The translations under genes and the position numbers were made by a program. Positions 1 to 64,000 of a stretch of DNA of 64,000 nucleotides are shown one piece after another (position 1 is the first letter of the stretch; each line of letters begins with the position of its first letter). The notes under the pieces were generated by a model. The model was not told the DNA's origin, ran no database searches, and was given only the letters and a program-made list of their open reading frames with translations. The stretch is from Candidatus Zixiibacteriota bacterium (GTDB lineage: Bacteria; Zixibacteria; MSB-5A5; GN15; FEB-12): positions 1 through 64,000 of the forward strand of contig JAJRSF010000063.1 in assembly GCA_024278935.1 (NCBI GenBank), given 5' to 3'.

Positions 1-1171
1 TCTTAGCTTCACTATTTGCATCACAATCTAAATTACAAACAGCCTTCATGGCACCGACTGAAATTCTCGCTGAACAGCATTATCGAAACTGGAAAGATAT
101 TCTTGAAGAAATAGGTGTGACCTCACGACTGATAACATCATAGCAGAAAGCAGCTGAGAAAAAGAAAACAGCCGAACTCTGCCAAGCAGGTGAGATTGAT
201 ATTATGTTTGGCACTCAGGCACTTATTTATGATTCTATCGTCTTTAAAAAATTAGGATTTGTAATCATCGACGAGCAACATCGTTTTGGCGTTGAGCAAC
301 GAAGCAGGCTCTACGCCAAAGGGGACAACCCTGATCTGTTGGTTATGACCGCAACGCCGATACCTCGTACCCTGACTTTGACACTCTATGGTGATTTAGA
401 CATCTCAACTATTGATTCGCTCCCATCAGGACGTCAACCGATTCAAACTGTCTGGCGTACCGGTGACGCTTTGGAAAAAGTCTACCAGTATATTTTGGAT
501 GATGTTAATAAAGGAGGCCAGACTTATATCGTATATCCTCTTATTGAAAAATCTGAAATGGTGCAGCTTGAAAATGTTGAAGATGCCTATAAAAGATTAA
601 CGACTTCAACATTTAAAAATATCAAAGTCGGTATGGTACACGGCAAGATTAAACCAAAAGCACGTGACGAAATAATCGAAAAGTTTTTCAATGGTGATAT
701 CGATGTTCTCATGGCAACGACTGTAATCGAAGTCGGGCTGGATAATCCGAATGCAACACTTATGGTTATCGAACATGCCGAACGGTTCGGGCTGGCACAA
801 CTTCATCAGTTACGGGGGAGAATAGGTCGTGGAGCCAAAAATCGACTCTGGTCGCAATAGCACATCCACCTCTCACAGAGATCGCCAATCAGAGATTAGA
901 ATATTTTGTTTCGACTACAGATGGTTTTAAAATCTCCGAAGCTGATTTAGAGCTTCGGGGTCCAGGAGAATTGTTTGGTATTAAACAATCAGGTGAATTA
1001 CGTTTTCAAAATGTTCGGCTTGGGGAAGACAAAGACCTCTTAGAACATTCCAGAAAATTACTTGAAAAACTTTTTGATACTAAAAACACACTTGACACCG
1101 ATTACCGAAATTTGCATACATACTTAATGGAAAATATAAACGCAAAATTAGTTGAGCTCGGAGGAGCATAA
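1..1171 (+). pseudogene. recG: ATP-dependent DNA helicase RecG, 3' part, interrupted by a stop and a frameshift
   Basis: RecG remodels stalled replication forks and recombination intermediates. The window opens inside the helicase core. In frame 3 the sequence reads through the MAPTEILAEQH motif, then hits TAG at 141-143, resumes in the same frame with GEIDIMFGTQAL, the DEQH box, MTATPIPRT, and QLRGRIGRG, and is closed by TAG at 858-860. The conserved C-terminal part (IAHPP, DLELRGPGELFG) continues in another frame to TAA at 1169. One A added to the five-A run near 837-842 would restore GRGAKKSTLVAIAHPP. The stop lies where RecG proteins have Ser in the LLTSS/LLTGS region, one change from TCG. 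Two lesions in otherwise undecayed sequence suggest consensus errors or very recent inactivation. The next gene's ribosome binding site lies inside the last codons. Confidence 0.9.
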
Positions 1172-1175
1172 TAAG

Positions 1176-1514
1176 ATGAATGAAGAATTAAAAGAATTTG
1201 ATCCACACTTTATGCAGTTGGTCTTATCATTACAAGCTGCCGCTATGCAGCAGATGGGTAAAGTAATGAACCCGATGACATCAAAAATCGAGCGTGATCT
1301 TATGATGGCACAAAACAGTATCGACATGCTGAGTATGCTAGATACAAAGATGAAAAATAACTTAACAGAAAAAGAAGCCCAGCTGATTGAGCATGTCTTA
1401 TATGAGCTTCGTCTGAACTATGTTGATGAGACCAATAAAAAAGTAGAATCCTCAGATACTGACGAGAAAACTGAACCAATCGCAGAAAATAACGACAAGA
1501 AAGAAAAAGAATAA
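1176..1514 (+). CDS. DUF1844 family protein
   Basis: A small protein of 112 residues with the DUF1844 pattern: an N-terminal LVLSLQAAAMQQMG helix, then a segment like 'AQNSIDMLSMLDTKMKNNLT' and a C-terminal ELRLNYVDE helix, followed by a charged, disordered Lys/Glu tail. The family is widespread in FCB, Acidobacteria and Deltaproteobacteria and its function is unknown. ATG at 1176 is chosen because GGAGGA at 1160-1165 sits ten bases upstream; an upstream TTG at 1152 in the same frame lacks such a site. The gene starts 4 bases after the recG stop and is probably co-transcribed with it. Confidence 0.8.
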   Translation: MNEELKEFDPHFMQLVLSLQAAAMQQMGKVMNPMTSKIERDLMMAQNSIDMLSMLDTKMKNNLTEKEAQLIEHVLYELRLNYVDETNKKVESSDTDEKTEPIAENNDKKEKE

Positions 1515-1635
1515 AAAGTTCACTATTTTCCCCTTTTTGGTTGTATAATGATATGGCTGTGAATAACTTAAAAAAAGAAAATAATTTTAGTGAACTACTT
1601 GCAATTCCAAAGTCGAATTGTTATATTAAAAAATA

Positions 1636-2592
1636 ATGGAAATGACTGAACAACTGGAACTTAACGCTGACATGCAAAAGCAGAATATGCTTAATCTCTT
1701 TGGTGAATCGCTCAGATTTGATTCTCCCTTAGCTGAATACTCTAGTTTTAAAACCGGAGGCAGGGCGGCTTATTTTTTAATAACAAATTCTACCGAAGAA
1801 ACGGTCAAAGCAGTATCTACTGCCTACAATAATAAGATACCATTTCTCATTATTGGCGGTGGCTCAAACCTACTTATCTCCGATTCTGGCTATGACGGAC
1901 TTATTATCAAAATCAATATCTTAGGTTTGAAACTTACCGATGAAACCAAAATCGAATGCGGTGCCGGCGAAGATCTTATGTCTCTTGTTAACTTTGCTGC
2001 CGAGAACAGTTTACAAGGTATCGAATTTGCCGCTGGTATTTGGGGTTCTGTTGGTGGTGCGGTATATGGAAATGCCGGTGCTTACGGTGGTGAAATTAAA
2101 GATATTATCGAGACTGTCTTGTTGCTTGATAAAACCGGTCAGGTAAAAGAAGTAACCCCTGATTACTGTAAATTTAAATATCGTGACTCATATTTGAAAA
2201 TCTCTAAAGAAATAGTTTTATCTTTGAAGTTAAGATTACAACAAGGAAACAAAGAAAAATTAGTTGCTCAAATTGATGAAACATTAGCGATTCGAGCTTC
2301 AAAACATCCTGTAAAACAGTTTTGTGCAGGTAGTTTTTTCAAAAATATCCCTGATCCAAAAGAAAAATTTGGTAAACTTCCTGCCGGGCGTTTACTTGAA
2401 CAGGTCGGGGCAAAAGAACTTTCAATTGGCGGAGCTAAAGTGTTTGAAAAACATGCTAATATTATTATAAATGATGGTACTGCAACATCGAAAGATATTC
2501 GTGAATTAGCCGATATATTAAAACAAAGAGTGTTTGATAAATTTGGCATCACATTAGAAGATGAAGTAATTTCGATTGGAAATTTTTCATAA
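1636..2592 (+). CDS. murB: UDP-N-acetylmuramate dehydrogenase (type II MurB)
   Basis: MurB reduces UDP-GlcNAc-enolpyruvate to UDP-MurNAc with NADPH and FAD in cytoplasmic peptidoglycan precursor synthesis. The 318-residue protein has the FAD-binding GGGSN motif at about 74-78, the YRDSYLK motif at 182-188, the proton-donor serine in AGSFFKN (Ser233), AGRLLEQ and HANIIIN near 273-279, and the C-terminal glutamate in LEDEV. The Tyr-loop of the E. coli type is absent, as in type II enzymes. The motif usually written GIPGSVGG reads GIWGSVGG here (Trp136), which is odd for a near-invariant proline. No strong ribosome binding site is seen; ATG at 1642 is an alternative start. It stands alone rather than in an mur/fts cluster. 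Confidence 0.93.
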   Translation: MEMTEQLELNADMQKQNMLNLFGESLRFDSPLAEYSSFKTGGRAAYFLITNSTEETVKAVSTAYNNKIPFLIIGGGSNLLISDSGYDGLIIKINILGLKLTDETKIECGAGEDLMSLVNFAAENSLQGIEFAAGIWGSVGGAVYGNAGAYGGEIKDIIETVLLLDKTGQVKEVTPDYCKFKYRDSYLKISKEIVLSLKLRLQQGNKEKLVAQIDETLAIRASKHPVKQFCAGSFFKNIPDPKEKFGKLPAGRLLEQVGAKELSIGGAKVFEKHANIIINDGTATSKDIRELADILKQRVFDKFGITLEDEVISIGNFS

Positions 2593-2651
2593 GGAGAATC
2601 TATCGAACGTTTGATAATTTAAGAAAAATGAACACAATCTATTAATTTATT

Positions 2652-5600
2652 GTGAATATAAAAAATAAAATAACAATACACCTCATATGTGTCTTTATAG
2701 CAGTGCTCACAACTGCTGTAATTTCGCATGCAAAAATCGGCTTCCATGCCGAGCTTGATTCTCCACCAACTTTTATATCTGATTATAAAAATGTAGACAA
2801 TAATTTCTCAGTTGCAATTTATCCAAAAACGTATAAACATTTATCAAGATGGCTCGCTTTTAAACCAGTTCCGAAAAGATCTAATTTTGCCGAAGGGTCT
2901 ATCCGTTTTGAGACTCAATACTATGGACTTAATAGAGAAAAATATAATCTAATCCCGGTTTCTGTTGATGCCCAGCAATACTCGCAGTTCAGGATTAAAA
3001 CTGCCTTGATGAAATCGCTCAGGGAGAACTTTACCAAAACCTTAGAAGTAGAGAGAGGCGGAACCGGCCGATCAGGTTTAGGTGTACAAGTTGCTCTTCC
3101 AAAAAGATTACAAAAAATATTCGGTGAAGGTTCTGCCGGGTTAAAAATTTCAGGAAAAAGAAGAATCTCTTTTGCAGGGAGATCCTCTTGTAATGATGAA
3201 GCGACGACAGGTACAAGTCAAAGCAAGTTCCCGTCGCTGGTCATGGATCAGGTCTCGCGTTTTAATATCGAAGGTACTATTGGAACAAAAATTAGCGTAA
3301 AGGTTTCTCAAGATTCCCAAACAGATATACCGCTCGCAAATAGAATCCAAATTCGTTACAGAGGTGATGAAGACGATGTCTTAAAAACTATTGAAGCTGG
3401 TAATACTACTTTGTCACTTCCGAATACGCAGTTCGTTGGTTACTCTTCTAGAATTAGAGGTTTGTTTGGTCTCAAGACAACTGCACAAATCGGACATCTT
3501 ACTCTTACTGCTATCGCATCACAAGAAAAAGGTTCATCAGAAACAACATCGATTACTGCAGGTGGTGAAGAAAATGTCGAATATATGCGAGACTACGAAT
3601 ATGCCGAACGTCGGATTTTTGATTTACTACTACCATCTGATGAACCTTTAAGACCTACGCAAAAAATCAATAAAATCTCTTTATATGAGTCAGTCCAAAG
3701 TTATCAAGTTCTGGAAAATCCTCTGTTGGCAAATTTTTATGCCGACCCAAGTAATACGGAGTCATTCCCAACAGATAAAGTAACCGGAAATAATACACTA
3801 ATTAAAGAAATTGATGGTAATAAATATACGATTATTCAAAATACTGATAATGGTATTCCGTATGTATATTTTTCTGCTTCACAATCAAGCACAGTTCATA
3901 TTGGCTATTGGATGGAAGTTGAAGAAGTTATTAATGGTGTAACTACCACAACAACGTATGGTGACATAAATGACTCGAGTGTCGTAATCGATGAGTTAAC
4001 AGAAGAGCGAACGGTCACTCCATTATATACATTAAAACTTTTACTCCGTGAGAGCAATAGCTACCGACCATCAAATGCGATTTGGCCCTTAATGTGGCGT
4101 AACTGTTATGTGATTCCAAGAGGTTCCCGTGTTGAAGATATTAAATTCAGAATTTTAAAAGGTCTTGATGGTACTGAACAGCAGAGTTCCAATACAGCAA
4201 TACAAGGTGATGGACTGACAGCTACTGACTATTTAGAAATCCTTGGCTTAGATTTAAAAAATGTAAATTCAGGAACTAATAATCCTGACGGTGTACTCGA
4301 TGAAGATCCTTTTATCTTTAGACCTCAATGGGGTTTAGTTATTTTCCCAAGTAGGACTCCATTTGATGATAATATTAAATATAAAATAGGTGACGTAGAA
4401 GTAGATAGTTTAGAAATTAAAGTCCCTGATTTGTATGACTATACATCCTGGACTGAGAAATCAGAAGCAAGTGAATACTATATTGAAAAAGTCACTACCA
4501 CTCGTGGTTCGATTATTCGTCTGAATCGTGCCAATATTATCGAAGGTTCCGAACGGATAACAGTCAATGGGGAAGTTCTCCAAAAAGGTACTGACTATGA
4601 TATTCAATATGACTTCGGACAGGTAACTCTTCGGTCGGTAAAAGCAACCGATCCAAACGCAGAGATTAAAATAGATTTTGAATATGCACCGTTTTTTGCC
4701 GTACAGAAAAAAACTCTATTAGGTATTCGTGCAGAATATGAATGGAGCAAAGATTTAAAATTTGGTACAACTTTCCTGTATAAATCTGATAAAGCACAGG
4801 AAAGAAAACCAAAAGTTGGTCAAGAAACTGCCAGAACAATTATTTTCGATTCAGATATCTCTTTAAAACTACATCCTAATTTCATAACATCGATGATTGA
4901 CGCATTACCGTTTATTGAAACTGAAACAAAATCTAACATTACTATATCAGCAGAAATTGCACAGTCACATCCGAATCCTAATGTGAACGATGTTGCCTAT
5001 GTAGATGATTTTGAAACTGCCTTAGACAACGTTGGGCTTGGTACATTTAGAACTATTTGGAAAAGTACTACTGAGCCAATGCAGCTTGAAGGACAAGATT
5101 ATGTGCAATCTAAACTACTTTGGCATAGACCGGTAACAGTTACTCCGGTGACCGATATCTACAACAGAGATACACAAGTAGGTTCCGTAACGATGAGAAC
5201 CTTCAGAATGATCTTCAGGCCGAAGCAATTTCTGAAAACAGAACGTGCAAATGTAGTTGATTCTGCAACGACCAAAACCTGGGGGGGCATCATGCGTGCA
5301 TGTGGGTCACCTCTGCAAGAAAACAGAGTGAAACTTTTTGAAGTAAGACTAAAAGGTACGACAGGTAAAATTCATTTCGATTTTGGTACTATAAATGAAG
5401 ATCTTAACGATGATGGTAATGCCAACACCGAAGGGCAGGGTGTCAGTGGTATTCTTGAAGATGAAGAAGATACAGGTCTTGATGGGGTTATGGATGCCGA
5501 TGAAGTTCCGCCTGACTCTACATACGACCCTTCTGTAGAAGTTGATCCTAATGGTGACAACTGGTATTCATTCTTTGATAGTCAGGGAAAATGCCCGCTG

Positions 5601-8600
5601 CCGAATAACGGATGTGATGCTATTGATGAAGATGATTATAACAATCCGCAATACTATGATTTCTTGAACGGTACTGAAGGAAACTTGGTCGATGGTGGGT
5701 CTAGTCGAATTCCTGATAAAGAGAGCTACTCTTCGGTGTTTACATCTAAAAGTCAAAACTCTTATTTCTCATATGTCTTAGATTTAGATAATTATCCTGA
5801 TTCTTTTCTAGTCGAAGGCTCTGAAACTTATCCTGAAGTTCCTCTTGGAAGTCCAACACCTGTGCCATGGGTAACCTATCAAATTCCTATCAGAGATCCG
5901 GATGCTTTGGTCGGTATATTTATGGACGACCCAAACAACCCGCCTGAATGGGATAAAATTACTCATGTTCGGATATGGATGGAAGGCGAAGAAGATAGAG
6001 TTAAAGAAGATACTATTGAAATTGCCGATTGGTATTTCGTGCAGCCAAATTGGAGAGATTCTGTAATTTTTTCACCTCTTTCAAATATGAAATCTACTTT
6101 TGTTGTCTCTTCAATTAGTGACGATGTCGACGCAACCTTCGATCCACCTCCTGATGTTGAGGCTTACGAAGACCCAACTACTAACGTGACTGAAGTTCAA
6201 AAAGCATTACGGCTTACTTTTACTGATCTAAACCATTTTGATACTTGCATTGCTGTGAAAGAGCTTCTTTCTGTAGATAGATATTCGGGTTATAGACGAA
6301 TGGAAATGTTTGTTCATGGTGATTCTCTTGACGTATTTGATACCGATGAATATAAAAACGGATTGAAGTTTTTCTTCAGACTTGGTCGTGATGATCAAAA
6401 CTATTATGAGTTTTTTACAAAGATAAAACCGGGTTGGGATGAATCCAATTATGTAAATATTGATTTCAACGAACTGACAGCTCTCAAAGATTCCGCCTTA
6501 AAAGAATTGCCTCCCGGAGAAGTGCTGCAAGTGGCGAATGACAAATATCGTGTTTTTGGAAGACCAAATGTAAATGAAATTAAATTCCTTGCTGTAGGTG
6601 TTGTCAACGAAGATGCAACTATACCAATTTCGGGTGATATTTGGGTAGATGAATTACGAGTTACCGATGTGAGAAAAGATGTTGGTACTGCAGGAAGAAT
6701 CTCTGTTGGTGGTAATATGGCAGACTTTATTAATTATAACGTGTCTCTCAAATCAACCGATCCATATTTTAGAGGACTCTCAGCCGCAACCAGAGGTGGC
6801 TCGCAAAATAACTTAGGATCAGGTGAGCAATCAACCAATTTCAATTCGTCTATTACATTTAAATTGCAAAAGTTACTACCTCGTTCTTGGAACGCCGGGA
6901 TTCCTGTTACTTTTGCGTATTCAAAATCGGTACGGACTCCACTTCTCAGAAACAATTCTGATATTGTTCTTCCTGAATCAGTACGGCTGGAAGAACAAAG
7001 AGTCTCAGAATCAAAATCGATTTCGGTATCATTAAAATTTAGGAATAAAACAAGCAATCCACTTTTCTCAGTCTTGCTCAACAGATTAAATACAAGTATG
7101 TCTTATAGACAATCAACTTTCAAAGATGTGGTGACTCCATTTAGGTATGGTGAGAACCTTACTTTTAAAGCTGATTACAACTTGAACATAAAAAAGATTC
7201 CAAAAGTATCAATCTTTTCGGTTTTCAAATCAATTCCTATTTTAAAAAGAGCATCAAAATCTAAACTCTCCTTATACCCAAATTCATGGACAATGAGTGG
7301 GAATTTTTCTCGAAACCTTTCTTTAAATGATAATATAAATTTCAAAAGAAGATCATCATTAACACGGGCATTTCAAGGAGCAATGAATGTTGATTATAAG
7401 ATTTTTGATAATTTTGTAGCAAAATATAATTATGCAACAAGCCGCGATCTGAGTCGGCTGGAGCTAATTCATTTTACTCTGAATAAAGATAAATTCAAAC
7501 TAGGTCTCGAAAATCAATATTTACAAAAATTTTCTCTTACCTATGATCCGAAGCTATTGAGCTTCTTTACCTCAAGCTTCACTTTCAGGTCCTCTTATAC
7601 GGATAACTTTGAAGTTGGACTTCTGATTCCATCAAGACGTTCGGCACTCACTCGGAGTACGTCTGTTGGAGGAACGTTTAATCATCAAGCCGTACTAGGA
7701 GGAAAAAAAGCATCTTCCCAAAGAACTTTCAGTGGGCGTCGTGGTGGACAAAGGAAGAATGTCATTGAAGAAGAGAATAAAACTAAAAAGAAATTTTATG
7801 AGCCTGTTTTAGTTGGCTTAAGAAAATTAACCGGTTGGATAAATCCGATAAAATATAATTACAGCTCAAATTTCTCAAATACTTTGCCGGGAATGATTGG
7901 TAGACCTAGTGCTTCCTATCTGTTTGGTTTTAAAGATGAAGCAGACATTGAAATAGTCGAATCGCAGACCGCTGTGCATAAATCAAATAATGGTGAGTCA
8001 TATGATATCTCTTCTGGTTTTACACTTTTGGGTGGTCTTGTCACAACTGTAAAATTTCGGAGATCGATTACTCGGGATCTGATTAAGACAACAACAAAGT
8101 ATGAAAATGTTTCTGAAAATTGGCCTGAACTTAATATTCGTATTAAAAAATTCAGACACCTTCCTCTGATTCAAAAGTATGTAAACAGATTTATTGAGAT
8201 ATTTTCTCCGAGAACCGGCTATTCAAAGTCAGTGAAAACAAGGCTTGATATAACAGATGCTACCGATCACTTTATCATTAGTAAAAGCACATCTATCTCA
8301 TACAGTCCATTGCTGCAAGTTAATTTCAAATTGTTCAAATCCCTTTCTCTAAATAGTTCTGTCTCACGTTCGCAGAATATCAATGACACCTTTAATAGTG
8401 CTACAAAAGAACTACAGTCAACATCTACCACGACAAAAAATACTTTTGCGCTATCATCAAAATATTCATTTACATCGCCTCATGGAATTTCTATACCTAT
8501 CTTTGGAAGGCTCAAGTTTAAATCTACTGTAGATATTTCTATGAACGTTAAGTTTAATTCTTCGATTACTGAAAATGAAAGAGTAGATGGGGTAGACAAT

Positions 8601-8759
8601 GTAACTAACGACAAATCGACTATCTCGTTTAATCCTATAATCGCTTATTCGTTTAGTCGTCAAATCAAAGGTGGCATAACAATGAGATGGCAAGATGTCA
8701 AAGGTACACGAACCAGCCATACCCGCGAAGTACAACTTTGGACAGAAATTACTTTCTAA
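2652..8759 (+). CDS. sprA: SprA-like giant outer-membrane protein
   Basis: A protein of 2035 residues with an N-terminal signal peptide (hydrophobic to about residue 27, likely cut after SHA) and a very long beta-rich body. It carries blocks typical of cell-surface SprA: a GGTGRSG segment near 135, a RYRGDEDD motif near 236 followed by LPNTQFVGYS, Asp/Asn-rich acidic stretches at about 910-1000, and a C-terminal half of alternating Ser/Thr/aromatic strands ending in ITF. In Bacteroidetes SprA is the large translocon barrel of the type IX secretion system and gliding machinery; homologues occur through the FCB group, often without gliding. GTG at 2652 is the only plausible start (signal peptide follows at once); no clear ribosome binding site is present. 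No other type IX gene lies in the window, so a secretion role here is inference. Confidence 0.82.
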   Translation: MNIKNKITIHLICVFIAVLTTAVISHAKIGFHAELDSPPTFISDYKNVDNNFSVAIYPKTYKHLSRWLAFKPVPKRSNFAEGSIRFETQYYGLNREKYNLIPVSVDAQQYSQFRIKTALMKSLRENFTKTLEVERGGTGRSGLGVQVALPKRLQKIFGEGSAGLKISGKRRISFAGRSSCNDEATTGTSQSKFPSLVMDQVSRFNIEGTIGTKISVKVSQDSQTDIPLANRIQIRYRGDEDDVLKTIEAGNTTLSLPNTQFVGYSSRIRGLFGLKTTAQIGHLTLTAIASQEKGSSETTSITAGGEENVEYMRDYEYAERRIFDLLLPSDEPLRPTQKINKISLYESVQSYQVLENPLLANFYADPSNTESFPTDKVTGNNTLIKEIDGNKYTIIQNTDNGIPYVYFSASQSSTVHIGYWMEVEEVINGVTTTTTYGDINDSSVVIDELTEERTVTPLYTLKLLLRESNSYRPSNAIWPLMWRNCYVIPRGSRVEDIKFRILKGLDGTEQQSSNTAIQGDGLTATDYLEILGLDLKNVNSGTNNPDGVLDEDPFIFRPQWGLVIFPSRTPFDDNIKYKIGDVEVDSLEIKVPDLYDYTSWTEKSEASEYYIEKVTTTRGSIIRLNRANIIEGSERITVNGEVLQKGTDYDIQYDFGQVTLRSVKATDPNAEIKIDFEYAPFFAVQKKTLLGIRAEYEWSKDLKFGTTFLYKSDKAQERKPKVGQETARTIIFDSDISLKLHPNFITSMIDALPFIETETKSNITISAEIAQSHPNPNVNDVAYVDDFETALDNVGLGTFRTIWKSTTEPMQLEGQDYVQSKLLWHRPVTVTPVTDIYNRDTQVGSVTMRTFRMIFRPKQFLKTERANVVDSATTKTWGGIMRACGSPLQENRVKLFEVRLKGTTGKIHFDFGTINEDLNDDGNANTEGQGVSGILEDEEDTGLDGVMDADEVPPDSTYDPSVEVDPNGDNWYSFFDSQGKCPLPNNGCDAIDEDDYNNPQYYDFLNGTEGNLVDGGSSRIPDKESYSSVFTSKSQNSYFSYVLDLDNYPDSFLVEGSETYPEVPLGSPTPVPWVTYQIPIRDPDALVGIFMDDPNNPPEWDKITHVRIWMEGEEDRVKEDTIEIADWYFVQPNWRDSVIFSPLSNMKSTFVVSSISDDVDATFDPPPDVEAYEDPTTNVTEVQKALRLTFTDLNHFDTCIAVKELLSVDRYSGYRRMEMFVHGDSLDVFDTDEYKNGLKFFFRLGRDDQNYYEFFTKIKPGWDESNYVNIDFNELTALKDSALKELPPGEVLQVANDKYRVFGRPNVNEIKFLAVGVVNEDATIPISGDIWVDELRVTDVRKDVGTAGRISVGGNMADFINYNVSLKSTDPYFRGLSAATRGGSQNNLGSGEQSTNFNSSITFKLQKLLPRSWNAGIPVTFAYSKSVRTPLLRNNSDIVLPESVRLEEQRVSESKSISVSLKFRNKTSNPLFSVLLNRLNTSMSYRQSTFKDVVTPFRYGENLTFKADYNLNIKKIPKVSIFSVFKSIPILKRASKSKLSLYPNSWTMSGNFSRNLSLNDNINFKRRSSLTRAFQGAMNVDYKIFDNFVAKYNYATSRDLSRLELIHFTLNKDKFKLGLENQYLQKFSLTYDPKLLSFFTSSFTFRSSYTDNFEVGLLIPSRRSALTRSTSVGGTFNHQAVLGGKKASSQRTFSGRRGGQRKNVIEEENKTKKKFYEPVLVGLRKLTGWINPIKYNYSSNFSNTLPGMIGRPSASYLFGFKDEADIEIVESQTAVHKSNNGESYDISSGFTLLGGLVTTVKFRRSITRDLIKTTTKYENVSENWPELNIRIKKFRHLPLIQKYVNRFIEIFSPRTGYSKSVKTRLDITDATDHFIISKSTSISYSPLLQVNFKLFKSLSLNSSVSRSQNINDTFNSATKELQSTSTTTKNTFALSSKYSFTSPHGISIPIFGRLKFKSTVDISMNVKFNSSITENERVDGVDNVTNDKSTISFNPIIAYSFSRQIKGGITMRWQDVKGTRTSHTREVQLWTEITF

Positions 8760-8802
8760 TTTTTCAATTGACTTATAGTGGGAAATCAGTCACCTTACTC
8801 CA

Positions 8803-9735
8803 ATGAAAACAACTCTTCTAGTCATAACACTTTTTGTATCGATTTCATTTGTTGCATGCCAATCTGATACACATATAACACCTCCACAATTTAATGCCGA
8901 AAGAGCTTTTGAGTATCTGGAAAAACAAGTCGCATTCGGTCCAAGAGTACCAGGTTCAAAAGCATCAGCAGATTGTCGGGAATTTTTCTACCAGACATTC
9001 AAAGAATTACAGATTCCGGTTGATTCACAAAACTTTGTTTTTTTTGATCCATACTCCCAAAAAAATATACCGATGGTCAATGTCATAGGTTCGATTATTA
9101 CGGACCCCGACGCTCCGACAATTGTCTTGATGGCACACTACGACAGCAGACCTCGGGCGGATCATGCCTTTGATAAACAGTTTGAAGATAAACCTATCGA
9201 TGGTGCCTCCGATGGTGCCTCAGGGGTAGCCGCTCTTCTTGAGCTTGCTCATATTTTTTCAGAAGTTAAACCGGAGTTGAACATTGATTTTGTCTTTGTT
9301 GATGGCGAAGACTGGGGTAAGTCAGGAGATATTCAATATTATATGCTCGGCTCAAAAGAATTTGCCAAAAGAGGTATCAGAGGTAAATATAAATTTGGTA
9401 TTGTGCTTGATCTGATTGGTGACAAAGATTTGACTATTTACCGCGAACAATATTCAGAAGATAATGCCAAAAGTTTAAACGACCTTATTTTTGAAACTGC
9501 CAAAAAATTAAACGTACACGGATTTATAGACTCTATAAAATATGCAATTCAAGATGACCACCTTTCACTAATCTTAGCAGGTGTTCCTACGGTAGACCTT
9601 ATTGACTTTGATTATGCATATTGGCATACTGAACATGATACACCGGAAAATTGTTCAGCCGAATCACTCGAATCAGTTGGGAAAGTTGTAGCAGAAATAA
9701 TCTACAACAAATCATTATGGCAAAAAGTAAAATAA
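8803..9735 (+). CDS. M28-family zinc peptidase / glutaminyl-peptide cyclotransferase-like lipoprotein
   Basis: A 310-residue exported protein with a hydrophobic signal ending in VAC at residues 17-19, a lipobox, so it is probably lipid-anchored. The catalytic fold shows the M28 metal ligands in order: HYDSRP near 107, GASDGASG near 131, VDGEDWG with the catalytic acid near 166, LDLIGD near 204, and the final WHTEHDTPENC. The DDH segment and overall length fit bacterial glutaminyl cyclases, which turn N-terminal Gln into pyroglutamate, as well as aminopeptidases. The sequence alone does not decide between the two activities. The 3' end overlaps the selA start by 19 bases, so the two are translationally linked. 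Confidence 0.83.
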   Translation: MKTTLLVITLFVSISFVACQSDTHITPPQFNAERAFEYLEKQVAFGPRVPGSKASADCREFFYQTFKELQIPVDSQNFVFFDPYSQKNIPMVNVIGSIITDPDAPTIVLMAHYDSRPRADHAFDKQFEDKPIDGASDGASGVAALLELAHIFSEVKPELNIDFVFVDGEDWGKSGDIQYYMLGSKEFAKRGIRGKYKFGIVLDLIGDKDLTIYREQYSEDNAKSLNDLIFETAKKLNVHGFIDSIKYAIQDDHLSLILAGVPTVDLIDFDYAYWHTEHDTPENCSAESLESVGKVVAEIIYNKSLWQKVK

Positions 9736-11102
9736 CTCAATTAAGAGATTTTCCCTCTGTGGAAGAACTCCTTCAAAACAAAAAAATCACCGCCCTCATA
9801 CGTCTGCTCCCAAGACCTATTGTGGCAAATATTGTGAAAGATTCTATAGCACAAGCAAAACTTGACTTTAAGCAAAATAAAGAAGTTACAACAAATTCTA
9901 TAATCAAAAGAATCAGCACTGTATCAAATAATGTAAAACGAAAAGAAATTACAAAAGTTATCAATGCCACCGGAATTGTTGTGCATACAAATTTAGGGCG
10001 GGCGCCGTTGTCCGATGAACTCTTTGATGAAATCCGTAAGACAACAGTAGGATTTGGCAACGTCGAATTTGATCTGCTCTCCGGCAAACGTGGTAAACGT
10101 GGCGAAGCGTGCGAGGCTTACTTATCCGAACTTTCACAATCAGAGTCGGCGACAGTTGTTAATAATTGTGCCGCTGCATTGTTTCTGATTATAAATTCTT
10201 TAAGCAATAAAAAACAGGTGATAATCTCCCGTTCAGAACTAGTGCAAATCGGTGGTGGCTTTCGTATCCCTGATATTTTAAAAAAAGCAGGAGCAAAACT
10301 TGTCGAGATAGGATCTACTAATATTACAACTCTACAAGACTATGAAGATGCGATCACTGACAAAACCGGGATTATACTCAAAGTTCATCAAAGTAATTTT
10401 GTCCAAAAAGGTTTTGTCGAACAAGTAACTCTCAAAGAACTTGTTACACTAGGGAAGAAGCATGCAATTCCGGTCGTGAATGATTTGGGCAGTGGTGTTT
10501 TTGTGCCGACTAAAAAAATACTTGGCTACGCTGAACCAACAGTGCAGATGTCGGTCCGTGATGGTGCCGACATAACTTGTTTCTCAGGAGACAAACTTCT
10601 CGGTGGTTCTCAGGCAGGACTTATAGTTGGTAAAAATGATTTAGTTACAAAAATTAAAAAGAACCCTCTCTTTCGAGCTATGCGTGCCGACAAGATTGTC
10701 TTTGCCATTTGAGAAAAACTACTCATGTACTACCTTGATAATAGTTGGTCAGAAAAAATTAAACTCTGGAATATGCTTTATGTCTCTGAGTCGGAATTAT
10801 ATAAACGTGGGAAATTAATTCAGAAAAATTTAGGCACCCCTGACGGTCTCTCTGTTGAAGCAACCAAAGCCTTTGTCGGTGGGGGAGCATTGCCCGAATC
10901 AGATATTGCTTCGGTCGCTGTTATTTTCTCATCGAGCTTTAGCCCGAACAAACTGATGAAAGAGTTTCGTGATTTAGAATACCCAATTATAGGTCGAATC
11001 GATAATGACCGTTTTGTTTTAGATTTGAAAGCGGTAGAAACAGATGACCTCCCATATCTTGAGCAATCAATAAAAAAAATCTTTCAAAAAATTTCATGCT
11101 AG
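9717..11102 (+). pseudogene. selA: L-seryl-tRNA(Sec) selenium transferase (selenocysteine synthase) interrupted by an in-frame TGA
   Basis: SelA is a PLP enzyme that converts seryl-tRNA(Sec) to selenocysteinyl-tRNA(Sec) using selenophosphate. Reading through the TGA gives 461 residues, a normal SelA length. Visible motifs are VINATGIVVHTNLGRAP, the RGEACE region, and SGDKLLGGSQAG with the PLP lysine at about residue 293. TGA at 10710-10712 (codon 332) interrupts a conserved helix: family members read like DKxxLAALEATLRLYL, here FAI-stop-EKLLMYYL, so Leu is expected, one change from TTA. The conserved remainder continues in frame to TAG at 11100. ATG at 9717 is chosen because the N-terminal LRDFPSVEELL segment follows; a longer in-frame start upstream has no family similarity. 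The 3' end overlaps selB by 7 bases. Premature stop, error, or less likely a true Sec codon. Confidence 0.88.
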
Positions 11103-12985
11103 TCATAGGTACCGCAGGACATATTGATCACGGCAAATCTGCAATCGTGAAACGACTGACCAATACCGACCCTGACAGACTTCCCGAAGAACAAGCACGA
11201 GGAATGACTATCGACTTAGGCTTTGCTTTTTATGAAACTCCCGAAAATGAAACTATCGCATTTGTTGATGTACCCGGTCATGAACGGTTTGTGAAAAATA
11301 TGGTTTCCGGTGTTGGCGGTATCGATGTTGTCATGCTTGTTATTGCTGCCGATGATGGATGGATGCCTCAATCGGAAGAACATTTTCAAATTGTCAGATT
11401 ACTGAAAATTAGAAACGGAATCATCATAATAAATAAATCCGACTTAGCTGATGCAGAGTGGCTGGATTTACTCGAAGCTGAAATAAAAGAAAAAGTCGCT
11501 GGGAGTTTTTTAGAAAATGCTCCGATTATAAAAGTGTCAGCGATTACCGGTGATAATTTTGAAGAACTCCAATCATACTTACATACTCTCCCATCTAAGA
11601 TAAAATCACAACGCAACATTGGCAAACCTCGGCTCTATATTGACCGAACTTTTATCCGACCGGGAATAGGCGGAGTTGTGACCGGGACACTTCGAGGTGG
11701 AGAACTCACAGTTGGACAAACGATAAATATTTTTCCCGCAAACGTTGAAGCAAAAATTAAATCACTACACTCTAACAATGCCGACGTCCACACAGCAGTC
11801 CCGGGACAACGCACGGCCGTATCATTTACAGGAGTTGATAAATCAATACGCGAACGAGGTGGAGTAATACTTGCTGACCAAAATATAGATCAAGTATTTG
11901 AAAATAAAGTCCTCGCCCTCTCTATAGAAATGTTACCGCATGCTGCCGTACCTCTTGAGGACCGACGAAGAATGCTGTGCATCATTGGCACGACAGAAGT
12001 CGAGGGGGAAGTTCGACTTTTAAATACTAAGTATATTAATCCCGGTGAACAAGGCATAGTTTTTTTCAAGCCCGATAATCCTCTCTACGCATTGCTTGGC
12101 GAAAAATATATTGGGCGACTCCCGACCCCGATGGTGACTATCGGCGGGGGAGAAGTTTTAGATTACCTTCCATATTTTCCACGCAAGAAAAATTATGATT
12201 CTTTTGGATATTTACAAGAGCGAACGAATTTGACACTAGAGAAACTAATTCTTACCGAACTGCAAAAAGAATTTATCCTTCCAAAAGAGGGCATGCTTCC
12301 TCTTGCTGACTTTTCTGAAAAAGCGGTCAATAATCAAATTAAAAATATGTGGCAGAAAAAAGTCATTCAAATTTTTGAGGGTCATATTTATTTTGAACAA
12401 TATTTTAAAGATGCGATTACTGTTTTTAAACAAGAGATAGAAAAACATCTTGAAGAAAATGCACATCTGAACGGTTTACTCATCGAACAAATTGAACAAG
12501 TTTCTACTTTGCAAAATTCTAAAGTCGGAATATTTCTTAAGTATCTTATTTCTACAGGTGAGATTTTAAAAACTAACGATAAGTATACGCCAACCGGACA
12601 AGAGATGGTTCTCAAGGGGGCCGTAAAAAACACTTATGAACTGATTATGAATGAACTCGCTATACAAAAATACACTCCACCTACAATTAAAAATCTTATC
12701 CACCTTGGTAAACAAGGGCGAAATGCAATCCGCTTTATTATCGACACATCGCAAGCGAACAAATGCGGAGCTGACTTTTTGTTTTTGACAGATGCGTGGA
12801 ATGAAATTATTCTGTTCATAAAAGATAGTTTACAGAAAAACAACGAATTCAAAGTCTCTGACTTAAAAGAAAAATTTGATATGTCTCGCAAATATACAAT
12901 TCCAATTCTAGAAGAAACCGATCGTCGTAAAATCACAGCACGTTCGGGAGATATTCGTATCAAAGGAGAGAATTTTGAAAGCTAA
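11096..12985 (+). CDS. selB: Selenocysteine-specific elongation factor SelB
   Basis: SelB is the GTPase that carries Sec-tRNA(Sec) to ribosomes paused at UGA next to a SECIS hairpin. The 629-residue protein has the full G-domain set: GHIDHGKS (P-loop, residues 7-14), GMTIDLGF switch I, DVPGHERF switch II, and NKSD. Translation-factor beta-barrel domains follow (VVTGTLRGGELTVG), then a C-terminal region of winged-helix repeats from about residue 380 that binds SECIS RNA. Length is normal. It overlaps both selA (7 bases) and the following amidohydrolase (11 bases), so this is one tightly coupled operon. The reading frame is intact, in contrast to selA. Confidence 0.95.
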   Translation: MLVIGTAGHIDHGKSAIVKRLTNTDPDRLPEEQARGMTIDLGFAFYETPENETIAFVDVPGHERFVKNMVSGVGGIDVVMLVIAADDGWMPQSEEHFQIVRLLKIRNGIIIINKSDLADAEWLDLLEAEIKEKVAGSFLENAPIIKVSAITGDNFEELQSYLHTLPSKIKSQRNIGKPRLYIDRTFIRPGIGGVVTGTLRGGELTVGQTINIFPANVEAKIKSLHSNNADVHTAVPGQRTAVSFTGVDKSIRERGGVILADQNIDQVFENKVLALSIEMLPHAAVPLEDRRRMLCIIGTTEVEGEVRLLNTKYINPGEQGIVFFKPDNPLYALLGEKYIGRLPTPMVTIGGGEVLDYLPYFPRKKNYDSFGYLQERTNLTLEKLILTELQKEFILPKEGMLPLADFSEKAVNNQIKNMWQKKVIQIFEGHIYFEQYFKDAITVFKQEIEKHLEENAHLNGLLIEQIEQVSTLQNSKVGIFLKYLISTGEILKTNDKYTPTGQEMVLKGAVKNTYELIMNELAIQKYTPPTIKNLIHLGKQGRNAIRFIIDTSQANKCGADFLFLTDAWNEIILFIKDSLQKNNEFKVSDLKEKFDMSRKYTIPILEETDRRKITARSGDIRIKGENFES

Positions 12986-14558
12986 GACCCTGCTTCATAA
13001 TGCTGTTATATATACCCAAGCCGATTCTCTTGTAGTTAATTCTATCGCTCTTTATAAAAACAAAATCATCGCAGTTGGAAATAATTTAGAACATGACCCC
13101 GATTTTAAATCGTATACAAAGATTGACCTCCAAGGCAAAACAGTTATTCCCGGGCTGACCGATGCCCATACCCATCTTTACTTTTTTGCGATCTCTTTAG
13201 GGCGTGTCAAACTGCATGGTGTTGAATCTATCGAAGCATGCCTTGAGAAGATCAGATCATATGCCTCAACACTTGGCAAAAACGAATGGGTAGTCGGTGA
13301 GGGATATTCGCCTGATCAATTTAAAAAATTCGTCGAACCTGATAAAAATATGCTCGACTCTGTCACAGGCGGAAGACCGGCATTTATCTTTTCAAAAGAC
13401 CAACACTCAGCATGGGTCAACAGCAAAGCACTCAAAATAGCAGGTATAACTTCGACAACAAAAGAGCCCGAGGGCGGAGCAATAGTTCGTTTTGAAAACG
13501 GCGAACCAACAGGAATCCTTCGCGAGATGTCATCGTATATCGACATCTATAAAAAAATCCCATCTCCATCAAAAAGTAAACTTCAGCAACTATACAAACA
13601 AGCTCTGCAGTTTGCCTATGAAAATGGTGTCACCGCCGTACATTCTTTTGACCAAAAAGATGGTTTTGCCTTTTTTGCGGAACAGACAGAAAAAGGCAAA
13701 CTTGGTCTTCGAATAAATTATTACTTTCCCGAGACATCTCTTGATGAACTTCTAGAGCATAAAATTCTATTCGGTACCGGTGATGACTACCTTCGCTTAG
13801 CAGGTGTAAAAATTTATTCCGATGGTGCTTTGGGTTCTCAGTCGGCATTATGTTTTCATAAATATATAGGCTCCAAAGACAACTTTGGTATCGAAGTAGA
13901 GTCATCAAAATCAATGCTGAAAAAAATGAAAAAAGCAAACAAGCTTGGTTTTCCATGTGCCACTCATGCTATCGGTGACAAAGCAGTTGCCAATGTCCTC
14001 GATGCTATCGAGCAGCTTCCTGCAACCCACTTTGGAGCAAGACATCGTATCGAACATATGGAGTTGATTCGTAAAAAAGATTTAAAACGAGTCAAAGAGC
14101 TCAACGTCGTTGCATCGATGCAGCCATCGCATTGCCCGTCTGATATTAAAATGATAAATAAGTATTGGGGTAAACAAGGCGAGAATGCTTTTGTCTTCAA
14201 CACAGTGCAAAAAATGAAAATTGATTTAGCTTTTGGCTCCGATGCGCCGATTGAACCGATGAAACCGCTTGATGGAATAGCCGCCGCGGTTTTGCGTGCC
14301 AAACCTAAAAGCCGTGAAAAGTTTTATCCTGAACAAAAGATATCGGCTACCGAAGCACTCTATCATTACACTGTTGGTCCTGCAATAGCGGTAGGTCAGG
14401 AACATTGCCGTGGTATGCTAATGCCGAATTACCCTGCTGATCTCGTAGTGTTGTCAGGCGACATCACTAAAATTGCTCCTACAAAGTTATATGATATGAA
14501 AGCATTGGCAACCATCTTCGACGGTAAGGTTGTTTATGACCCGTATGACTTATTTTAA
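12975..14558 (+). CDS. YtcJ-like metal-dependent amidohydrolase
   Basis: A 527-residue member of the Amidohydro_3 group. The N-terminal composite beta domain ends in GKTVIPGLTDAHTHL, where DAHTH supplies the first metal ligands. The TIM barrel carries KIYSDGALGSQSA, CATHAIGDKA and RHRIEHME histidines and the late aspartate in LAFGSDAPIEP. Such enzymes hydrolyse amides, N-formyl groups or cyclic ureas; no substrate can be read from the sequence. The start is TTG at 12975, supported by AAAGGAGAG ending six bases upstream. It overlaps the selB end by 11 bases, an unusual partner for the selenocysteine genes and probably only co-transcribed. Confidence 0.88.
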   Translation: MKAKTLLHNAVIYTQADSLVVNSIALYKNKIIAVGNNLEHDPDFKSYTKIDLQGKTVIPGLTDAHTHLYFFAISLGRVKLHGVESIEACLEKIRSYASTLGKNEWVVGEGYSPDQFKKFVEPDKNMLDSVTGGRPAFIFSKDQHSAWVNSKALKIAGITSTTKEPEGGAIVRFENGEPTGILREMSSYIDIYKKIPSPSKSKLQQLYKQALQFAYENGVTAVHSFDQKDGFAFFAEQTEKGKLGLRINYYFPETSLDELLEHKILFGTGDDYLRLAGVKIYSDGALGSQSALCFHKYIGSKDNFGIEVESSKSMLKKMKKANKLGFPCATHAIGDKAVANVLDAIEQLPATHFGARHRIEHMELIRKKDLKRVKELNVVASMQPSHCPSDIKMINKYWGKQGENAFVFNTVQKMKIDLAFGSDAPIEPMKPLDGIAAAVLRAKPKSREKFYPEQKISATEALYHYTVGPAIAVGQEHCRGMLMPNYPADLVVLSGDITKIAPTKLYDMKALATIFDGKVVYDPYDLF

Positions 14559-14603
14559 AAAATAAAAAGCAATCTATGAATGCTCTTTTGTTACGAATTG
14601 TTA

Positions 14604-14632
14604 TTGACAACAAACAATTACTATAACATATT
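14604..14632 (+). promoter_or_regulatory. Possible sigma-70-type promoter for the NfeD-slipin pair
   Basis: TTGACA at 14604-14609, then 17 bases and CATATT at 14627-14632. The -35 match is perfect and the -10 is weak. It lies only a few bases before the ATG at 14638, so the transcript would be nearly leaderless; no ribosome binding site is seen there either. Confidence 0.3.
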
Positions 14633-14637
14633 TCAGT

Positions 14638-15942
14638 ATGAAAAATGTAACTCGATATTTGTTAACTTTTCTTTTTTCATCCTTTCTAATCATACAAAAT
14701 TCTTACGCTGAAAATCTGACTGACTCAACTGATTCCACAACTGAATCAATCGTTTATCAATTGCATGTCGATCGCATGGTTGGTACTGTTATGCACGATC
14801 GCATTATCAATGCGATAGAACTAGCCGATGACGACCAAGCTGAACTTCTTCTTATAACGATGAACCCTCCGGGCGGTTATACATCAACAACGAGAAAAAT
14901 CTGTTCAGCGATATTAGCATCCGAAACACCTGTCTGCGTTTTTGTCTATCCACAAGGTTCACACGCCGGCTCGGCGGGAGCATACATTTTATATGCATCC
15001 CATATCGCGGCAATGGCACACACGACCAATATCGGCTCGGCACATCCTGTCGGCGGTGAAGGACAGGATATTGATTCTATCATGAATGAAAAAGTAACCA
15101 ACGATGCAGTCGCACAGATAAAATCGTACGCTGAAAAACATGGGCGAAATATCGAATGGGCAGAAAAAGCTGTCCGTGAATCTGTCAACATAACTAGCAA
15201 AGAGGCACTCGAAATGGGTGTTGTTGAATTCACTGCTGAGGATGTTGAAGGTCTCCTCGACCAACTTGATTCGCTTGTAGTAGAAACAACTGTAGGCAAA
15301 AAAGTTTTGAGTTTGAAAGAAAGAAGCGTTATTCCAATTGAAATGACTATCGCCGAAAAACTGTTAAAACTTCTCACCAGCCCCGATTTTATAATGATGC
15401 TTATGGCATTTGGGCTTGCAGGTATAACTATTGAACTGTATAATCCGGGAGCGATTCTTCCCGGGGTTGTTGGCGTGCTTTCACTCATATTGATTCTCTA
15501 CTCATCGCAAACTCTTCCATACAATGTGGCAGGTATTTTACTAATTCTTTTTGCGGTGGCTCTTTTTATAGCCGAAATAAAAGTTGTCTCTCATGGCATT
15601 TTAGCGATTGGCGGCTTGGTATCATTTTTCCTAGGAGGTACTATGTTATTTGATTCGGTAGACCCTGAACTGCAAGTTTCTAAATCTCTTCTTATTGCGA
15701 TTGTCACACTTGGTGGTTTGTTTATGGCACTCATAATGACTCTCGTTATTAAAGACCGCAAGCAAAGACCAACGACCGGCAACGAAGGAATGATTGGTCT
15801 TACCGCAGAAGTGCGTGCTGAAAATATGGTTTATCTAAACGGTGCGTTGTGGCAGGCGGAGTCCGATGAAACCCTGGTACGTGGTGACAAAGTAACAATT
15901 ACGGCAGTTAATAAATTACTTTTAAAAGTCAAAAAAATCTAA
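14638..15942 (+). CDS. NfeD-family membrane-bound serine protease
   Basis: A 434-residue protein with a signal segment (1-24), an N-terminal ClpP-like protease domain and a membrane/OB-fold C-terminal part. The catalytic serine lies in HAGSAGAY (about Ser112) after the oxyanion-type MNPPGG loop. Four or so hydrophobic segments follow at about 250-370, then the soluble NfeD OB domain from about 385 (IGLTAEVR...). Long NfeD proteins cleave the C-terminus of stomatin/slipin partners and work in membrane quality control. The slipin gene follows 16 bases downstream, the classic arrangement. Confidence 0.88.
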
Positions 15943-15958
15943 AAATATCGAGGTTATT

Positions 15959-16726
15959 ATGCCATTTCAAGGAATCCTGATTCTTGTTTTTATTTTTATG
16001 TTCTTAATCTTTAACATTGTCAAAATTTTAAAAGAGTACGAACGTGGCGTTATCTTTCGTCTTGGTCGACTCGTAGGTTCTCGTGGACCGGGGTTGATAA
16101 TCCTTATTCCATTTATTGAAAAAATGACACGTGTCGATTTGCGTGTTATCACTTATGATATCCCGCCACAAGATGTCATCACCAAGGATAACGTCTCTAT
16201 CAAAGTAAACGCTGTTCTCTATTTCCAAGTGACTGATCCGAATAACGCTATCGTGACTGTTGCAAACTTTTTTGAAGCTACTTCACAAATTGCCCAGACA
16301 ACACTTCGGTCAGTCTTAGGGCAGGTTGAACTTGATGATTTGCTTGCTCAACGTGAAAAAATCAATGCCCGTCTGCAAAAAATTATCGACGAACAAACCG
16401 AACCTTGGGGAATATAAGTCTCTGTTGTTGAAGTGAAAAATGTCGATCTACCACCTGAAATGACTCGTGCCATGGCGAAACACGCCGAGGCAGAACGTGC
16501 ACGTCGGGCAAAAGTTATTCATGCCGAAGGTGAATTCCAGGCATCACAAAAGATTGCCGATGCTGCTAATGTTATCGCAACTGCTCCAAATGCGATGCAG
16601 CTTAGGTTCTTGCAGACGCTTGTTGAGGTATCCGCTGAGAAAAACTCAACTATGATATTCCCGGTTCCAATTGATCTGCTCGGCTCACTCAAAGATTACC
16701 TCGACCGCGGTAACAGCAAAGAGTAA
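15959..16726 (+). pseudogene. Slipin (SPFH/stomatin-like protein) interrupted by an in-frame TAA
   Basis: Read through, the product is 255 residues, a normal slipin length: one N-terminal membrane segment (about 5-25), [11 protein letters not shown], the SPFH core with [12 protein letters not shown], and a C-terminal coiled coil rich in Ala/Glu/Arg. Slipins scaffold membrane microdomains with NfeD proteases. TAA at 16415-16417 (codon 153) falls in the highly conserved segment EPWGI[16 protein letters not shown], where family members have Lys (WGIKV); AAA to TAA is a single change. The conserved protein continues in frame to 16726 with no further damage. AGG upstream of ATG 15959 is the ribosome binding site. 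A short internal start at 16433 would make only the coiled coil. Confidence 0.88.
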
Positions 16727-16819
16727 CGATTGATTAATTTTCGTCAGGAAAGGGTTCCTGACGATGCTATCCGAATAGGCATCCAAACCATCCTCGCGAA
16801 AGCGGGGAACCATATAATT

Positions 16820-16850
16820 GTAGGGCAGGTCTTTCCGAGACCTGCCTATA
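16820..16850 (+). repeat. Dispersed GTAGGKC hairpin element, type I
   Basis: A perfect nine-base stem, GGCAGGTCT and AGACCTGCC around a TTCCG loop, preceded by GTAG. The reverse complement of the copy near 40.9 kb has the same loop and nearly the same stem. Confidence 0.75.
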
Positions 16851-16877
16851 CTTATATGTATTTACGTTCAGTTATTT

Positions 16878-16927
16878 GTAGGGCAGAACTCGACGAGCTT
16901 TAAAGCTCTTTAGCAGTTCTGCCTTTT
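16878..16927 (+). repeat. Dispersed GTAGGKC hairpin element, type II
   Basis: GTAGGGCAGAACT pairs with AGTTCTGCC, enclosing a second small hairpin GAGCTTTAAAGCTC. A T-run follows, so it could stop transcription leaving the slipin gene. The copy at 37.9 kb is closely similar. Confidence 0.75.
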
Positions 16928-16939
16928 CAAATATACTCT

Positions 16940-16987
16940 GTCGGGTTTCTCGATTATATTTTTATAGAATCGGAACACCGACCTACG
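16940..16987 (-). repeat. Dispersed GTAGGKC element, type III
   Basis: Runs from TGTCGGGTTTCTC to CCGACCTACG with an AT-rich middle. Two further copies lie at 50618-50668 and 52020-52086, with the same ends and a GAATC/GGAAC segment. Confidence 0.65.
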
Positions 16988-16999
16988 AGTACTTTTCTA

Positions 17000-17115
17000 A
17001 AGTTATCCACATTGCGAAACAACTTTTTCCTTGTAATTAAATCAATCTTATTAACTTACAGCAAAATGGGTTCGTTTTTCGTATATAGCGTTTTTTTACA
17101 ATTTACACTTTCTTT
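17000..17115 (+). repeat. About 110-bp dispersed repeat, copy 1
   Basis: Begins AGTTATCCACA and contains AAATGGGTTCGTTTT and a T-run. The reverse strand of about 50960-51075 aligns along its length, starting AGTTATCAACA and including AAATTGGGTTCGTTTT. TTATCCACA at 17003-17011 matches the classic DnaA-box 9-mer. Confidence 0.55.
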
Positions 17116-17272
17116 TCAAAATTATATTTCATCTCATAGTACTGGTGAGGGTGTGAAATTACATTGATGATGTATAGATTCTGCAACAGCAGTCATTGCG
17201 AACGACCAAAGGGAGTGTGGCACTCTTGTCTTTCAAGCTTGACAATAAAGACAATAACAGCGTTTATAAAGT

Positions 17273-17944
17273 ATGGATGGAAAGATTATTCAAAACTTCT
17301 GGAAAATTTCTGCTTTGTTATTAGCAATGTTCTATACTACTAGTGCTCAAGAAAATAAATCTGATTCTTTCAATGAAAATTATTCAGCTATGTTTATTGA
17401 TTATGGTCATATTGAGAATAATTCAGTTAGTATACATCAAATCTTTTTAAGTGGAGGGAACATATATAAAAATAAATCATTAGAATATAGGTTTGCATTA
17501 ATGCCTATCTCTTTTGTAAGAAGAAATTCTCAAACTTTCAGATATAGTTTTCAATTACCGGTTTCTTTAGTGTTGTATTACGTAGGAAGTAAGCTTGATA
17601 AAATATTTTACCCAAATCAAAAAGAAGATTTTTGGGATTCACCTAGATTAACAACATTTCTTTTTTATTCTCCTTTTAGTTCAATTCAATATAAAATCAG
17701 TAAAAAAACTTCTATTGGGTTTTCTAATTCAACAGATTTTTTACTTATAAGAGATAAAGGTTTAGACCGGGGGATTCTAGTCACCCCGGCAGTAGGAATG
17801 ACATATTTCCTTATTGACGGAAAACATCGTAGGAGTGGTTTTACATTTTCATTAACTTACTCTCATTTTTTCAATTATGATAGTGCATCTGAAGCAGATG
17901 GGTTTGGCTTCAAGATAAATCTGTATTGGACTCCTAGCAATTAG
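17273..17944 (+). CDS. Hypothetical exported protein, probable outer-membrane barrel
   Basis: A 223-residue protein not recognised as a known family. A signal peptide runs to about residue 25 (ends TTSAQ). The rest is rich in alternating polar/aromatic strands (YRFALMPISF, GFTFSLTYSHFF) and small turns, as in short outer-membrane beta-barrels. It stands alone between two repeat-rich spacers. ATG at 17273 is near a second ATG-less context and has no clear ribosome binding site. Function unknown. Confidence 0.55.
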   Translation: MDGKIIQNFWKISALLLAMFYTTSAQENKSDSFNENYSAMFIDYGHIENNSVSIHQIFLSGGNIYKNKSLEYRFALMPISFVRRNSQTFRYSFQLPVSLVLYYVGSKLDKIFYPNQKEDFWDSPRLTTFLFYSPFSSIQYKISKKTSIGFSNSTDFLLIRDKGLDRGILVTPAVGMTYFLIDGKHRRSGFTFSLTYSHFFNYDSASEADGFGFKINLYWTPSN

Positions 17945-18117
17945 AAAGTCCTAGATACCTGCCTCCGCAGGTATGACATAAAAAAAGCAGGTAAGGCATT
18001 ATACAAAGATGAGATTGTCACAATTACCAAGGTGAACTTGCAATGACAGGAATTTCCAATATCACATTCTGTCTGCCCACCATTGCTAATCAGACCTAAA
18101 CTACATATCTTCAAACT

Positions 18118-19338
18118 ATGTCATCAACTCTGAAAATCACAGGAACGCAAGCAAGGCGGCTTGCCTTGCACGCATCGCTTCTCTATGGAAAGCCAAAACT
18201 TCCTAAAGGTAAAGATGGCGTCGAAGAAGCTATCAAGCATCTCGGCTACACTCAGATAGATACTATCTCGGTGATAGCACGGGCGCATCATCACACTCTC
18301 TGGACACGATGCCAAGACTACAAGCCTGAGTCTCTCGATCAGCTCTTAGCCGATGATAAGCGAATCTTTGAATACTGGGGACATGCTATGTCGTATCTCC
18401 CGATTGAGGATTACAGGTTTTACACTCATGCATTCAAACGTTTTAATAAACCGGATGGCAAGTGGAGCAGTATACGGTTTGAAAAAACTCGAACTCTTTT
18501 ACCTCAAATCGTAAAACGTATCAAACAAGAGGGTGCCTTAGGTTCAAAAGATTTTGAGGCTGTCGGTACAAAAAAAGTAAAAGGATGGTGGGATTTCAAA
18601 CCGGCAAAAATCGGTCTTGAACTTTTATATTGGCAGGGGAAGCTGATGGTTTCCGAGCGTCAGAATTTTCATCGGAAATATGACCTGACCAAACGGGTAC
18701 TTCCAGACTATATCAACACAAAAACTCCAACCCAAAAAGAGCAATCCGTCTTTTGGATAAAGCGGGCGTTGCAGTCATATGGTATCGCGACACTTTCAGA
18801 AATAAAGAAACATAACCATCAGGTTGATAAAAAAGCAATTGAGAAGCATCTGCAACTTCTACTTATAAACAAAACTGTGATGGAAATAGAAGTAGATTCT
18901 CTCAAAGACACATATTTTGCTCTGAACGATTTTATTGACAGAAATTACCCCATCAAAAAGAAAGCAGACAGACTACATATTTTGTCGCCATTTGACAATG
19001 CTGTTATATTGCGGGACCGAATGCAAAGACTATTTAATTTTGAGTACACAATCGAATGTTATCTGCCGAAACCAAAACGGACATTCGGTTATTTCGTCTT
19101 ACCAATTTTGTGGGGAGATAAACTTGTCGGTCGTCTTGATGCCAAGGCTGATCGAAAAATCGGGCAACTTATCGTGCATAATATCTATTTAGAAAACGGG
19201 TTCCAACCGACCGAATTATTTATAAAAGCATTCGGCAAAAAAATCCAATTATTTGCCAAATTCAATAATTGCAGCTCAATAGCAATAAAACAAACATCCC
19301 CCAGTACACTTCTGTCAAAATTATCAAAACAACTCTAA
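18118..19338 (+). CDS. YcaQ-like winged-helix DNA glycosylase family protein
   Basis: A 406-residue member of the HTH_42/YcaQ (AlkX) family, DNA glycosylases that unhook interstrand crosslinks and remove bulky N7-guanine adducts. The N-terminal part carries the segment YTQIDTISVIARAHH near residue 45, containing the catalytic QxD motif (Gln-Ile-Asp). Tandem winged helices follow, then a beta-rich C-terminal domain (LGxRLDAKADRK-type ending: VGRLDAKADRK). Length is normal for the family. The gene is isolated, with repeats before it and a palindromic RNA-like structure after it. Confidence 0.83.
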   Translation: MSSTLKITGTQARRLALHASLLYGKPKLPKGKDGVEEAIKHLGYTQIDTISVIARAHHHTLWTRCQDYKPESLDQLLADDKRIFEYWGHAMSYLPIEDYRFYTHAFKRFNKPDGKWSSIRFEKTRTLLPQIVKRIKQEGALGSKDFEAVGTKKVKGWWDFKPAKIGLELLYWQGKLMVSERQNFHRKYDLTKRVLPDYINTKTPTQKEQSVFWIKRALQSYGIATLSEIKKHNHQVDKKAIEKHLQLLLINKTVMEIEVDSLKDTYFALNDFIDRNYPIKKKADRLHILSPFDNAVILRDRMQRLFNFEYTIECYLPKPKRTFGYFVLPILWGDKLVGRLDAKADRKIGQLIVHNIYLENGFQPTELFIKAFGKKIQLFAKFNNCSSIAIKQTSPSTLLSKLSKQL

Positions 19339-19714
19339 GATAAGATATTTATTGTCTCATTAAATGAATTGATTTGTAAGATTCTCAAAAAAATGCAATA
19401 AAAAAGCCGCTGTCCGTTCATCACGGGAGCAAAGCGCCCATGACGGGGGAGGGAAGTTAGGACAACGGCGATATTTTCTATCTAAAAATAAAAGTATACT
19501 TGTTTTAATGAGCTGTATGTCATAGGAATGTCTTTAAAATCAGCATTTCTATAAAGCTAAAGTTTATCTCTTACTCCAAATTCTTATACCCTGATATTAC
19601 ATTAATATATTACGAGAGTCAACCGAAATTAGTTGTATTTATTATTATTTTTCTTTCAAAGTTAAGCAACTTTCACTTTTCAATAGCAGAGAATATCTGT
19701 ATATTCATCCCATT
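19339..19714. other. 376-bp spacer with one structured palindrome
   Basis: Apart from the hairpin described at 19406-19469 the spacer is AT-rich with no coding potential. I see no tRNA-like or known riboswitch consensus. Confidence 0.6.
19406..19469 (-). ncRNA. Structured palindrome: candidate small RNA 3' end or terminator
   Basis: GCCGCTGTCC (19406-19415) pairs with GGACAACGGC (19460-19469) with one mismatch. Inside is a second helix, TCAT-GGG-GC / GC-CCC-ATGA around an AAA loop, and a C-rich strand. On the minus strand the outer stem is followed by TTTTTTATT, so that strand has the form of an intrinsic terminator. Both flanking genes are on the plus strand, so a minus-strand transcript would be something else, perhaps a small RNA. 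It matches no RNA family I recognise. Confidence 0.4.
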
Positions 19715-20215
19715 ATGAAAACAAAACGTACAGATTATATCAATTGGGATGAATATTTCATGGCGACCGCCCAGCTTTCGGCACAACGGTCAAAAGACCC
19801 ATCTACCCAAGTGGGAGCATGTATTGTAAATAGTAAAAAACGGATTATTGGTATCGGATATAATGGGTTCCCAATCGGATGCTCCGATGATTTGCTTCCT
19901 TGGGACAGAGAAGGCGACTACTTAGACACCAAATACCCATATGTTTGTCATGCTGAAATGAACGCAATAACAAATTCGTCAAATAAAATGCAGCTTGAAG
20001 GAGCGTCGATTTATGTCTCTCTTTTTCCATGTAATGATTGTGCTAAATTGATTGTGCAAGTTGGGATTAAAGAAGTTGTCTTTCTCTCAGATAAATACGC
20101 CGATGCCGATGTGTTTATTGCTGCTCGCAGAATTTTTGATATGGCAGGGGTTAGGCTGAGACAACTAGTGCCTAAAACAAAAGAAATAACGCTGTCGCTT
20201 TCTAACGATATCTAA
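19715..20215 (+). CDS. dCMP/cytidine deaminase family protein (ComEB-like)
   Basis: A 166-residue zinc deaminase. HAEMNAI (about residues 77-83) gives the first zinc ligand and catalytic glutamate, and PCNDCAK (about 107-113) the other two cysteines. The N-terminal [11 protein letters not shown] segment and the overall length fit dCMP deaminase, which supplies dUMP for thymidylate synthesis. ComEB in Bacillus is the same family. The start ATG has no strong ribosome binding site. It is not in an obvious operon. Confidence 0.9.
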
Positions 20216-20242
20216 AATTTTCAACTTTGTCTCATTTAGTTA

Positions 20243-20270
20243 TTGTGTTTCCTAGTTAATAGATTATAAT
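20243..20270 (+). promoter_or_regulatory. Probable promoter of glnA
   Basis: TTGTGT at 20243-20248, a 16-base spacer and a perfect TATAAT at 20265-20270. Transcription would start near 20277, leaving a leader of about 48 bases with GAGGAG before the glnA ATG. Confidence 0.45.
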
Positions 20271-20324
20271 AGTCGCTTATTAGAAAATAAATTAGAATTA
20301 TATATATCCGATTGAGGAGTTCAA

Positions 20325-21650
20325 ATGACCAAAACCAAAGAAGATATTTTACGGATGATAGATGAAGCCGGTGTAAGATACATCAGGCTTTGTTTTACCG
20401 ATATTTTAGGACAAATCAAAGGGATGTCTATTACTCGTTCAGAGATTGAACAAGTTATGGAAGAAGGTCAGGGATTCGATGGTTCTTCGGTTGAAGGGTT
20501 TGCACGAATTGAAGAGTCCGATCTGATGGCTATGCCTGATCCTCGTACTTTTCGGATTATCCCTTGGGAAATCGCCGGTGAACGTGTTGCGATGATGTTT
20601 TGTGACATCACTTACCCCGATGGTACTCCATATGATGGCGATCCAAGATGGGCATTAAAAAAGAATCTTCAAAAACTTGAAGACAAAGGTTGGACCTGTT
20701 TTATCGGTCCTGAGCTTGAATATTTCTATTTTGAAAATGATAACGAACCTATAGCAATCGACAAAGCAGGTTATTTTGATTATGGTACTGTTGACAGGGG
20801 AACTCAGGTTCGGAAACGTACTGTAAATGCTCTCGAAGCGATAGATATTCCTGTAGAATGTTCTCATCATGAAGTTGCCCATTCGCAACATGAGATTGAT
20901 TTGAAATATCAGGAAGCACTTGTCATGGGTGACTTTGCCCAGATTTATAAATTCATTGTTAAAGAAATTGCTTTAGAACATGGTCTTTATGCGACCTTTA
21001 TGCCAAAACCAATTTATGGTCAGAACGGTTCAGGGATGCATTGTCATATCTCTATTTTTGAAGGTAACAAAAACCTCTTCTTTGACAATAAAGGTGAATA
21101 CAATCTTTCAGAATTTGGTCGCCAGTTTACCGCCGGGGTTCTTAAGTATATCAAAGAGTTTACTCTTATCACAAACCAGTGGGTCAACTCATACAAACGT
21201 TTAGTGCCGGGCTACGAAGCCCCGGTTTATATTAGTTGGGGACGTCGCAACCGTTCATCTATGATTCGGGTGCCGATGTATCGTGTTGGCAAAGAGAAAG
21301 CGACTCGTATTGAACTTCGCTCACCAGACCCGGCTGCAAATCCATATTTGACATTTACGATGTTACTTGCTGCAGGGATGAAAGGTGTCGAGGATAAACT
21401 TATTCTTGAAGCACCGATTGAAGATAATATCTTTGGTATGACTGAGAAAGAGAAAGAGAAATTAAATATCGAGACTCTTCCTGATTCACTTGAGAATGCA
21501 ATCCACGCATTTGAAAATTCTGAACTTGCCAAAGAGACTCTAGGCGAACATATCCATGCCAAACTTATTGAAAATAAGAAAATGGAATGGGACGAGTACC
21601 GTATGCATGTCAGTAAATTTGAAAACGACAAATATTTAGGTATGCTATAA
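20325..21650 (+). CDS. glnA: Glutamine synthetase type I
   Basis: Makes glutamine from glutamate, ammonia and ATP in the cytosol. The 441-residue protein contains DGSSVEGFARI near residue 49, the GPELEYFYF metal site, GSGMHCHISIF (about 240-250), NSYKRLVPGYEAP and RIELRSPDPAANPYL. The length and the loop DNIFGMTEKEKEK place it with the GSI-alpha type, as in Bacillus: the adenylylation-site tyrosine loop of the enterobacterial enzyme is not present. Regulation is therefore likely by transcription or feedback rather than by GlnE. GAGGAG seven to eight bases upstream supports the start. Confidence 0.96.
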   Translation: MTKTKEDILRMIDEAGVRYIRLCFTDILGQIKGMSITRSEIEQVMEEGQGFDGSSVEGFARIEESDLMAMPDPRTFRIIPWEIAGERVAMMFCDITYPDGTPYDGDPRWALKKNLQKLEDKGWTCFIGPELEYFYFENDNEPIAIDKAGYFDYGTVDRGTQVRKRTVNALEAIDIPVECSHHEVAHSQHEIDLKYQEALVMGDFAQIYKFIVKEIALEHGLYATFMPKPIYGQNGSGMHCHISIFEGNKNLFFDNKGEYNLSEFGRQFTAGVLKYIKEFTLITNQWVNSYKRLVPGYEAPVYISWGRRNRSSMIRVPMYRVGKEKATRIELRSPDPAANPYLTFTMLLAAGMKGVEDKLILEAPIEDNIFGMTEKEKEKLNIETLPDSLENAIHAFENSELAKETLGEHIHAKLIENKKMEWDEYRMHVSKFENDKYLGML

Positions 21651-21710
21651 GTTTTCCTTTAGTTTCCCCTTTTCAAAGAGGGGACTAAGGGGTGTGTTAA
21701 TATAAATCAT

Positions 21711-21740
21711 AGGTCAGGTCTCTAAGTCCTGACCTTTTTT
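21711..21740 (+). terminator. Intrinsic terminator after glnA (also a GTAGGKC-type repeat)
   Basis: AGGTCAGG and CCTGACCT form a perfect eight-base stem followed by six Ts. It sits between convergent genes. The sequence belongs to the same hairpin family as the type I elements elsewhere. Just upstream (about 21657-21692) is a second inverted repeat, CCTTTAGTTTCCCC with GGGGACTAAGG. Confidence 0.7.
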
Positions 21741-21751
21741 ATTGCATAAAT

Positions 21752-22189
21752 CTATTCTCTATCTAAATACCGCTTGAGGTTGTCCTGAATAAAAAATGTC
21801 CACCCCGCAACACCACTTTCTCTTTTAAATTCCGGTATATCATCGGGGAATTCCTCGAGTACAGTAGATATTACTTGTAAAATTGTTTTATCTTTATGTG
21901 TAAATAAAGCAAACTCTACCGTAGAATCTCCTTGGTAGTTTTTATATCTCCAGTTGTATACGATTTTCTTACAAGGGATAACTTCGATGATTTCCCAAAG
22001 GTGCAGAAATTCACGTTCGGGAGTTTTGACATTAAACTGAACCGCAAAACCTACCTCTGGTTTAAAAGATGGAATATTATCAAAGAACCAACTTCGCATC
22101 TGATCAACTTGAGTTATGGCATCCCAGAGAGTTTCGATGGAACAGTTGAAACTTTGATCTACTATAATTGGTCTCTCATCTTTTTTCAT
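21752..22189 (-). CDS. SRPBCC / AHSA1 domain protein
   Basis: A 145-residue single-domain protein of the helix-grip fold (activator of Hsp90 ATPase homologue 1-like). It starts with the typical strand and helix IIVDQSFNCSIETLWDAITQVDQMRSWF, contains EIIEVIPCKKIVYNW, and ends with a long amphipathic helix (GWTFFIQDNLKRYL). Members bind small hydrophobic ligands or assist folding; no specific ligand is evident. It is convergent with glnA and has no neighbour on its own strand nearby. Confidence 0.8.
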   Translation of the reverse strand: MKKDERPIIVDQSFNCSIETLWDAITQVDQMRSWFFDNIPSFKPEVGFAVQFNVKTPEREFLHLWEIIEVIPCKKIVYNWRYKNYQGDSTVEFALFTHKDKTILQVISTVLEEFPDDIPEFKRESGVAGWTFFIQDNLKRYLDRE

Positions 22190-22425
22190 CAGAACCTCGA
22201 TTGGCTTTCAGATTAACTTATAATTTAAATATAGATAATTATTTAAAAACCAACAACCCGTAATGTAGGATGATACATTATAAAAAAATAACGAACAAGG
22301 TATTTCATCTTTAGTGTTCTATTAAGTTGTTCAAAACTTCCCACTAAATTGTAAATTCTTCCGTATAAAATAAAAGTATAATTATATGATTCTGCCACAG
22401 ATGATACGTAAGGGAATACCAATTT

Positions 22426-22716
22426 ATGAAAAAACTAAATGATGATGAAATTTTTGAAAAACTCAAAAGTTTACATGATGGATGGATATTAAAAGGTGTT
22501 TTCATTTGTCACGAATTTCAATTTGAAAACTTTATCGACGCTTTTTCTTTTATGACTTCTGTTGCTTTAGAGGCAGAGAAAGCTGACCATCATCCTAACT
22601 GGGAAAATGTTTATAATAAAGTGAAAATTTCTTTAAGTTCTCATGATGTCGGCGGTCTCACAAATAGAGATTTTAAACTCGCGGCAAAAATAGATAAATT
22701 TTTTCAGAACCACTAA
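22426..22716 (+). CDS. Pterin-4a-carbinolamine dehydratase family protein
   Basis: A 96-residue protein with the family signature [17 protein letters not shown] and [11 protein letters not shown]. The three conserved histidines in DHHPNW and SSHDVGG are present. In pathways with aromatic amino-acid hydroxylases it dehydrates 4a-hydroxytetrahydrobiopterin; in many bacteria without such enzymes its role is unclear (molybdopterin or coactivator functions have been suggested). No hydroxylase gene lies nearby. Length is normal. Confidence 0.9.
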
Positions 22717-22789
22717 AGGCTTACAATCTGCATTGCGGGGTTCTGACCTACTGGAATACTACGAGTATTAATAAAACAGGCTTAGGCTG

Positions 22790-23374
22790 CTAGCCGATGT
22801 CGATTTTGCCGGTAGTGAGGGCTTTGACATTTTGCAGGCATTCCAAATAAATAGTTTCGGCTTTAAATCGAGGGATGCTTTTTGAAATAGTCAGGTCAAA
22901 AATCAAAACCTCCGAAGTGCCATCAAGATAAGACATCATCACATTCGGTAAAACATTTTCACTTGAGTTAAAATATATCGTCCGAAGTTTGTCAGTTGTT
23001 GCGGTGACAATAGGTTCTACTTCTGAAATCTCGATATCTTTGCCGTAATGTTTTCGTATCGCTGTGGTGTCTTCATTGATAAGCATCTCAAGAGTGAATG
23101 GGTTATCTTTGGTCGGTTTGATTTTGAAAATGTTGATACCGATTATCAGCGAGGCAGAGTCGTATTGTTCACCTGTCGGGATAAATGCAAAGGAGTAGCC
23201 ATCATCTTTGGACTCTTCTGAGTTTAATTTATAACCCTCTGGAGGGGTGATGATATAGTTGAATGTTTTGCCTTCATAAAAAGCAGTGTTGTTATCAAAA
23301 AGTGAATCAGCATCTTGAGCCGAAACCATTGAAGTCATTATAAGAAGTGCGAGGATTGTATATATCTTTTTCAT
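22790..23374 (-). CDS. Hypothetical secreted protein
   Basis: A 194-residue protein with a clear signal peptide (MKKIYTILALL...MVSAQ, cut near residue 19). The mature part is a mixed alpha/beta sequence without a motif I recognise; it contains GEQYDSASLIIGINIF and an Ile/Val-rich core. It lies downstream of, and on the same strand as, the DNRLRE-like lipoprotein but is separated by a strong hairpin terminator, so it is probably independently transcribed. Function unknown. Confidence 0.6.
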   Translation of the reverse strand: MKKIYTILALLIMTSMVSAQDADSLFDNNTAFYEGKTFNYIITPPEGYKLNSEESKDDGYSFAFIPTGEQYDSASLIIGINIFKIKPTKDNPFTLEMLINEDTTAIRKHYGKDIEISEVEPIVTATTDKLRTIYFNSSENVLPNVMMSYLDGTSEVLIFDLTISKSIPRFKAETIYLECLQNVKALTTGKIDIG

Positions 23375-23413
23375 TCTGTAAGTATCGTCAAAATCTCACA
23401 GAACGCCATATAA

Positions 23414-23447
23414 AAAAACCCGCTCGCTTAAGCAAACGGGTTTTTCT
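23414..23447 (-). terminator. Intrinsic terminator after the acidic-tail lipoprotein gene
   Basis: On the minus strand, CCCGTTTGCTT pairs with AAGCGAGCGGG (11 pairs with G-U) and is followed by a run of Ts; the plus strand also has a T-run, so it may work both ways. Confidence 0.75.
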
Positions 23448-23474
23448 TAATTCTATTAGAGAATTTTAGTATGC

Positions 23475-24683
23475 TTAACAACCACCTTCATTACCATCAT
23501 GGTCGTCGTCATCATTATCGTGTTTGTTTTTGTGATCTTTGTCTTTTTTGTCATGCTTTTTCTTATGATGATCATCAGAATCGTCGTCGTTGTCACAATC
23601 ATTATCATCAGAGTCAGAGCCATCTGAATAATCATTATCTTCATCATATTCGTCACAATGACCAGGTCCGATATAACCGTTATTGTAGTCATCAAAAGTT
23701 GTCTTAAGTATAAGTACATCTTTTTGTTCTGACTTACTCAAACTTTTACAGTCAGTCCAATCGTAAGTTGAAAGGAAATTATCAGCATCGGAAATTTCAT
23801 TTGCGATATCGGCATCAGATGCACCGTCAGCGATAGAAAGTTTAGTCGCAAGAAATTGTGCCATAAGTTTAGTTATGCCATTTTTATGTTTGCCATACGT
23901 TTTCATCTTCAAGACATCAACTGCCATAGTAGCATCGACAACTTCAAAAGATCCAAGCATAATAGGAAGATACTGAGTTACTTCATCCGCTTGTGGTCCA
24001 AAACCGGCGTGGTTTTTCCAGTAACCTATGGTATGGGTGCATCCATCTTGAGGAGAGCTTACTATCTCAAATTTGATAAGAGTCTGTTTTTCCAAGTCAT
24101 AAGCAGTTTCCCATCCAGTATATAGTTTTTCAGAAGTACCACCATTTTGGTCAGGAGCTGTTTCCCAAATATAAGTATCAGCTATTACTTCTTCTTGAAT
24201 AGTTGTTTCGATACCATCAAGTATATAGGTAACTTCAAGGAAAGCATGATTGGAATAAAATTCACGGGAATAGTAGATAGCCCGAGGATAGGCCATTTCT
24301 ACTTGGTCGAGGAGTAGACCAAAATTGGCAGAACTGCCGTTTGCCCAGTCATTAAATAAGTCGGTAATATCCACAGCATGCCATCCGGCAGTTGCGATAA
24401 AAGTACCTTCTATAATCGGGTCAAAAGCTCCGCCAAATGAGTTCCATGTAACTGTGATTTCATCCCAGTCAGAGGTTACTCGGTGGACATCGACAGGTTG
24501 GTCACTACCGATATATGTAGCAATGTTCAAAGATGCCGAGACGACGGTAGCACCTGTTGGCAAAATGATTGGAGCCATGTTTGCGCTGAAATCAGGGCTT
24601 ACCGATGTTTGGTCGGTTGAGCAGCCGACAAAAAACATAGTGGCTACAGTCAGAGTGATGAAAAGGTAAAAAAGCTTTTTCAC
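23475..24683 (-). CDS. DNRLRE-like lipoprotein with a long Asp/His/Lys tail
   Basis: A 402-residue exported lipoprotein: signal peptide with a lipobox ending VGC (Cys21). Residues about 40-155 look like a DNRLRE/CBM96 beta-sandwich (ATVVSASLNI, VTSDWDEITVTWNS, WHAVDITDLFNDW, FLEVTYIL). A middle part has the motif CTHTIGYWKNH, seen in other secreted proteins of this type. The last 60 or so residues are almost only Asp, His, Lys, Ser and Asn in repeats such as DDDDHDG, ending GGC. The tail may bind divalent metal or stay disordered. The ribosome binding site before ATG is GGAG. Related DNRLRE proteins are surface or matrix proteins. Confidence 0.72.
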   Translation of the reverse strand: MKKLFYLFITLTVATMFFVGCSTDQTSVSPDFSANMAPIILPTGATVVSASLNIATYIGSDQPVDVHRVTSDWDEITVTWNSFGGAFDPIIEGTFIATAGWHAVDITDLFNDWANGSSANFGLLLDQVEMAYPRAIYYSREFYSNHAFLEVTYILDGIETTIQEEVIADTYIWETAPDQNGGTSEKLYTGWETAYDLEKQTLIKFEIVSSPQDGCTHTIGYWKNHAGFGPQADEVTQYLPIMLGSFEVVDATMAVDVLKMKTYGKHKNGITKLMAQFLATKLSIADGASDADIANEISDADNFLSTYDWTDCKSLSKSEQKDVLILKTTFDDYNNGYIGPGHCDEYDEDNDYSDGSDSDDNDCDNDDDSDDHHKKKHDKKDKDHKNKHDNDDDDHDGNEGGC

Positions 24684-25116
24684 TGGATTACTCCTTAAAT
24701 TGTGATATTAATATTATTTTGAATAAATCTTTTCCTGGTGTTTGTAAGTAAGAGAGCAAATTATTTGCCAAAATAATTTATTTGTAAAATTGCGTTCATT
24801 TTAAATATAATATCCAAGCCTTTGAGACACAACAAGTAAATGCAGTATACTGTCCATTATAGACCTAGAATAACAAGTTAGAATCTATAAGTAAAATAAC
24901 CATACAATAGCAGGCAGTTGCAGTATAGTGGAGGTCTGATACGATGTTAGTCTTGGTTATTCTCACCTTAGTGAAATGATGAATTCGCTTAGGCGAGGTC
25001 AGTTTTGGATTGTGTAATTACTTTACAATAAACCAACATTTGGGTATATTGAAAATCTGTATATGCAAATTGATTGTTACATATTGGTAAATAAGCAGTT
25101 ATAAGGAAAATATGTT
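24684..25116. other. 433-bp divergent intergenic region
   Basis: Lies between a minus-strand lipoprotein and the plus-strand AtuA/carboxylase operon, so it must hold both promoters. I see a perfect 10-base palindrome CAGTATACTG at 24843-24852 and a related TGCAGTATAGTGG at about 24918-24930, possible operator halves, and one good promoter at 25022-25050. No gene is supported. Confidence 0.5.
25022..25050 (+). promoter_or_regulatory. Probable promoter of the AtuA-like/carboxylase operon
   Basis: TTTACA at 25022-25027, a 17-base spacer and TATATT at 25045-25050. It lies about 67 bases before the TTG start. Confidence 0.45.
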
Positions 25117-26916
25117 TTGAAAAAGAAAATTCGGATTGGAAATTCAGGCGGTTACTGGGGAGATGATTTATCCGCTTTTAAAAGACAGCTGACAGGTGGT
25201 CCATTAGATTATATCACTATGGATTTCTTAGCAGAAATCACTATGTCGATTTTACAACGTCAGAAAATGAAAAGACCGGAACTTGGTTATGCGGTAGATT
25301 TTTTGAAACAGCTCGATGATTGTTTAGAGCTTATTGTGAAGAAAAAAGTACGAGTAATTTCAAACGCCGGTGGGATAAACCCGATTGGTTTAGGACGAAA
25401 AATTATTGAACTTGCCAAGTCTAAAAATCTTGATATAAAAGTCGGTGTTGTCTATGGCGATGATATTGTCAATGAACTCTACGAGTTAACATCGGCAGGT
25501 GAAAAATTTACTAACATGGAAACAGGGCAGAAGTTTGACAATGTACGCTCGAAAATTTCATCAGCGAATATTTATCTTGGTGCCGAACCGGTTGTGAAAG
25601 CACTTGAACTTGGATGCGATATTATTGTGACTGGTCGTGTGACTGATACCGGGATTACCCTTGCGCCGATGATTCATGAATTTGGCTGGGCAAAAGATGA
25701 TTGGGATAAACTTGCTGCCGGTGTTATCGCCGGGCATATTATCGAATGTGGCGCCCAAGGTTCGGGTGGAAACATTACTGACTGGGAAGATGTCAAGACC
25801 TTTCATAATATAGGCTATCCGATTATCGAGATGGAAGCATCTGGCGAGTTTACGGTGACCAAGCATAAAAAAACAGGCGGTCTTGTCTGTGAAAAATCTG
25901 TGAAAGAACAACTTGTCTATGAGATGGGTGACCCATCCAATTATATATCTCCCGATGGTGTTGCATGTTTTGATACAATACAACTCAAAGATGAAGGCAA
26001 GGACAGAGTTCGAATTTTCGGAATCAAAGGCAAGCCTGAGCCTGAATTGTTGAAAGTTTCGATGTCATTTGATGATGGCTATAAAGCAAGCGGTACATTG
26101 TTAATCTGTGGACCTGATGTCTATAAAAAAGCAAAAGTTGTTGCTGATATATTTTGGAAAAAAGTTGGTCACAAATTTGAAGAGTCACGTACTGATTTAG
26201 TAGGTACAGGTTCTATTTGGCCAAAACAACTTGGGCGGGCTGAGACCGATGAAATTTATCTGAAGTTGTCTGTGTTAGATAAAAATTATAAAAAAGTAAA
26301 TGACTTCGGAACGATGCTTCCTGCTTTGATTCTCTGTGGTCCTTCGGGGATGGCAGTGACTGGCGGGGGAAGGCCAAAACCTTCGACTGTGGTAGCCTAC
26401 TGGCCGGCACTTATAAGACGTGATAATTGTAAAGCAAAAATTTTAACTATTGATACAAAAGCAAACGAAGATTTCTGTGAAATCGGTTTTCCAATAGTAG
26501 AACATAAAGCTGTTGATGTTTCATTGCCAAAAACAAAGAAGAGATTTAAAAAAGCAACAGGTGCTAAAAAAATTGTAAAGCTTCGTCAGATTTGTTACGC
26601 TCGTTCAGGTGACAAAGGGGATACCGCTAATATCGGACTGCTTGCTCGTACACCTGATATCTATAATTGGATTGTTGAAAATATAACATCTAAAGTAGTG
26701 AAAAACTTTTTCAAAGGAATTACCTACGGTAAAGTGGTTCGCTATGAACTTGAAAATCTGCATGCCTTGAATTTCCTCCTAGAAGAAACTCTTGGTGGTG
26801 GCGGTACAAAATCTCTGATGGTTGACCCACAGGGGAAAACTTTGTCGCAAGCACTGCTTGAGATGCAAGTGCAGGTACCTTCGTCATTGTTAAAAAGTGC
26901 AAAGGTGAAAAAATAA
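25117..26916 (+). CDS. AtuA-like acyclic terpene utilisation family protein (DUF1446)
   Basis: A 599-residue protein with the DUF1446 N-terminal domain (GNSGGYWGDD at 8-17, MDFLAEITMSIL near 45, NAGGINP near 85, VTGRVTDTGITLAP near 172) and the C-terminal AtuA-like small domain from about 485 (CYARSGDKGDTANIGL and LGGGGTKSLMVDPQGK). In Pseudomonas AtuA belongs to citronellol/geraniol degradation; its biochemical step is not firmly known, and relatives occur with acyl-CoA carboxylases in many bacteria. Start is TTG at 25117, with AAGGA ten bases upstream; the ATG five bases earlier is out of frame and closes at once. The carboxylase subunit starts 3 bases after its stop. Confidence 0.85.
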   Translation: MKKKIRIGNSGGYWGDDLSAFKRQLTGGPLDYITMDFLAEITMSILQRQKMKRPELGYAVDFLKQLDDCLELIVKKKVRVISNAGGINPIGLGRKIIELAKSKNLDIKVGVVYGDDIVNELYELTSAGEKFTNMETGQKFDNVRSKISSANIYLGAEPVVKALELGCDIIVTGRVTDTGITLAPMIHEFGWAKDDWDKLAAGVIAGHIIECGAQGSGGNITDWEDVKTFHNIGYPIIEMEASGEFTVTKHKKTGGLVCEKSVKEQLVYEMGDPSNYISPDGVACFDTIQLKDEGKDRVRIFGIKGKPEPELLKVSMSFDDGYKASGTLLICGPDVYKKAKVVADIFWKKVGHKFEESRTDLVGTGSIWPKQLGRAETDEIYLKLSVLDKNYKKVNDFGTMLPALILCGPSGMAVTGGGRPKPSTVVAYWPALIRRDNCKAKILTIDTKANEDFCEIGFPIVEHKAVDVSLPKTKKRFKKATGAKKIVKLRQICYARSGDKGDTANIGLLARTPDIYNWIVENITSKVVKNFFKGITYGKVVRYELENLHALNFLLEETLGGGGTKSLMVDPQGKTLSQALLEMQVQVPSSLLKSAKVKK

Positions 26917-26919
26917 CCT

Positions 26920-28530
26920 ATGTATAGAATTGAATCGAAAATTGATAAAGGCTCTGCTCAATACAAAGAGAATTTTGAAAAAAACAAAGCACAGCATCTT
27001 GAATTCAAAGAGAACCTTGACAAAATAAAACAGGGTGGTCCGGAACGTTCTCGGAAACGTCATACTGACCGTGGTAAAATTTTACCTCGTTAAAGAGTTG
27101 CTAAACTGATTGACCGCAACACGCCATTTATGGAAATGTCTCCGCTTGCTGCCTATGACATGTACGATGGTGCCGCTCCTGCGGCAGGTTTGATTGCAGG
27201 TATCGGGTCGGTGCATGGTCGTGAATGTATGATTATTGCAAACGATGCGACCGTTAAAGGCGGAACCTATTTTCCTATTTCGATTCTCAAACATGCACGA
27301 GCGCAGGAAATAGCCGAGACAAATAATCTGCCGTGTATCTATCTAGTAGATTCCGGTGGGATATTTCTCCCGCTTCAATCCGGTTCTTTCCCTGACAAAG
27401 ATCATTTCGGTCGGATATTTTATAACCAAGCACGTATGTCTGCCAAAGGGCTTTCGCAAATTGCCGTTGTCATGGGGTCATGCACAGCGGGTGGGGCGTA
27501 TGCTCCTGCTATGTCTGATGAAACTGTTATCGTTCGTAAACAGGGAACCATTTTTATCGGCGGACCTCCACTTGTCAAAGCTGCTACAGGTGAAATTGTC
27601 ACCGCAGAAGAACTCGGTGGTGCCGATGTGCATTGCCGTACTTCGGGCGTTGCCGATCATTACGCACAAGATGACACCCACGTATTACAAACTGCTCGCA
27701 ACATTGTAGAAAATTTGAATAGACCAAAACCATTCGAGCTTGACCGCAAAGAACCTGAAGCACCATACTACGACCCTGAAGAATTATATGGTGTGGTCTC
27801 TAACGATTTGCGAAAACCATTCGACGTAAAAGAACTTATCGCACGTATCGTTGATGGCTCACGGTTCCAAGAGTTTAAAGAACTGTATGGCTCAACTTTA
27901 GTTTGTGGCTTTGCTCATATCATGGGATACCCGGTCGGAATTATTGGCAACAATGGTGTCTTGTTCCCTGAATCATCGCAAAAAGGAGCTCACTTTATAG
28001 AGCTTTGTTCAATGCGAAAAATCCCGCTAATATTCTTACAGAATATCACCGGTTTCATGGTCGGTAAACAATACGAAGCTGCAGGTATTGCTCGTGATGG
28101 TGCCAAGATGGTACACGCCGTAGCAAATGCCAACGTGCCGAAGTTCACCGTTGTCGTAGGTGGATCGTATGGAGCAGGGAACTATGCCATGTGCGGACGG
28201 GGGTATTTTCCACGTTTGATGTGGATGTGGCCGAACTCAAAAATTTGTGTTATGGGTGGTGAACAAGCTGCCGATGTGTTAGCTCATGTGAAAATTGAAC
28301 AGATAGAACGTGAAGAAAATCGGAAACTTACTCAAGAAGAAATCGATGCTATCCGTCAGCCAATAATTGAAAAATACGAACGCGAATCTACACCATATTT
28401 CTCTGGAGCAGGGCTTTGGGATGATGGTATGATTGTAATGACTGAAACAAGAGAGATGCTTGGGCTTGGAATTTCAATGTCGCTTAATGCTCCGATACCA
28501 GATGCTAAATTCGGCATCTTTAGAATGTAG
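26920..28530 (+). pseudogene. Acyl-CoA carboxylase carboxyltransferase (beta) subunit, methylcrotonyl-CoA type, interrupted by an in-frame TAA
   Basis: Read through, 536 residues, the length of 3-methylcrotonyl-CoA carboxylase beta. The body has [59 protein letters not shown], the [15 protein letters not shown] motif and [18 protein letters not shown], closest in memory to methylcrotonyl- or geranyl-CoA carboxylases. TAA at 27091-27093 (codon 58) replaces the Glu of the conserved GKxxPRERV motif (here GKILPR-stop-RVAKLID); GAA to TAA is one change. Restart at ATG 27130 would lose the first 70 residues. The enzyme transfers carboxyl from carboxybiotin to the acyl-CoA. Leucine catabolism is more likely than geranyl-CoA, given the hydratase and dehydrogenases nearby, but not certain. 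Confidence 0.85.
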
Positions 28531-28538
28531 AGAACCAA

Positions 28539-29327
28539 ATGGAATTTAAAACAATTTTATATAAAAAAAATAGTCAGGTTGGAAACATAATTTTTAACCG
28601 TCCCGAAATTCACAACGCTTTTAACTCACTTGTCATAGATGAAATGATTCAGCTTTTTGATGTGCTTGAAAAAGATTCCGATCTTCGTGTTATAGTTATA
28701 ACAGGAGCCGGGAAATCTTTTTGTGCAGGGGCTGATTTAAACTGGATGCGTTCAGTCGTTACCCAATCGTTTGAAGAAAACTTACTAGAGTCAAATCGCT
28801 TAGCAGAACTTTTCTACAAAGTATACAGCTTCAGACTTCCTGTCATTGGTAAAATCAATGGTGCCGCTATTGGTGGCGGAACAGGATTTGTCGCAGTTTG
28901 CGATATTGCTATTGCTGCTGAGTCTGCCAAGTTTTCATTCTCCGAAGTAAAAATCGGAGTCGTACCTGCTTGTATCGGACCGTATGTTATCAAAAAAATG
29001 GGTGAAGGAAAAGCCCGCGAATTGCTTATTACCGGCGAACGGATGCTTGCCAAACGTGCCAAGGAAGTTGGACTTGTAAATTCATATGTTGCCGATGACC
29101 AACTCGATTCTGCAGTTGAAAAATTAGTCCAAACGATATTATCATCGGGACCTGAGGCAGTAAGCATGGCAAAAAAACTTGTAAGCGAGGTTCCATCAAT
29201 GTCACCTGAACAATTCAGACCATACACTGCCGAGATGATTGCCAAACTTCGGATTTCAGATGAAGGGCAGGAAGGTATGGATGCGTTTTTAAATAAACGG
29301 AAACCAAAATGGGTGACCGGTGAGTAA
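28539..29327 (+). CDS. Enoyl-CoA hydratase/isomerase family protein, probably methylglutaconyl-CoA hydratase
   Basis: A 262-residue crotonase-fold protein. The oxyanion-hole segments are seen as SFCAGADLNWM (about 61-71) and INGAAIGGGTGFVAVCDIAI (about 105-124), with the glutamate region SEVKIGVVPACIGPYV following. Position between the two carboxylase subunits fits LiuC/AtuE-type hydratases that act on 3-methylglutaconyl-CoA. It ends with an 8-base overlap with the biotin carboxylase start (GTGAGTAA). Residue-level substrate prediction is not possible here. Confidence 0.85.
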   Translation: MEFKTILYKKNSQVGNIIFNRPEIHNAFNSLVIDEMIQLFDVLEKDSDLRVIVITGAGKSFCAGADLNWMRSVVTQSFEENLLESNRLAELFYKVYSFRLPVIGKINGAAIGGGTGFVAVCDIAIAAESAKFSFSEVKIGVVPACIGPYVIKKMGEGKARELLITGERMLAKRAKEVGLVNSYVADDQLDSAVEKLVQTILSSGPEAVSMAKKLVSEVPSMSPEQFRPYTAEMIAKLRISDEGQEGMDAFLNKRKPKWVTGE

Positions 29328-30831
29328 GAATATTCAAAAAATTCTGATAGCCAATCGTTCAGAAATTGCAGTACGAGTTATCAACGCTTGTCAGGCGATG
29401 GGAATAAAATCTGTAGCGGTTTATTCCGATGCTGATGAAAATGCAAAACATAAAATGCTCGCTGATGAAGCTGTGCATATTGGGGAAGCGACTCCTCAAA
29501 AATCATATTTAGATATTGAAAAAATTATAAATGCTGCCAAAGAAACAAACGCCGATGCTATCCATCCCGGCTATGGTTTCTTAGCAGAGAACCGTCTTTT
29601 GGCAGAACGATGTCTTGAAGAAAACATTATTTTTATCGGACCATCATCAGATGCGATAAATCTTTTAGGTAATAAAGTTGAGTCTCGAATTATAATGGCC
29701 GACGCCGGAATCCCTTTGATTCCCGGAATGAAAAAATCAGAAACTGATATCGAAGTGTATAAAAAAGCTGCCGATGATTGTGGCTATCCTGTGATGGTAA
29801 AAGCTGCCGCCGGTGGTGGTGGTAAAGGTATGCGAGTGGTACATACGGCTGAAGAAATAAAAGATGCGGTCGAGGCTGCCAAGCGTGAAGCGAAAAATGC
29901 GTTCAACGATGACAGAGTTTATCTGGAAAAATATATTGTCAATCCTCGTCATATAGAATTTCAAATTTTAGCAGACACACACGGCAATACGATACATCTG
30001 TTTGAACGTGAATGCTCGATCCAACGGAGACATCAGAAAATTATCGAAGAGACACCATCGGTTGCGATGACCGATGAACTCCGTACTCGCATGGGTGCCG
30101 ATGCTGTTCGGGTTGCCCAAGCAGCTGACTATGTCAGTGCCGGGACAGTTGAGTTTTTGCTTGACGAATCGGGGCATTATTATTTTTTGGAAATGAATAC
30201 ACGCATACAAGTTGAGCATCCGATTACCGAGATGGTGACATCGGTTGATTTAGTCATCGAGCAGATTAAAATTGCGCAGGGTGAGTCGATTGAACATTTG
30301 AAAAATATACGGCAATCCGGTCATGCGATTGAATGTCGAATCTATGCCGAAGATGGCGAGAATAATTTTATGCCGTCTATAGGGCAGATTTTACATTACT
30401 CAGAACCATCGGGGCCGGGAGTTCGGGTTGACTCGGGAGTACAAAAGGGAACCGATGTTACTATCGACTATGATCCTATTATGGCGAAGCTTGTTGTACA
30501 TGCGCCATCAAGAGAGATTGCGATTTCAAAAATGATACAAGCCTTGCATCAGTTTAAAATTCTCGGCGTGAAAACATCGAAAAAGTTTATGGTCGATATT
30601 TTATTGCATGATAAATTTATATCAGGGGAAACGTATACCGACTTTATTGAAAAATATATGAGCGATAGAAAAGATTTAGCAGATGAATACAAAGAACTTG
30701 CTGTTGCTCTTGCTGCGGTGAGTGCATCATCTGGGACTGCTTCAAATTCATCAACGCAGACATCAGACAAAATTGCGACACCATGGCAATTGCTTGGAGC
30801 AATACAAATAGGGGACTCTATTCATGAATAA
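29320..30831 (+). CDS. Biotin carboxylase subunit of acyl-CoA carboxylase
   Basis: ATP-dependent carboxylation of the biotin carrier protein. The 503-residue ATP-grasp protein has IANRSEIAVRVI at the start, HPGYGFLAEN near 85, the glycine-rich KAAAGGGGKGMR loop near 160, FERECSIQRRHQK, EMNTRIQVEHPITE with the catalytic region near 290, and AIECRIYAED. Unlike the usual methylcrotonyl-CoA carboxylase alpha subunit it stops after the biotin carboxylase domain, with a Ser/Thr-rich tail; the biotin domain is on the next gene. GTG start at 29320. Confidence 0.92.
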   Translation: MSKNIQKILIANRSEIAVRVINACQAMGIKSVAVYSDADENAKHKMLADEAVHIGEATPQKSYLDIEKIINAAKETNADAIHPGYGFLAENRLLAERCLEENIIFIGPSSDAINLLGNKVESRIIMADAGIPLIPGMKKSETDIEVYKKAADDCGYPVMVKAAAGGGGKGMRVVHTAEEIKDAVEAAKREAKNAFNDDRVYLEKYIVNPRHIEFQILADTHGNTIHLFERECSIQRRHQKIIEETPSVAMTDELRTRMGADAVRVAQAADYVSAGTVEFLLDESGHYYFLEMNTRIQVEHPITEMVTSVDLVIEQIKIAQGESIEHLKNIRQSGHAIECRIYAEDGENNFMPSIGQILHYSEPSGPGVRVDSGVQKGTDVTIDYDPIMAKLVVHAPSREIAISKMIQALHQFKILGVKTSKKFMVDILLHDKFISGETYTDFIEKYMSDRKDLADEYKELAVALAAVSASSGTASNSSTQTSDKIATPWQLLGAIQIGDSIHE

Positions 30832-31321
30832 TCTCGACTTTGATTTTAATGGGGAAACTCTCACTGCCCAGGTTGCAAAATCGCAAAATTCTTTTACGGT
30901 CAGTTTTGGCGATAAAGAAGTTCAACTAGAACCTTTGGGTGATAATCTATATGCGGTAAGTTTGAATGGTACAAAATATCAAGCGGCAGTAGTTGCTTCG
31001 CAAGGAAAATATTTTGTAGATATAGATTCGATGCTGTTTGAAATTTCTGACCCACAGGCTGAAACAGTCGCGGGTGGTAGCGGGGGACATGGCGGGGAAA
31101 AAGATAAAATTTTCGCTCCAATGCCAGGTAAAATTGTCAAGCTGATGGTTGCTGGTGGTGATGTCGTCAAAGAAAAACAAGCGATGGTAATTGTTGAGGC
31201 GATGAAAATGGAAAATCAGGTTTTAGCCATGGCAAATGGCAAGGTGAAGGCAATCAACTTTGGCGAGGGCGACCAAGTTGATACCGAGACACCTATTATT
31301 GAACTTGAGTTGGATGAGTAA
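30824..31321 (+). CDS. Biotin carboxyl carrier protein of the acyl-CoA carboxylase
   Basis: A 165-residue protein ending in a biotinyl/lipoyl domain: PMPGKIVKLMV, then VEAMKMENQVLA with the biotinylated lysine in AMKM, then GEGDQVDTETPIIEL. The N-terminal 90 residues are a small beta domain, as in the BT region of methylcrotonyl/propionyl-CoA carboxylases. ATG overlaps the end of the biotin carboxylase gene by 8 bases, so the split subunits are coupled in translation. The region is followed by a strong terminator. Confidence 0.92.
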   Translation: MNNLDFDFNGETLTAQVAKSQNSFTVSFGDKEVQLEPLGDNLYAVSLNGTKYQAAVVASQGKYFVDIDSMLFEISDPQAETVAGGSGGHGGEKDKIFAPMPGKIVKLMVAGGDVVKEKQAMVIVEAMKMENQVLAMANGKVKAINFGEGDQVDTETPIIELELDE

Positions 31322-31342
31322 AGAATATTTACATATATAAAT

Positions 31343-31380
31343 AAAAAAACAGCCTAAACTTTTGTTTAGGCTGTTTTTTT
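31343..31380. terminator. Bidirectional intrinsic terminator
   Basis: AGCCTAAAC and GTTTAGGCT around TTTT, with an A-run on one side and a T-run on the other, between convergent genes. Confidence 0.85.
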
Positions 31381-31402
31381 ATAACTTGGATGAAAAATAG
31401 TT

Positions 31403-31999
31403 TTAGAATTTAATACCAATAGAGATAGGCATCATAGAAGCATTTTCCTCTGTGCCTAGGTCTACATCTGAAGCGCCATCTTTAATAGTGACAAATTTTG
31501 CTCGAATGAAAAAGTTAGTAAATTCAATACCACCACCGATTTGATAATACAATTTATTCTCTGAATCAATTGAGAATGTCCCAATGTCTGGTCCTACATC
31601 AATAGTAACGTCAGATGTAGAAAGAACAGCAATTCCAGCACCTACCAAAAGAAATGGTTTAATAGGAACCATTGGTGCTCCGAGATTTAGTTTGAAATCA
31701 CCACCAGCCATGATTACACTTTTATCTCCGCCTTCAGCAATTTCTAAAAAATCAGCATCCGCACCAAATTTGTGATATTCTAAATTCAAAACAAATTCAG
31801 TTTTTGGGTACATATTAAAACCGAGCTGTGCATTAGCGTGGTATCCGGTACCCCATCCATCTTTAAAATCATCTGGTGACATTGGAGTTGTTACACCGGC
31901 AGAGGCATAAATAGTAAATGGTTTCATTGGTACTTGTGCTGAAGCAGTTGCTACCAGACCAAACAGTAAAACGGCTAGTAAGATTGTAAATTTCTTCAT
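31403..31999 (-). CDS. Hypothetical outer-membrane beta-barrel protein
   Basis: A 198-residue protein with a signal peptide (MKKFTILLAVLL...ASAQ) and beta-strand pattern with glycine turns: AQLGFNMYPKTEFVLNLEYH, KPFLLVGAGIAVL, YYQIGGGIEFTNFFIRAKF. It ends in GIKF, a C-terminal aromatic as required for outer-membrane insertion. The size fits an eight-stranded barrel. No function can be assigned. The upstream region has AGGAAT before the ATG. Confidence 0.7.
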   Translation of the reverse strand: MKKFTILLAVLLFGLVATASAQVPMKPFTIYASAGVTTPMSPDDFKDGWGTGYHANAQLGFNMYPKTEFVLNLEYHKFGADADFLEIAEGGDKSVIMAGGDFKLNLGAPMVPIKPFLLVGAGIAVLSTSDVTIDVGPDIGTFSIDSENKLYYQIGGGIEFTNFFIRAKFVTIKDGASDVDLGTEENASMMPISIGIKF

Positions 32000-32100
32000 A
32001 CTTATTCCTTTTCGATTATAGTTTTCTATTATTTATTATCGGTAAAAACTGAATAGTAATTTATGAATAATTAAAATTAGAAGAGGAAACAACATAAAAA

Positions 32101-32126
32101 AACCCGCCGAAATGACGGGTTTTTTG
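32101..32126 (-). terminator. Intrinsic terminator after the small barrel pair
   Basis: On the minus strand ACCCG and CGGGT pair and are followed by seven Ts. It closes the transcription unit of the two paralogous genes at 32.1-33.3 kb. Confidence 0.75.
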
Positions 32127-32145
32127 TAATAATATACAATACTTT

Positions 32146-32694
32146 TTAAAACAGGAATGATTTGAACCCAAAGCCTACCTGTAATACAACGCCGGTAGAA
32201 GAACCTCCATTGCTTGAATAATTATCAAAAGCAGCTTTCACACCAAATTCAGCACCCACAGCTTCTGAAATCATTTTGATACCCCCAACATCAATTATTA
32301 ACGAAAGGAGTGTTAAATCTTCTTCAATTTGTCCCATTAAAAGTGAAGATTTGAAAAATGGAACAACTCTGCCGTCGCCATCTGATTCGTATGTAAAATA
32401 CTTTTCAAGAATTCCTCCTACTTGCCATTGGGTATTACTTGCATCGCCATATCTGTTGTCAGATGTAGAAACATGTCTAATCCGAACTGTTCCCCCCACA
32501 AAAAGTCCGTCCGATGAGCATATTGTATATGATGGGGTGAACTCAAAAGTTTCAGTGTCGTAATATGCCTCGCCTGAAATACTCGAGTAGTAAACCGATC
32601 CGGGTATAGATTTACTTCCAGAACTAAATGGTCCTTCGGCAGCAAATAAAGTAGAGCAACATAAGATAAGAAATGCTATAATAATATTTTTCAT
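32146..32694 (-). CDS. Hypothetical outer-membrane protein, paralogue A
   Basis: 182 residues from the ATG at 32694, chosen because GGAG lies six bases upstream; a longer in-frame ATG adds four residues and would overlap that site. Signal peptide MKNIIIAFLILCCSTLFA. The mature part is beta-rich and ends GFGFKSFLF with an aromatic terminus. It shares the segment GIKMISE-xxG and similar strand lengths with the next gene upstream (32731-33315), so the two are a tandem duplicate pair. Function unknown. Confidence 0.62.
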   Translation of the reverse strand: MKNIIIAFLILCCSTLFAAEGPFSSGSKSIPGSVYYSSISGEAYYDTETFEFTPSYTICSSDGLFVGGTVRIRHVSTSDNRYGDASNTQWQVGGILEKYFTYESDGDGRVVPFFKSSLLMGQIEEDLTLLSLIIDVGGIKMISEAVGAEFGVKAAFDNYSSNGGSSTGVVLQVGFGFKSFLF

Positions 32695-32730
32695 AAAATT
32701 CTCCATTAACTGTTTATTAAAAACTAATTA

Positions 32731-33315
32731 TTAAAAGATGTAGCTTTCTATACCAATACCAACTTGAAGGCTTTTACCTGTTTCTGTAATCACTTCTAAA
32801 TTATATGAAAAATCAAAATAAGGATTAAAGACATATTTTCGGACTTGCATTTTATCAAACGAATACATCACGCTAAAATCGAGACCTATGTTTTCGGAAA
32901 TCATTTTTATGATTCCAAGATTAAAGCCAATTTTTTGCATGTCTAAATCAGCAATCTTACCCTTGGCAAAGAAAAAACGAGCGTATGGTGCTACTGTTTT
33001 TTCTACATCTTCTTCCGGGAAATATAATTCTACAAGTGGACCGGCAGTCCAATTCGTACTAGATGGGTAATTGTCGTTTTTGTAGTTTTGAACATTTCCA
33101 ATAATTCCAACAAAGATTCCTTTGCTAATAGCAAAACTCGTAGACGATGAAAAGTTGAGAATTGTCTGGTTCCTGTACGCAGAGCCAGAGACTTGCTGCA
33201 AATATAGATTCCCACCAATCCGAAAAGCTCCTTTATCAAAAGCATGATCGGCTGCAATGGCTGAACTTGATAAGATTAATAGTAAAATGAATAAACTACA
33301 GATAAAACGTTTCAT
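32731..33315 (-). CDS. Hypothetical outer-membrane protein, paralogue B
   Basis: 194 residues with signal peptide MKRFICSLFILLLILSSSAIA and a beta-rich mature part ending GIGIESYIF. The segment NLGIIKMISENIGLDFSVMY aligns with the partner gene. A strong GGAGAGG ribosome binding site precedes the ATG. Only 36 bases separate it from paralogue A, so they are probably co-transcribed. No known family recognised. Confidence 0.62.
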   Translation of the reverse strand: MKRFICSLFILLLILSSSAIAADHAFDKGAFRIGGNLYLQQVSGSAYRNQTILNFSSSTSFAISKGIFVGIIGNVQNYKNDNYPSSTNWTAGPLVELYFPEEDVEKTVAPYARFFFAKGKIADLDMQKIGFNLGIIKMISENIGLDFSVMYSFDKMQVRKYVFNPYFDFSYNLEVITETGKSLQVGIGIESYIF

Positions 33316-33432
33316 AAAAACCTCTCCATTTGGTTAACTTTAATACTAGAAGATATTATCCATGTCCTTGAAAGTCAATCATATCGGGCTTAAAATGGCA
33401 ACTTTAAACGTCCTATTTGTGAAGATATTCAC

Positions 33433-33461
33433 TTGATTTAGATTCGCAATTTGTATATAAT
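33433..33461 (+). promoter_or_regulatory. Probable promoter of the thiolase operon
   Basis: TTGATT at 33433-33438, a 17-base spacer and a perfect TATAAT at 33456-33461, about 49 bases before the thiolase ATG. Confidence 0.5.
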
Positions 33462-33509
33462 TATAGTTCGATAGTGAATGATAACTATTAATTATAGAGG
33501 AATTATCTC

Positions 33510-34700
33510 ATGTCTACAAAAAACGAAGCATATATCGTCTCTGCTTGTCGCTCTGCGATTGGTGTTTTACATTCTGGTCTCGGCAAATTCACCGCTCCTC
33601 AACTTGGTGCCTTAGCTATTAAAGAAGCAATCAAACGTTCCGGTGTCGATTCATCGGATATTGAAGAAGTTATTATGGGACACGTTGTCCAAGGTGGATG
33701 TGGACAAGCATCCGGGCGTCAGGCTGCTATTCACGGTGGAGTGCCATCATCGGCTAGCGGGATGACAATCAACAAAGTTTGTGGCTCAGGTCTCAAAGCT
33801 GTTATGCTTGCTGCTCAGGCTATTAAAGCAGGCGACCAAGATGTTATTGTTGCCGGTGGTATGGAATCTATGTCGAATACTCCACTTATACTACAAGGTG
33901 CTAAAACAGGTGTAAAATTTGGTCATCAAAAAATGATTGATATTATGGTTCATGACGGACTCTGGGATTCTTTTAATAATTTCCATATGGGATCAGCTGC
34001 TGAATTAACACGGAAAAAGAATAACATTACTCGTGAAATGCAAGATGAATACGCCTATAACTCTCATCGCAAAGCTACCGAAGCATGGGCTGCTGATAAA
34101 TTCAAAGATGAAATTTTTGATATTGAAGTTCCGCAACGAAAAAAAGACCCAATCATTTTTAACAAAGATGAAGGTTTCCGTCCTGGAATCTCAGCTGAAA
34201 AACTTGCCAAACTTCGTCCTGCCTTTGAAAAAGATGGTACCGTTACTGCTGGTAATGCTCCAGGTCTCAACGATGGTTCTTCCGCCTCTGTTATAGTTTC
34301 TGGTGAATATATGGAATCAAAAGGTTTAAAACCTCTTGCCAAAATTATCGACTATGCCACAGCAGGTGTAGAGCCTGAAGATGTTTTCTTCGCTCCTATT
34401 TTTGCTGTTGAAAAACTTATGAGAAAAATGAATGTTGATATTAACCATTGGGACTTAATTGAAGCCAACGAAGCTTTCGCCGCTCAGTGTATTGCTGATG
34501 GGCAAGGTCTCAAGTGGGATGATAACAAAGTCAATGTCAATGGTGGTGCGATTGCCTTAGGTCATCCGATTGGTGCTTCCGGTACTCGTATTTTAACTAC
34601 CCTTATTTATGCTCTCAAAGACCGCGGTCTTAAAACAGGTATGGCACCACTTTGTCTTGGTGGTGGTAACGCAGTTGCTTTAGCAATTGAAAGTTGTTAA
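33510..34700 (+). CDS. Acetyl-CoA acetyltransferase (thiolase II)
   Basis: A 396-residue thiolase that condenses or cleaves acetoacetyl-CoA. The nucleophilic cysteine is Cys91 in INKVCGSG; the second half has NVNGGAIALGHPIGASG with the catalytic histidine and PLCLGGGNAVA with the second cysteine. HMGS and EANEAFAAQ motifs are present. It heads an operon with 3-hydroxybutyryl-CoA dehydrogenase and two acyl-CoA dehydrogenases (gaps of 18, 13 and 4 bases). Together these suit short-chain fatty acid, leucine or butyrate-type catabolism. GAGG eight to ten bases upstream supports the start. Confidence 0.93.
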   Translation: MSTKNEAYIVSACRSAIGVLHSGLGKFTAPQLGALAIKEAIKRSGVDSSDIEEVIMGHVVQGGCGQASGRQAAIHGGVPSSASGMTINKVCGSGLKAVMLAAQAIKAGDQDVIVAGGMESMSNTPLILQGAKTGVKFGHQKMIDIMVHDGLWDSFNNFHMGSAAELTRKKNNITREMQDEYAYNSHRKATEAWAADKFKDEIFDIEVPQRKKDPIIFNKDEGFRPGISAEKLAKLRPAFEKDGTVTAGNAPGLNDGSSASVIVSGEYMESKGLKPLAKIIDYATAGVEPEDVFFAPIFAVEKLMRKMNVDINHWDLIEANEAFAAQCIADGQGLKWDDNKVNVNGGAIALGHPIGASGTRILTTLIYALKDRGLKTGMAPLCLGGGNAVALAIESC

Positions 34701-34718
34701 GAGAAATAGGAATATAAA

Positions 34719-35582
34719 ATGAATATACAAGATATTAAAAATGTCACCGTCGTTGGCGGTGGAACTATGGGCAATGGTATTGTTCAGGTGTTTGCATCGT
34801 TTGGTTACAATGTTACTTTAGTAGATTTGAATCAAGAAGTTTTAGATAAAGCAGTCGCAGGGATTTCAAAATCTTTAGACCGTTTTGTGAAAAAAGAAAG
34901 AATCACGGCAGAAAAAAAAGATTCTACAATGGCACTCATCGCAACATCAACTGATTTAAATGTTGCCAAAGATTCACAGCTGGTAATCGAAGCTGTTTCT
35001 GAAGTATTAGCAATCAAATTGAAAATCTTTGAACAACTTGAAACAATTTGTCCAGATGATACAATCTTCGCATCGAATACATCGTCACTTCCGATAACAC
35101 AGCTTGCTTCGGCAACAAACCGCCCGTCGCAGTTTATTGGCATGCACTTCATGAACCCAGTTCCGATGATGAAACTTATCGAACTTATTCGTGGCATGGC
35201 AACATCGGAAGAAACATTTAAGTTAATTAAAGAATTGTCCGAAAAACTAGGTAAGACACCGGTTGAAGTAAATGACTATCCCGGTTTTATTGCTAATCGG
35301 ATTTTGATGCCTATGATTAACGAAGCAGTTTTTGCTTTGTTTGAAGGCGTTGGCACTGCCGAAGCTATTGACAATGTGATGAAACTTGGAATGGCTCACC
35401 CAATGGGACCACTTCAGTTGGCTGATTTTATCGGTCTTGATGTTTGTTTGGCTATTTTAGAAGTTATGCATGATGGTTTTGGTGATCCAAAATATCGCCC
35501 ATGTCCGCTTCTTGTAAAAATGGTGCAGGCTGGCTATCTCGGTCGGAAATCAGGAAAAGGTTTTTACGATTATAATGCTTAA
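34719..35582 (+). CDS. 3-hydroxybutyryl-CoA dehydrogenase
   Basis: A 287-residue NAD-dependent enzyme that oxidises 3-hydroxyacyl-CoA or reduces acetoacetyl-CoA. The Rossmann motif is VTVVGGGTMGNGI at about 9-21. The catalytic His lies in GMHFMNPVPMMKLIE (His near 141) with the glutamate two lines later; the C-terminal domain has DYPGFIANRILMPMINEA and GMAHPMGPLQLADFIGLD. Length is normal. Its start has AGGAA upstream and it follows the thiolase by 18 bases. Confidence 0.94.
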   Translation: MNIQDIKNVTVVGGGTMGNGIVQVFASFGYNVTLVDLNQEVLDKAVAGISKSLDRFVKKERITAEKKDSTMALIATSTDLNVAKDSQLVIEAVSEVLAIKLKIFEQLETICPDDTIFASNTSSLPITQLASATNRPSQFIGMHFMNPVPMMKLIELIRGMATSEETFKLIKELSEKLGKTPVEVNDYPGFIANRILMPMINEAVFALFEGVGTAEAIDNVMKLGMAHPMGPLQLADFIGLDVCLAILEVMHDGFGDPKYRPCPLLVKMVQAGYLGRKSGKGFYDYNA

Positions 35583-35595
35583 AGGAGTTTTATAG

Positions 35596-36738
35596 ATGGA
35601 TTTCAAATTAACAGAAGATGATCTCGAATTTAAAGAGATGGCACGTGAGTTCGCAGAAAAAAGACTTTATCCAAATGCGGAAGAATACGATGAAAAAGGT
35701 ACAACTCCAAAAGAGTTAATCGACGAATGTGCTGAGCTAGGATATTTTGGATTTACCGTTCCTGAAGAATACGACGGACTTGGTTTAAGTTCGACTGCTT
35801 TCATGGGCGTTCTTGAAGAACTATGTGCCGGTTGTGCCGGTTTCGGAATTATGTTGTCGGTACACAACTCTTTAACATGCGAGATTATAAAATTGTTTGG
35901 TTCTGAAGAACTGAAGAAAAAATATCTTCCTGTTATGGCAGCCGGTCAGAAAATTGGTGCCTATTGTTTAACCGAACCAAACGCAGGCACCGACGCAGCA
36001 TCAATTACAACATCGGCAGAAGATAAGGGAGACCATTATCTTTTAAACGGTACAAAAACATTTGTAACAAGTGCAATGTACGCTGGAGTTTTTATTGTCT
36101 TTGCGAAAACTGATCCTGATGTTGGTTACAAAGGTATTAGTTGCTTTGTTGTTGATGCGGATACTGATGGTATCACTCTTGGTAACCCGGAAAAGAAAAT
36201 GGGTATCAAAGCATCTGACACTCGCGAAGTTTCTTTTGTCGATGTCAAAGTTCCGAAAGAAAATCTTTGTGGCGAACTTGGTAAAGGATTCAAACAGGCT
36301 GTCGTTATTTTGAACTCCGGTCGTATTGGTGTTTCTTTCCAAGCTATTGGAATCGCACAAGCAGCTTTTAACGAAGCATTAAAATATTCTAAAGAACGAA
36401 AACAGTTCAATCAACCTATCGCAAATTTCCAGGCTATCCAATTTAAACTTGCTGAAATGCAGACAAAAATTGACGCCTCACGCTTGATGGGTTACCGTGC
36501 TGCTCAACTAAAAGATGCCGGCGAACCTTGCCATCGGGAAGCATCGATGTCGAAACTATTCTCTACACAATCTGCGAACTTTGTATGTAACGAAGCGGTG
36601 CAGATTCATGGCGGATACGGCTATATTAAAGAGTATGCCGTTGAACGGTATTTCCGTGATGCGAGAGTTACTGAATTATACGAAGGTACAACCGAGGCAC
36701 AAAAAATGGTAATTTCAAAAGATTTGTTGAAGGAGTAA
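35596..36738 (+). CDS. Acyl-CoA dehydrogenase, short-chain (butyryl-CoA type)
   Basis: A 380-residue FAD flavoenzyme that introduces the alpha-beta double bond of acyl-CoA. Motifs seen are YCLTEPNAGTDAA (about 118-130), the GRIGVSFQAIGIAQ helix, QIHGGYGYIKEYAVERYFRD, and LYEGTTEAQKMVI, whose glutamate is the expected catalytic base. AAAGGAG precedes the ATG. Electron transfer flavoprotein genes are not in the window. The similar downstream gene suggests two dehydrogenases with different substrate length or branching. Confidence 0.92.
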   Translation: MDFKLTEDDLEFKEMAREFAEKRLYPNAEEYDEKGTTPKELIDECAELGYFGFTVPEEYDGLGLSSTAFMGVLEELCAGCAGFGIMLSVHNSLTCEIIKLFGSEELKKKYLPVMAAGQKIGAYCLTEPNAGTDAASITTSAEDKGDHYLLNGTKTFVTSAMYAGVFIVFAKTDPDVGYKGISCFVVDADTDGITLGNPEKKMGIKASDTREVSFVDVKVPKENLCGELGKGFKQAVVILNSGRIGVSFQAIGIAQAAFNEALKYSKERKQFNQPIANFQAIQFKLAEMQTKIDASRLMGYRAAQLKDAGEPCHREASMSKLFSTQSANFVCNEAVQIHGGYGYIKEYAVERYFRDARVTELYEGTTEAQKMVISKDLLKE

Positions 36739-36742
36739 GCGG

Positions 36743-37894
36743 TTGCTTGAGAAAAAACATTTAGAGTATCAAGAAGACATCAGAGATTTCTGCCTGAAAC
36801 AAATCGAACCATTAGCAAAAACTCTCGACGAAGAACAACGATTTTTACATGAACATATAAAACCGTTAACAGACAAAGGTCTGTTTTCGGTTTTTATTCC
36901 CGAAGAATATGGCGGCAAACCTATCGACACAATTTCCTATGCGATAGCTGTTGAAGAATGTTCCCGTGTCTGTGGCTCAACAGGTATTACTGTTGCGGCT
37001 CATAACTCACTTGGGACTTTTCCGATTCTTAAATTTGGTAACGATGAACAGAAACAACGCTTTCTACCACGTGCTGCCAAAGGGGAACTGTTAGCCTTTG
37101 GGCTTTCAGAACCGGATGCAGGTTCCGATGCAGGTGGTACCAGAACCTACGCTAAAAAGGTCGACAAAGGATGGGAAGTAAACGGTTCTAAATGCTGGAT
37201 TACTTCGGCAACGACTGCTTTTGCAACTATCTGTACTGCCAAGACTACCGAAGATGCCAATGACCGTCGTATCACTACTTTGCTTTTAGAAAAAGATTTT
37301 GATGGATACGATGTTGGTAAAAAAGAAAATAAAATTGGACTCCGTGGATCAGACACTGCCTTTCTGCATTTTGATGATGTCATAGTTCCCGATGAAAACC
37401 TGCTCGGTAAAGAGGGGGAAGGGTTCAAGCAGATGTTAATCACGCTCGACGGTGGACGGATTTCTATCGGTGCCATGGCTCTTGGATTAGGGCAGGGTGC
37501 ATTGGATGTTGCGCTCAAGTATGCGGCTGACCGTAAACAGTTTGGCAAACCAATTGTCTCCAACCAGGCGATTCAACATAAACTTGCCGATATGTCTATG
37601 GAACTTGAAGCTGCGCGTTTATTAATTTATGATTGTGCCGCTCGCAAAGATGCCAAACAAAATTACACTCGCTATTCTGCGATTTGTAAATTGTACGCAT
37701 CCGAAGTTGGCAGGCGATGTGCTGAACATGCGATTCAGATTCTTGGCTCAGTCGGAATTCTTACCGGAGAGTATACCGCCGAACGTATTTGGCGTGATGT
37801 GAAGTTGTGTGAAATTGGTGAAGGAACTTCCGAAGTCCAACGCCTTGTTATCGCACGTGAACTTCTCAAAGAACTCGAAGCAAGTAGCAAGTAA
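36743..37894 (+). CDS. Acyl-CoA dehydrogenase, second copy (isovaleryl- or short-chain type)
   Basis: A 383-residue paralogue of the preceding gene with FGLSEPDAGSDAGG near 121, GRISIGAMALGLGQGALD, and a C-terminal EIGEGTSEVQRLVIARELL. The glutamate in IGEGTSE marks the usual base. Divergence from its neighbour is large, so it is not a recent copy. The start is TTG, with AAGGAG six to seven bases upstream, inside the end of the previous gene. Together with the carboxylase operon it might supply isovaleryl-CoA dehydrogenase, but this is inference. Confidence 0.9.
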   Translation: MLEKKHLEYQEDIRDFCLKQIEPLAKTLDEEQRFLHEHIKPLTDKGLFSVFIPEEYGGKPIDTISYAIAVEECSRVCGSTGITVAAHNSLGTFPILKFGNDEQKQRFLPRAAKGELLAFGLSEPDAGSDAGGTRTYAKKVDKGWEVNGSKCWITSATTAFATICTAKTTEDANDRRITTLLLEKDFDGYDVGKKENKIGLRGSDTAFLHFDDVIVPDENLLGKEGEGFKQMLITLDGGRISIGAMALGLGQGALDVALKYAADRKQFGKPIVSNQAIQHKLADMSMELEAARLLIYDCAARKDAKQNYTRYSAICKLYASEVGRRCAEHAIQILGSVGILTGEYTAERIWRDVKLCEIGEGTSEVQRLVIARELLKELEASSK

Positions 37895-37917
37895 TATTAA
37901 ATATTACAAATAGATAT

Positions 37918-37968
37918 GTAGGGCGGAACTCAACGAGCTTAATGCTCTTTAGTAGTTCCGCCTTTTTT
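37918..37968 (+). repeat. Dispersed GTAGGKC hairpin element, type II, with T-run
   Basis: GTAGGGCGGAACT pairs with AGTTCCGCC and contains GAGCTTAATGCTC. Six Ts follow, so it probably terminates the acyl-CoA dehydrogenase operon. Nearly the same as the copy at 16878. Confidence 0.75.
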
Positions 37969-38041
37969 ACATATTACAATTTAACAACTCGATCTCTATA
38001 TTCGTCACTAAAGAAACAAACTTGTCAGGGAGTAGTAATAG

Positions 38042-38824
38042 TTGATAAGAAAAAACAACTTTCCATCGTTTATCTCAATTTTAATTTTGATGATTTTTCT
38101 CTTTACGATAATTGCTGTAAATGCTAAAGAATCGTTTCAAACACAGCAACAGAAATACCCAAGAGTTAGAACGGCAAGGAAGAATATCGAAAAGAAGATA
38201 CAAATGATATCCACAAAAGCAGATGTTGACTATCCACCGGAGAAAATATTACTCCGTGCTTTTAAGTCGGAAAGAGTTCTCGAAATATGGGCTAAGGATT
38301 CAAAAAATATCGGATATAAATTAATTGTTTCGTATGACTTTACAGGGTTTTCCGGTGACTTAGGTCCAAAACGAAGTGAGGGTGATTACCAAATACCGGA
38401 AGGTATTTATTATATTGATAGATTTAATCCAGCAAGCCAGTTTCATCTTTCATTGGGACTTAATTATCCAAACAAGTCAGATAGAATACGCACAACGTAT
38501 AAGGATCCCGGATGTGATATCTTCATTCATGGAAATCAAGTGACAATAGGATGTATTCCATTAGGTGATTTAATAATTGAGCAATTATATATAATAGCAG
38601 TTGATACTAAATCATCAGTTCAAAAGAAGATTCCAGTACACATTTTCCCATATAAATTTAAGAATAAAGCGAAGAAGAAAAGATATCTAAGATATACTAA
38701 TAATAACTCAAAAGTTACTGTTTTATGGAAGGAATTAGAATCAATCTATAACAATTTTGATAAGAACAAATCACTTCCAGATATTTCTATTAATAATTCA
38801 GGTGCTTACTTGATAAAAGAGTAA
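38042..38824 (+). CDS. L,D-transpeptidase-like (YafK/ErfK type) exported protein
   Basis: A 260-residue protein with one N-terminal membrane/signal segment (about 10-28). The catalytic domain has SEGDYQIPEGIYYID, the histidine motif DIFIHGNQ near 170 and the active cysteine in TIGCIPLGD (about 180). Such enzymes crosslink peptidoglycan or attach proteins to it in the periplasm; YafK-like members act on the lipoprotein link. Start is TTG at 38042 with GGGAG about 11 bases upstream. The gene converges on the next with a 3-base gap. Confidence 0.82.
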   Translation: MIRKNNFPSFISILILMIFLFTIIAVNAKESFQTQQQKYPRVRTARKNIEKKIQMISTKADVDYPPEKILLRAFKSERVLEIWAKDSKNIGYKLIVSYDFTGFSGDLGPKRSEGDYQIPEGIYYIDRFNPASQFHLSLGLNYPNKSDRIRTTYKDPGCDIFIHGNQVTIGCIPLGDLIIEQLYIIAVDTKSSVQKKIPVHIFPYKFKNKAKKKRYLRYTNNNSKVTVLWKELESIYNNFDKNKSLPDISINNSGAYLIKE

Positions 38825-38827
38825 CAT

Positions 38828-39595
38828 TTATTCAGTAATTAAGAAATGTCGAAACTCAAGTCCGAGTGATATACCATTTAAATACATATCCATATCAATG
38901 TTGCCATTTCTATGGTAGTTAAAAGAATACACACTTCTTATAATAAATTCTTTACTCTCCGTAATTGATTTTACATATCCTAAGCCTGTAGAAAATCCAA
39001 TTGTTTTCCCGCTATATGAATTTAGTAAAGAATAATAATTTTGAGACTCTAAACTGAATTTAGAGAAATTGAGACCGAGTTGGATAAAAAGAGAATTTGA
39101 AATTAAATGTTCATTATGAATAGAAAATTGTAAATAGTTAAAACTACTGTAGGAAGTCTCTGAATCGTCACTTGGATATCCAGTTGAGTTTTTCCATAGA
39201 ATACTCGATGAAACGTTGCTAGAACGATACCCTTTTTTTGGAATATTGAAAGAAATATTCAATACTATAATGTCTGATTTAGAATATTGATAGCCGGTAT
39301 TAAAAGATAATACGCTTTGGAAATTGTTAGTCCACAGAAGCGATTCACTGAGATTGATGTCATATGATTGTTCTTCGAGAAATTGATAGCTATCTTCATA
39401 TTCAGTACCATATATTGTACTGTCAGTATTTAAAAAACCGGTTTGGGGTATGTTAGTGAGTCTATTGTAACTACCAGTACCATTCATATTCAGTTCAGAA
39501 AATCCAAAACTAAAAAAATATTTTGATTTTGCTATAGATATGTTTGGTATGGCTATTGTTATAAGTAGTACGGTGAAAATGATTTTCTTCAGCAT
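38828..39595 (-). CDS. Hypothetical outer-membrane beta-barrel protein
   Basis: A 255-residue protein with a signal peptide (MLKKIIFTVLLITIAIPNISIA) and repeated strand patterns rich in Ser, Tyr and Asn (FQSVLSFNTGYQYS, SLFIQLGLNFSKF). The C-terminus SLGLEFRHFLITE is aromatic-rich. GGAGG lies upstream of the ATG. It overlaps no other gene and matches no family I recognise. Its convergent neighbour is the L,D-transpeptidase. Confidence 0.6.
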   Translation of the reverse strand: MLKKIIFTVLLITIAIPNISIAKSKYFFSFGFSELNMNGTGSYNRLTNIPQTGFLNTDSTIYGTEYEDSYQFLEEQSYDINLSESLLWTNNFQSVLSFNTGYQYSKSDIIVLNISFNIPKKGYRSSNVSSSILWKNSTGYPSDDSETSYSSFNYLQFSIHNEHLISNSLFIQLGLNFSKFSLESQNYYSLLNSYSGKTIGFSTGLGYVKSITESKEFIIRSVYSFNYHRNGNIDMDMYLNGISLGLEFRHFLITE

Positions 39596-40109
39596 TATTC
39601 CTCCAATGAGTTCTCATAATAATCTATAATAATGCAAGGACTCTATGTTTGTCAATTACTATTATATTGTGGATGAGTTGGAAAACAATCGGGTGCCCCA
39701 CTCCTTGGGGTGGGTTTTTATTCAGCCTCCAAAATTCATACACAATCAACCTAAATTCAAAAATTTCTCTATACATGTAACCAACAATGTTGGAAACCAA
39801 CGATGTTGGAAACCAACGATGTTGGAAACCAACAATGTTGGATCCCGGATCAAGCCCGGGATGACATTTTGGGAGTACGGGATGACATTGAGAAAGAGAG
39901 ACAAATATGCCAAATCACAAAATCAGAACAAAACATATGCCCCTAAATGGCTTTAAGCCATTTTTCAAGCAAAGCCATTTCCCCGTAACACTATGGGGAA
40001 GAAGAGATAACGATGAAAAATGCTCTTAAAAACGAGAAAAAAACGTAAAAAACAATAATTAATTAGAACAAACAGTTGTAAATATATAACAAAAAGTTAT
40101 ATTAACGGT
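39596..40109. other. 514-bp gene-free spacer with tandem and dispersed repeats
   Basis: No coding region is credible: the longest open frame reads the repeats below. Contents: a hairpin with CCCAC/GTGGG and T-run near 39695-39720, four tandem CCAAC palindromes (39779-39842), a CCCGG/CCGGG inverted repeat (39841-39863), and an AATGGCTT/AAAGCCATTT element (39945-39984) also present at 50.8 kb. Confidence 0.65.
39779..39842. repeat. Four tandem 16-bp units, each a CCAAC/GTTGG palindrome
   Basis: Units AACCAACAATGTTGGA at 39779, 39795, 39811, and 39827; the middle two read CGAT for CAAT. Each has five-base inverted arms around three bases. There are no spacers between units, so this is not a CRISPR array. 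Confidence 0.9.
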
Positions 40110-40388
40110 ATGGATAATAGAAAGTTGTATAATCGGATTGCTGTTCTGCGTGAGGAGCGAAATATCTCCCGCAAAGAATTGGCAGTGCAAATCGGTGTGA
40201 ATTTTCAGACTATCGGGTATCTGGAACGAGAGGATTACAACCCATCGCTGGATTTGGCTTTTCGAATATCAGAAGTTTTTGAGCTACCTGTAGAGATGAT
40301 CTTTTCAACCGAACCATTAAAACCGTTAAGCCAGCAACTGCTGGAAAACCAGCAATTACTGGGTAACAAAAAACGTCTGGGAGAATAA
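40110..40388 (+). CDS. XRE-family helix-turn-helix regulator
   Basis: A 92-residue repressor-like protein. A Cro/CI type HTH covers residues about 8-62 (LREERNISRKELAVQIGVNFQTIGYLERE). The tail is Gln/Leu-rich with QQLLENQQLLGNK. Such small regulators are often paired with a downstream membrane protein, as here: the next start is 1 base after its stop. No operator can be assigned. The start ATG lacks a clear ribosome binding site. Confidence 0.85.
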   Translation: MDNRKLYNRIAVLREERNISRKELAVQIGVNFQTIGYLEREDYNPSLDLAFRISEVFELPVEMIFSTEPLKPLSQQLLENQQLLGNKKRLGE

Positions 40389-40389
40389 A

Positions 40390-40833
40390 ATGAATGCACA
40401 AACAGTAAGAAGAGTAGGAGTAGTCGTAAATTACTTATCATTAGTATTCCTTCTAATGATGTTCTATTTTGCCGAAAAAGACGGTGTGGTAACAGCTCAT
40501 TTTGTAGGGATGGCTGTGAGTTTTATGATTACTATAATAACATTTTATATAGTTAACAAAAAGACTGGTTTGTGGGGATTGACACACAGGAAAATCGAAA
40601 ATCTGGATGAGCGGGAAATTCAGCTTACACATAATGCTCTGCGGTATTCGTATGCGATTTTTTCAATACTGATTTTATGTAGTATCTTTATTCTCTCAAT
40701 TCCAGGTTTTATCAAAAGTTTTGGTGAGCTTGATACTTTTAGAGCAAGTATGCGAATTGGGTTTATGGTGCTCATGTATTTGGCACACACACTACCCGCA
40801 TCGATTATCGCTTGGAAAGAAAAAGAAGTGTAG
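40390..40833 (+). CDS. DUF2178-like membrane protein paired with the XRE regulator
   Basis: A 147-residue protein with four predicted membrane helices (about 12-27, 35-54, 86-108 and 120-140). A conserved loop between helices two and three has LDEREIQLTHNALRYSYAIF, like the LDEREx pattern of DUF2178 proteins that accompany small XRE regulators. Role unknown; regulator and membrane protein probably form one stress-response or sensing unit. Co-transcription with the XRE gene is near certain from the 1-base spacing. Confidence 0.72.
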   Translation: MNAQTVRRVGVVVNYLSLVFLLMMFYFAEKDGVVTAHFVGMAVSFMITIITFYIVNKKTGLWGLTHRKIENLDEREIQLTHNALRYSYAIFSILILCSIFILSIPGFIKSFGELDTFRASMRIGFMVLMYLAHTLPASIIAWKEKEV

Positions 40834-40870
40834 GGGGATATTTAAAAATTCTGATAAATAATTTTCCCAT

Positions 40871-40904
40871 AAAAAAAATCAGGTCTCGGAAAGACCTGAC
40901 CTAC
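40871..40904 (-). repeat. Dispersed GTAGGKC hairpin element, type I
   Basis: On the minus strand GTAGGTCAGGTCTTTCCGAGACCTGA followed by eight Ts, so it looks like an intrinsic terminator for a minus-strand transcript, such as that of msrA, although msrA ends 3 prime of it at 40927. Same loop as the copy at 16820. Confidence 0.75.
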
Positions 40905-40926
40905 AAGTATTCTATGATTGAAAGCT

Positions 40927-41562
40927 CTATTTCATTTCGTTGAGTTTGACATTGACGACACCGATGCCACAATGGGGAGCGATGTTTTTATTCAAGAAAT
41001 AATCCTGATGGTAATCTTCGGCTTTATAGTATGTCAATGCTTCGGTTACTTCGGTGACAACAGGGCGATTGAATAGTTTGCCATCTTCGATTTGTTGGAG
41101 AGCATTGATTGCTCTTGCTTTTTGGTCGTCATCGTTGTAAAAAATTGCCGACCGATACTGGGTGCCTACATCAGGTCCCTGTCGGTTGAGGGTAGTAGGG
41201 TCATGGAGAGAGAAGAAGACTGAGAGAAGGTCGGTATAGCTGATGACATTCGGGTCGTAAGTGATTTCGCATACTTCGGCATGGTTGGTTTCTTCGTAAC
41301 AAATTTCTTTGTAGGTTGGGTTCTTTGTGTTGCCACCCATGTATCCGACTGAAGTTTCAACAACACCATCGAGTTTTTGAAATATTGCTTCAACACCCCA
41401 GAAACATCCTGCTCCGAAAGTTGCTTTTTTATGATTCATATTAGTCACTTTATCTCCGCTCTTTTTACTGTCACTTTTTTCAGTTTTATCAGCTTCTGTT
41501 GAATTTACAATTATAGAAGCAAAAATCAATAGTGTAGCAAAAAATAATATTTTAGTTTTCAT
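40927..41562 (-). CDS. msrA: Peptide methionine sulfoxide reductase MsrA, exported
   Basis: Reduces methionine-S-sulfoxide in proteins. From ATG at 41562 it is 211 residues; this start has GGAG seven bases upstream and gives a signal peptide (MKTKILFFATLLIFASIIV...). A longer in-frame ATG would add 23 residues that lack hydrophobicity. The catalytic cysteine is in FGAGCFWGVE, and the RQGPDVGTQYRS, YHQDY and resolving-region motifs are present. An N-terminal signal with a Lys/Ser-rich linker suggests the enzyme works in the periplasm or on the surface. Not a selenoprotein: Cys is at the active position. Confidence 0.92.
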   Translation of the reverse strand: MKTKILFFATLLIFASIIVNSTEADKTEKSDSKKSGDKVTNMNHKKATFGAGCFWGVEAIFQKLDGVVETSVGYMGGNTKNPTYKEICYEETNHAEVCEITYDPNVISYTDLLSVFFSLHDPTTLNRQGPDVGTQYRSAIFYNDDDQKARAINALQQIEDGKLFNRPVVTEVTEALTYYKAEDYHQDYFLNKNIAPHCGIGVVNVKLNEMK

Positions 41563-41686
41563 ACTTTTCTCCTTGTTGTTTTCTGTAACAGAAATAAAAG
41601 AGAACTGTTCCATCTTTTGACTTGTTTTCAAGATTAAAATAATCTACATTCTGTCTATAAAATTGTAACAAAAATCAGGAGAAATC

Positions 41687-42259
41687 ATGACAACAAATAC
41701 AACCGCGATTTATAGTAAAATTCAACCGAATTCACTTTTAGCCGAACTGCCACTTTTAGCTACTTTTAATATGCTCTTGGTAGCTTGTTCATACTTGTCG
41801 ATAACGGTTCCATTTTCACCTGTTCCTATAACTGGTCAAACATTTGGCATCTTGTTGGTTGCCATGTCACTTGGGCGGGTAAGAGGTTTAGCGGTTGTGA
41901 TGGCATATCTTTTAGAGGGTGCAATGGGCATGCCTGTCTTTGCCGGTGGAACTGCCGGGATTGTGAAATTTGTTGGTCCTACCGGTGGCTATTTGGTCGG
42001 CTTCGCCGCATCGGCGTACCTTGTCGGTTATCTTGCTGATAAAGGATGGGACAAGAGCTTTGGTAAAACGACTCTCGCAATGGCATTGGGAACGGCACTT
42101 ATCTTTGTGACCGGCTTAGCTCAACTATCATTGTTTGTGCCGTCTGGTAGCTTACTGACTATGGGATTCACTCCGTTTGTACCGGGTGCAGTAGTGAAGA
42201 TCGCGTTAGCATCGGTTATCCTTCCATCTGTGTGGAAATTCGTTAAAAACACAAAATAA
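41687..42259 (+). CDS. bioY: Biotin transporter substrate-binding component BioY
   Basis: A 190-residue membrane protein of the ECF/BioY family with about six hydrophobic segments. Conserved features are VPFSPVPITGQTFGILL near 43, GRVRGLAVVMAYLLEGAMGMPVFAGGTAGI and GPTGGYLVGFAASAYLVGYL, and the C-terminal PFVPGAVVKIALA. BioY imports biotin alone or with an energy-coupling module, which is not in the window. It fits the biotin-dependent carboxylase genes upstream. AGGAG lies upstream of the ATG. Confidence 0.95.
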   Translation: MTTNTTAIYSKIQPNSLLAELPLLATFNMLLVACSYLSITVPFSPVPITGQTFGILLVAMSLGRVRGLAVVMAYLLEGAMGMPVFAGGTAGIVKFVGPTGGYLVGFAASAYLVGYLADKGWDKSFGKTTLAMALGTALIFVTGLAQLSLFVPSGSLLTMGFTPFVPGAVVKIALASVILPSVWKFVKNTK

Positions 42260-42382
42260 GATATTTTCAGTTAGCAATAACTTATTGGAACATATAGCGA
42301 TATCATACGTTTAATGCATATGAGAGAACGCATTGATGTGCTGTATTATTTTGTGAAATGATTAGCAATCTTACGATTTCGT

Positions 42383-42411
42383 TTGAGTTTCATCCGAAAT
42401 TTCGTTATTAT
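42383..42411 (+). promoter_or_regulatory. Probable promoter of ilvE-rpiB
   Basis: TTGAGT at 42383-42388, a 17-base spacer and TATTAT at 42406-42411, about 50 bases before the ilvE start. Confidence 0.4.
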
Positions 42412-42461
42412 ATATCAATGAAAAATATAAACTTACATAGAAACAAGGAGGTTACTCTACT

Positions 42462-43400
42462 ATGAAACCTACTGAATATATTTGGATGAACGGTGAGATG
42501 GTCAAATGGGACGATGCTAAAATTCATGTCTGTTCCCATGTGATCCATTACGGCTCATCAGTATTTGAAGGAATGCGTGTTTACAAAACCGACAAAGGTT
42601 CGGTCTGTTTTCGGCTCAAAGATCATTCTTCTCGGCTTTTAGATTCTGCGAAAATTTATCGTATGCCTATGAAATGGTCAGCCGAAGAGATTGACCAAGC
42701 GACTTTGGATATTATCGGTATCAACAATATGACAGAATGTTATGTGCGACCGGTTGCCTATCGTGGTTACGGAACGCTTGGCGTGGACCCATCTAATTGT
42801 CCGGTCGATCTCACTATCGCCGTTTGGCCTTGGGGACAATATCTTGGTGATGATGCTTTAGAAAATGGCGTCTCTGTCTGTGTCTCATCTTGGAACCGTA
42901 TTGCTCCAAACACAATGCCTGCTATGGCAAAAGCCGGTGCTAATTATATGAATTCGCAGCTTATCAAACTTGAAGCACTTTCGCATGGTTATGCCGAAGG
43001 TATCGCGTTGGATATTCATGGAAACGTTTCTGAAGGTTCCGGCGAAAATATTTTCTTGGTACGCAATGGTGCTTTAATCACTCCTACATTCTCCGCATCG
43101 ATTTTGCCGGGGATAACTCGTCGTTCGGTTATCAAATTAGCTACCGATTTAGGCTTTAAAGTTATTGAACAAAATATTCCTCGTGAAGCATTGTATCTTG
43201 CTGATGAAGTTTTCTTCACCGGTTCTGCTGCTGAAATTACTCCGATTTCTGAAATTGATAAAATTCAAATCGGTTCCGGTAAATGCGGTCCGATTACGAA
43301 ACAGATTCAAAAAGCACTTTTTGATATCTTACAAGGTCGTGCGGAAGATAAGTACAACTGGTTGACATATGTGCCTGAATATAAAAAGGTCTTAGCCTAA
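42462..43400 (+). CDS. ilvE: Branched-chain amino acid aminotransferase
   Basis: PLP fold type IV enzyme that makes or degrades Leu, Ile and Val. The 312-residue protein has HYGSSVFEGMRVY near 32-44, RLKDHSSRLLDSAKIY, the PLP lysine in MAKAGANYMNSQL (about residue 155), the VSEGSGENIFLVRNG stretch, and LPGITRRSVI near 220. GGAGG nine bases upstream is a strong ribosome binding site. The stop overlaps the rpiB start (TAATG). It would provide the first step of the leucine route suggested by the carboxylase cluster. Confidence 0.95.
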   Translation: MKPTEYIWMNGEMVKWDDAKIHVCSHVIHYGSSVFEGMRVYKTDKGSVCFRLKDHSSRLLDSAKIYRMPMKWSAEEIDQATLDIIGINNMTECYVRPVAYRGYGTLGVDPSNCPVDLTIAVWPWGQYLGDDALENGVSVCVSSWNRIAPNTMPAMAKAGANYMNSQLIKLEALSHGYAEGIALDIHGNVSEGSGENIFLVRNGALITPTFSASILPGITRRSVIKLATDLGFKVIEQNIPREALYLADEVFFTGSAAEITPISEIDKIQIGSGKCGPITKQIQKALFDILQGRAEDKYNWLTYVPEYKKVLA

Positions 43401-43837
43401 TGCGAGTAGCGGTTGGTTCAGATCATGCCGGGTTTGAGTGGAAAGAAAAAGTCAAAGAGATTTTAAAATCCTTTGACTACGAAGTCACAGATTTTGGTAC
43501 AAAGTCGAAAGACTCGGTTGACTATTCTGACTTCGGTTTAAAAGTTGCCCATGCGGTTGCGAATGGCGATGTTGACTATGGCGTCAATATCTGCTGGACA
43601 GGTAATGGCATGGCGATGGCGTCGAATAAGGTCAAAGGTATCCGTGCCGGGCTTGCGGTCAACGCCGAGATGTCATATATGACACGTCTGCATAACAATG
43701 CCAATGTGTTGGTACTCTCGCAAAAATATACTCCAGAGAGTGAACTTGAAGAAATTTTGAAACAATTTTTTAATACAAAATTTGAAGCAGGCCGACACCT
43801 TCGTCGAATTGAAAAATTCATGGATGAAGAGGGGTAA
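43400..43837 (+). CDS. rpiB: Ribose-5-phosphate isomerase B
   Basis: A 145-residue RpiB/LacAB fold enzyme that interconverts ribose-5-phosphate and ribulose-5-phosphate. The N-terminal VGSDHAGFEWKEKV, the catalytic cysteine C65 and GNGMAMASNKVKGIRAGLAV are present, with RLHNNANVLVLSQ. The residue after C65 is Trp (ICWTGNG) where the family commonly has Gly (CGTG). GGG to TGG is a single change; whether this is natural in the lineage is unknown. It starts on the last base of ilvE (TAATG), so they are coupled. Confidence 0.93.
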   Translation: MRVAVGSDHAGFEWKEKVKEILKSFDYEVTDFGTKSKDSVDYSDFGLKVAHAVANGDVDYGVNICWTGNGMAMASNKVKGIRAGLAVNAEMSYMTRLHNNANVLVLSQKYTPESELEEILKQFFNTKFEAGRHLRRIEKFMDEEG

Positions 43838-44172
43838 CGAGGGAGCGTTTTAATGGAGGGATGTGGAAAAAGAGAATGTGATTCGTGCAAACAAGTTAGC
43901 GAAATTGTTTGATGCTTCGCATTAAGTTAATCTTATCTACTCTAAAATTAATTAGACTAATACCAAACAAAGTTGAACTTTATTGCCATGTTATACGTTT
44001 AATATATATAAATAATAACTTGCGTAATCGTGGATATGTGTCGATATTATAAGTAGAGAAACAGATCGCCTTTGTTTCTTTTGTGTACAGAACCATCTCG
44101 ATATTTCAAAAAATTGTAATCTTAGAACATCATATCTACTGGACGTATAATATTTATTAATAAGGAGATTGT
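43838..44172. other. 335-bp AT-rich spacer
   Basis: No gene or stable hairpin seen. TTATACGTTTAAT near 43990 resembles ATACGTTTAATGCATAT near 42306, in the spacer before ilvE. A possible -10, TATAAT, lies near 44146-44151, before the PilZ gene. Confidence 0.4.
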
Positions 44173-44556
44173 ATGGCTAGAATCAGAACAACCAAACGGG
44201 CTCGGGTTATCTCATTTGTCAAAATTATTTCTGAATTAAATCGCTCGATAATGGGTCGTGTGATTGATATTTCTGCGAGAGGAATGAGAATACGGAGCAA
44301 AAAACGCTTTCGCACTGACCGACCATTTCATTTTTCTATGTTGATGCCAAATGTCAATTTACAGGAAAAAGTTATCAAGTTTGACGCATCAATTGTATGG
44401 AGTGAAAAATCAAAAATAGACGGATATTTTGAATCTGGTCTCGAAATTGAATCGGTTACTCCACAAGAAAGAAGTTTGATTAAGCAGTTTATAGAAGATT
44501 CATCTTATCGGGAACGTTGGATCCAGGTAAACGAGTGTATTTCACAGGAATACTAG
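44173..44556 (+). CDS. PilZ-domain protein (c-di-GMP binding)
   Basis: A 127-residue single PilZ domain. The binding motif appears as RARVISF (arginines at 8-10) and VIDISARGMRI (D-x-S-x-x-G pattern), after which the beta-barrel strands continue. PilZ proteins bind cyclic di-GMP and change motility, secretion or polysaccharide synthesis. It stands alone between ilvE-rpiB and the beta-helix genes. AAGGAG precedes the ATG. Any target is unknown. Confidence 0.85.
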   Translation: MARIRTTKRARVISFVKIISELNRSIMGRVIDISARGMRIRSKKRFRTDRPFHFSMLMPNVNLQEKVIKFDASIVWSEKSKIDGYFESGLEIESVTPQERSLIKQFIEDSSYRERWIQVNECISQEY

Positions 44557-44693
44557 TCAAAACTAATCACAGCTTTTGCATCGAGCTTTTTAAAGAGATG
44601 AAATAGTTATATCTCATAAGCGATTTACTATTGTGTCTATTATTGTCTTTGATTATATTCATATTAGAATTAAAAAATATGAGGGATTAGGTT

Positions 44694-45974
44694 ATGCATT
44701 TATTATATCTCTTAACTCTAGTTGTAATATGTTCAATATCAATTCAAGCCACCACAATTTTAGTACCATCTGAACAACCAACAATTCAAGCAGGAATCGA
44801 CGCAGCATCAGAAGGTGATACCGTTTTAGTTGCACCTGGTACGTATACCGGTGACGGCAACAGAGATTTGAATTTTAACGGTGTCAATCTTGTGCTGAAA
44901 TCTGAATCGGGTGCGGAACTTACGATTGTTGATTGTGAGTCAAACTCACTGGAATCTTATGCGGCAATCTATTTAGATAATGGGGAAGACACAACTTCTG
45001 TGATTGATGGATTTACTTTTAAGAGAGGTTACTATACTGAATGGCCAATATTTGGTATTGGTGCTTTGTATTTTAAAAATGGGAAAGCTAATGTCATTAA
45101 TTGTATCATAACTGATAATTCTGAAATTGGTATTTACTTAACATCTGACAATGATACTAATTCATGTCGTATATCAAATTGTCTTATTGAAAATAATGGT
45201 ACTGGTATTTATACTCTGAAGCGAGGTACTGTAATTGAAGACTGTATCATTCAAAACAATCTTTGGTCAGGTATCGGGTTTTATAACACGACTCTAATTA
45301 AGAGATGTTTAATTGTGCATAATGGTTGGACAGGAGTAAGTCAGGCGTCCGGCATGGGTGGTCATCTTTTTCAGATTGATCATTGTACCATTGCTTATAA
45401 TGGAATTGGGGTCTATCTGGATAGAACCCTTCCAAAAGTGAATACAATAACTTTAGCGACTGATACATCAAGCATTAGTAATACTCTTGTCGCCTTTAAT
45501 ACAAATGGTGGGATATACAATTTTTACGATTTGGAAGAAGAGTATAATTGTACCTACTCAAATGTGTTTGGTAATGGGAATTATAATTGGCAAAATGATA
45601 AATACGCTGCTTATGACCAGTTTGGTAATCTATCATTAAATCCTCTCTTTTGTGATGTTGCAGTTGGAGATTATTATGTTACTGAATTTTCTCGATGTGC
45701 TTCTGTCAATAATTCGAGTGGATCTACGATAGGGCTTCATGATATTGGTTGTACTTGTTGTCGTGGGATTAGAGGGAATGTTGATGGAGACCATGATGAG
45801 CAGATTGATATCTCTGATCTTGTGTATTTAGTAGACTGTATCTTCTTAGACTGCTTTACAGTTTGTGAAGAAGAGATTGATATGAATGCTTCGGGGCAAT
45901 ATGATATTTCTGATTTAGTATATCTTGTAGACTTTATTTTCATGGGTGGTCCTGAACCATTGCCATGTAACTAA
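44694..45974 (+). CDS. Secreted right-handed beta-helix protein with dockerin-like C-terminus
   Basis: A 426-residue secreted protein: signal peptide to about residue 19, then a pectate-lyase-like beta helix. The N-terminal part has the cap motif ILVPSEQPTIQAGIDAASEGDTVLVAPGTY-like (in pieces: PSEQPTIQAGI, EGDTVLVAPGTY) and many NCxIxxN rungs such as ISNCLIENNGTGIY. The C-terminal 65 residues hold two EF-hand-like repeats, DISDLVYLVDCIF and DISDLVYLVDFIF, then GGPEPLPC at the end, as in dockerin-type modules. This would anchor or sort it on the surface. The next gene is a close paralogue; the first 160 bases are nearly the same. Confidence 0.85.
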   Translation: MHLLYLLTLVVICSISIQATTILVPSEQPTIQAGIDAASEGDTVLVAPGTYTGDGNRDLNFNGVNLVLKSESGAELTIVDCESNSLESYAAIYLDNGEDTTSVIDGFTFKRGYYTEWPIFGIGALYFKNGKANVINCIITDNSEIGIYLTSDNDTNSCRISNCLIENNGTGIYTLKRGTVIEDCIIQNNLWSGIGFYNTTLIKRCLIVHNGWTGVSQASGMGGHLFQIDHCTIAYNGIGVYLDRTLPKVNTITLATDTSSISNTLVAFNTNGGIYNFYDLEEEYNCTYSNVFGNGNYNWQNDKYAAYDQFGNLSLNPLFCDVAVGDYYVTEFSRCASVNNSSGSTIGLHDIGCTCCRGIRGNVDGDHDEQIDISDLVYLVDCIFLDCFTVCEEEIDMNASGQYDISDLVYLVDFIFMGGPEPLPCN

Positions 45975-46160
45975 ATCTACTACAATAGAGGTAAATTTAT
46001 TTTCTTGTTAGATGTTGTAAATCAAAGATATTCTTGTCAAGATGAATACGACTTGCTTTAAAAGTAAAAATAATTTCTGCGTTTACTTATTATTTATTGC
46101 ATGGACTATTTTTAAGACTTAAATTTCTATCTAGATATCAAAAGACAAAGGAGAGAAGAA

Positions 46161-47435
46161 ATGAAATTTCTTACATTTTTATTTTTATTTGTACTTTGTT
46201 CAGTACAATTACAAGCAGCCACAATTTTAGTACCATCTGAACAACCAACAATCCAAGCAGGAATTGACGTTGCATCAGAAGGTGATACGGTACTTGTAGC
46301 ACCGGGAGGAATATATTCTGGTGATGGTAACAGAGATTTAACATTTAATGGTGTTAATCTTGTCTTAAAAAGTGCCTCTGAATATAGTTTAGTAAGGATA
46401 AGTTGTGGGGGGAACTCTTTAAATCCTCATATTTTCGTAGAGCTCACAGCCAGTGAGGATTCAACTTCTATGATTAAAGGATTTTCTATTCAAGGAGCAT
46501 ATGCTAGTGGGGGATCTAAAGGGGCTATAACTTTTAATGGTGGAGTAGCAAATATAGAAAGTTGTTGGATTGAGAATAATTCTGCAAACGGTATATCCTC
46601 TTTTGTTAGTGGAACTGAAAGTCGAATATTATATTGTAAAATAAATAAAAATAGAACAGGTATATATAGCAATCAAACTAATTTAGTTGTTGATATTTGC
46701 GAAATTAATAGTAATGAATTTAATGGTATTGAGTATGATGCGAATATAAAAATATCTAACTCAATAATAGCTCGTAACCTTGGTACGGGGATTAAGCATG
46801 CTAATGGTACAGGGGCACAATTTGAGATTGATCATTGTACGATAGTTTATAACAATCTAGGTATGATTTATGAATATATCCCTCCAATGCCTGGTGGAAA
46901 GGAATTCAGCCAACAACTATATACAACAACAATTAGTAACTCTATCGTTGCTTTTAATACAGATGGTGGAATATTTAATAATTTTTTTGGAGATACTCAT
47001 TATAATTCTGTTTTTTGTAATGTCTTTGGTAATGGTAACTATAATTGGCAAAACGATAAATATACGCATGGTGATGAGTTTGGCAATTTGTCTTTAGACC
47101 CTATCTTTTGTTATAAGTTGACAGATAACTTTAACTTGCAAGATCATTCTCCATGTGCCGCAATTAATAATGCAAGTGGATCTACCATTGGCCTTTTTGA
47201 TACTGGTTGTGGATGTTGTATCGGAATGAGAGGGAATGTTGATGGGGACCCTAATGACCAGGTAGATATCTCCGATCTCGTTTTGATGGTTGATTGTATT
47301 TTTGCCGATTGTGTTCAAGCATGTCATGAGGAACTTGATATGAATGCTTCTGGTGCTGAAGATATTTCTGATTTAGTATTTATTGTAGACTTTATTTTCT
47401 TAGGTGGACCAGAGCCTTTACCTTGTTATGAATAA
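46161..47435 (+). CDS. Secreted right-handed beta-helix protein with dockerin-like C-terminus, paralogue
   Basis: A 424-residue paralogue of the preceding gene. Signal peptide MKFLTFLFLFVLCSVQLQA, the same PSEQPTIQAGI and EGDTVLVAPGG start, different central rungs, a shared FGNGNYNWQNDKY block near 290-302, and the same two-repeat dockerin-like tail (VDISDLVLMVDCIF, DISDLVFIVDFIF) closed by GGPEPLPC. N- and C-terminal DNA is much more alike than the middle, as expected from duplication followed by shuffling or gene conversion. GGAGAG upstream supports the ATG. Function on the surface is unknown; no cohesin-like partner is visible here. Confidence 0.85.
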   Translation: MKFLTFLFLFVLCSVQLQAATILVPSEQPTIQAGIDVASEGDTVLVAPGGIYSGDGNRDLTFNGVNLVLKSASEYSLVRISCGGNSLNPHIFVELTASEDSTSMIKGFSIQGAYASGGSKGAITFNGGVANIESCWIENNSANGISSFVSGTESRILYCKINKNRTGIYSNQTNLVVDICEINSNEFNGIEYDANIKISNSIIARNLGTGIKHANGTGAQFEIDHCTIVYNNLGMIYEYIPPMPGGKEFSQQLYTTTISNSIVAFNTDGGIFNNFFGDTHYNSVFCNVFGNGNYNWQNDKYTHGDEFGNLSLDPIFCYKLTDNFNLQDHSPCAAINNASGSTIGLFDTGCGCCIGMRGNVDGDPNDQVDISDLVLMVDCIFADCVQACHEELDMNASGAEDISDLVFIVDFIFLGGPEPLPCYE

Positions 47436-47486
47436 ATTTATGGTCAAATTGTTAAATATTACTCTTGTAATATCTCTGAACTGTTA

Positions 47487-47515
47487 TTGACCAAATCAAT
47501 ATAATTGCCTACATT
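47487..47515 (+). promoter_or_regulatory. Probable promoter of glyA
   Basis: TTGACC at 47487-47492, a 17-base spacer and TACATT at 47510-47515. Spacer sequence and boxes are strongly like the promoter at 53072-53099. Confidence 0.55.
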
Positions 47516-47550
47516 CGCTCTAGATAATTAAACTATTTGGAGTGTGTAAA

Positions 47551-48804
47551 ATGTCATATTTAAAAAAATTAGACCCAGAAATATATAAAGCAATTTCCCA
47601 AGAAACTAATCGTCAAACCACCAAACTAGAGTTGATTGCATCTGAGAACTTTACATCGGAAGCAGTTATGGAAGCTGCCGGTGGAGTGATGACCAACAAG
47701 TATGCCGAGGGGTATCCCGGCAAACGGTATTACGGCGGATGTGAGTTTGTTGATATTGCCGAAGATATTGCCCGTGATCGGTTGAAGCAAATTTTCGGTT
47801 GCGACCATGCCAACGTGCAACCTCATTCCGGTTCGCAGGCAAATATGGCGGCGTATTTTACAGTGCTGAACCCGGGCGATAAAGTGATGGGGCTAGACCT
47901 TTCCCATGGTGGGCATCTGACGCATGGACATCCGATAAATTTTTCTGGGAAGCTTTACGAATTTGAAGGCTACCAAGTTGACCCTGAAACTGAAACTATC
48001 GACTATGATAAACTTATAGACCAAGCGAAAAAATTCAGACCGAAAATGATTGTCGCAGGGGCATCGGCGTATCCTCGTTTTTGGGACTTTGAAAAAATTA
48101 GAGAAGCGTGCGATGCGGTTGGTGCAATTATGATGGTTGACATCGCTCATATCGCAGGGCTTGTTGCCGCAGGACTTCATCCTTCGCCAGTTCCTTATGC
48201 TGATTTTGTTACATCGACGACGCATAAGACTCTTCGGGGCCCTCGCGGTGGAGTGGTAATGTGTAAGGAGCAGTATGCTGCTGACCTTGACCGTACCGTG
48301 ATGCCGGGGATTCAAGGCGGACCTCTTATGCATATTATCGCTGCCAAGGCGGTCGCATTTAAAGAAGCCCTTACCGATGAATTTAAAACGTACCAACAAC
48401 AGGTAATCAAAAATGCCAAGACTCTTTGCGAAGCGTTGATTGCCAAAAACCATAAACTTGTCTCGGGTGGAACTGATACACATCTGATGTTAGTTTCGTT
48501 TTTGGATGTTAAAAATGTTTCGGGTAAAAAAGTTGAGATTGCTTTAGACAAAGCAGGCATGACGGTAAATAAAAATACGGTTCCATTTGATACAGCTAAA
48601 CCATTTATCACATCGGGGATTCGTATCGGTACTCCTGCGATAACGACTCGTGGAATGAAAGAGGCAGAGATGGAAATTATCGCTGACTTAATCGACAGAG
48701 CAATACAGAACCGTAAAGATGATGATGCACTTGCGAAGATTTCTGCCGAAGTTTCAATGCTCTGTGAAAAGTTTCCGCTTTACGCAGAAAGACAAGAGGG
48801 CTAG
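47551..48804 (+). CDS. glyA: Serine hydroxymethyltransferase
   Basis: PLP enzyme making glycine and 5,10-methylene-tetrahydrofolate from serine. The 417-residue protein has [47 protein letters not shown], the [12 protein letters not shown] stretch and the PLP lysine in [12 protein letters not shown] (about residue 228). ATG at 47551 is chosen because GGAG lies eight bases upstream; a GTG nine bases earlier would be within that site. It is followed after 3 bases by the MTH1187-family gene. Confidence 0.97.
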
Positions 48805-48807
48805 GCG

Positions 48808-49125
48808 ATGCTTTTTCAACTGACAATGTTTCCAAGTGGTTCCAAACGGAAGTCAGCATCGGTTTCCGAACATGTAGCCAAAGTGATTAACATAATTGAT
48901 AAATCAGGTTTGACCTATAAACTGACACCGATGGCGACATGTATCGAGGGGGAGTGGAACGAGGTGATGGCGGTGATTAACAAGGCACGGCTGATGCTTC
49001 GCAGGCAGGGGCATGAACGGATTTATATTTCGATAACGATTGATGACCGCAAGGGCGTGAAAAAACAGATGAGCGGTAAGGTCGATTCTATCGAGAAAAA
49101 ACTTGGTCGGGAAGTTAAGAAATAA
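48808..49125 (+). CDS. MTH1187 family thiamine-binding protein
   Basis: A 105-residue protein with the MTH1187/YkoF fold: a ferredoxin-like strand-helix pattern starting LFQLTMFPSG, with YKLTPMATCIEGEWNEVMAVI near residues 36-58 and RRQGHERIYISITIDDRK. Family members bind thiamine derivatives or act in one-carbon/cofactor metabolism; the precise role is unclear. Co-transcription with glyA is very likely (3-base gap). No TPP riboswitch precedes it. Confidence 0.82.
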   Translation: MLFQLTMFPSGSKRKSASVSEHVAKVINIIDKSGLTYKLTPMATCIEGEWNEVMAVINKARLMLRRQGHERIYISITIDDRKGVKKQMSGKVDSIEKKLGREVKK

Positions 49126-49134
49126 GGCTATTTT

Positions 49135-49163
49135 GTAGGTCAGAACCCTTTAGTGGTTCTGAC
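49135..49163 (+). repeat. Dispersed GTAGGKC hairpin element, type II, short form
   Basis: GTAGGTCAGAACC and GGTTCTGAC around CTTTAGT. It lies between glyA-MTH1187 and the TPR gene. Confidence 0.7.
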
Positions 49164-49177
49164 AAGGAAAAAAATGT

Positions 49178-50122
49178 ATGGCAAAAAATAAAAACAATTC
49201 ACATAAAGCTACACCCAAAAAAGTAATCTTAGGAAAACCAACAAGTTTTTGGAAAAAAAAGTGGGTATGGCTAGTTGTTATTTTTACATTTCTTGGTGGA
49301 TGGGCAAGTATAATTACTATAAAAGGTTGTTTTGAAGATGATCCTCCAACAACTACCAATAAACACAGCACATTAAATTTACCATTAATAGAGTCAATGC
49401 TTAATAGCAATTTGTTTGATACTGTTAAAGTTATTGGAGTAACAAAGTTGTCAGATAGAGATAGTATCTTCAATGAGGGGCAAAGAAATTTAGAAAAAGG
49501 AAATTCTGATTTAGCTTTTGTTGATTTTAACAAAGTTTTAGTTTTAGATACTATTCAGAATCATTTATCCGATTTATTGTATGTATATGCTTGTCTTGGA
49601 GCAAAGAGAGTTTATAGCAGTCCTATAGATACTTCAATGTATTATTACAAAGAAGCAATTAAATATTTACAAGAAAATGATAGTTTAATCTATGAATGCT
49701 ATTTATATAACTATATGGGACTTACATTTGGGCATCATAAAATGTATGATTCAGCAACATATTATTTAAATAAAGCAGAAAGAATTACTTCTGATAATGG
49801 ATATATAGATGTTAGAGCGAATATTAAAGGCAATTTAGGAATGTTGTACTTTTTGAATGAAAATTATAGAGATTCAAAAATTGCATTTGAGGAAACTCTA
49901 CCAATATACCGTAGTGAAAAAGATTCATTAAATATGCAAAAAACACTTGAGCAATTAAGCGATGTCTTAATCAAATTAGAATCTTATATAGAAGCTCAAA
50001 TTAAATTAAAAGAAGCAATGCAAATAGCTGTGTTTTTAGGGGATGAGGCTGATCAAGCTAGACTATACCTAAAATTAGTAGAACTTAAGAAAATTCCAGT
50101 GAAGATTAATTTTTCAAAATGA
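49178..50122 (+). CDS. TPR-repeat protein with one membrane segment
   Basis: A 314-residue protein. A basic N-terminus is followed by one hydrophobic segment (WVWLVVIFTFLGGWASI near 28-44), then about five TPR-like helix pairs (for example YNYMGLTFGHHKMYDSATYYLNKAE and GNLGMLYFLNENYRDSKIAFEE). The TPR part is probably extracytoplasmic. It may scaffold a protein complex; no partner can be named. Codon use is more AT-rich than in its neighbours. nrdR follows 13 bases downstream. Confidence 0.75.
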   Translation: MAKNKNNSHKATPKKVILGKPTSFWKKKWVWLVVIFTFLGGWASIITIKGCFEDDPPTTTNKHSTLNLPLIESMLNSNLFDTVKVIGVTKLSDRDSIFNEGQRNLEKGNSDLAFVDFNKVLVLDTIQNHLSDLLYVYACLGAKRVYSSPIDTSMYYYKEAIKYLQENDSLIYECYLYNYMGLTFGHHKMYDSATYYLNKAERITSDNGYIDVRANIKGNLGMLYFLNENYRDSKIAFEETLPIYRSEKDSLNMQKTLEQLSDVLIKLESYIEAQIKLKEAMQIAVFLGDEADQARLYLKLVELKKIPVKINFSK

Positions 50123-50135
50123 TTAGAGTTAAAAA

Positions 50136-50585
50136 ATGAAATGCCCGAAGTGTGGACATGGTGAAGATAAGGTAGTCGATTCGAGGCCATCGCAAGATAA
50201 TGCTGCTATCAGGCGTCGTCGTGAATGTCTCAAATGCAAAGAACGGTTTACGACCTACGAGTATGTTGAGCAGGGAACTCTGACAGTAACAAAGTCGGAT
50301 GACAGGCGGGAGCCATATGATAAATACAAACTACTCTATGGTATTAAACTGGCATGCAACAAACGGCCTGTCACGCCAAAAGAGATAGAGGCTATGGCAT
50401 CGGAAATTGAATTGCAAATCAAAAGTAAAAATAAGAATGAGATTTCATCACATGAGATTGGTGAGATGGTCATGAAAAAACTTCGTCCGATTGATGAAAT
50501 TGCCTATGTACGGTTTGCGTCGGTTTATCGGAAATTTAAAGATAAAGAAGAATTTCTCGAAGAGATGAAGAAGCTTTTGGAGTAG
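50136..50585 (+). CDS. nrdR: Transcriptional repressor NrdR
   Basis: A 149-residue protein: zinc ribbon CPKCGHGEDKVVDSRP...CLKC with four cysteines, then an ATP-cone domain (VTKSDDRREPYDKYKLLYGI). NrdR senses ATP/dATP and represses ribonucleotide reductase genes. Signature residues and length are normal. Its target nrd genes are not in the window and I did not find the paired NrdR boxes here. It follows the TPR gene. Confidence 0.97.
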   Translation: MKCPKCGHGEDKVVDSRPSQDNAAIRRRRECLKCKERFTTYEYVEQGTLTVTKSDDRREPYDKYKLLYGIKLACNKRPVTPKEIEAMASEIELQIKSKNKNEISSHEIGEMVMKKLRPIDEIAYVRFASVYRKFKDKEEFLEEMKKLLE

Positions 50586-50617
50586 CAGCCTGAAGGCTGT
50601 TATTACTTGCCTTATTT

Positions 50618-50668
50618 GTCGGGTTCTGAATCAACCTGTTGGTTGCTTTTTTGAACGGCGACCTACTA
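50618..50668 (-). repeat. Dispersed GTAGGKC element, type III
   Basis: Starts TGTCGGGTTCTGAATC and ends GAACGGCGACCTAC, with a CAACC/GGTTG inverted pair inside. Confidence 0.6.
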
Positions 50669-50836
50669 TGCTGAATGGACTTTCACAAATGAAGATTTAT
50701 ACCAATTTTAATTTTATCAAGCATCACAATTTTGCTACAAACTCTCCCCTGTTTCAAACCGCTTCTCTTACTATGAACAACTTATTATTGAAAGAAAATT
50801 TGAGATGCACAAAATCGCTACAATAAATATTAGCAA

Positions 50837-50880
50837 AAATGGCTTACGCCATTTTTTAGAACAAAGCCATTTCGTTGTAA
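50837..50880. repeat. AATGGCTT/AGCCATT dispersed element
   Basis: AAATGGCTTACGCCATTTTT followed by AAAGCCATTTC. The copy at 39945-39984 has AAATGGCTTTAAGCCATTTTT and AAAGCCATTTC. Both start with a hairpin. Confidence 0.6.
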
Positions 50881-50959
50881 GAGCCATTGACTCTTTTCCT
50901 TATCACGTAAGAAGTAAGAAAAATTGACTTTTAAAAGATGTTTTATATGCGAAACGAAC

Positions 50960-51075
50960 CCATTTTAGAAATGATAAAAAAACTTAAATTTGAGAAAACG
51001 AACCCAATTTGCTATAACTCTAAGAATGTGATGAAATTATAAAGAAAAATTCGTTCACAAGATTGTTGATAACTC
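50960..51075 (-). repeat. About 110-bp dispersed repeat, copy 2
   Basis: On the minus strand it starts AGTTATCAACA and continues through TTGGGTTCGTTTT, aligning with the plus strand at 17000-17115. A second ATGGGTTCGTTT lies at its far end. Confidence 0.5.
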
Positions 51076-51154
51076 TAGAAAATAGTATTAAAACATTTCT
51101 GTACTGGATTCCGTGTCAAGCACGGAAAGGAGTTCAAAAGAAAACCAATGGTTT

Positions 51155-51184
51155 AGCAGAACCGCTAAAAGGTTCTGCCCTACG
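51155..51184 (-). repeat. Dispersed GTAGGKC hairpin element, type II, short form
   Basis: Minus strand: GTAGGGCAGAACC, loop TTTTAGC, GGTTCTGC. Matches the copy at 49135 in reverse orientation. Confidence 0.7.
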
Positions 51185-51208
51185 AATTCTACTTAGTTTA
51201 TAAAAGTA

Positions 51209-51229
51209 GGGGTGTTTCGTGAAACGCCC
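51209..51229. terminator. Terminator-like hairpin
   Basis: GGGTGTTTC and GAAACGCCC around GT with T-rich tails on both sides. It is placed to end the minus-strand gene at 51256-51930. Confidence 0.5.
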
Positions 51230-51255
51230 GTTTTAGTTTTATTAGAAATCTATAA

Positions 51256-51930
51256 TCAATCTATTGGGAGAGGGAAGATGACGCCGATTGCGTAGCTGTT
51301 GAAGCGGGCGGTTTGTCCTACTTTGGTCACGCCAACACTCGGTTCAAAATTTAAGGTATGATGTAAATTTAAGACATGATCATAAGTGAACTCAAACGAC
51401 AACCCCCAACTCGGCGTGAAGAATAAATCGGTGCCGATAATACCACGCCATCCGACTCGCAGTTGTGTTTGGTTATCTTCGGCGAGGGGGTCTTCATCAA
51501 GAAAATTATCTCTGACTTCTAAAAGTGTTTGCGTATTAAAAAGGTAAAGTCCACCGGCGATACCAACTTTGGGACGGAAAAAAGAATTTTTACTATCAGA
51601 ACCAAGCATCGTTCCTACATGCAGAGCAACAGAGTATTCTGAAATTTTTTCGGTGGCATCGAGAAAAAAGAATCCATCGCTGAGCAAGACATCTCTTTCG
51701 GTCTCTTTAAAAAACGAGCCGCTTAAATCAGCAAAACCAGACAGAGCTTTAAAGGCATTCATATGCGAAATGATTCTGATATTTCCATAAAAGCCATTAT
51801 CGGTGTATTTGTTAAATGTCCCTTGTGGGAAAGTCATGCCTGTGTGTATCGACCATTCATGCATCGGTTCAGCTTGAGATTGTGATGATACTGCAAAGCA
51901 AAGTAAAAGTAATATGCACAATTTTTTCAT
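51256..51930 (-). CDS. Hypothetical outer-membrane beta-barrel protein
   Basis: 224 residues from the ATG at 51930, which gives a clean signal peptide (MKKLCILLLLCFAVSSQSQA) and has AGGA nine bases upstream; a longer frame adds 35 non-hydrophobic residues. The mature part shows barrel strands (GRNxx-like: ALHVGTMLG, VGIAGGLYLF, SWGLSFEFTYDH) and ends IGVIFPLPID. It may be an OmpA-like or opacity-type barrel. No function assigned. Confidence 0.62.
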   Translation of the reverse strand: MKKLCILLLLCFAVSSQSQAEPMHEWSIHTGMTFPQGTFNKYTDNGFYGNIRIISHMNAFKALSGFADLSGSFFKETERDVLLSDGFFFLDATEKISEYSVALHVGTMLGSDSKNSFFRPKVGIAGGLYLFNTQTLLEVRDNFLDEDPLAEDNQTQLRVGWRGIIGTDLFFTPSWGLSFEFTYDHVLNLHHTLNFEPSVGVTKVGQTARFNSYAIGVIFPLPID

Positions 51931-52019
51931 TTTAAAATTCCTATTTGAATTTAATTCCTGAGATGTTTTAATATACGGAAAAGAAGAAGATTTGTTATTT
52001 GTTTTTATCAAAAGAAATA

Positions 52020-52086
52020 TTGTCGGGTTTCTCACAATTATATTTTATTGAATCAGCCTGCAGGCTGTTGGAACGCCGACCTACGG
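52020..52086 (-). repeat. Dispersed GTAGGKC element, type III
   Basis: Starts TGTCGGGTTTCTC, contains CAGCCTGCAGGCTG (a perfect palindrome) and ends GGAACGCCGACCTACG. Confidence 0.65.
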
Positions 52087-52152
52087 AGGGGATTGAGCAT
52101 ACTTCGACTCCGCTCACAGCTTGCAAGCTGTTCAGTATGACTTCTATTATAT

Positions 52153-52182
52153 CAAGTCAAGTCTCAGGAAGACCTGACCTAC
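52153..52182 (-). repeat. Dispersed GTAGGKC hairpin element, type I
   Basis: Minus strand GTAGGTCAGGTCTTCCTGAGACTTGAC: same arms as the copies at 16820 and 40871, with a changed loop and one G-U pair. Confidence 0.65.
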
Positions 52183-52255
52183 GCTGTTTTAAGGGTAGGA
52201 CAATAATATTTTTATCATTTGACAAAAGCTTACTTTTTTCTGACATTTGTATCCT

Positions 52256-53005
52256 ATGACTGAACAAGAACACGACAGATTAAAAGACGGGATTCTCAAA
52301 GAGAACAACTCTATGCCGTTTTTGCACCACTTAGAAGAGTTGAGATGGCGATTGATTAAATCGGTTCTCTCGGTGATTATCTGTGCCTTTGTTGCGTTCA
52401 ATTTTGCCGAGTATCTCATTATCTTTATCAGACGACCGCTTGGTGATATCCAGCTCTATAATATTGCAGTGACCGGGACATTTTATGCTTATATAAAAGT
52501 TTCTCTTATAACCGGTCTACTTGTAGCTCTTCCGTATGTATTTTATCAGCTCTGGTCATTTATTGCTCCCGGGTTATATAAAAAAGAACGGCTGATGATT
52601 ATTCCGTTGGTGCTGATTTCAACGATGCTCTTTTTAGTCGGGGCAGGTTTTTGTTTTGAATTTGTACTGCCTGTCTCATTTGATTTATTAATCGGGTTCG
52701 GCGGTGGTCAGATTGAAAATACGATTACAATCGGCAGTTATATAAGTTTTGTCGGGTTGCTTCTTATGGCTTTTGGCTTCGGCTTTCAGATGCCTCTGTT
52801 AAGTTACTTCTTAGCTAAAATAGGCGTTATAAACGCCCGGATGTTGTCAAAAGGTCGCAGATACGCGATTGTTATTATTCTGGTTGTCGGGGCAATTATC
52901 ACTCCTCCTGATGTATTTACCCAGTTTATGCTGGCAGGACCACTATATATTCTTTATGAAGTCTCTATCATAATAGTCAGAATTACACAAAGAGATAAGA
53001 AATAA
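52256..53005 (+). CDS. tatC: Twin-arginine translocase subunit TatC
   Basis: A 249-residue protein with six membrane segments. FLHHLEELRWRLI at about 22-34 is the family start; FYAYIKVSLITG, YQLWSFIAPGLYKKER near 97-112, the FGFGFQMPLLSYF segment and ITPPDVFTQFMLAGPL near 215-230 follow. TatC receives twin-arginine signal peptides and works with TatA/B, which are not in this window. ATG at 52256 (MTEQEHDRL) is preferred over an upstream TTG. Isolated tatC is common in this group. Confidence 0.95.
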   Translation: MTEQEHDRLKDGILKENNSMPFLHHLEELRWRLIKSVLSVIICAFVAFNFAEYLIIFIRRPLGDIQLYNIAVTGTFYAYIKVSLITGLLVALPYVFYQLWSFIAPGLYKKERLMIIPLVLISTMLFLVGAGFCFEFVLPVSFDLLIGFGGGQIENTITIGSYISFVGLLLMAFGFGFQMPLLSYFLAKIGVINARMLSKGRRYAIVIILVVGAIITPPDVFTQFMLAGPLYILYEVSIIIVRITQRDKK

Positions 53006-53071
53006 AGAGTTAATAGCTCAATTTGTGTTATTTCAACTAATATTCTTTCAACAACTTACTCTGAGTATATG

Positions 53072-53099
53072 TTGACAAAATCGAAATAATTGATACATT
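53072..53099 (+). promoter_or_regulatory. Probable promoter of the DUF512-der operon
   Basis: Perfect TTGACA at 53072-53077, a 16-base spacer and TACATT at 53094-53099. The whole element aligns with the glyA promoter. Confidence 0.55.
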
Positions 53100-53172
53100 A
53101 GGGGACTCAAAAAGAGTAATGGTATTACTGTAAGAGTATTGCTATATCAATTATTAAGAACGTAAGGTTAGT

Positions 53173-54456
53173 ATGAAAATTTCAGCAGTAGAACCGGATT
53201 CACCACTATTTGGATATGTCCGTCCGGGCTACACAGTTAAATCAGTCAACGGGAAAGAGATTTTAGACTCAATTGATTTCCGTTTTAAGACTACCGATGA
53301 ACAGGTCTCTATTGTATTCGCCGATCCAAAAGGGGAAGAGATAGCTTTTGACTTTGAAGCATTTTATGCTGATGATTTAGGGCTGACTTTGGATGACGGC
53401 AAAATTAAAGTTTGTCGCAATAGCTGTATTTTCTGTTTTGTGCATCAACAACCAAAAGGGATGCGCAAAGGGTTGTATATCAAAGATGAGGATTACCGTC
53501 TTTCGTTTACTCATGGAAATTTTGTGACTCTTTCAAATACAACGCAGGAAGATCTAGACCGAATTATTGAACAACGCTTGTCGCCGATTTATATTTCGGT
53601 GCATGCATCAGACGATACCCTTCGTCGGTGTATGCTTAAAAATGAAAAGCTTGCTCCAATCATTCCGACTATAAAATATTTGACTGACAATGGAATTGCG
53701 GTGCATACGCAAGTAGTGCTTTGCCCCGGCGTGAACGATGGCAAGTATTTGGAAAAAACTATCGACCAGCTTTCGGAGCTTTGTCCAAATGTTGAAACGC
53801 TGGCGGTTGTGCCTGTTGGGTTAACAAAGTATCGGGACCATCTTCCGAATTTACGAAATTACCGAGCCGATGAAGCTGCCGAGATAATTGATTTTATTGA
53901 GAAGAAACAAAAAGAAAATTTAAAGACGCTTGGTACACGATTTGTCTGGGCATCCGATGAGTTTTATATAGAGGCAAAACGATCACTTCCGCCACTGCAT
54001 ACCTATGAAGATATGTCGCAGTTTGAAAATGGTATCGGCATGGTGCGTGAGTTTATAACAATGTTTAATTACCGTAAAGCAAAATTGAAATCATTGAAAT
54101 CTGATAAGCGGGTTCTCTTCTTAACGGGACATTCCGCATATCCATTTTTATCAAAAGAGGTTTTGCCATATATCCAAAATGAGCTAAAATTGAAACTTGA
54201 AATTGTCCCTGTTGAAAATCAGTTTTGGGGCAAGATGGTCACAGTCTCCGGTTTGTTGACCGGGCAGGATATGCTGAGGCAGGCACGGATTCGTCATGCA
54301 GAGTTTGATACTGTTGTGCTTCCGCCGAACTGTATTAATAACGATGATCTCTTTTTGGATAATTTATCTTTAGCACAATTTAAGACAGCTTTGAATAAAG
54401 AAGTTGTTATCGGGCAGTATAATTTAGCAGAAACATTAAAAGAGGTGTTCAATTGA
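53173..54456 (+). CDS. DUF512 radical-SAM-like protein with N-terminal PDZ domain
   Basis: A 427-residue cytosolic protein. Residues about 1-60 resemble a PDZ-like domain (VEPDSPLFGYVRPGYTVKSVNG). The motif CRNSCIFCFVHQQPKGMR holds CxxxCxxC, the cysteine pattern of radical SAM [4Fe-4S] proteins. DUF512 follows (VAVVPVGLTKYR, ASDEFYI). The reaction is unknown. It overlaps the start of der by 4 bases, an arrangement that is common in many phyla. It is preceded by a good promoter. Confidence 0.88.
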   Translation: MKISAVEPDSPLFGYVRPGYTVKSVNGKEILDSIDFRFKTTDEQVSIVFADPKGEEIAFDFEAFYADDLGLTLDDGKIKVCRNSCIFCFVHQQPKGMRKGLYIKDEDYRLSFTHGNFVTLSNTTQEDLDRIIEQRLSPIYISVHASDDTLRRCMLKNEKLAPIIPTIKYLTDNGIAVHTQVVLCPGVNDGKYLEKTIDQLSELCPNVETLAVVPVGLTKYRDHLPNLRNYRADEAAEIIDFIEKKQKENLKTLGTRFVWASDEFYIEAKRSLPPLHTYEDMSQFENGIGMVREFITMFNYRKAKLKSLKSDKRVLFLTGHSAYPFLSKEVLPYIQNELKLKLEIVPVENQFWGKMVTVSGLLTGQDMLRQARIRHAEFDTVVLPPNCINNDDLFLDNLSLAQFKTALNKEVVIGQYNLAETLKEVFN

Positions 54457-55766
54457 AGATCCCTACCGTTGCAGTAATAGGTCGTCCAAATGTTGGCAAG
54501 TCATCATTGTTTAATCGGTTTTTACAGAAACGATTAGCCGTTGTCGACGCACAGCCGGGAGTGACTCGTGATCGAAATTATTCTATATGTGATTGGGCAG
54601 GGCAGGATTTTTATCTGGTAGATACCGGTGGAATTGTACCGGACTCATCGGACTTGATGGAAAAGCTGATTACCGATCAGACCGATTTTGCTATTCATGA
54701 ATCCGATCTGATTCTCTTTGTTGTTGATGCCCAAGTCGGTATTGATTCTGTTGATATGAAAATTGCGAAGTCTCTTAAAAAAGAGAAAAAGAAATGTATT
54801 CTCGTTGCGAATAAAACTGATAATGCCGAAGCTGAAATGCAAATATATGAATTTATGAAACTTGGGCTTGGTGAACCGATGCCGGTATCTGCAACTGTTG
54901 GGCTTGGTGTTGGTGAACTTCTTGATGCACTCTCCGATGCTCTTTCAGAATTTAAAACAGATACAGTAGAACGCTCAAATGATATTCGTATTGCTTTAGT
55001 AGGTCGTCCAAATGTTGGGAAATCATCATTTATAAATAAACTGGTAGGGACTGACAGACTGATTGTTTCTCCAATCGCTGGGACTACCAGAGATTCTGTT
55101 GACACTCCTTTTGAATACGATGGTGATAAGTATACGCTGGTTGATACAGCCGGGCTTCGACGAAAATATAAAGTGCAGGAGTCTGTTGAGTTTTATACAA
55201 CATTGCGGACCGACCGTGCTTTGGATAATTCCGATGTTACCCTTGTTCTCATTGATGCGACCGAAAAACTGTCAAGTCAGGATCAACGGATTTTGGATAA
55301 GGTTACATCGATGCGTCGTCCTGTCATCATTGCGGTAAATAAATGGGACTTGATTGAAAAAGATACTTCGACTGCCGATGAATTCAGTCGTGATATTAAA
55401 GATATAATTTCTATGTATTCATATATTCCACTGATTTATATCTCAGCAAAAACAGGGCAGAGACTTGGCAAAGTTATCACGATGCTTAAGCATGTGCATG
55501 ATGAAAATCAACGTCGGATTCCAACATCGGAGTTGAATGATTTCTTGGAACGGGTCACAAATCGGACTCGTCCACCTGCTAGAAAAGGGAAGTATATACG
55601 GTTTTATTATATGACCCAGTCAGAAGTAGCTCCCCCGACGTTTATCTTTTTCTCGAATTTCCCTGAACTAATTGATAAAGCGTATATAAACTTTCTCTCT
55701 AATCAAATTAGGCAAGAGTTTGGCTTTCAAGGGGTTTCGTTTCGGTTGAAATTTAAAAAACGTTAG
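54453..55766 (+). CDS. der: Ribosome biogenesis GTPase Der (EngA)
   Basis: Essential double GTPase for maturation of the large ribosomal subunit. The 437-residue protein has two G domains: GRPNVGKSSLFN (about 9-20) with DTGG and NKTD, and GRPNVGKSSFIN (about 183-194) with DTAGLRRK and NKWD. A KH-like C-terminal domain follows (RKGKYIRFYYMTQ, FLSNQIRQEFGF). TTG start at 54453 overlaps the DUF512 stop by 4 bases (TTGA). Length is normal. Confidence 0.97.
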   Translation: MKIPTVAVIGRPNVGKSSLFNRFLQKRLAVVDAQPGVTRDRNYSICDWAGQDFYLVDTGGIVPDSSDLMEKLITDQTDFAIHESDLILFVVDAQVGIDSVDMKIAKSLKKEKKKCILVANKTDNAEAEMQIYEFMKLGLGEPMPVSATVGLGVGELLDALSDALSEFKTDTVERSNDIRIALVGRPNVGKSSFINKLVGTDRLIVSPIAGTTRDSVDTPFEYDGDKYTLVDTAGLRRKYKVQESVEFYTTLRTDRALDNSDVTLVLIDATEKLSSQDQRILDKVTSMRRPVIIAVNKWDLIEKDTSTADEFSRDIKDIISMYSYIPLIYISAKTGQRLGKVITMLKHVHDENQRRIPTSELNDFLERVTNRTRPPARKGKYIRFYYMTQSEVAPPTFIFFSNFPELIDKAYINFLSNQIRQEFGFQGVSFRLKFKKR

Positions 55767-55840
55767 TTAATCCTCCTTAACGCTTTCATCCTCTACACAT
55801 TTCTCCAGTAATAATATCGTTGTAAATATCATATTATTTT

Positions 55841-55860
55841 GATATCTGCCGATAGATATC
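55841..55860. promoter_or_regulatory. Inverted repeat next to the start of the signalling operon
   Basis: GATATCT and AGATATC, perfect seven-base arms around GCCGAT, ending four bases before the ATG at 55865. No ribosome binding site is present, so a protein or RNA structure here could block initiation. A weak TTGTAA/TATCTG pair overlaps it. Confidence 0.35.
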
Positions 55861-55864
55861 ATCT

Positions 55865-57157
55865 ATGGAGACTCTAAACAGTTTAGAAAACAGATACGAC
55901 GAATTGGAAGGTCGCTTTGCCGAGCAAAAGGCAAACTTAAAAGACCTCGCCATGATGGGAACTGTCATTACATCGATTCATGAGATTCATGCTGTCTTAT
56001 CGGTGGTGATGGAGATGTCGATTCGATTAGTCGATGGTGAAGTAGGCGGGATTCTTTTACATGAAAATGATGAGTTAGTTGGGAAAGCATCATGGGGAGT
56101 GAATTACGATTTTTTGAAAACGTTGATGTATGAAGAAGATCAAACTTTGATTTCATACTGTCAGCAAAATCAAGAAACAATCATTTTGCAATCTCTGGGA
56201 GTTCGCTCTGAAGAGGGCATGGCAATAGAATCTATTATTTGTGCTCCGATTAAAACATCTGAAACTTGTTATGGTACGATAATCATCATCAATAAATCGG
56301 ATGGTTCCGACTACACCGAAGATGATAAAGAAATGCTTGAGATGCTTTTAACATATGTTGCCGTCGCAATAGAAAATTCAATCTTAATGCAGGAGCGGTT
56401 AGCTACTCAAAAAATTGAACAAGAGATGGCAATAGCTAAACAGATTCAGGAAACGATTCTTCCACAAAATATAGATGAATTTGAAGGTGTCGAAATCGGT
56501 GCGGTATATTTTCCAGCTCGAGATGTTGGTGGTGATTTCTACGATGTTGTCAAATTAGAAGATAATAAATTTGTAATAATTATGGGCGATGTTTCAAACA
56601 AGGGTGTCCCTGCGGCGCTTGTTATGTCGGCTGTCTCGGCAATTATAAAATCTACTTTAAAACAAAACAAAGATATTTCAATAGCAGAACTTGCTGAAAC
56701 GACAAACACTTTGTTGTCCACTGAAATTATCAAAGAAAGAGAAATGTTTGTAACGCTCTTTTTCTGTAAGTATGATTTTGATGAGATGAAAATTACGTTT
56801 TGTAACGCCGGGCATCTTCCCGGTTTATTTTACGATATAGAAGAACATAAAGTTATTGAGTTGGCTGTTGGAGGACCTATTATCGGTCAATTTCCAGACA
56901 TTCCATTTAAGCAAGGTGAGCAATCATTTAAGAAAGGTGATCGGTTATTTTTGTTTACCGATGGTCTTACTGAAGCTGCTGATGATAAAGGGCAGCTATT
57001 TGGAAGAGAAAGAGCTGAACTTGTTGTTTCAAACGAGTATCACCTTCCTCCAAAAGAATTTTGCTTAAAAGTCAAGGAATGGGTCGATCGGTTTACCGTA
57101 GGTTGTGCTGATGACATGGTTGATGATTTCACAATTATGCAGGTAAAGGCTGAATAA
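55865..57157 (+). CDS. GAF-domain PP2C-type serine phosphatase (RsbU/SpoIIE-like)
   Basis: A 430-residue protein. A coiled start (1-25) leads to a GAF sensor domain at about 30-175, then a linker helix EMAIAKQIQETILPQ and the PP2C/SpoIIE catalytic domain at about 200-428. Metal-site motifs seen are ARDVGGDFYDV, VSNKGVPAALVMS, and LFTDGLTEA. RsbU-type enzymes dephosphorylate a STAS anti-sigma antagonist. Substrate (57605 STAS) and kinase (57159) genes follow immediately, so this is the input of a partner-switching module. Confidence 0.88.
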   Translation: METLNSLENRYDELEGRFAEQKANLKDLAMMGTVITSIHEIHAVLSVVMEMSIRLVDGEVGGILLHENDELVGKASWGVNYDFLKTLMYEEDQTLISYCQQNQETIILQSLGVRSEEGMAIESIICAPIKTSETCYGTIIIINKSDGSDYTEDDKEMLEMLLTYVAVAIENSILMQERLATQKIEQEMAIAKQIQETILPQNIDEFEGVEIGAVYFPARDVGGDFYDVVKLEDNKFVIIMGDVSNKGVPAALVMSAVSAIIKSTLKQNKDISIAELAETTNTLLSTEIIKEREMFVTLFFCKYDFDEMKITFCNAGHLPGLFYDIEEHKVIELAVGGPIIGQFPDIPFKQGEQSFKKGDRLFLFTDGLTEAADDKGQLFGRERAELVVSNEYHLPPKEFCLKVKEWVDRFTVGCADDMVDDFTIMQVKAE

Positions 57158-57158
57158 A

Positions 57159-57581
57159 ATGGCAACATACATATTCACATATGCATCTGTATTAGAATCT
57201 GAAGAAAGCATGCTTTCTGATTTAGCAAAAGTTCTGTCTGAGAATTCGATAGTCAATTCAGAACGAAATGATTTTATGCTGATTATCTCAGAAGCGTTTA
57301 CCAATGCTCTTTTGCATGGTAATCAAATGAACCCTAATAAGAACATATACTTACATATCGACATTAAATCAAATCAGTTATCTGCCGACATAATTGATGA
57401 GGGCGAGCTAGGTTTAAGAGAAATTCAATCTAAAAAGCCTTCTGAATTATATGGAACTAATGGTCGTGGTGTTGATTTAATTCGACATTATTCCAGCCAT
57501 GTAGATTTTACTGAAGCTGAAAATGGTGGGACAAAAGTCTCTATGGTTTTAGATAGAAAGTTAGAAAAAGTAACCTCATAA
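57159..57581 (+). CDS. Anti-sigma regulatory kinase-like ATP-binding protein (RsbW-like)
   Basis: A 140-residue HATPase_c domain: N box in SEAFTNALLHGN (about 46-57), DEGELGL with the ATP aspartate near 87-93, and NGRGVDLIRHY. It would phosphorylate the STAS antagonist and hold a sigma factor or other partner. The ATG is 1 base past the stop of the phosphatase gene. No sigma factor gene is nearby, so its partner may be elsewhere or may not be a sigma factor. Confidence 0.85.
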   Translation: MATYIFTYASVLESEESMLSDLAKVLSENSIVNSERNDFMLIISEAFTNALLHGNQMNPNKNIYLHIDIKSNQLSADIIDEGELGLREIQSKKPSELYGTNGRGVDLIRHYSSHVDFTEAENGGTKVSMVLDRKLEKVTS

Positions 57582-57604
57582 TAAATATCCTCTAGGAGGA
57601 AAAG

Positions 57605-57955
57605 ATGGAAATTACAAGAAAAGAAGAAAATTCAGTAGCGATTTTAAGTGTAAAAGGACGACTTGATTTAGCAAGTGGTGCCAGCTTAAAAGATGAAGTA
57701 AAAGCATTGATGGAAAAAGAACAAATTATGATCCATTTGAATCTTGCTGAAGTTGATTTTATCAACTCATCCGGTTTAGGTGTTCTTGTTTCTATTATGA
57801 AAGATATCAGACTTCATAAAGGTCGCTTAACACTTTCTGACTTAGCTAGCTATGTGCAAGAGATTTTTGAGATTACTCAACTTTCACATATTTTTGAAAT
57901 CTTTACATCAGAAAATGAAGCGGTTGCCTCGTACCAGACAGTTTCTGCCAGTTAA
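57605..57955 (+). CDS. STAS-domain anti-sigma factor antagonist (RsbV-like)
   Basis: A 116-residue STAS domain. The phosphorylation serine lies in DFINSSGLGVLVSI (Ser about 55-56). It starts with MEITRKEENSVAILSVKGRLD, the usual RsbV-like start. AGGAGG nine bases upstream is the strongest ribosome binding site in the operon, fitting the usual need for excess antagonist. It is the likely substrate of the kinase and phosphatase upstream. Confidence 0.9.
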   Translation: MEITRKEENSVAILSVKGRLDLASGASLKDEVKALMEKEQIMIHLNLAEVDFINSSGLGVLVSIMKDIRLHKGRLTLSDLASYVQEIFEITQLSHIFEIFTSENEAVASYQTVSAS

Positions 57956-57985
57956 TAATACAAACCTGAAAATGTTGGTGGATAT

Positions 57986-59890
57986 ATGAGTAATGTAATT
58001 GAAAGAATAGGTGAACTGCTTGAAAAACTGCAGTCTCCTGATTTCTATAATCGTGAAGAAGCTGTAAACGAACTTGGATCTTTTCAGGAAGATGAAGCGG
58101 TTGCAGGGCTAGTTATGGCTTTAGAAGATAATGATTTAGGTATCCGTGAAATTGCCGCAGAAAATCTGGTAAAGATCAAAGGGGATACAGCGTCACAACT
58201 TCTTATTAAATTTTTAGGAAGTGAAGATATTGGAAGTAGAAACTTAGCATCTGAAATTCTTGTAAAAATTGGCGATGATGCGGTTGAAGCTCTTATAAAT
58301 GAACTAGAAAATGATGATCATGATATTCGTAAATTTGTCGTTGATATTGTAGGTCTTATAAAATCTAAAAAATCAGCACCTTATGTAAGTGGTAAATTAC
58401 AAGACAGTAATATCAATGTTGTCTGTTCTGCCGCAGAAGCATTAGGTGAGATTGGCGATGCTGCATCAATAAAAAGTTTAATCCAAGCATACGATAATAA
58501 TGAAGATATCAGACTGCAAGTTGTCGAAGCTTTGGGTAAGATTGGTGGAGAAGAAGCAATTGGATATCTCTATGAATATTTAAATACTGACGACCCAATG
58601 ATTTTATACGCTGGTATTGACGCAGTAGGAATCGTCGGGAATAAAGATTCAGTCAAACATTTATTAAAACATCTTGAGTCTACAGATGTTTCGATTGCTG
58701 AAGCTGCTATGTCGGCCATTGTTAATATTTCAATCGAGAATAAAGGTGCCATAGAGCAGGACCTTCCGCTTGATAAATTTTCAAGTTATCTTTTTGACGG
58801 TATTAAAAACAAAAATAAAAAATTAACAGAATTTACTCTTGCCCGCCTCAAACATTGGTATGGACAAGATATTCTCAATTCACTTTTGGAAGTACTTCAC
58901 TATGTAGATGAAGAAGACCTTAAGTCGATAGTTACTATGCTTGGTGATATAGGTACTTCGGCTTCCGGTGCAATTATAAAACAATTCCCAAAAGCAAATT
59001 CTGAACTAAAAATAATATATCTGAACATCTTAAAGCAGTATGTCGATGGCAGTATCGCACAACAACTGCTCGTTTTTAAAAATGATACTGATCCTGAAGT
59101 TCGTCGAAATATCGCATTTGTTCTCGGTGTCTCCGGGGATCCATCGATGATTGACCCGCTCAAAGTTATGACACAAGATAAAGTTGGTCATGTTCGGGCG
59201 GCAGCATATTCTGCTTTAGGTTGGTTCTGTGATGAATCTGATATGCAATTTTTGTTCGAAGGATTAAATGATAAATATACTGATGTAAGAGATGCTGCGA
59301 TGGGTGCCTTGATTTTACTTGGTCCGCAAGAAGTTGTCGCTCAATTTTTTGAGGACTTACATCATGCTGAAACTGAACGACAAAGAATTGCTGCAAATGC
59401 CTTAGGGCTGATCGGTGATCCGTCAGTGGTCAAACCATTGTTCCAGGCATTAAATCATCCGGAAAGTTCGATTCGTAAATCGGCTATCGATTCTCTTGCA
59501 AAAATTCGGGATATCGAAAATATCGATCCGCTTATGTTAGCCTTAAATGATGAGAAATCATCGGTTCGTAAATCTGCCTGTACAGCGATTGTTAGTATTA
59601 AAGGACAAGCTATCATTCCTGAGATTAGGTTCTTGCTAGACGATCAGGATATATGGGTTCGGTATCATATGATTAATATTATTGGTAACTCCGGTAATGC
59701 TGATTATGGTGAATTTATTCAGATATTTATCGATGGCAATGAAGATATTTTAAAATTGGCAGCTATAAAATCGCTGACACAATTAGGTTGCAAGGATGCG
59801 ATCTCCGAGATTTCTAAACTTCAAAATGATAAGAATCAAGATATCGTAAGTGCCGCAAAAGATGCACTTGATAACTTGCAGGACGCATAA
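57986..59890 (+). CDS. HEAT-repeat (PBS lyase-like) scaffold protein
   Basis: A 634-residue soluble protein made of about 18 HEAT-like helix pairs of 30-32 residues; many have the pattern D-IR-xx-A-xx-L-G-x-IG-x (for example DIRLQVVEALGKIGGEEAIGYL). No signal peptide or enzymatic motif is seen. It sits between the partner-switching module and the chemotaxis proteins, with the next gene starting 1 base after its stop. HEAT proteins in chemotaxis-like operons occur in other phyla; a scaffold role for assembling switch proteins is inferred. Confidence 0.85.
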   Translation: MSNVIERIGELLEKLQSPDFYNREEAVNELGSFQEDEAVAGLVMALEDNDLGIREIAAENLVKIKGDTASQLLIKFLGSEDIGSRNLASEILVKIGDDAVEALINELENDDHDIRKFVVDIVGLIKSKKSAPYVSGKLQDSNINVVCSAAEALGEIGDAASIKSLIQAYDNNEDIRLQVVEALGKIGGEEAIGYLYEYLNTDDPMILYAGIDAVGIVGNKDSVKHLLKHLESTDVSIAEAAMSAIVNISIENKGAIEQDLPLDKFSSYLFDGIKNKNKKLTEFTLARLKHWYGQDILNSLLEVLHYVDEEDLKSIVTMLGDIGTSASGAIIKQFPKANSELKIIYLNILKQYVDGSIAQQLLVFKNDTDPEVRRNIAFVLGVSGDPSMIDPLKVMTQDKVGHVRAAAYSALGWFCDESDMQFLFEGLNDKYTDVRDAAMGALILLGPQEVVAQFFEDLHHAETERQRIAANALGLIGDPSVVKPLFQALNHPESSIRKSAIDSLAKIRDIENIDPLMLALNDEKSSVRKSACTAIVSIKGQAIIPEIRFLLDDQDIWVRYHMINIIGNSGNADYGEFIQIFIDGNEDILKLAAIKSLTQLGCKDAISEISKLQNDKNQDIVSAAKDALDNLQDA

Positions 59891-59891
59891 A

Positions 59892-60284
59892 ATGACGCAA
59901 CACTCAATTTTGGTAGTAGATGATGAACTTTTAATTAGAGATCTCTTGTATGAGTTTTTCCAGGATCAAGGATGGGAAATTTCAATTGCCGATAACGGCA
60001 AACGTGCTATGGAGATTCTCAAAACAAAAGATATCGACCTGCTGCTTACAGATATTAAAATGCCGGAGATGGATGGACTTGATCTGACCGAGTATGTGCA
60101 GGAAAATTATCCTGAACTTCCGGTGATACTCATGACCGGGTTTCCGTCTGTGGAAACAGCAGTAACAGCACTGCGTGCAAAAGTGGAAGATTATATTATT
60201 AAACCATTTAATATTATGCAGCTCTATAAAACTGTTGAACAGAAAGTAAAAGAATCAACTGAAACAAAAGTAAAAGAATCATAA
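59892..60284 (+). CDS. Response regulator, receiver domain only
   Basis: A 130-residue CheY-like receiver: DDELLI at the acid pocket, phosphorylation aspartate in LLTDIKMPEMDG (about residue 53), the Thr in LMTGFPS and Lys in YIIKPF. A short Lys/Glu tail follows. The start is ATG at 59892, 1 base after the HEAT gene; an upstream start in the same frame would overlap it by 40 bases. No output domain is present. Confidence 0.9.
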   Translation: MTQHSILVVDDELLIRDLLYEFFQDQGWEISIADNGKRAMEILKTKDIDLLLTDIKMPEMDGLDLTEYVQENYPELPVILMTGFPSVETAVTALRAKVEDYIIKPFNIMQLYKTVEQKVKESTETKVKES

Positions 60285-60361
60285 TAAGAATATTGATTTA
60301 CTGAAGAGTGCAGATTTGTCAGTAGAATAAATGTGATAGAAAAGCTTTACAGAGGATAACA

Positions 60362-61375
60362 ATGGATTATAAAACAGTTCCTGAACCGGAAATGACAAAA
60401 GAAGAATTTTTGCTGATTCGTGATTTCATTCATGAAAAATGCGGAATTTTCTTTGCGGAAAACAAAATGTATCTTGTCAAAAACCGTTTAATTAAGCGGA
60501 TGAAGGACTTAGGTATAAATAGTTTTCGCGATTATTTTTACCATGTTAAATATGACACCTCACAAAAAGAATTCACTGCATTAGTGGGGCTAATTACGAC
60601 TAATGAAACAAGTTTTTTAAGAAATGAACCGCAACTTTTATCTTTTTCTGAAGAAGTTCTTCCTAAAATTATTGAAGAAAAAGTAAGCAGCAGAAGTCCG
60701 AAGGTTATTAAAATTTGGTCTGCCGGATGTTCAACCGGAGAAGAGCCATACACCTTGGCGATTATTCTCAAAGAAAAAATTCCTGATTTTGCTAACTGGA
60801 AAATCGAGATTATTGCAAATGACATCTCAGAACAAGTTTTGCAAAAAGCTCGTACCGGTATTTATAGTGGGATAACATTGCGGAATTTAAAACCTGAGAT
60901 TTTAAATAAGCATTTTACCAAGCACAATGAAGACTATAAAGTTAATCAGGATATCAAATCGATGGTACAGTTTTCGCATCTGAATCTCAATGACCCTCGA
61001 CGAATTACTATGACCTCAAAGTTTGATACTGTGTTCTGCCGTAACGTTATGATTTATTTCTCCGAAGAAGTAAAGAAGCAACTGGTTAGAGGATTCTTTA
61101 ACTCCCTCAGACCGGGTGGTTACTTTTATATCGGACATTCCGAGACTCTGCACGGTATTTCAAAAGCATTCAAACTAGTTTATTTGAAAAATGCACTTGT
61201 TTATAATAAAGAAAATGCAAGCTCCGACACTGACAAGAAATCATCTACCGGAATATCTGTGAGACGACCTACAATGCTTGTAAATAGAAAGAGTAATCCT
61301 GCCGGAGGTGCTTCAAGAGCACTTGAACTTTTGAATAAAATCAAAAAGAATAAACTGGCAGCCGCAAAAAGTTAA
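60362..61375 (+). CDS. cheR: Chemotaxis protein methyltransferase CheR
   Basis: S-adenosylmethionine-dependent methylation of glutamates in chemoreceptors. The 337-residue protein has the N-terminal all-alpha domain, then ITTNETSFLRNEPQL, the SAM motif IWSAGCSTGEEPYTLAI (about 121-137), NDISEQVLQKAR and FCRNVMIYF. It has a 50-residue Lys/Ser-rich C-terminal extension, longer than E. coli CheR. GAGG precedes the ATG. No methyl-accepting receptor is in the window. Confidence 0.94.
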   Translation: MDYKTVPEPEMTKEEFLLIRDFIHEKCGIFFAENKMYLVKNRLIKRMKDLGINSFRDYFYHVKYDTSQKEFTALVGLITTNETSFLRNEPQLLSFSEEVLPKIIEEKVSSRSPKVIKIWSAGCSTGEEPYTLAIILKEKIPDFANWKIEIIANDISEQVLQKARTGIYSGITLRNLKPEILNKHFTKHNEDYKVNQDIKSMVQFSHLNLNDPRRITMTSKFDTVFCRNVMIYFSEEVKKQLVRGFFNSLRPGGYFYIGHSETLHGISKAFKLVYLKNALVYNKENASSDTDKKSSTGISVRRPTMLVNRKSNPAGGASRALELLNKIKKNKLAAAKS

Positions 61376-61401
61376 ATAATAATTAGTCAGGATAGATTGA
61401 T

Positions 61402-61776
61402 ATGAGTAGAACAATTTTAGTAGTAGATGATTCGCCGACAGTTGTGAAATTTGTCAGTTTTTCATTGAAAAACAAAGGATTCAATGTCGTCACTGCGTGT
61501 GATGGTATGGATGCTGTTGAAAAAATTTCGAACATGTCGGAGAAAGTTGACTTGGTTATCACTGATTTGAATATGCCGAATCTTGATGGGTATGGACTCA
61601 TTGATACTTTGAGGCATAATGATGAATTTGCTAATACACCTATTATGATTCTTACCTCTGAAGAAGATGAGGAAGATAAACAAAAAGGTATACAAGTTGG
61701 TGCCAGCTCTTATTTGGTCAAACCATTTAAGCCGGCTTTGCTTGTACAAGAAGTAGAAAAGTATATAAAAAACTAA
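61402..61776 (+). CDS. CheY-like response regulator
   Basis: A 124-residue receiver domain: VDDSPTVVKF, phosphorylation aspartate in VITDLNMPNLDGYG (about 55), conserved Thr in ILTSEEDEED, and Lys in YLVKPFKP. It differs from the following CheY and may have another target or act as a phosphate sink. AGGAT lies upstream of the ATG. No output domain. Confidence 0.92.
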   Translation: MSRTILVVDDSPTVVKFVSFSLKNKGFNVVTACDGMDAVEKISNMSEKVDLVITDLNMPNLDGYGLIDTLRHNDEFANTPIMILTSEEDEEDKQKGIQVGASSYLVKPFKPALLVQEVEKYIKN

Positions 61777-61795
61777 TTACAATAAAGGAGTAGCT

Positions 61796-62170
61796 GTGGC
61801 TGACTTAAAAATATTAGCAGTTGATGACAGTCCTACTATGAGAAGAATTATTTTGAACACTTTAAAACGTGCCGGTTTTACTGATGTAGTTGAAGCTGTT
61901 GATGGTAAGGATGCTCTAGCAAAAATGGAAGTAGATAATTTCAATTTTGTCATTACCGATTGGAATATGCCGGAAATGGATGGTTTAACTTTTGTAACGA
62001 CTCTCAGAAAAAATGATAAGTACAAAACATTACCGATTTTAATGGTTACAACAAGATCGGTAAAAGATGACATACTAGAAGCGATGAAAGCAGGGGTAAG
62101 TAATTATATAGTTAAACCTTTTACGCCTGATACATTAAAAGAAAAAATCGATCAAATTTTAGCTGGATAG
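61796..62170 (+). CDS. cheY: Chemotaxis response regulator CheY
   Basis: A 124-residue CheY: VDDSPTMRRIILNTLKRAG, phosphorylation aspartate in FVITDWNMPEMDGL (near 57), VTTRSVKDD with the Thr, and NYIVKPFTP with the Lys. It is more CheY-like than its neighbour, with the DWNMPEMDG motif of flagellar CheY. GTG start at 61796 with AAAGGAG upstream. The phosphatase CheZ follows. Confidence 0.95.
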   Translation: MADLKILAVDDSPTMRRIILNTLKRAGFTDVVEAVDGKDALAKMEVDNFNFVITDWNMPEMDGLTFVTTLRKNDKYKTLPILMVTTRSVKDDILEAMKAGVSNYIVKPFTPDTLKEKIDQILAG

Positions 62171-62189
62171 AATTCAAAAGGAGAATATG

Positions 62190-62780
62190 ATGTCAGAAGT
62201 GATAAATCTGCAGGACAAAATTAAAGCAGAACTATTGGATATATCCGGAACTATCAATAAAATAGTTGATAGTTATAAGTCTCTACATAGTCCGCTTGTA
62301 GAGTCTCAGGAAAATGTTCCAAAAGCAACACAACAATTAGATAAGATATCCGAACAGACAGCAGCAGCAACACATCGTATGTTAGATACAGCTGAGCTAA
62401 TTACACCACGTGAAGATGAAGTAATTGCCGGTCTGAATAAGATAAAAGAAATTGTACAAAATAATGAAACTACAGGTGTAATTGAATTGTGTGATGCGTT
62501 AGCTCAAAAAGCATCAGACAATAATAACGATGCCTTCGTAATTATGGATGCACTTCAATTTCAAGATATTACTTCACAGCAAATTGACCATGCCGTTGTT
62601 TTGCTTGAAGAGTTGGAAGTAAAATTAAGTAAAATTTTATCAGCTTTAAATAGTGAGGGAGAAGAAACTCCTGCTCCAAAAATGCCATCAAAAAAACAAC
62701 GTGCTTATGATCCGCATGCTGATCTTTTTGATAAGAAAACAAACCAAAATGATATTGATAGTTTGTTTGCAAAGAAATAA
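62190..62780 (+). CDS. cheZ: CheZ-like CheY-P phosphatase
   Basis: 196 residues (197 from an alternative ATG at 62187; the second ATG gives better spacing to AAAGGAG). The long helical hairpin contains ALQFQDITSQQIDH, matching the CheZ active-site pattern D-x-x-x-Q in FQDLTGQ. A disordered linker (ETPAPKMPSKK) leads to a C-terminal acidic/aliphatic peptide NDIDSLFAKK, like the CheY-binding tail of CheZ. CheZ is commonly seen in Proteobacteria; presence here is notable. It lies right between cheY and cheA. Confidence 0.85.
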   Translation: MSEVINLQDKIKAELLDISGTINKIVDSYKSLHSPLVESQENVPKATQQLDKISEQTAAATHRMLDTAELITPREDEVIAGLNKIKEIVQNNETTGVIELCDALAQKASDNNNDAFVIMDALQFQDITSQQIDHAVVLLEELEVKLSKILSALNSEGEETPAPKMPSKKQRAYDPHADLFDKKTNQNDIDSLFAKK

Positions 62781-62832
62781 CTAAAAGATACTCAGGTATC
62801 TTTCTAAACATAATAAACAGATTGGCTGATAT

Positions 62833-64000
62833 ATGTCAGATGATATAGGATTTGAAATTGATGAAATGCAGGAGATTATTGACGACTTCCTGGTGGAGGC
62901 CGATGAACTCATAAGTTCACTCGACACAAATTTAGTTGAGTTAGAAGGTCAGCCTGAGAATCTTGATTTATTAAATGAAATTTTCCGTGCTGCTCATACT
63001 ATCAAAGGAACCTCGAGTTTTCTTGGGTTTGAACAAGTTACCAGCCTTACCCATAAGATGGAAGATATTTTAAATAAGCTCAGAAAATCTGAGCTAAAAG
63101 TAACTCCAAATATTATGGATCTGATGCTTGAGTCTTTAGATATTTTAAAAGTGCTTATAGTAAATGTGCATGAAGGGAAAGATGAAGTTCTCGATTTAGA
63201 TTCTATTAATAATAGATTAATATTGGCCTATGAAGGTAAAAATGACACTGGCAGTGAAGCTGCTCCTTCTGATGCACAGCAAGTTGAAAACAAAGAAGAC
63301 TTACAAGCTAATCCTGTATCTGAAACTAAAACAGAAACAACCGAACAAACTACTGATGAAGTTAAAGCTGATTCAACTGATAAAGTTTCTGCTCAAGCAA
63401 AAGATGACCACGCACATAAAAAAGCATCAGACCAGACAATCCGTGTCGACGTTGGTCGTTTAGATACATTGATGAATATGATGGGCGAGCTTGTACTTGG
63501 TCGTAATAGTATGGTGCAGACTGTCGGCAAGCTTACATCGGAACATCAAGGTGACTATAATTTAGAACATCTTACCGGAGCATCAAACGCTATCAGTTTT
63601 ATTACAACCGAACTGCAAATGGCTGTAATGAAAATGAGAATGCAACCTATTGGAAAAGTTTTCAAAAAAATTCCACGTTTAGTTCGTGATCTTGCGAGAG
63701 AATCAAAAAAAGAAATCGCTTTGGAAATTTTTGGTGAGACAACTGAACTTGATAAATCTATTATCGAAGAAATCGGCGATCCTTTAGTGCATATTATTCG
63801 GAATTCCTGTGACCATGGTATTGAATCTCCTGAAGACCGTTTAGCAAATGGCAAACCTAGCAAAGGCACTGTCAAACTTATAGCTGAACAAGAAGGTTCG
63901 AATATTATTATCAAAATAGTTGATGATGGTAAAGGGCTTGATGTTGAAGCTATTCGTAATAAAGCAGTTGAAAAGAATCTCGCATCGAGAAACGAAATCG
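62833..64000 (+). CDS. cheA: Chemotaxis histidine kinase CheA, N-terminal part (runs off the window)
   Basis: 389 residues are visible; the frame stays open to the window end. P1 phosphotransfer domain: IFRAAHTIKGTSSFLG with the phospho-histidine at residue 55. A Gln/Thr/Glu-rich linker (about 135-200) contains no P2 domain, so CheY may dock differently. P3 dimerisation starts with RVDVGRLDTLMNMMGELVLGRN (in part), and the kinase domain shows LVHIIRNSCDHGIESPEDR and DDGKGLDVEAI. GTG/ATG choice: ATG at 62833 without a strong ribosome binding site. The rest of the kinase and the CheW-like domain are past 64000. Confidence 0.95.
   Translation, partial: MSDDIGFEIDEMQEIIDDFLVEADELISSLDTNLVELEGQPENLDLLNEIFRAAHTIKGTSSFLGFEQVTSLTHKMEDILNKLRKSELKVTPNIMDLMLESLDILKVLIVNVHEGKDEVLDLDSINNRLILAYEGKNDTGSEAAPSDAQQVENKEDLQANPVSETKTETTEQTTDEVKADSTDKVSAQAKDDHAHKKASDQTIRVDVGRLDTLMNMMGELVLGRNSMVQTVGKLTSEHQGDYNLEHLTGASNAISFITTELQMAVMKMRMQPIGKVFKKIPRLVRDLARESKKEIALEIFGETTELDKSIIEEIGDPLVHIIRNSCDHGIESPEDRLANGKPSKGTVKLIAEQEGSNIIIKIVDDGKGLDVEAIRNKAVEKNLASRNEI

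Follow-up and report, generated by a model that had tools for sequence, protein, structure and literature searches.

A partner switch heads a conserved flagellar gene cluster in Zixibacteria and may act on the FlrBC sigma-54 system

Ten genes lie head to tail on the + strand at positions 55865-64000 of the window, the 64,000-nucleotide stretch of DNA analyzed here, which belongs to a Zixibacteria MAG. Intergenic gaps are 1-77 bases, and the order is RsbU-like, RsbW-like, STAS, HEAT, RR1, CheR, RR2, CheY, CheZ, CheA. All ten genes of this one-strand row, first described in an earlier note on the same DNA, were confirmed; they are given here with their upstream neighbor.

54453..55766, +, presumably a Der/EngA-type GTPase, a name taken from sequence features and general knowledge rather than a Pfam scan; upstream neighbor kept in many relatives (gene-order tables)
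55865..57157, +, RsbU-like GAF + SpoIIE/PP2C serine phosphatase (Pfam SpoIIE 7e-41, GAF 1e-8)
57159..57581, +, RsbW/SpoIIAB-like serine kinase, a GHKL ATPase (Pfam HATPase_c_2 3.5e-15)
57605..57955, +, STAS anti-sigma-antagonist-type protein (Pfam STAS 1e-18; TIGR00377 above cut-off)
57986..59890, +, HEAT-repeat solenoid, probable chemotaxis adaptor (Pfam HEAT_2 9e-80)
59892..60284, +, RR1, stand-alone NtrC-like receiver (Pfam Response_reg 7e-31)
60362..61375, +, CheR receptor methyltransferase (Pfam CheR 1e-62, CheR_N 2e-15)
61402..61776, +, RR2, stand-alone receiver of the chemotaxis block (Pfam Response_reg 2e-29)
61796..62170, +, CheY (best NCBIfam match CheY, 141 bits)
62187..62780, +, CheZ (Pfam PF04344, 42.7 bits against a cut-off of 30.7)
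62833..64000, running on beyond the window, +, CheA with P1, P3, P4 and P5, no P2 (Pfam P1/P3/P4)

Past the window, the row runs directly into CheB, FlrB, FlrC (a sigma-54 activator), MotA, MotB and flgB onwards, a full flagellar cluster. Dozens of Zixibacteria loci show this gene order again (gene-order tables), and the row is therefore not a product of chance. The earlier note had proposed a single operon, to be doubted if its order were conserved in no relative: the order is conserved, but the row does not stop at CheA. Among the partners that it suggested seeking beyond position 64000, CheB and flagellar genes follow directly, and CheW and nine MCP matches are present in the genome, which also holds sigma-28 and a FlgM-like gene. 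As the note had stated, no sigma factor gene was found among the genes of the row, by Pfam or among the genes past the window; sigma-28 sits on another contig. Not every RsbU-RsbW-STAS partner switch has a cognate sigma factor in its locus. A scan for sigma-70 promoters and terminators gave a signal little above that of shuffled sequence.

Judged from alignments, the predicted catalytic residues are conserved throughout the RsbU-RsbW-STAS partner switch. In the phosphatase, the metal-binding aspartates D224, D242, D366 and D420/D421 are invariant in 22 relatives; in the kinase, E45 (the catalytic Glu), N49 (the N-box Asn) and the GRG box are invariant in 18. The STAS protein, whose nearest solved structures by profile comparison are TM1442 and SpoIIAA, carries the motif FxNSSGLG (N54 S55 S56 G57), with both serines invariant in 21 relatives. 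RR1 keeps D10, D11, D54, T82 and K104 in all of 24 relatives, and lies next to STAS in 74 of 76 loci. Some loci have only part of the switch: at three full-length STAS loci no RsbU or RsbW adjoins. In some genomes RsbW is joined in one protein with RsbU or with STAS, G068 and G070 having PP2C-kinase fusions.

Partner switch and chemotaxis genes do not always travel together. Across the 132 genomes surveyed, a STAS orthologue occurs in 93 of the 98 that bear FliG and in all 61 flagellated genomes of the near-complete subset, these and the following co-occurrence counts being transcribed by hand from tables, raw with respect to shared ancestry and drawn partly from incomplete MAGs. The link to motility put forward in the earlier note is upheld. 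The co-occurrence of STAS with CheA is not tight: in at least 37 flagellated genomes STAS is present while CheZ, HEAT and flagellar-type CheA are all absent, and the loci read in such chemotaxis-poor genomes keep the partner switch, RR1 and FlrBC and lack CheR, CheZ and full CheA. Full-length STAS loci retain RR1 in 36 of 38 cases, FlrB in 37, FlrC in 36, HEAT in 17 and CheA in 15. Conversely, a HEAT-CheR-CheY-CheZ-CheA block is present in other lineages without a partner switch. The two halves of the row are separable, and the chemotaxis genes form a cassette that is often lost. An inseparable module of partner switch and chemotaxis was considered and is ruled out by the co-occurrence data and by loci with one half missing.

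These distributions bear on the earlier note's central idea of one signaling module, in which the partner switch would act directly on chemotaxis signaling via HEAT and the stand-alone receivers. All the genes do share one conserved operon, HEAT is placed between STAS and RR1, and HEAT proteins elsewhere bind CheY or other Che proteins: Cpc7, of the Myxococcus Che7 system, binds CheY7 (PMC11514114), and OE2401F of Halobacterium binds CheD and a CheF (DUF439) protein (PMC2666748). With STAS found without the chemotaxis block in the flagellated genomes just mentioned, and the block found without the switch in other lineages, a single signaling module is not supported, and direct action of the switch on chemotaxis appears improbable.

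HEAT itself fits better among the chemotaxis genes than in the partner switch. Its AlphaFold model is an all-helical solenoid of 634 residues (pLDDT 92), for which a fold search returned generic HEAT/Armadillo solenoids only (SF3B1, CAND1, importins). Its distribution follows that of CheA and CheZ: in the 132 genomes, 46 have both HEAT and CheA, 12 HEAT only, 2 CheA only and 72 neither. Outside Zixibacteria, HEAT is followed by CheR in 36 of 36 loci, beside which partner switch and FlrBC are absent; lineages with HEAT before CheR include Zixibacteria, Nitrospirota, Desulfuromonadales and others. A role for HEAT as a scaffold of the partner switch is weakened, given its association with CheA/CheZ and CheR. 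The likeness to Cpc7 and OE2401F, both encoded with che genes, is one of gene context, and the present protein differs from them as a 634-residue solenoid that adjoins CheR in other lineages too. RR2 likewise accompanies CheR, in Zixibacteria and in other lineages. A 767-aa protein at locus L193 shows a receiver domain only in Pfam.

The rest of the block resembles E. coli-type chemotaxis, with CheZ, CheY, CheA, CheB, CheR, CheW and MCPs, and departs from it in a CheA without P2, in the extra RR2 and HEAT and, in one relative (L072), in a CheZ-CheA fusion. The alignment of CheZ with its E. coli counterpart (1kmi) spans 176 residues and takes in the DxxxQ active site and the C-terminal CheY-binding peptide Q..(I/V)D.L. 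Considered uncommon outside Proteobacteria in the earlier note, it is not rare within Zixibacteria (55 of 132 genomes). The absence of P2 that the note had singled out in CheA is real, 13 of 13 intact relatives having the P1, P3, P4 and P5 core and no P2; a P2-less CheA is nevertheless ordinary, as P2 is missing from about 52% of CheAs (PMC10782961). About 60 bases beyond the window the CheA reading frame is lost: an A-run that two same-genus genomes carry intact has a one-base deletion here. On the same contig thrS is broken by an in-frame TAG and flgL by a frameshift, so that the break in CheA is likely a sequence error. Programmed frameshifting is not favored, the A-run of the relatives being longer and in frame and thrS and flgL being broken too.

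Candidate partners of the switch follow the chemotaxis genes. FlrB is a PAS-HisKA-HATPase kinase (Pfam) paired with FlrC, which was recognized from its translation as an NtrC-type AAA+ activator, and both adjoin motAB-flgBC. A perfect sigma-54 site lies upstream of flgB in this genome; such a site precedes flgB in 26 of 31 relatives, against 0-1 before each of 15 other genes tested, and flgF in 8 of 11 (at most one mismatch), against none of 13 for flgG. In Vibrio cholerae, the flgB and flgF promoters depend on FlrBC and sigma-54 (PMC7064773). In some genomes without a FliG match, for instance G125-G127, STAS-RR1-RR1b-FlrB-FlrC is retained; in non-flagellated genomes the genes 3' of FlrC have housekeeping or transport functions, show no sigma-54-like sites and reveal no alternative output.

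The explanation we favor, with a confidence just short of even, is a phylum-wide flagellar super-operon of two separable modules, in which STAS acts on FlrBC and HEAT is a chemotaxis adaptor. It starts from the observed architecture, conserved order, catalytic residues, co-occurrence and sigma-54 sites; the signal, the STAS target and the roles of RR1 and HEAT are what we infer. The first module, RsbU-RsbW-STAS, RR1, FlrB and FlrC, would govern flagellum building. RsbU would sense an internal signal with its GAF domain, RsbW would phosphorylate the conserved STAS serine and RsbU would take the phosphate off; free STAS would then act on the FlrB-FlrC two-component system, most likely via RR1, and so set the activity of the flgB and flgF sigma-54 promoters. 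The second module, HEAT, CheR, RR2, CheY, CheZ, CheA and CheB, would serve ordinary flagellar chemotaxis with MCPs and CheW encoded elsewhere in the genome; HEAT may be an adaptor for its receivers or for CheR, and the whole would have been inserted between STAS and FlrB and often lost. More tentatively, the partner switch may have a sigma-54 two-component system as its output in place of a sigma factor: STAS and RR1 would gate FlrB-FlrC, hence the flagellar assembly checkpoint, in an arrangement that would be ancestral, phylum-wide and still present in non-flagellated descendants. Several points tell against this explanation: adjacency in a flagellar cluster could also stem from simple co-regulation, the FlgM-like gene and sigma-28 of this genome make an HsbA-type output available, and RsbU and RsbW do not adjoin STAS at every locus.

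FlgM is the main rival target for STAS. Unphosphorylated STAS would bind FlgM and free sigma-28 (FliA), placing late flagellar genes under control instead of the sigma-54 step. HsbA acts in this way in Pseudomonas aeruginosa, where its genes adjoin cheR, cheW and flgM (PMC5085249, PMC6482189); in the present genome FliA is matched at 263 bits, and the same flagellar cluster contains a FlgM-like gene of 111 aa. That gene is a weak FlgM match (E 0.017) and is separated from STAS, upstream of it, by about 40 kb, while RR1-FlrB-FlrC is adjacent and conserved, and STAS-RR1-FlrBC is kept where no FliG match is found; we regard this output as rather unlikely. RsbW might otherwise be a classical anti-sigma factor sequestering a sigma factor encoded elsewhere, to be released by STAS. 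This is the rule for SpoIIAB/RsbW, CrsR/HsbR bind RpoS (PMC6482189), and the genome has further genes of the sigma-70 family. We doubt it strongly all the same: RsbW evolves faster than STAS (17-71% identity across relatives, against 49-85%), it is missing at some loci where STAS stays, and the row is without a sigma factor gene. Least probable of all is an absence of functional coupling, the modules being simply co-transcribed in one large flagellar transcript; their independent gain and loss and the separate sigma-54 promoter of flgB would suit it, while RsbU-RsbW-STAS-RR1-FlrB-FlrC stays together phylum-wide, beyond the needs of a shared flagellar transcript, and STAS-RR1-FlrB-FlrC does so even in genomes without a FliG match.

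The closest described system is HptB-HsbR-HsbA of P. aeruginosa, whose hsbR-hsbA genes are a precedent for a flagella-linked partner switch (PMC5085249, PMC6482189). Together with CrsR-CrsA of Shewanella, it shares with the present locus a PP2C, a GHKL kinase and a STAS protein among flagellar and chemotaxis genes; hsbA adjoins cheR and cheW, and the system controls flagellar genes. Here, in contrast, the phosphatase and the kinase usually have a gene each and no receiver-PP2C-kinase fusion was found in this row, RsbU has a GAF in place of the receiver, no HptB lies in the row, and FlrBC and a full CheA/CheY/CheZ set stand in the same row, a link that is phylum-wide. SpoIIAA/SpoIIAB/SpoIIE and RsbV/RsbW/RsbU are of the same three families, with catalytic residues conserved, a likeness known here from sequence; they differ in that no sigma factor lies in this row and in that the setting is flagellar, not sporulation or stress. 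As in FlrBC, FleSR and FlgSR, a PAS histidine kinase is paired with an NtrC-type activator, with flgB and flgF sigma-54 sites as in V. cholerae (PMC7064773); unlike in those systems, a partner switch and a stand-alone receiver come first.

Partner switches of this kind usually control stress or sporulation genes; here one heads a flagellar cluster, where it most likely tunes the timing of flagellum building. To our knowledge, no partner switch with a stand-alone receiver ahead of FlrBC has been described. The locus is a concrete, testable candidate for flagellar control by a partner switch that has no sigma factor beside it, in a little-studied phylum represented here chiefly by MAGs. The HEAT protein, encoded ahead of CheR in several lineages, is a probable under-recognized component of chemotaxis, and the flagellated Zixibacteria that are poor in chemotaxis genes serve as natural knock-outs in which one module can be told from the other.

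The window covers positions 1 to 64,000 of a contig of 105,867 bases from a 3.4-Mb MAG, which related records assign to Candidatus Zixiibacteriota (Zixibacteria). The row of genes at its end and the flagellar genes of the same contig are the following:

From 55865, + strand, gaps of 1-77 bases: GAF-SpoIIE phosphatase (RsbU), RsbW-like kinase, STAS, HEAT, stand-alone receiver RR1, CheR, stand-alone receiver RR2, CheY, CheZ, CheA
18 kb after CheA, nearly all + strand, named from translations: CheB, PAS histidine kinase (FlrB), NtrC-type activator (FlrC), MotA, MotB, FlgB, FlgC, FliE, FliF, FliG, FliH, FliI and onwards
Locus L035, resemblance judged on translations: FlgK, CsrA, FlgL, FliW, flagellin, FliD, FliS, FlgM-like

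A search past 64000 for CheB and flagellar genes thus found both, with FlrB-FlrC-MotA-MotB-FlgB onwards; this CheB-to-FliI stretch and the genes in L035 make the row the head of a flagellar cluster. CheW and receptors, also sought beyond the row, gave five CheW-domain matches, one of them CheA itself, and nine MCP matches elsewhere in the genome, which also encodes sigma-28. A 108-aa gene between flgC and fliE (L003:8499-8825) is without Pfam match. The CheA frame is broken at L003:1258-1264 (contig about 64058-64064; five A versus six in two same-genus genomes), likely through sequence error or strain-level loss. An in-frame TAG in thrS and a frameshift in flgL on this contig (L035:17737-17775 and L035:3300-3330) suggest that the MAG carries sequence or assembly errors.

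The earlier note had treated partner switch and chemotaxis genes as a single module and proposed conservation of the gene order as a check. The order does recur: CheZ as query matches 55/132 Zixibacteria genomes, and many CheZ-bearing loci read Der-RsbU-RsbW-STAS-HEAT-RR1-(RR1b)-CheR-RR2-CheY-CheZ-CheA-CheB-FlrB-FlrC-MotA-MotB-FlgB-FlgC. Fusions of RsbU-RsbW (G068, G070), RsbW-STAS (G073 and other genomes) and CheZ-CheA (775 aa, L072:735-3062, G055) confirm working partners inside each half. In counts transcribed by hand and ignoring kinship, a STAS orthologue (at least 110 bits) occurs in 102 of the 132 genomes, namely 93/98 with a FliG match, counted as flagellated, versus 9/34 without, and 61/61 flagellated genomes of an approximate near-complete subset (n=74), while HEAT, found in 58/132, tracks both flagellar-type CheA (both 46, HEAT alone 12, CheA alone 2, neither 72) and CheZ (both 51, HEAT alone 7, CheZ alone 4). 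These counts do not support a single module: FliG and STAS occur together in at least 37 genomes that lack CheZ, HEAT and flagellar-type CheA, and there the locus runs RsbU-RsbW-STAS-RR1-(receiver or CheY)-FlrB-FlrC, with MotA-MotB-FlgB next in many. The partner switch goes with FlrB-FlrC and flagella; the chemotaxis genes, HEAT included, form a cassette between STAS and FlrB.

STAS-RR1-FlrB-FlrC is the most persistent gene set: among 38 full-length STAS loci, RR1 is present in 36, FlrB in 37, FlrC in 36 and RsbU in 35, and HEAT, CheR, CheA and CheZ each in only 15-17. STAS, FlrB and FlrC are present without a FliG match in G125, G126, G127 and G117, with RR1 in the first three. A second STAS-RR1 pair, in G023 (L193), precedes a 767-aa protein whose sole recognisable domain is a receiver. 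In relatives from across the phylum, the PP2C aspartates of RsbU, the kinase Glu/Asn of RsbW, the STAS serines and the receiver Asp/Thr/Lys never vary.

Beyond Zixibacteria, HEAT has its best-matching relatives in Nitrospirota, Nitrospinota, Desulfuromonadales, one Elusimicrobia record and others. CheR directly follows HEAT in 36/36 testable loci; picked by similarity to HEAT, these show that HEAT belongs with CheR but not the frequency of the pairing. In these lineages (L114-L153) CheB and a GAF protein often come next, and a STAS gene is found in none of the 36; L138 reads FlrB-FlrC-HEAT-CheR-RR2-CheY-CheZ-CheA-CheB-FlgB-FlgC-FliE-FliF-FliG, without partner switch. HEAT is predicted by AlphaFold as a single long helical solenoid (pLDDT 92). 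Like Cpc7, known to bind CheY7 (PMC11514114), and OE2401F, known to bind CheD and a CheF protein (PMC2666748), it lies in a chemosensory cluster; their binding supports the Zixibacteria protein as a candidate chemotaxis adaptor. In G072, the HEAT gene is joined to a ClpC N-terminal-like stretch (L189:8932-11541), probably a misassembly.

CheZ resembles E. coli CheZ (1kmi), aligning across the DxxxQ site and C-terminal peptide; in G096 (L074:9379-9888) DxxxQ and the C-terminal CheY-binding peptide are both lost, at a locus without CheA. The lack of P2 remarked earlier in CheA extends to 13/13 intact relatives, and about half of all CheAs lack this domain (PMC10782961). A 309-aa mini-CheA adjoining CheY in G051 and G056 (L160:8627-9553, L162:12874-13800) consists of Hpt and HATPase_c only, with no dimerisation or CheW domain; neither genome has an MCP match. 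G020 (L055), flagellated and 100% complete, retains HEAT, CheR, RR2, CheY and CheZ, but its genome has no CheA (H-kinase_dim) or MCP match and its locus lacks CheB.

flgB is preceded, 36 bases upstream, by a perfect sigma-54 site, TGGCACACCCCTTGCT (contig 70321), and flgF by a near-perfect one. The flgB site recurs with at most one mismatch in 26/31 relatives, the 15 comparison genes of the row having a site in 0-1 relatives each; the flgF site recurs in 8/11, versus 0/13 for flgG. In V. cholerae, the same two promoters depend on FlrBC and sigma-54 (PMC7064773). Together, conserved sites and this dependence indicate, at the sequence level, that FlrC most likely drives flgB and flgF.

In the simplest mechanism, GAF-sensed input would set the phosphorylation state of STAS, which may then act on RR1, FlrB or FlrC, as adjacency and retention suggest. 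The main rival is action of STAS on FlgM, already known for HsbA, the STAS-type output of the HptB-HsbR-HsbA partner switch in P. aeruginosa (PMC5085249, PMC6482189). The parts and general idea of the system are already known. As far as the literature consulted shows, what is new is a partner switch linked to FlrBC phylum-wide, its persistence where chemotaxis is missing, the retention of STAS-RR1-FlrB-FlrC even in genomes lacking flagella, and the pairing of HEAT with CheR.
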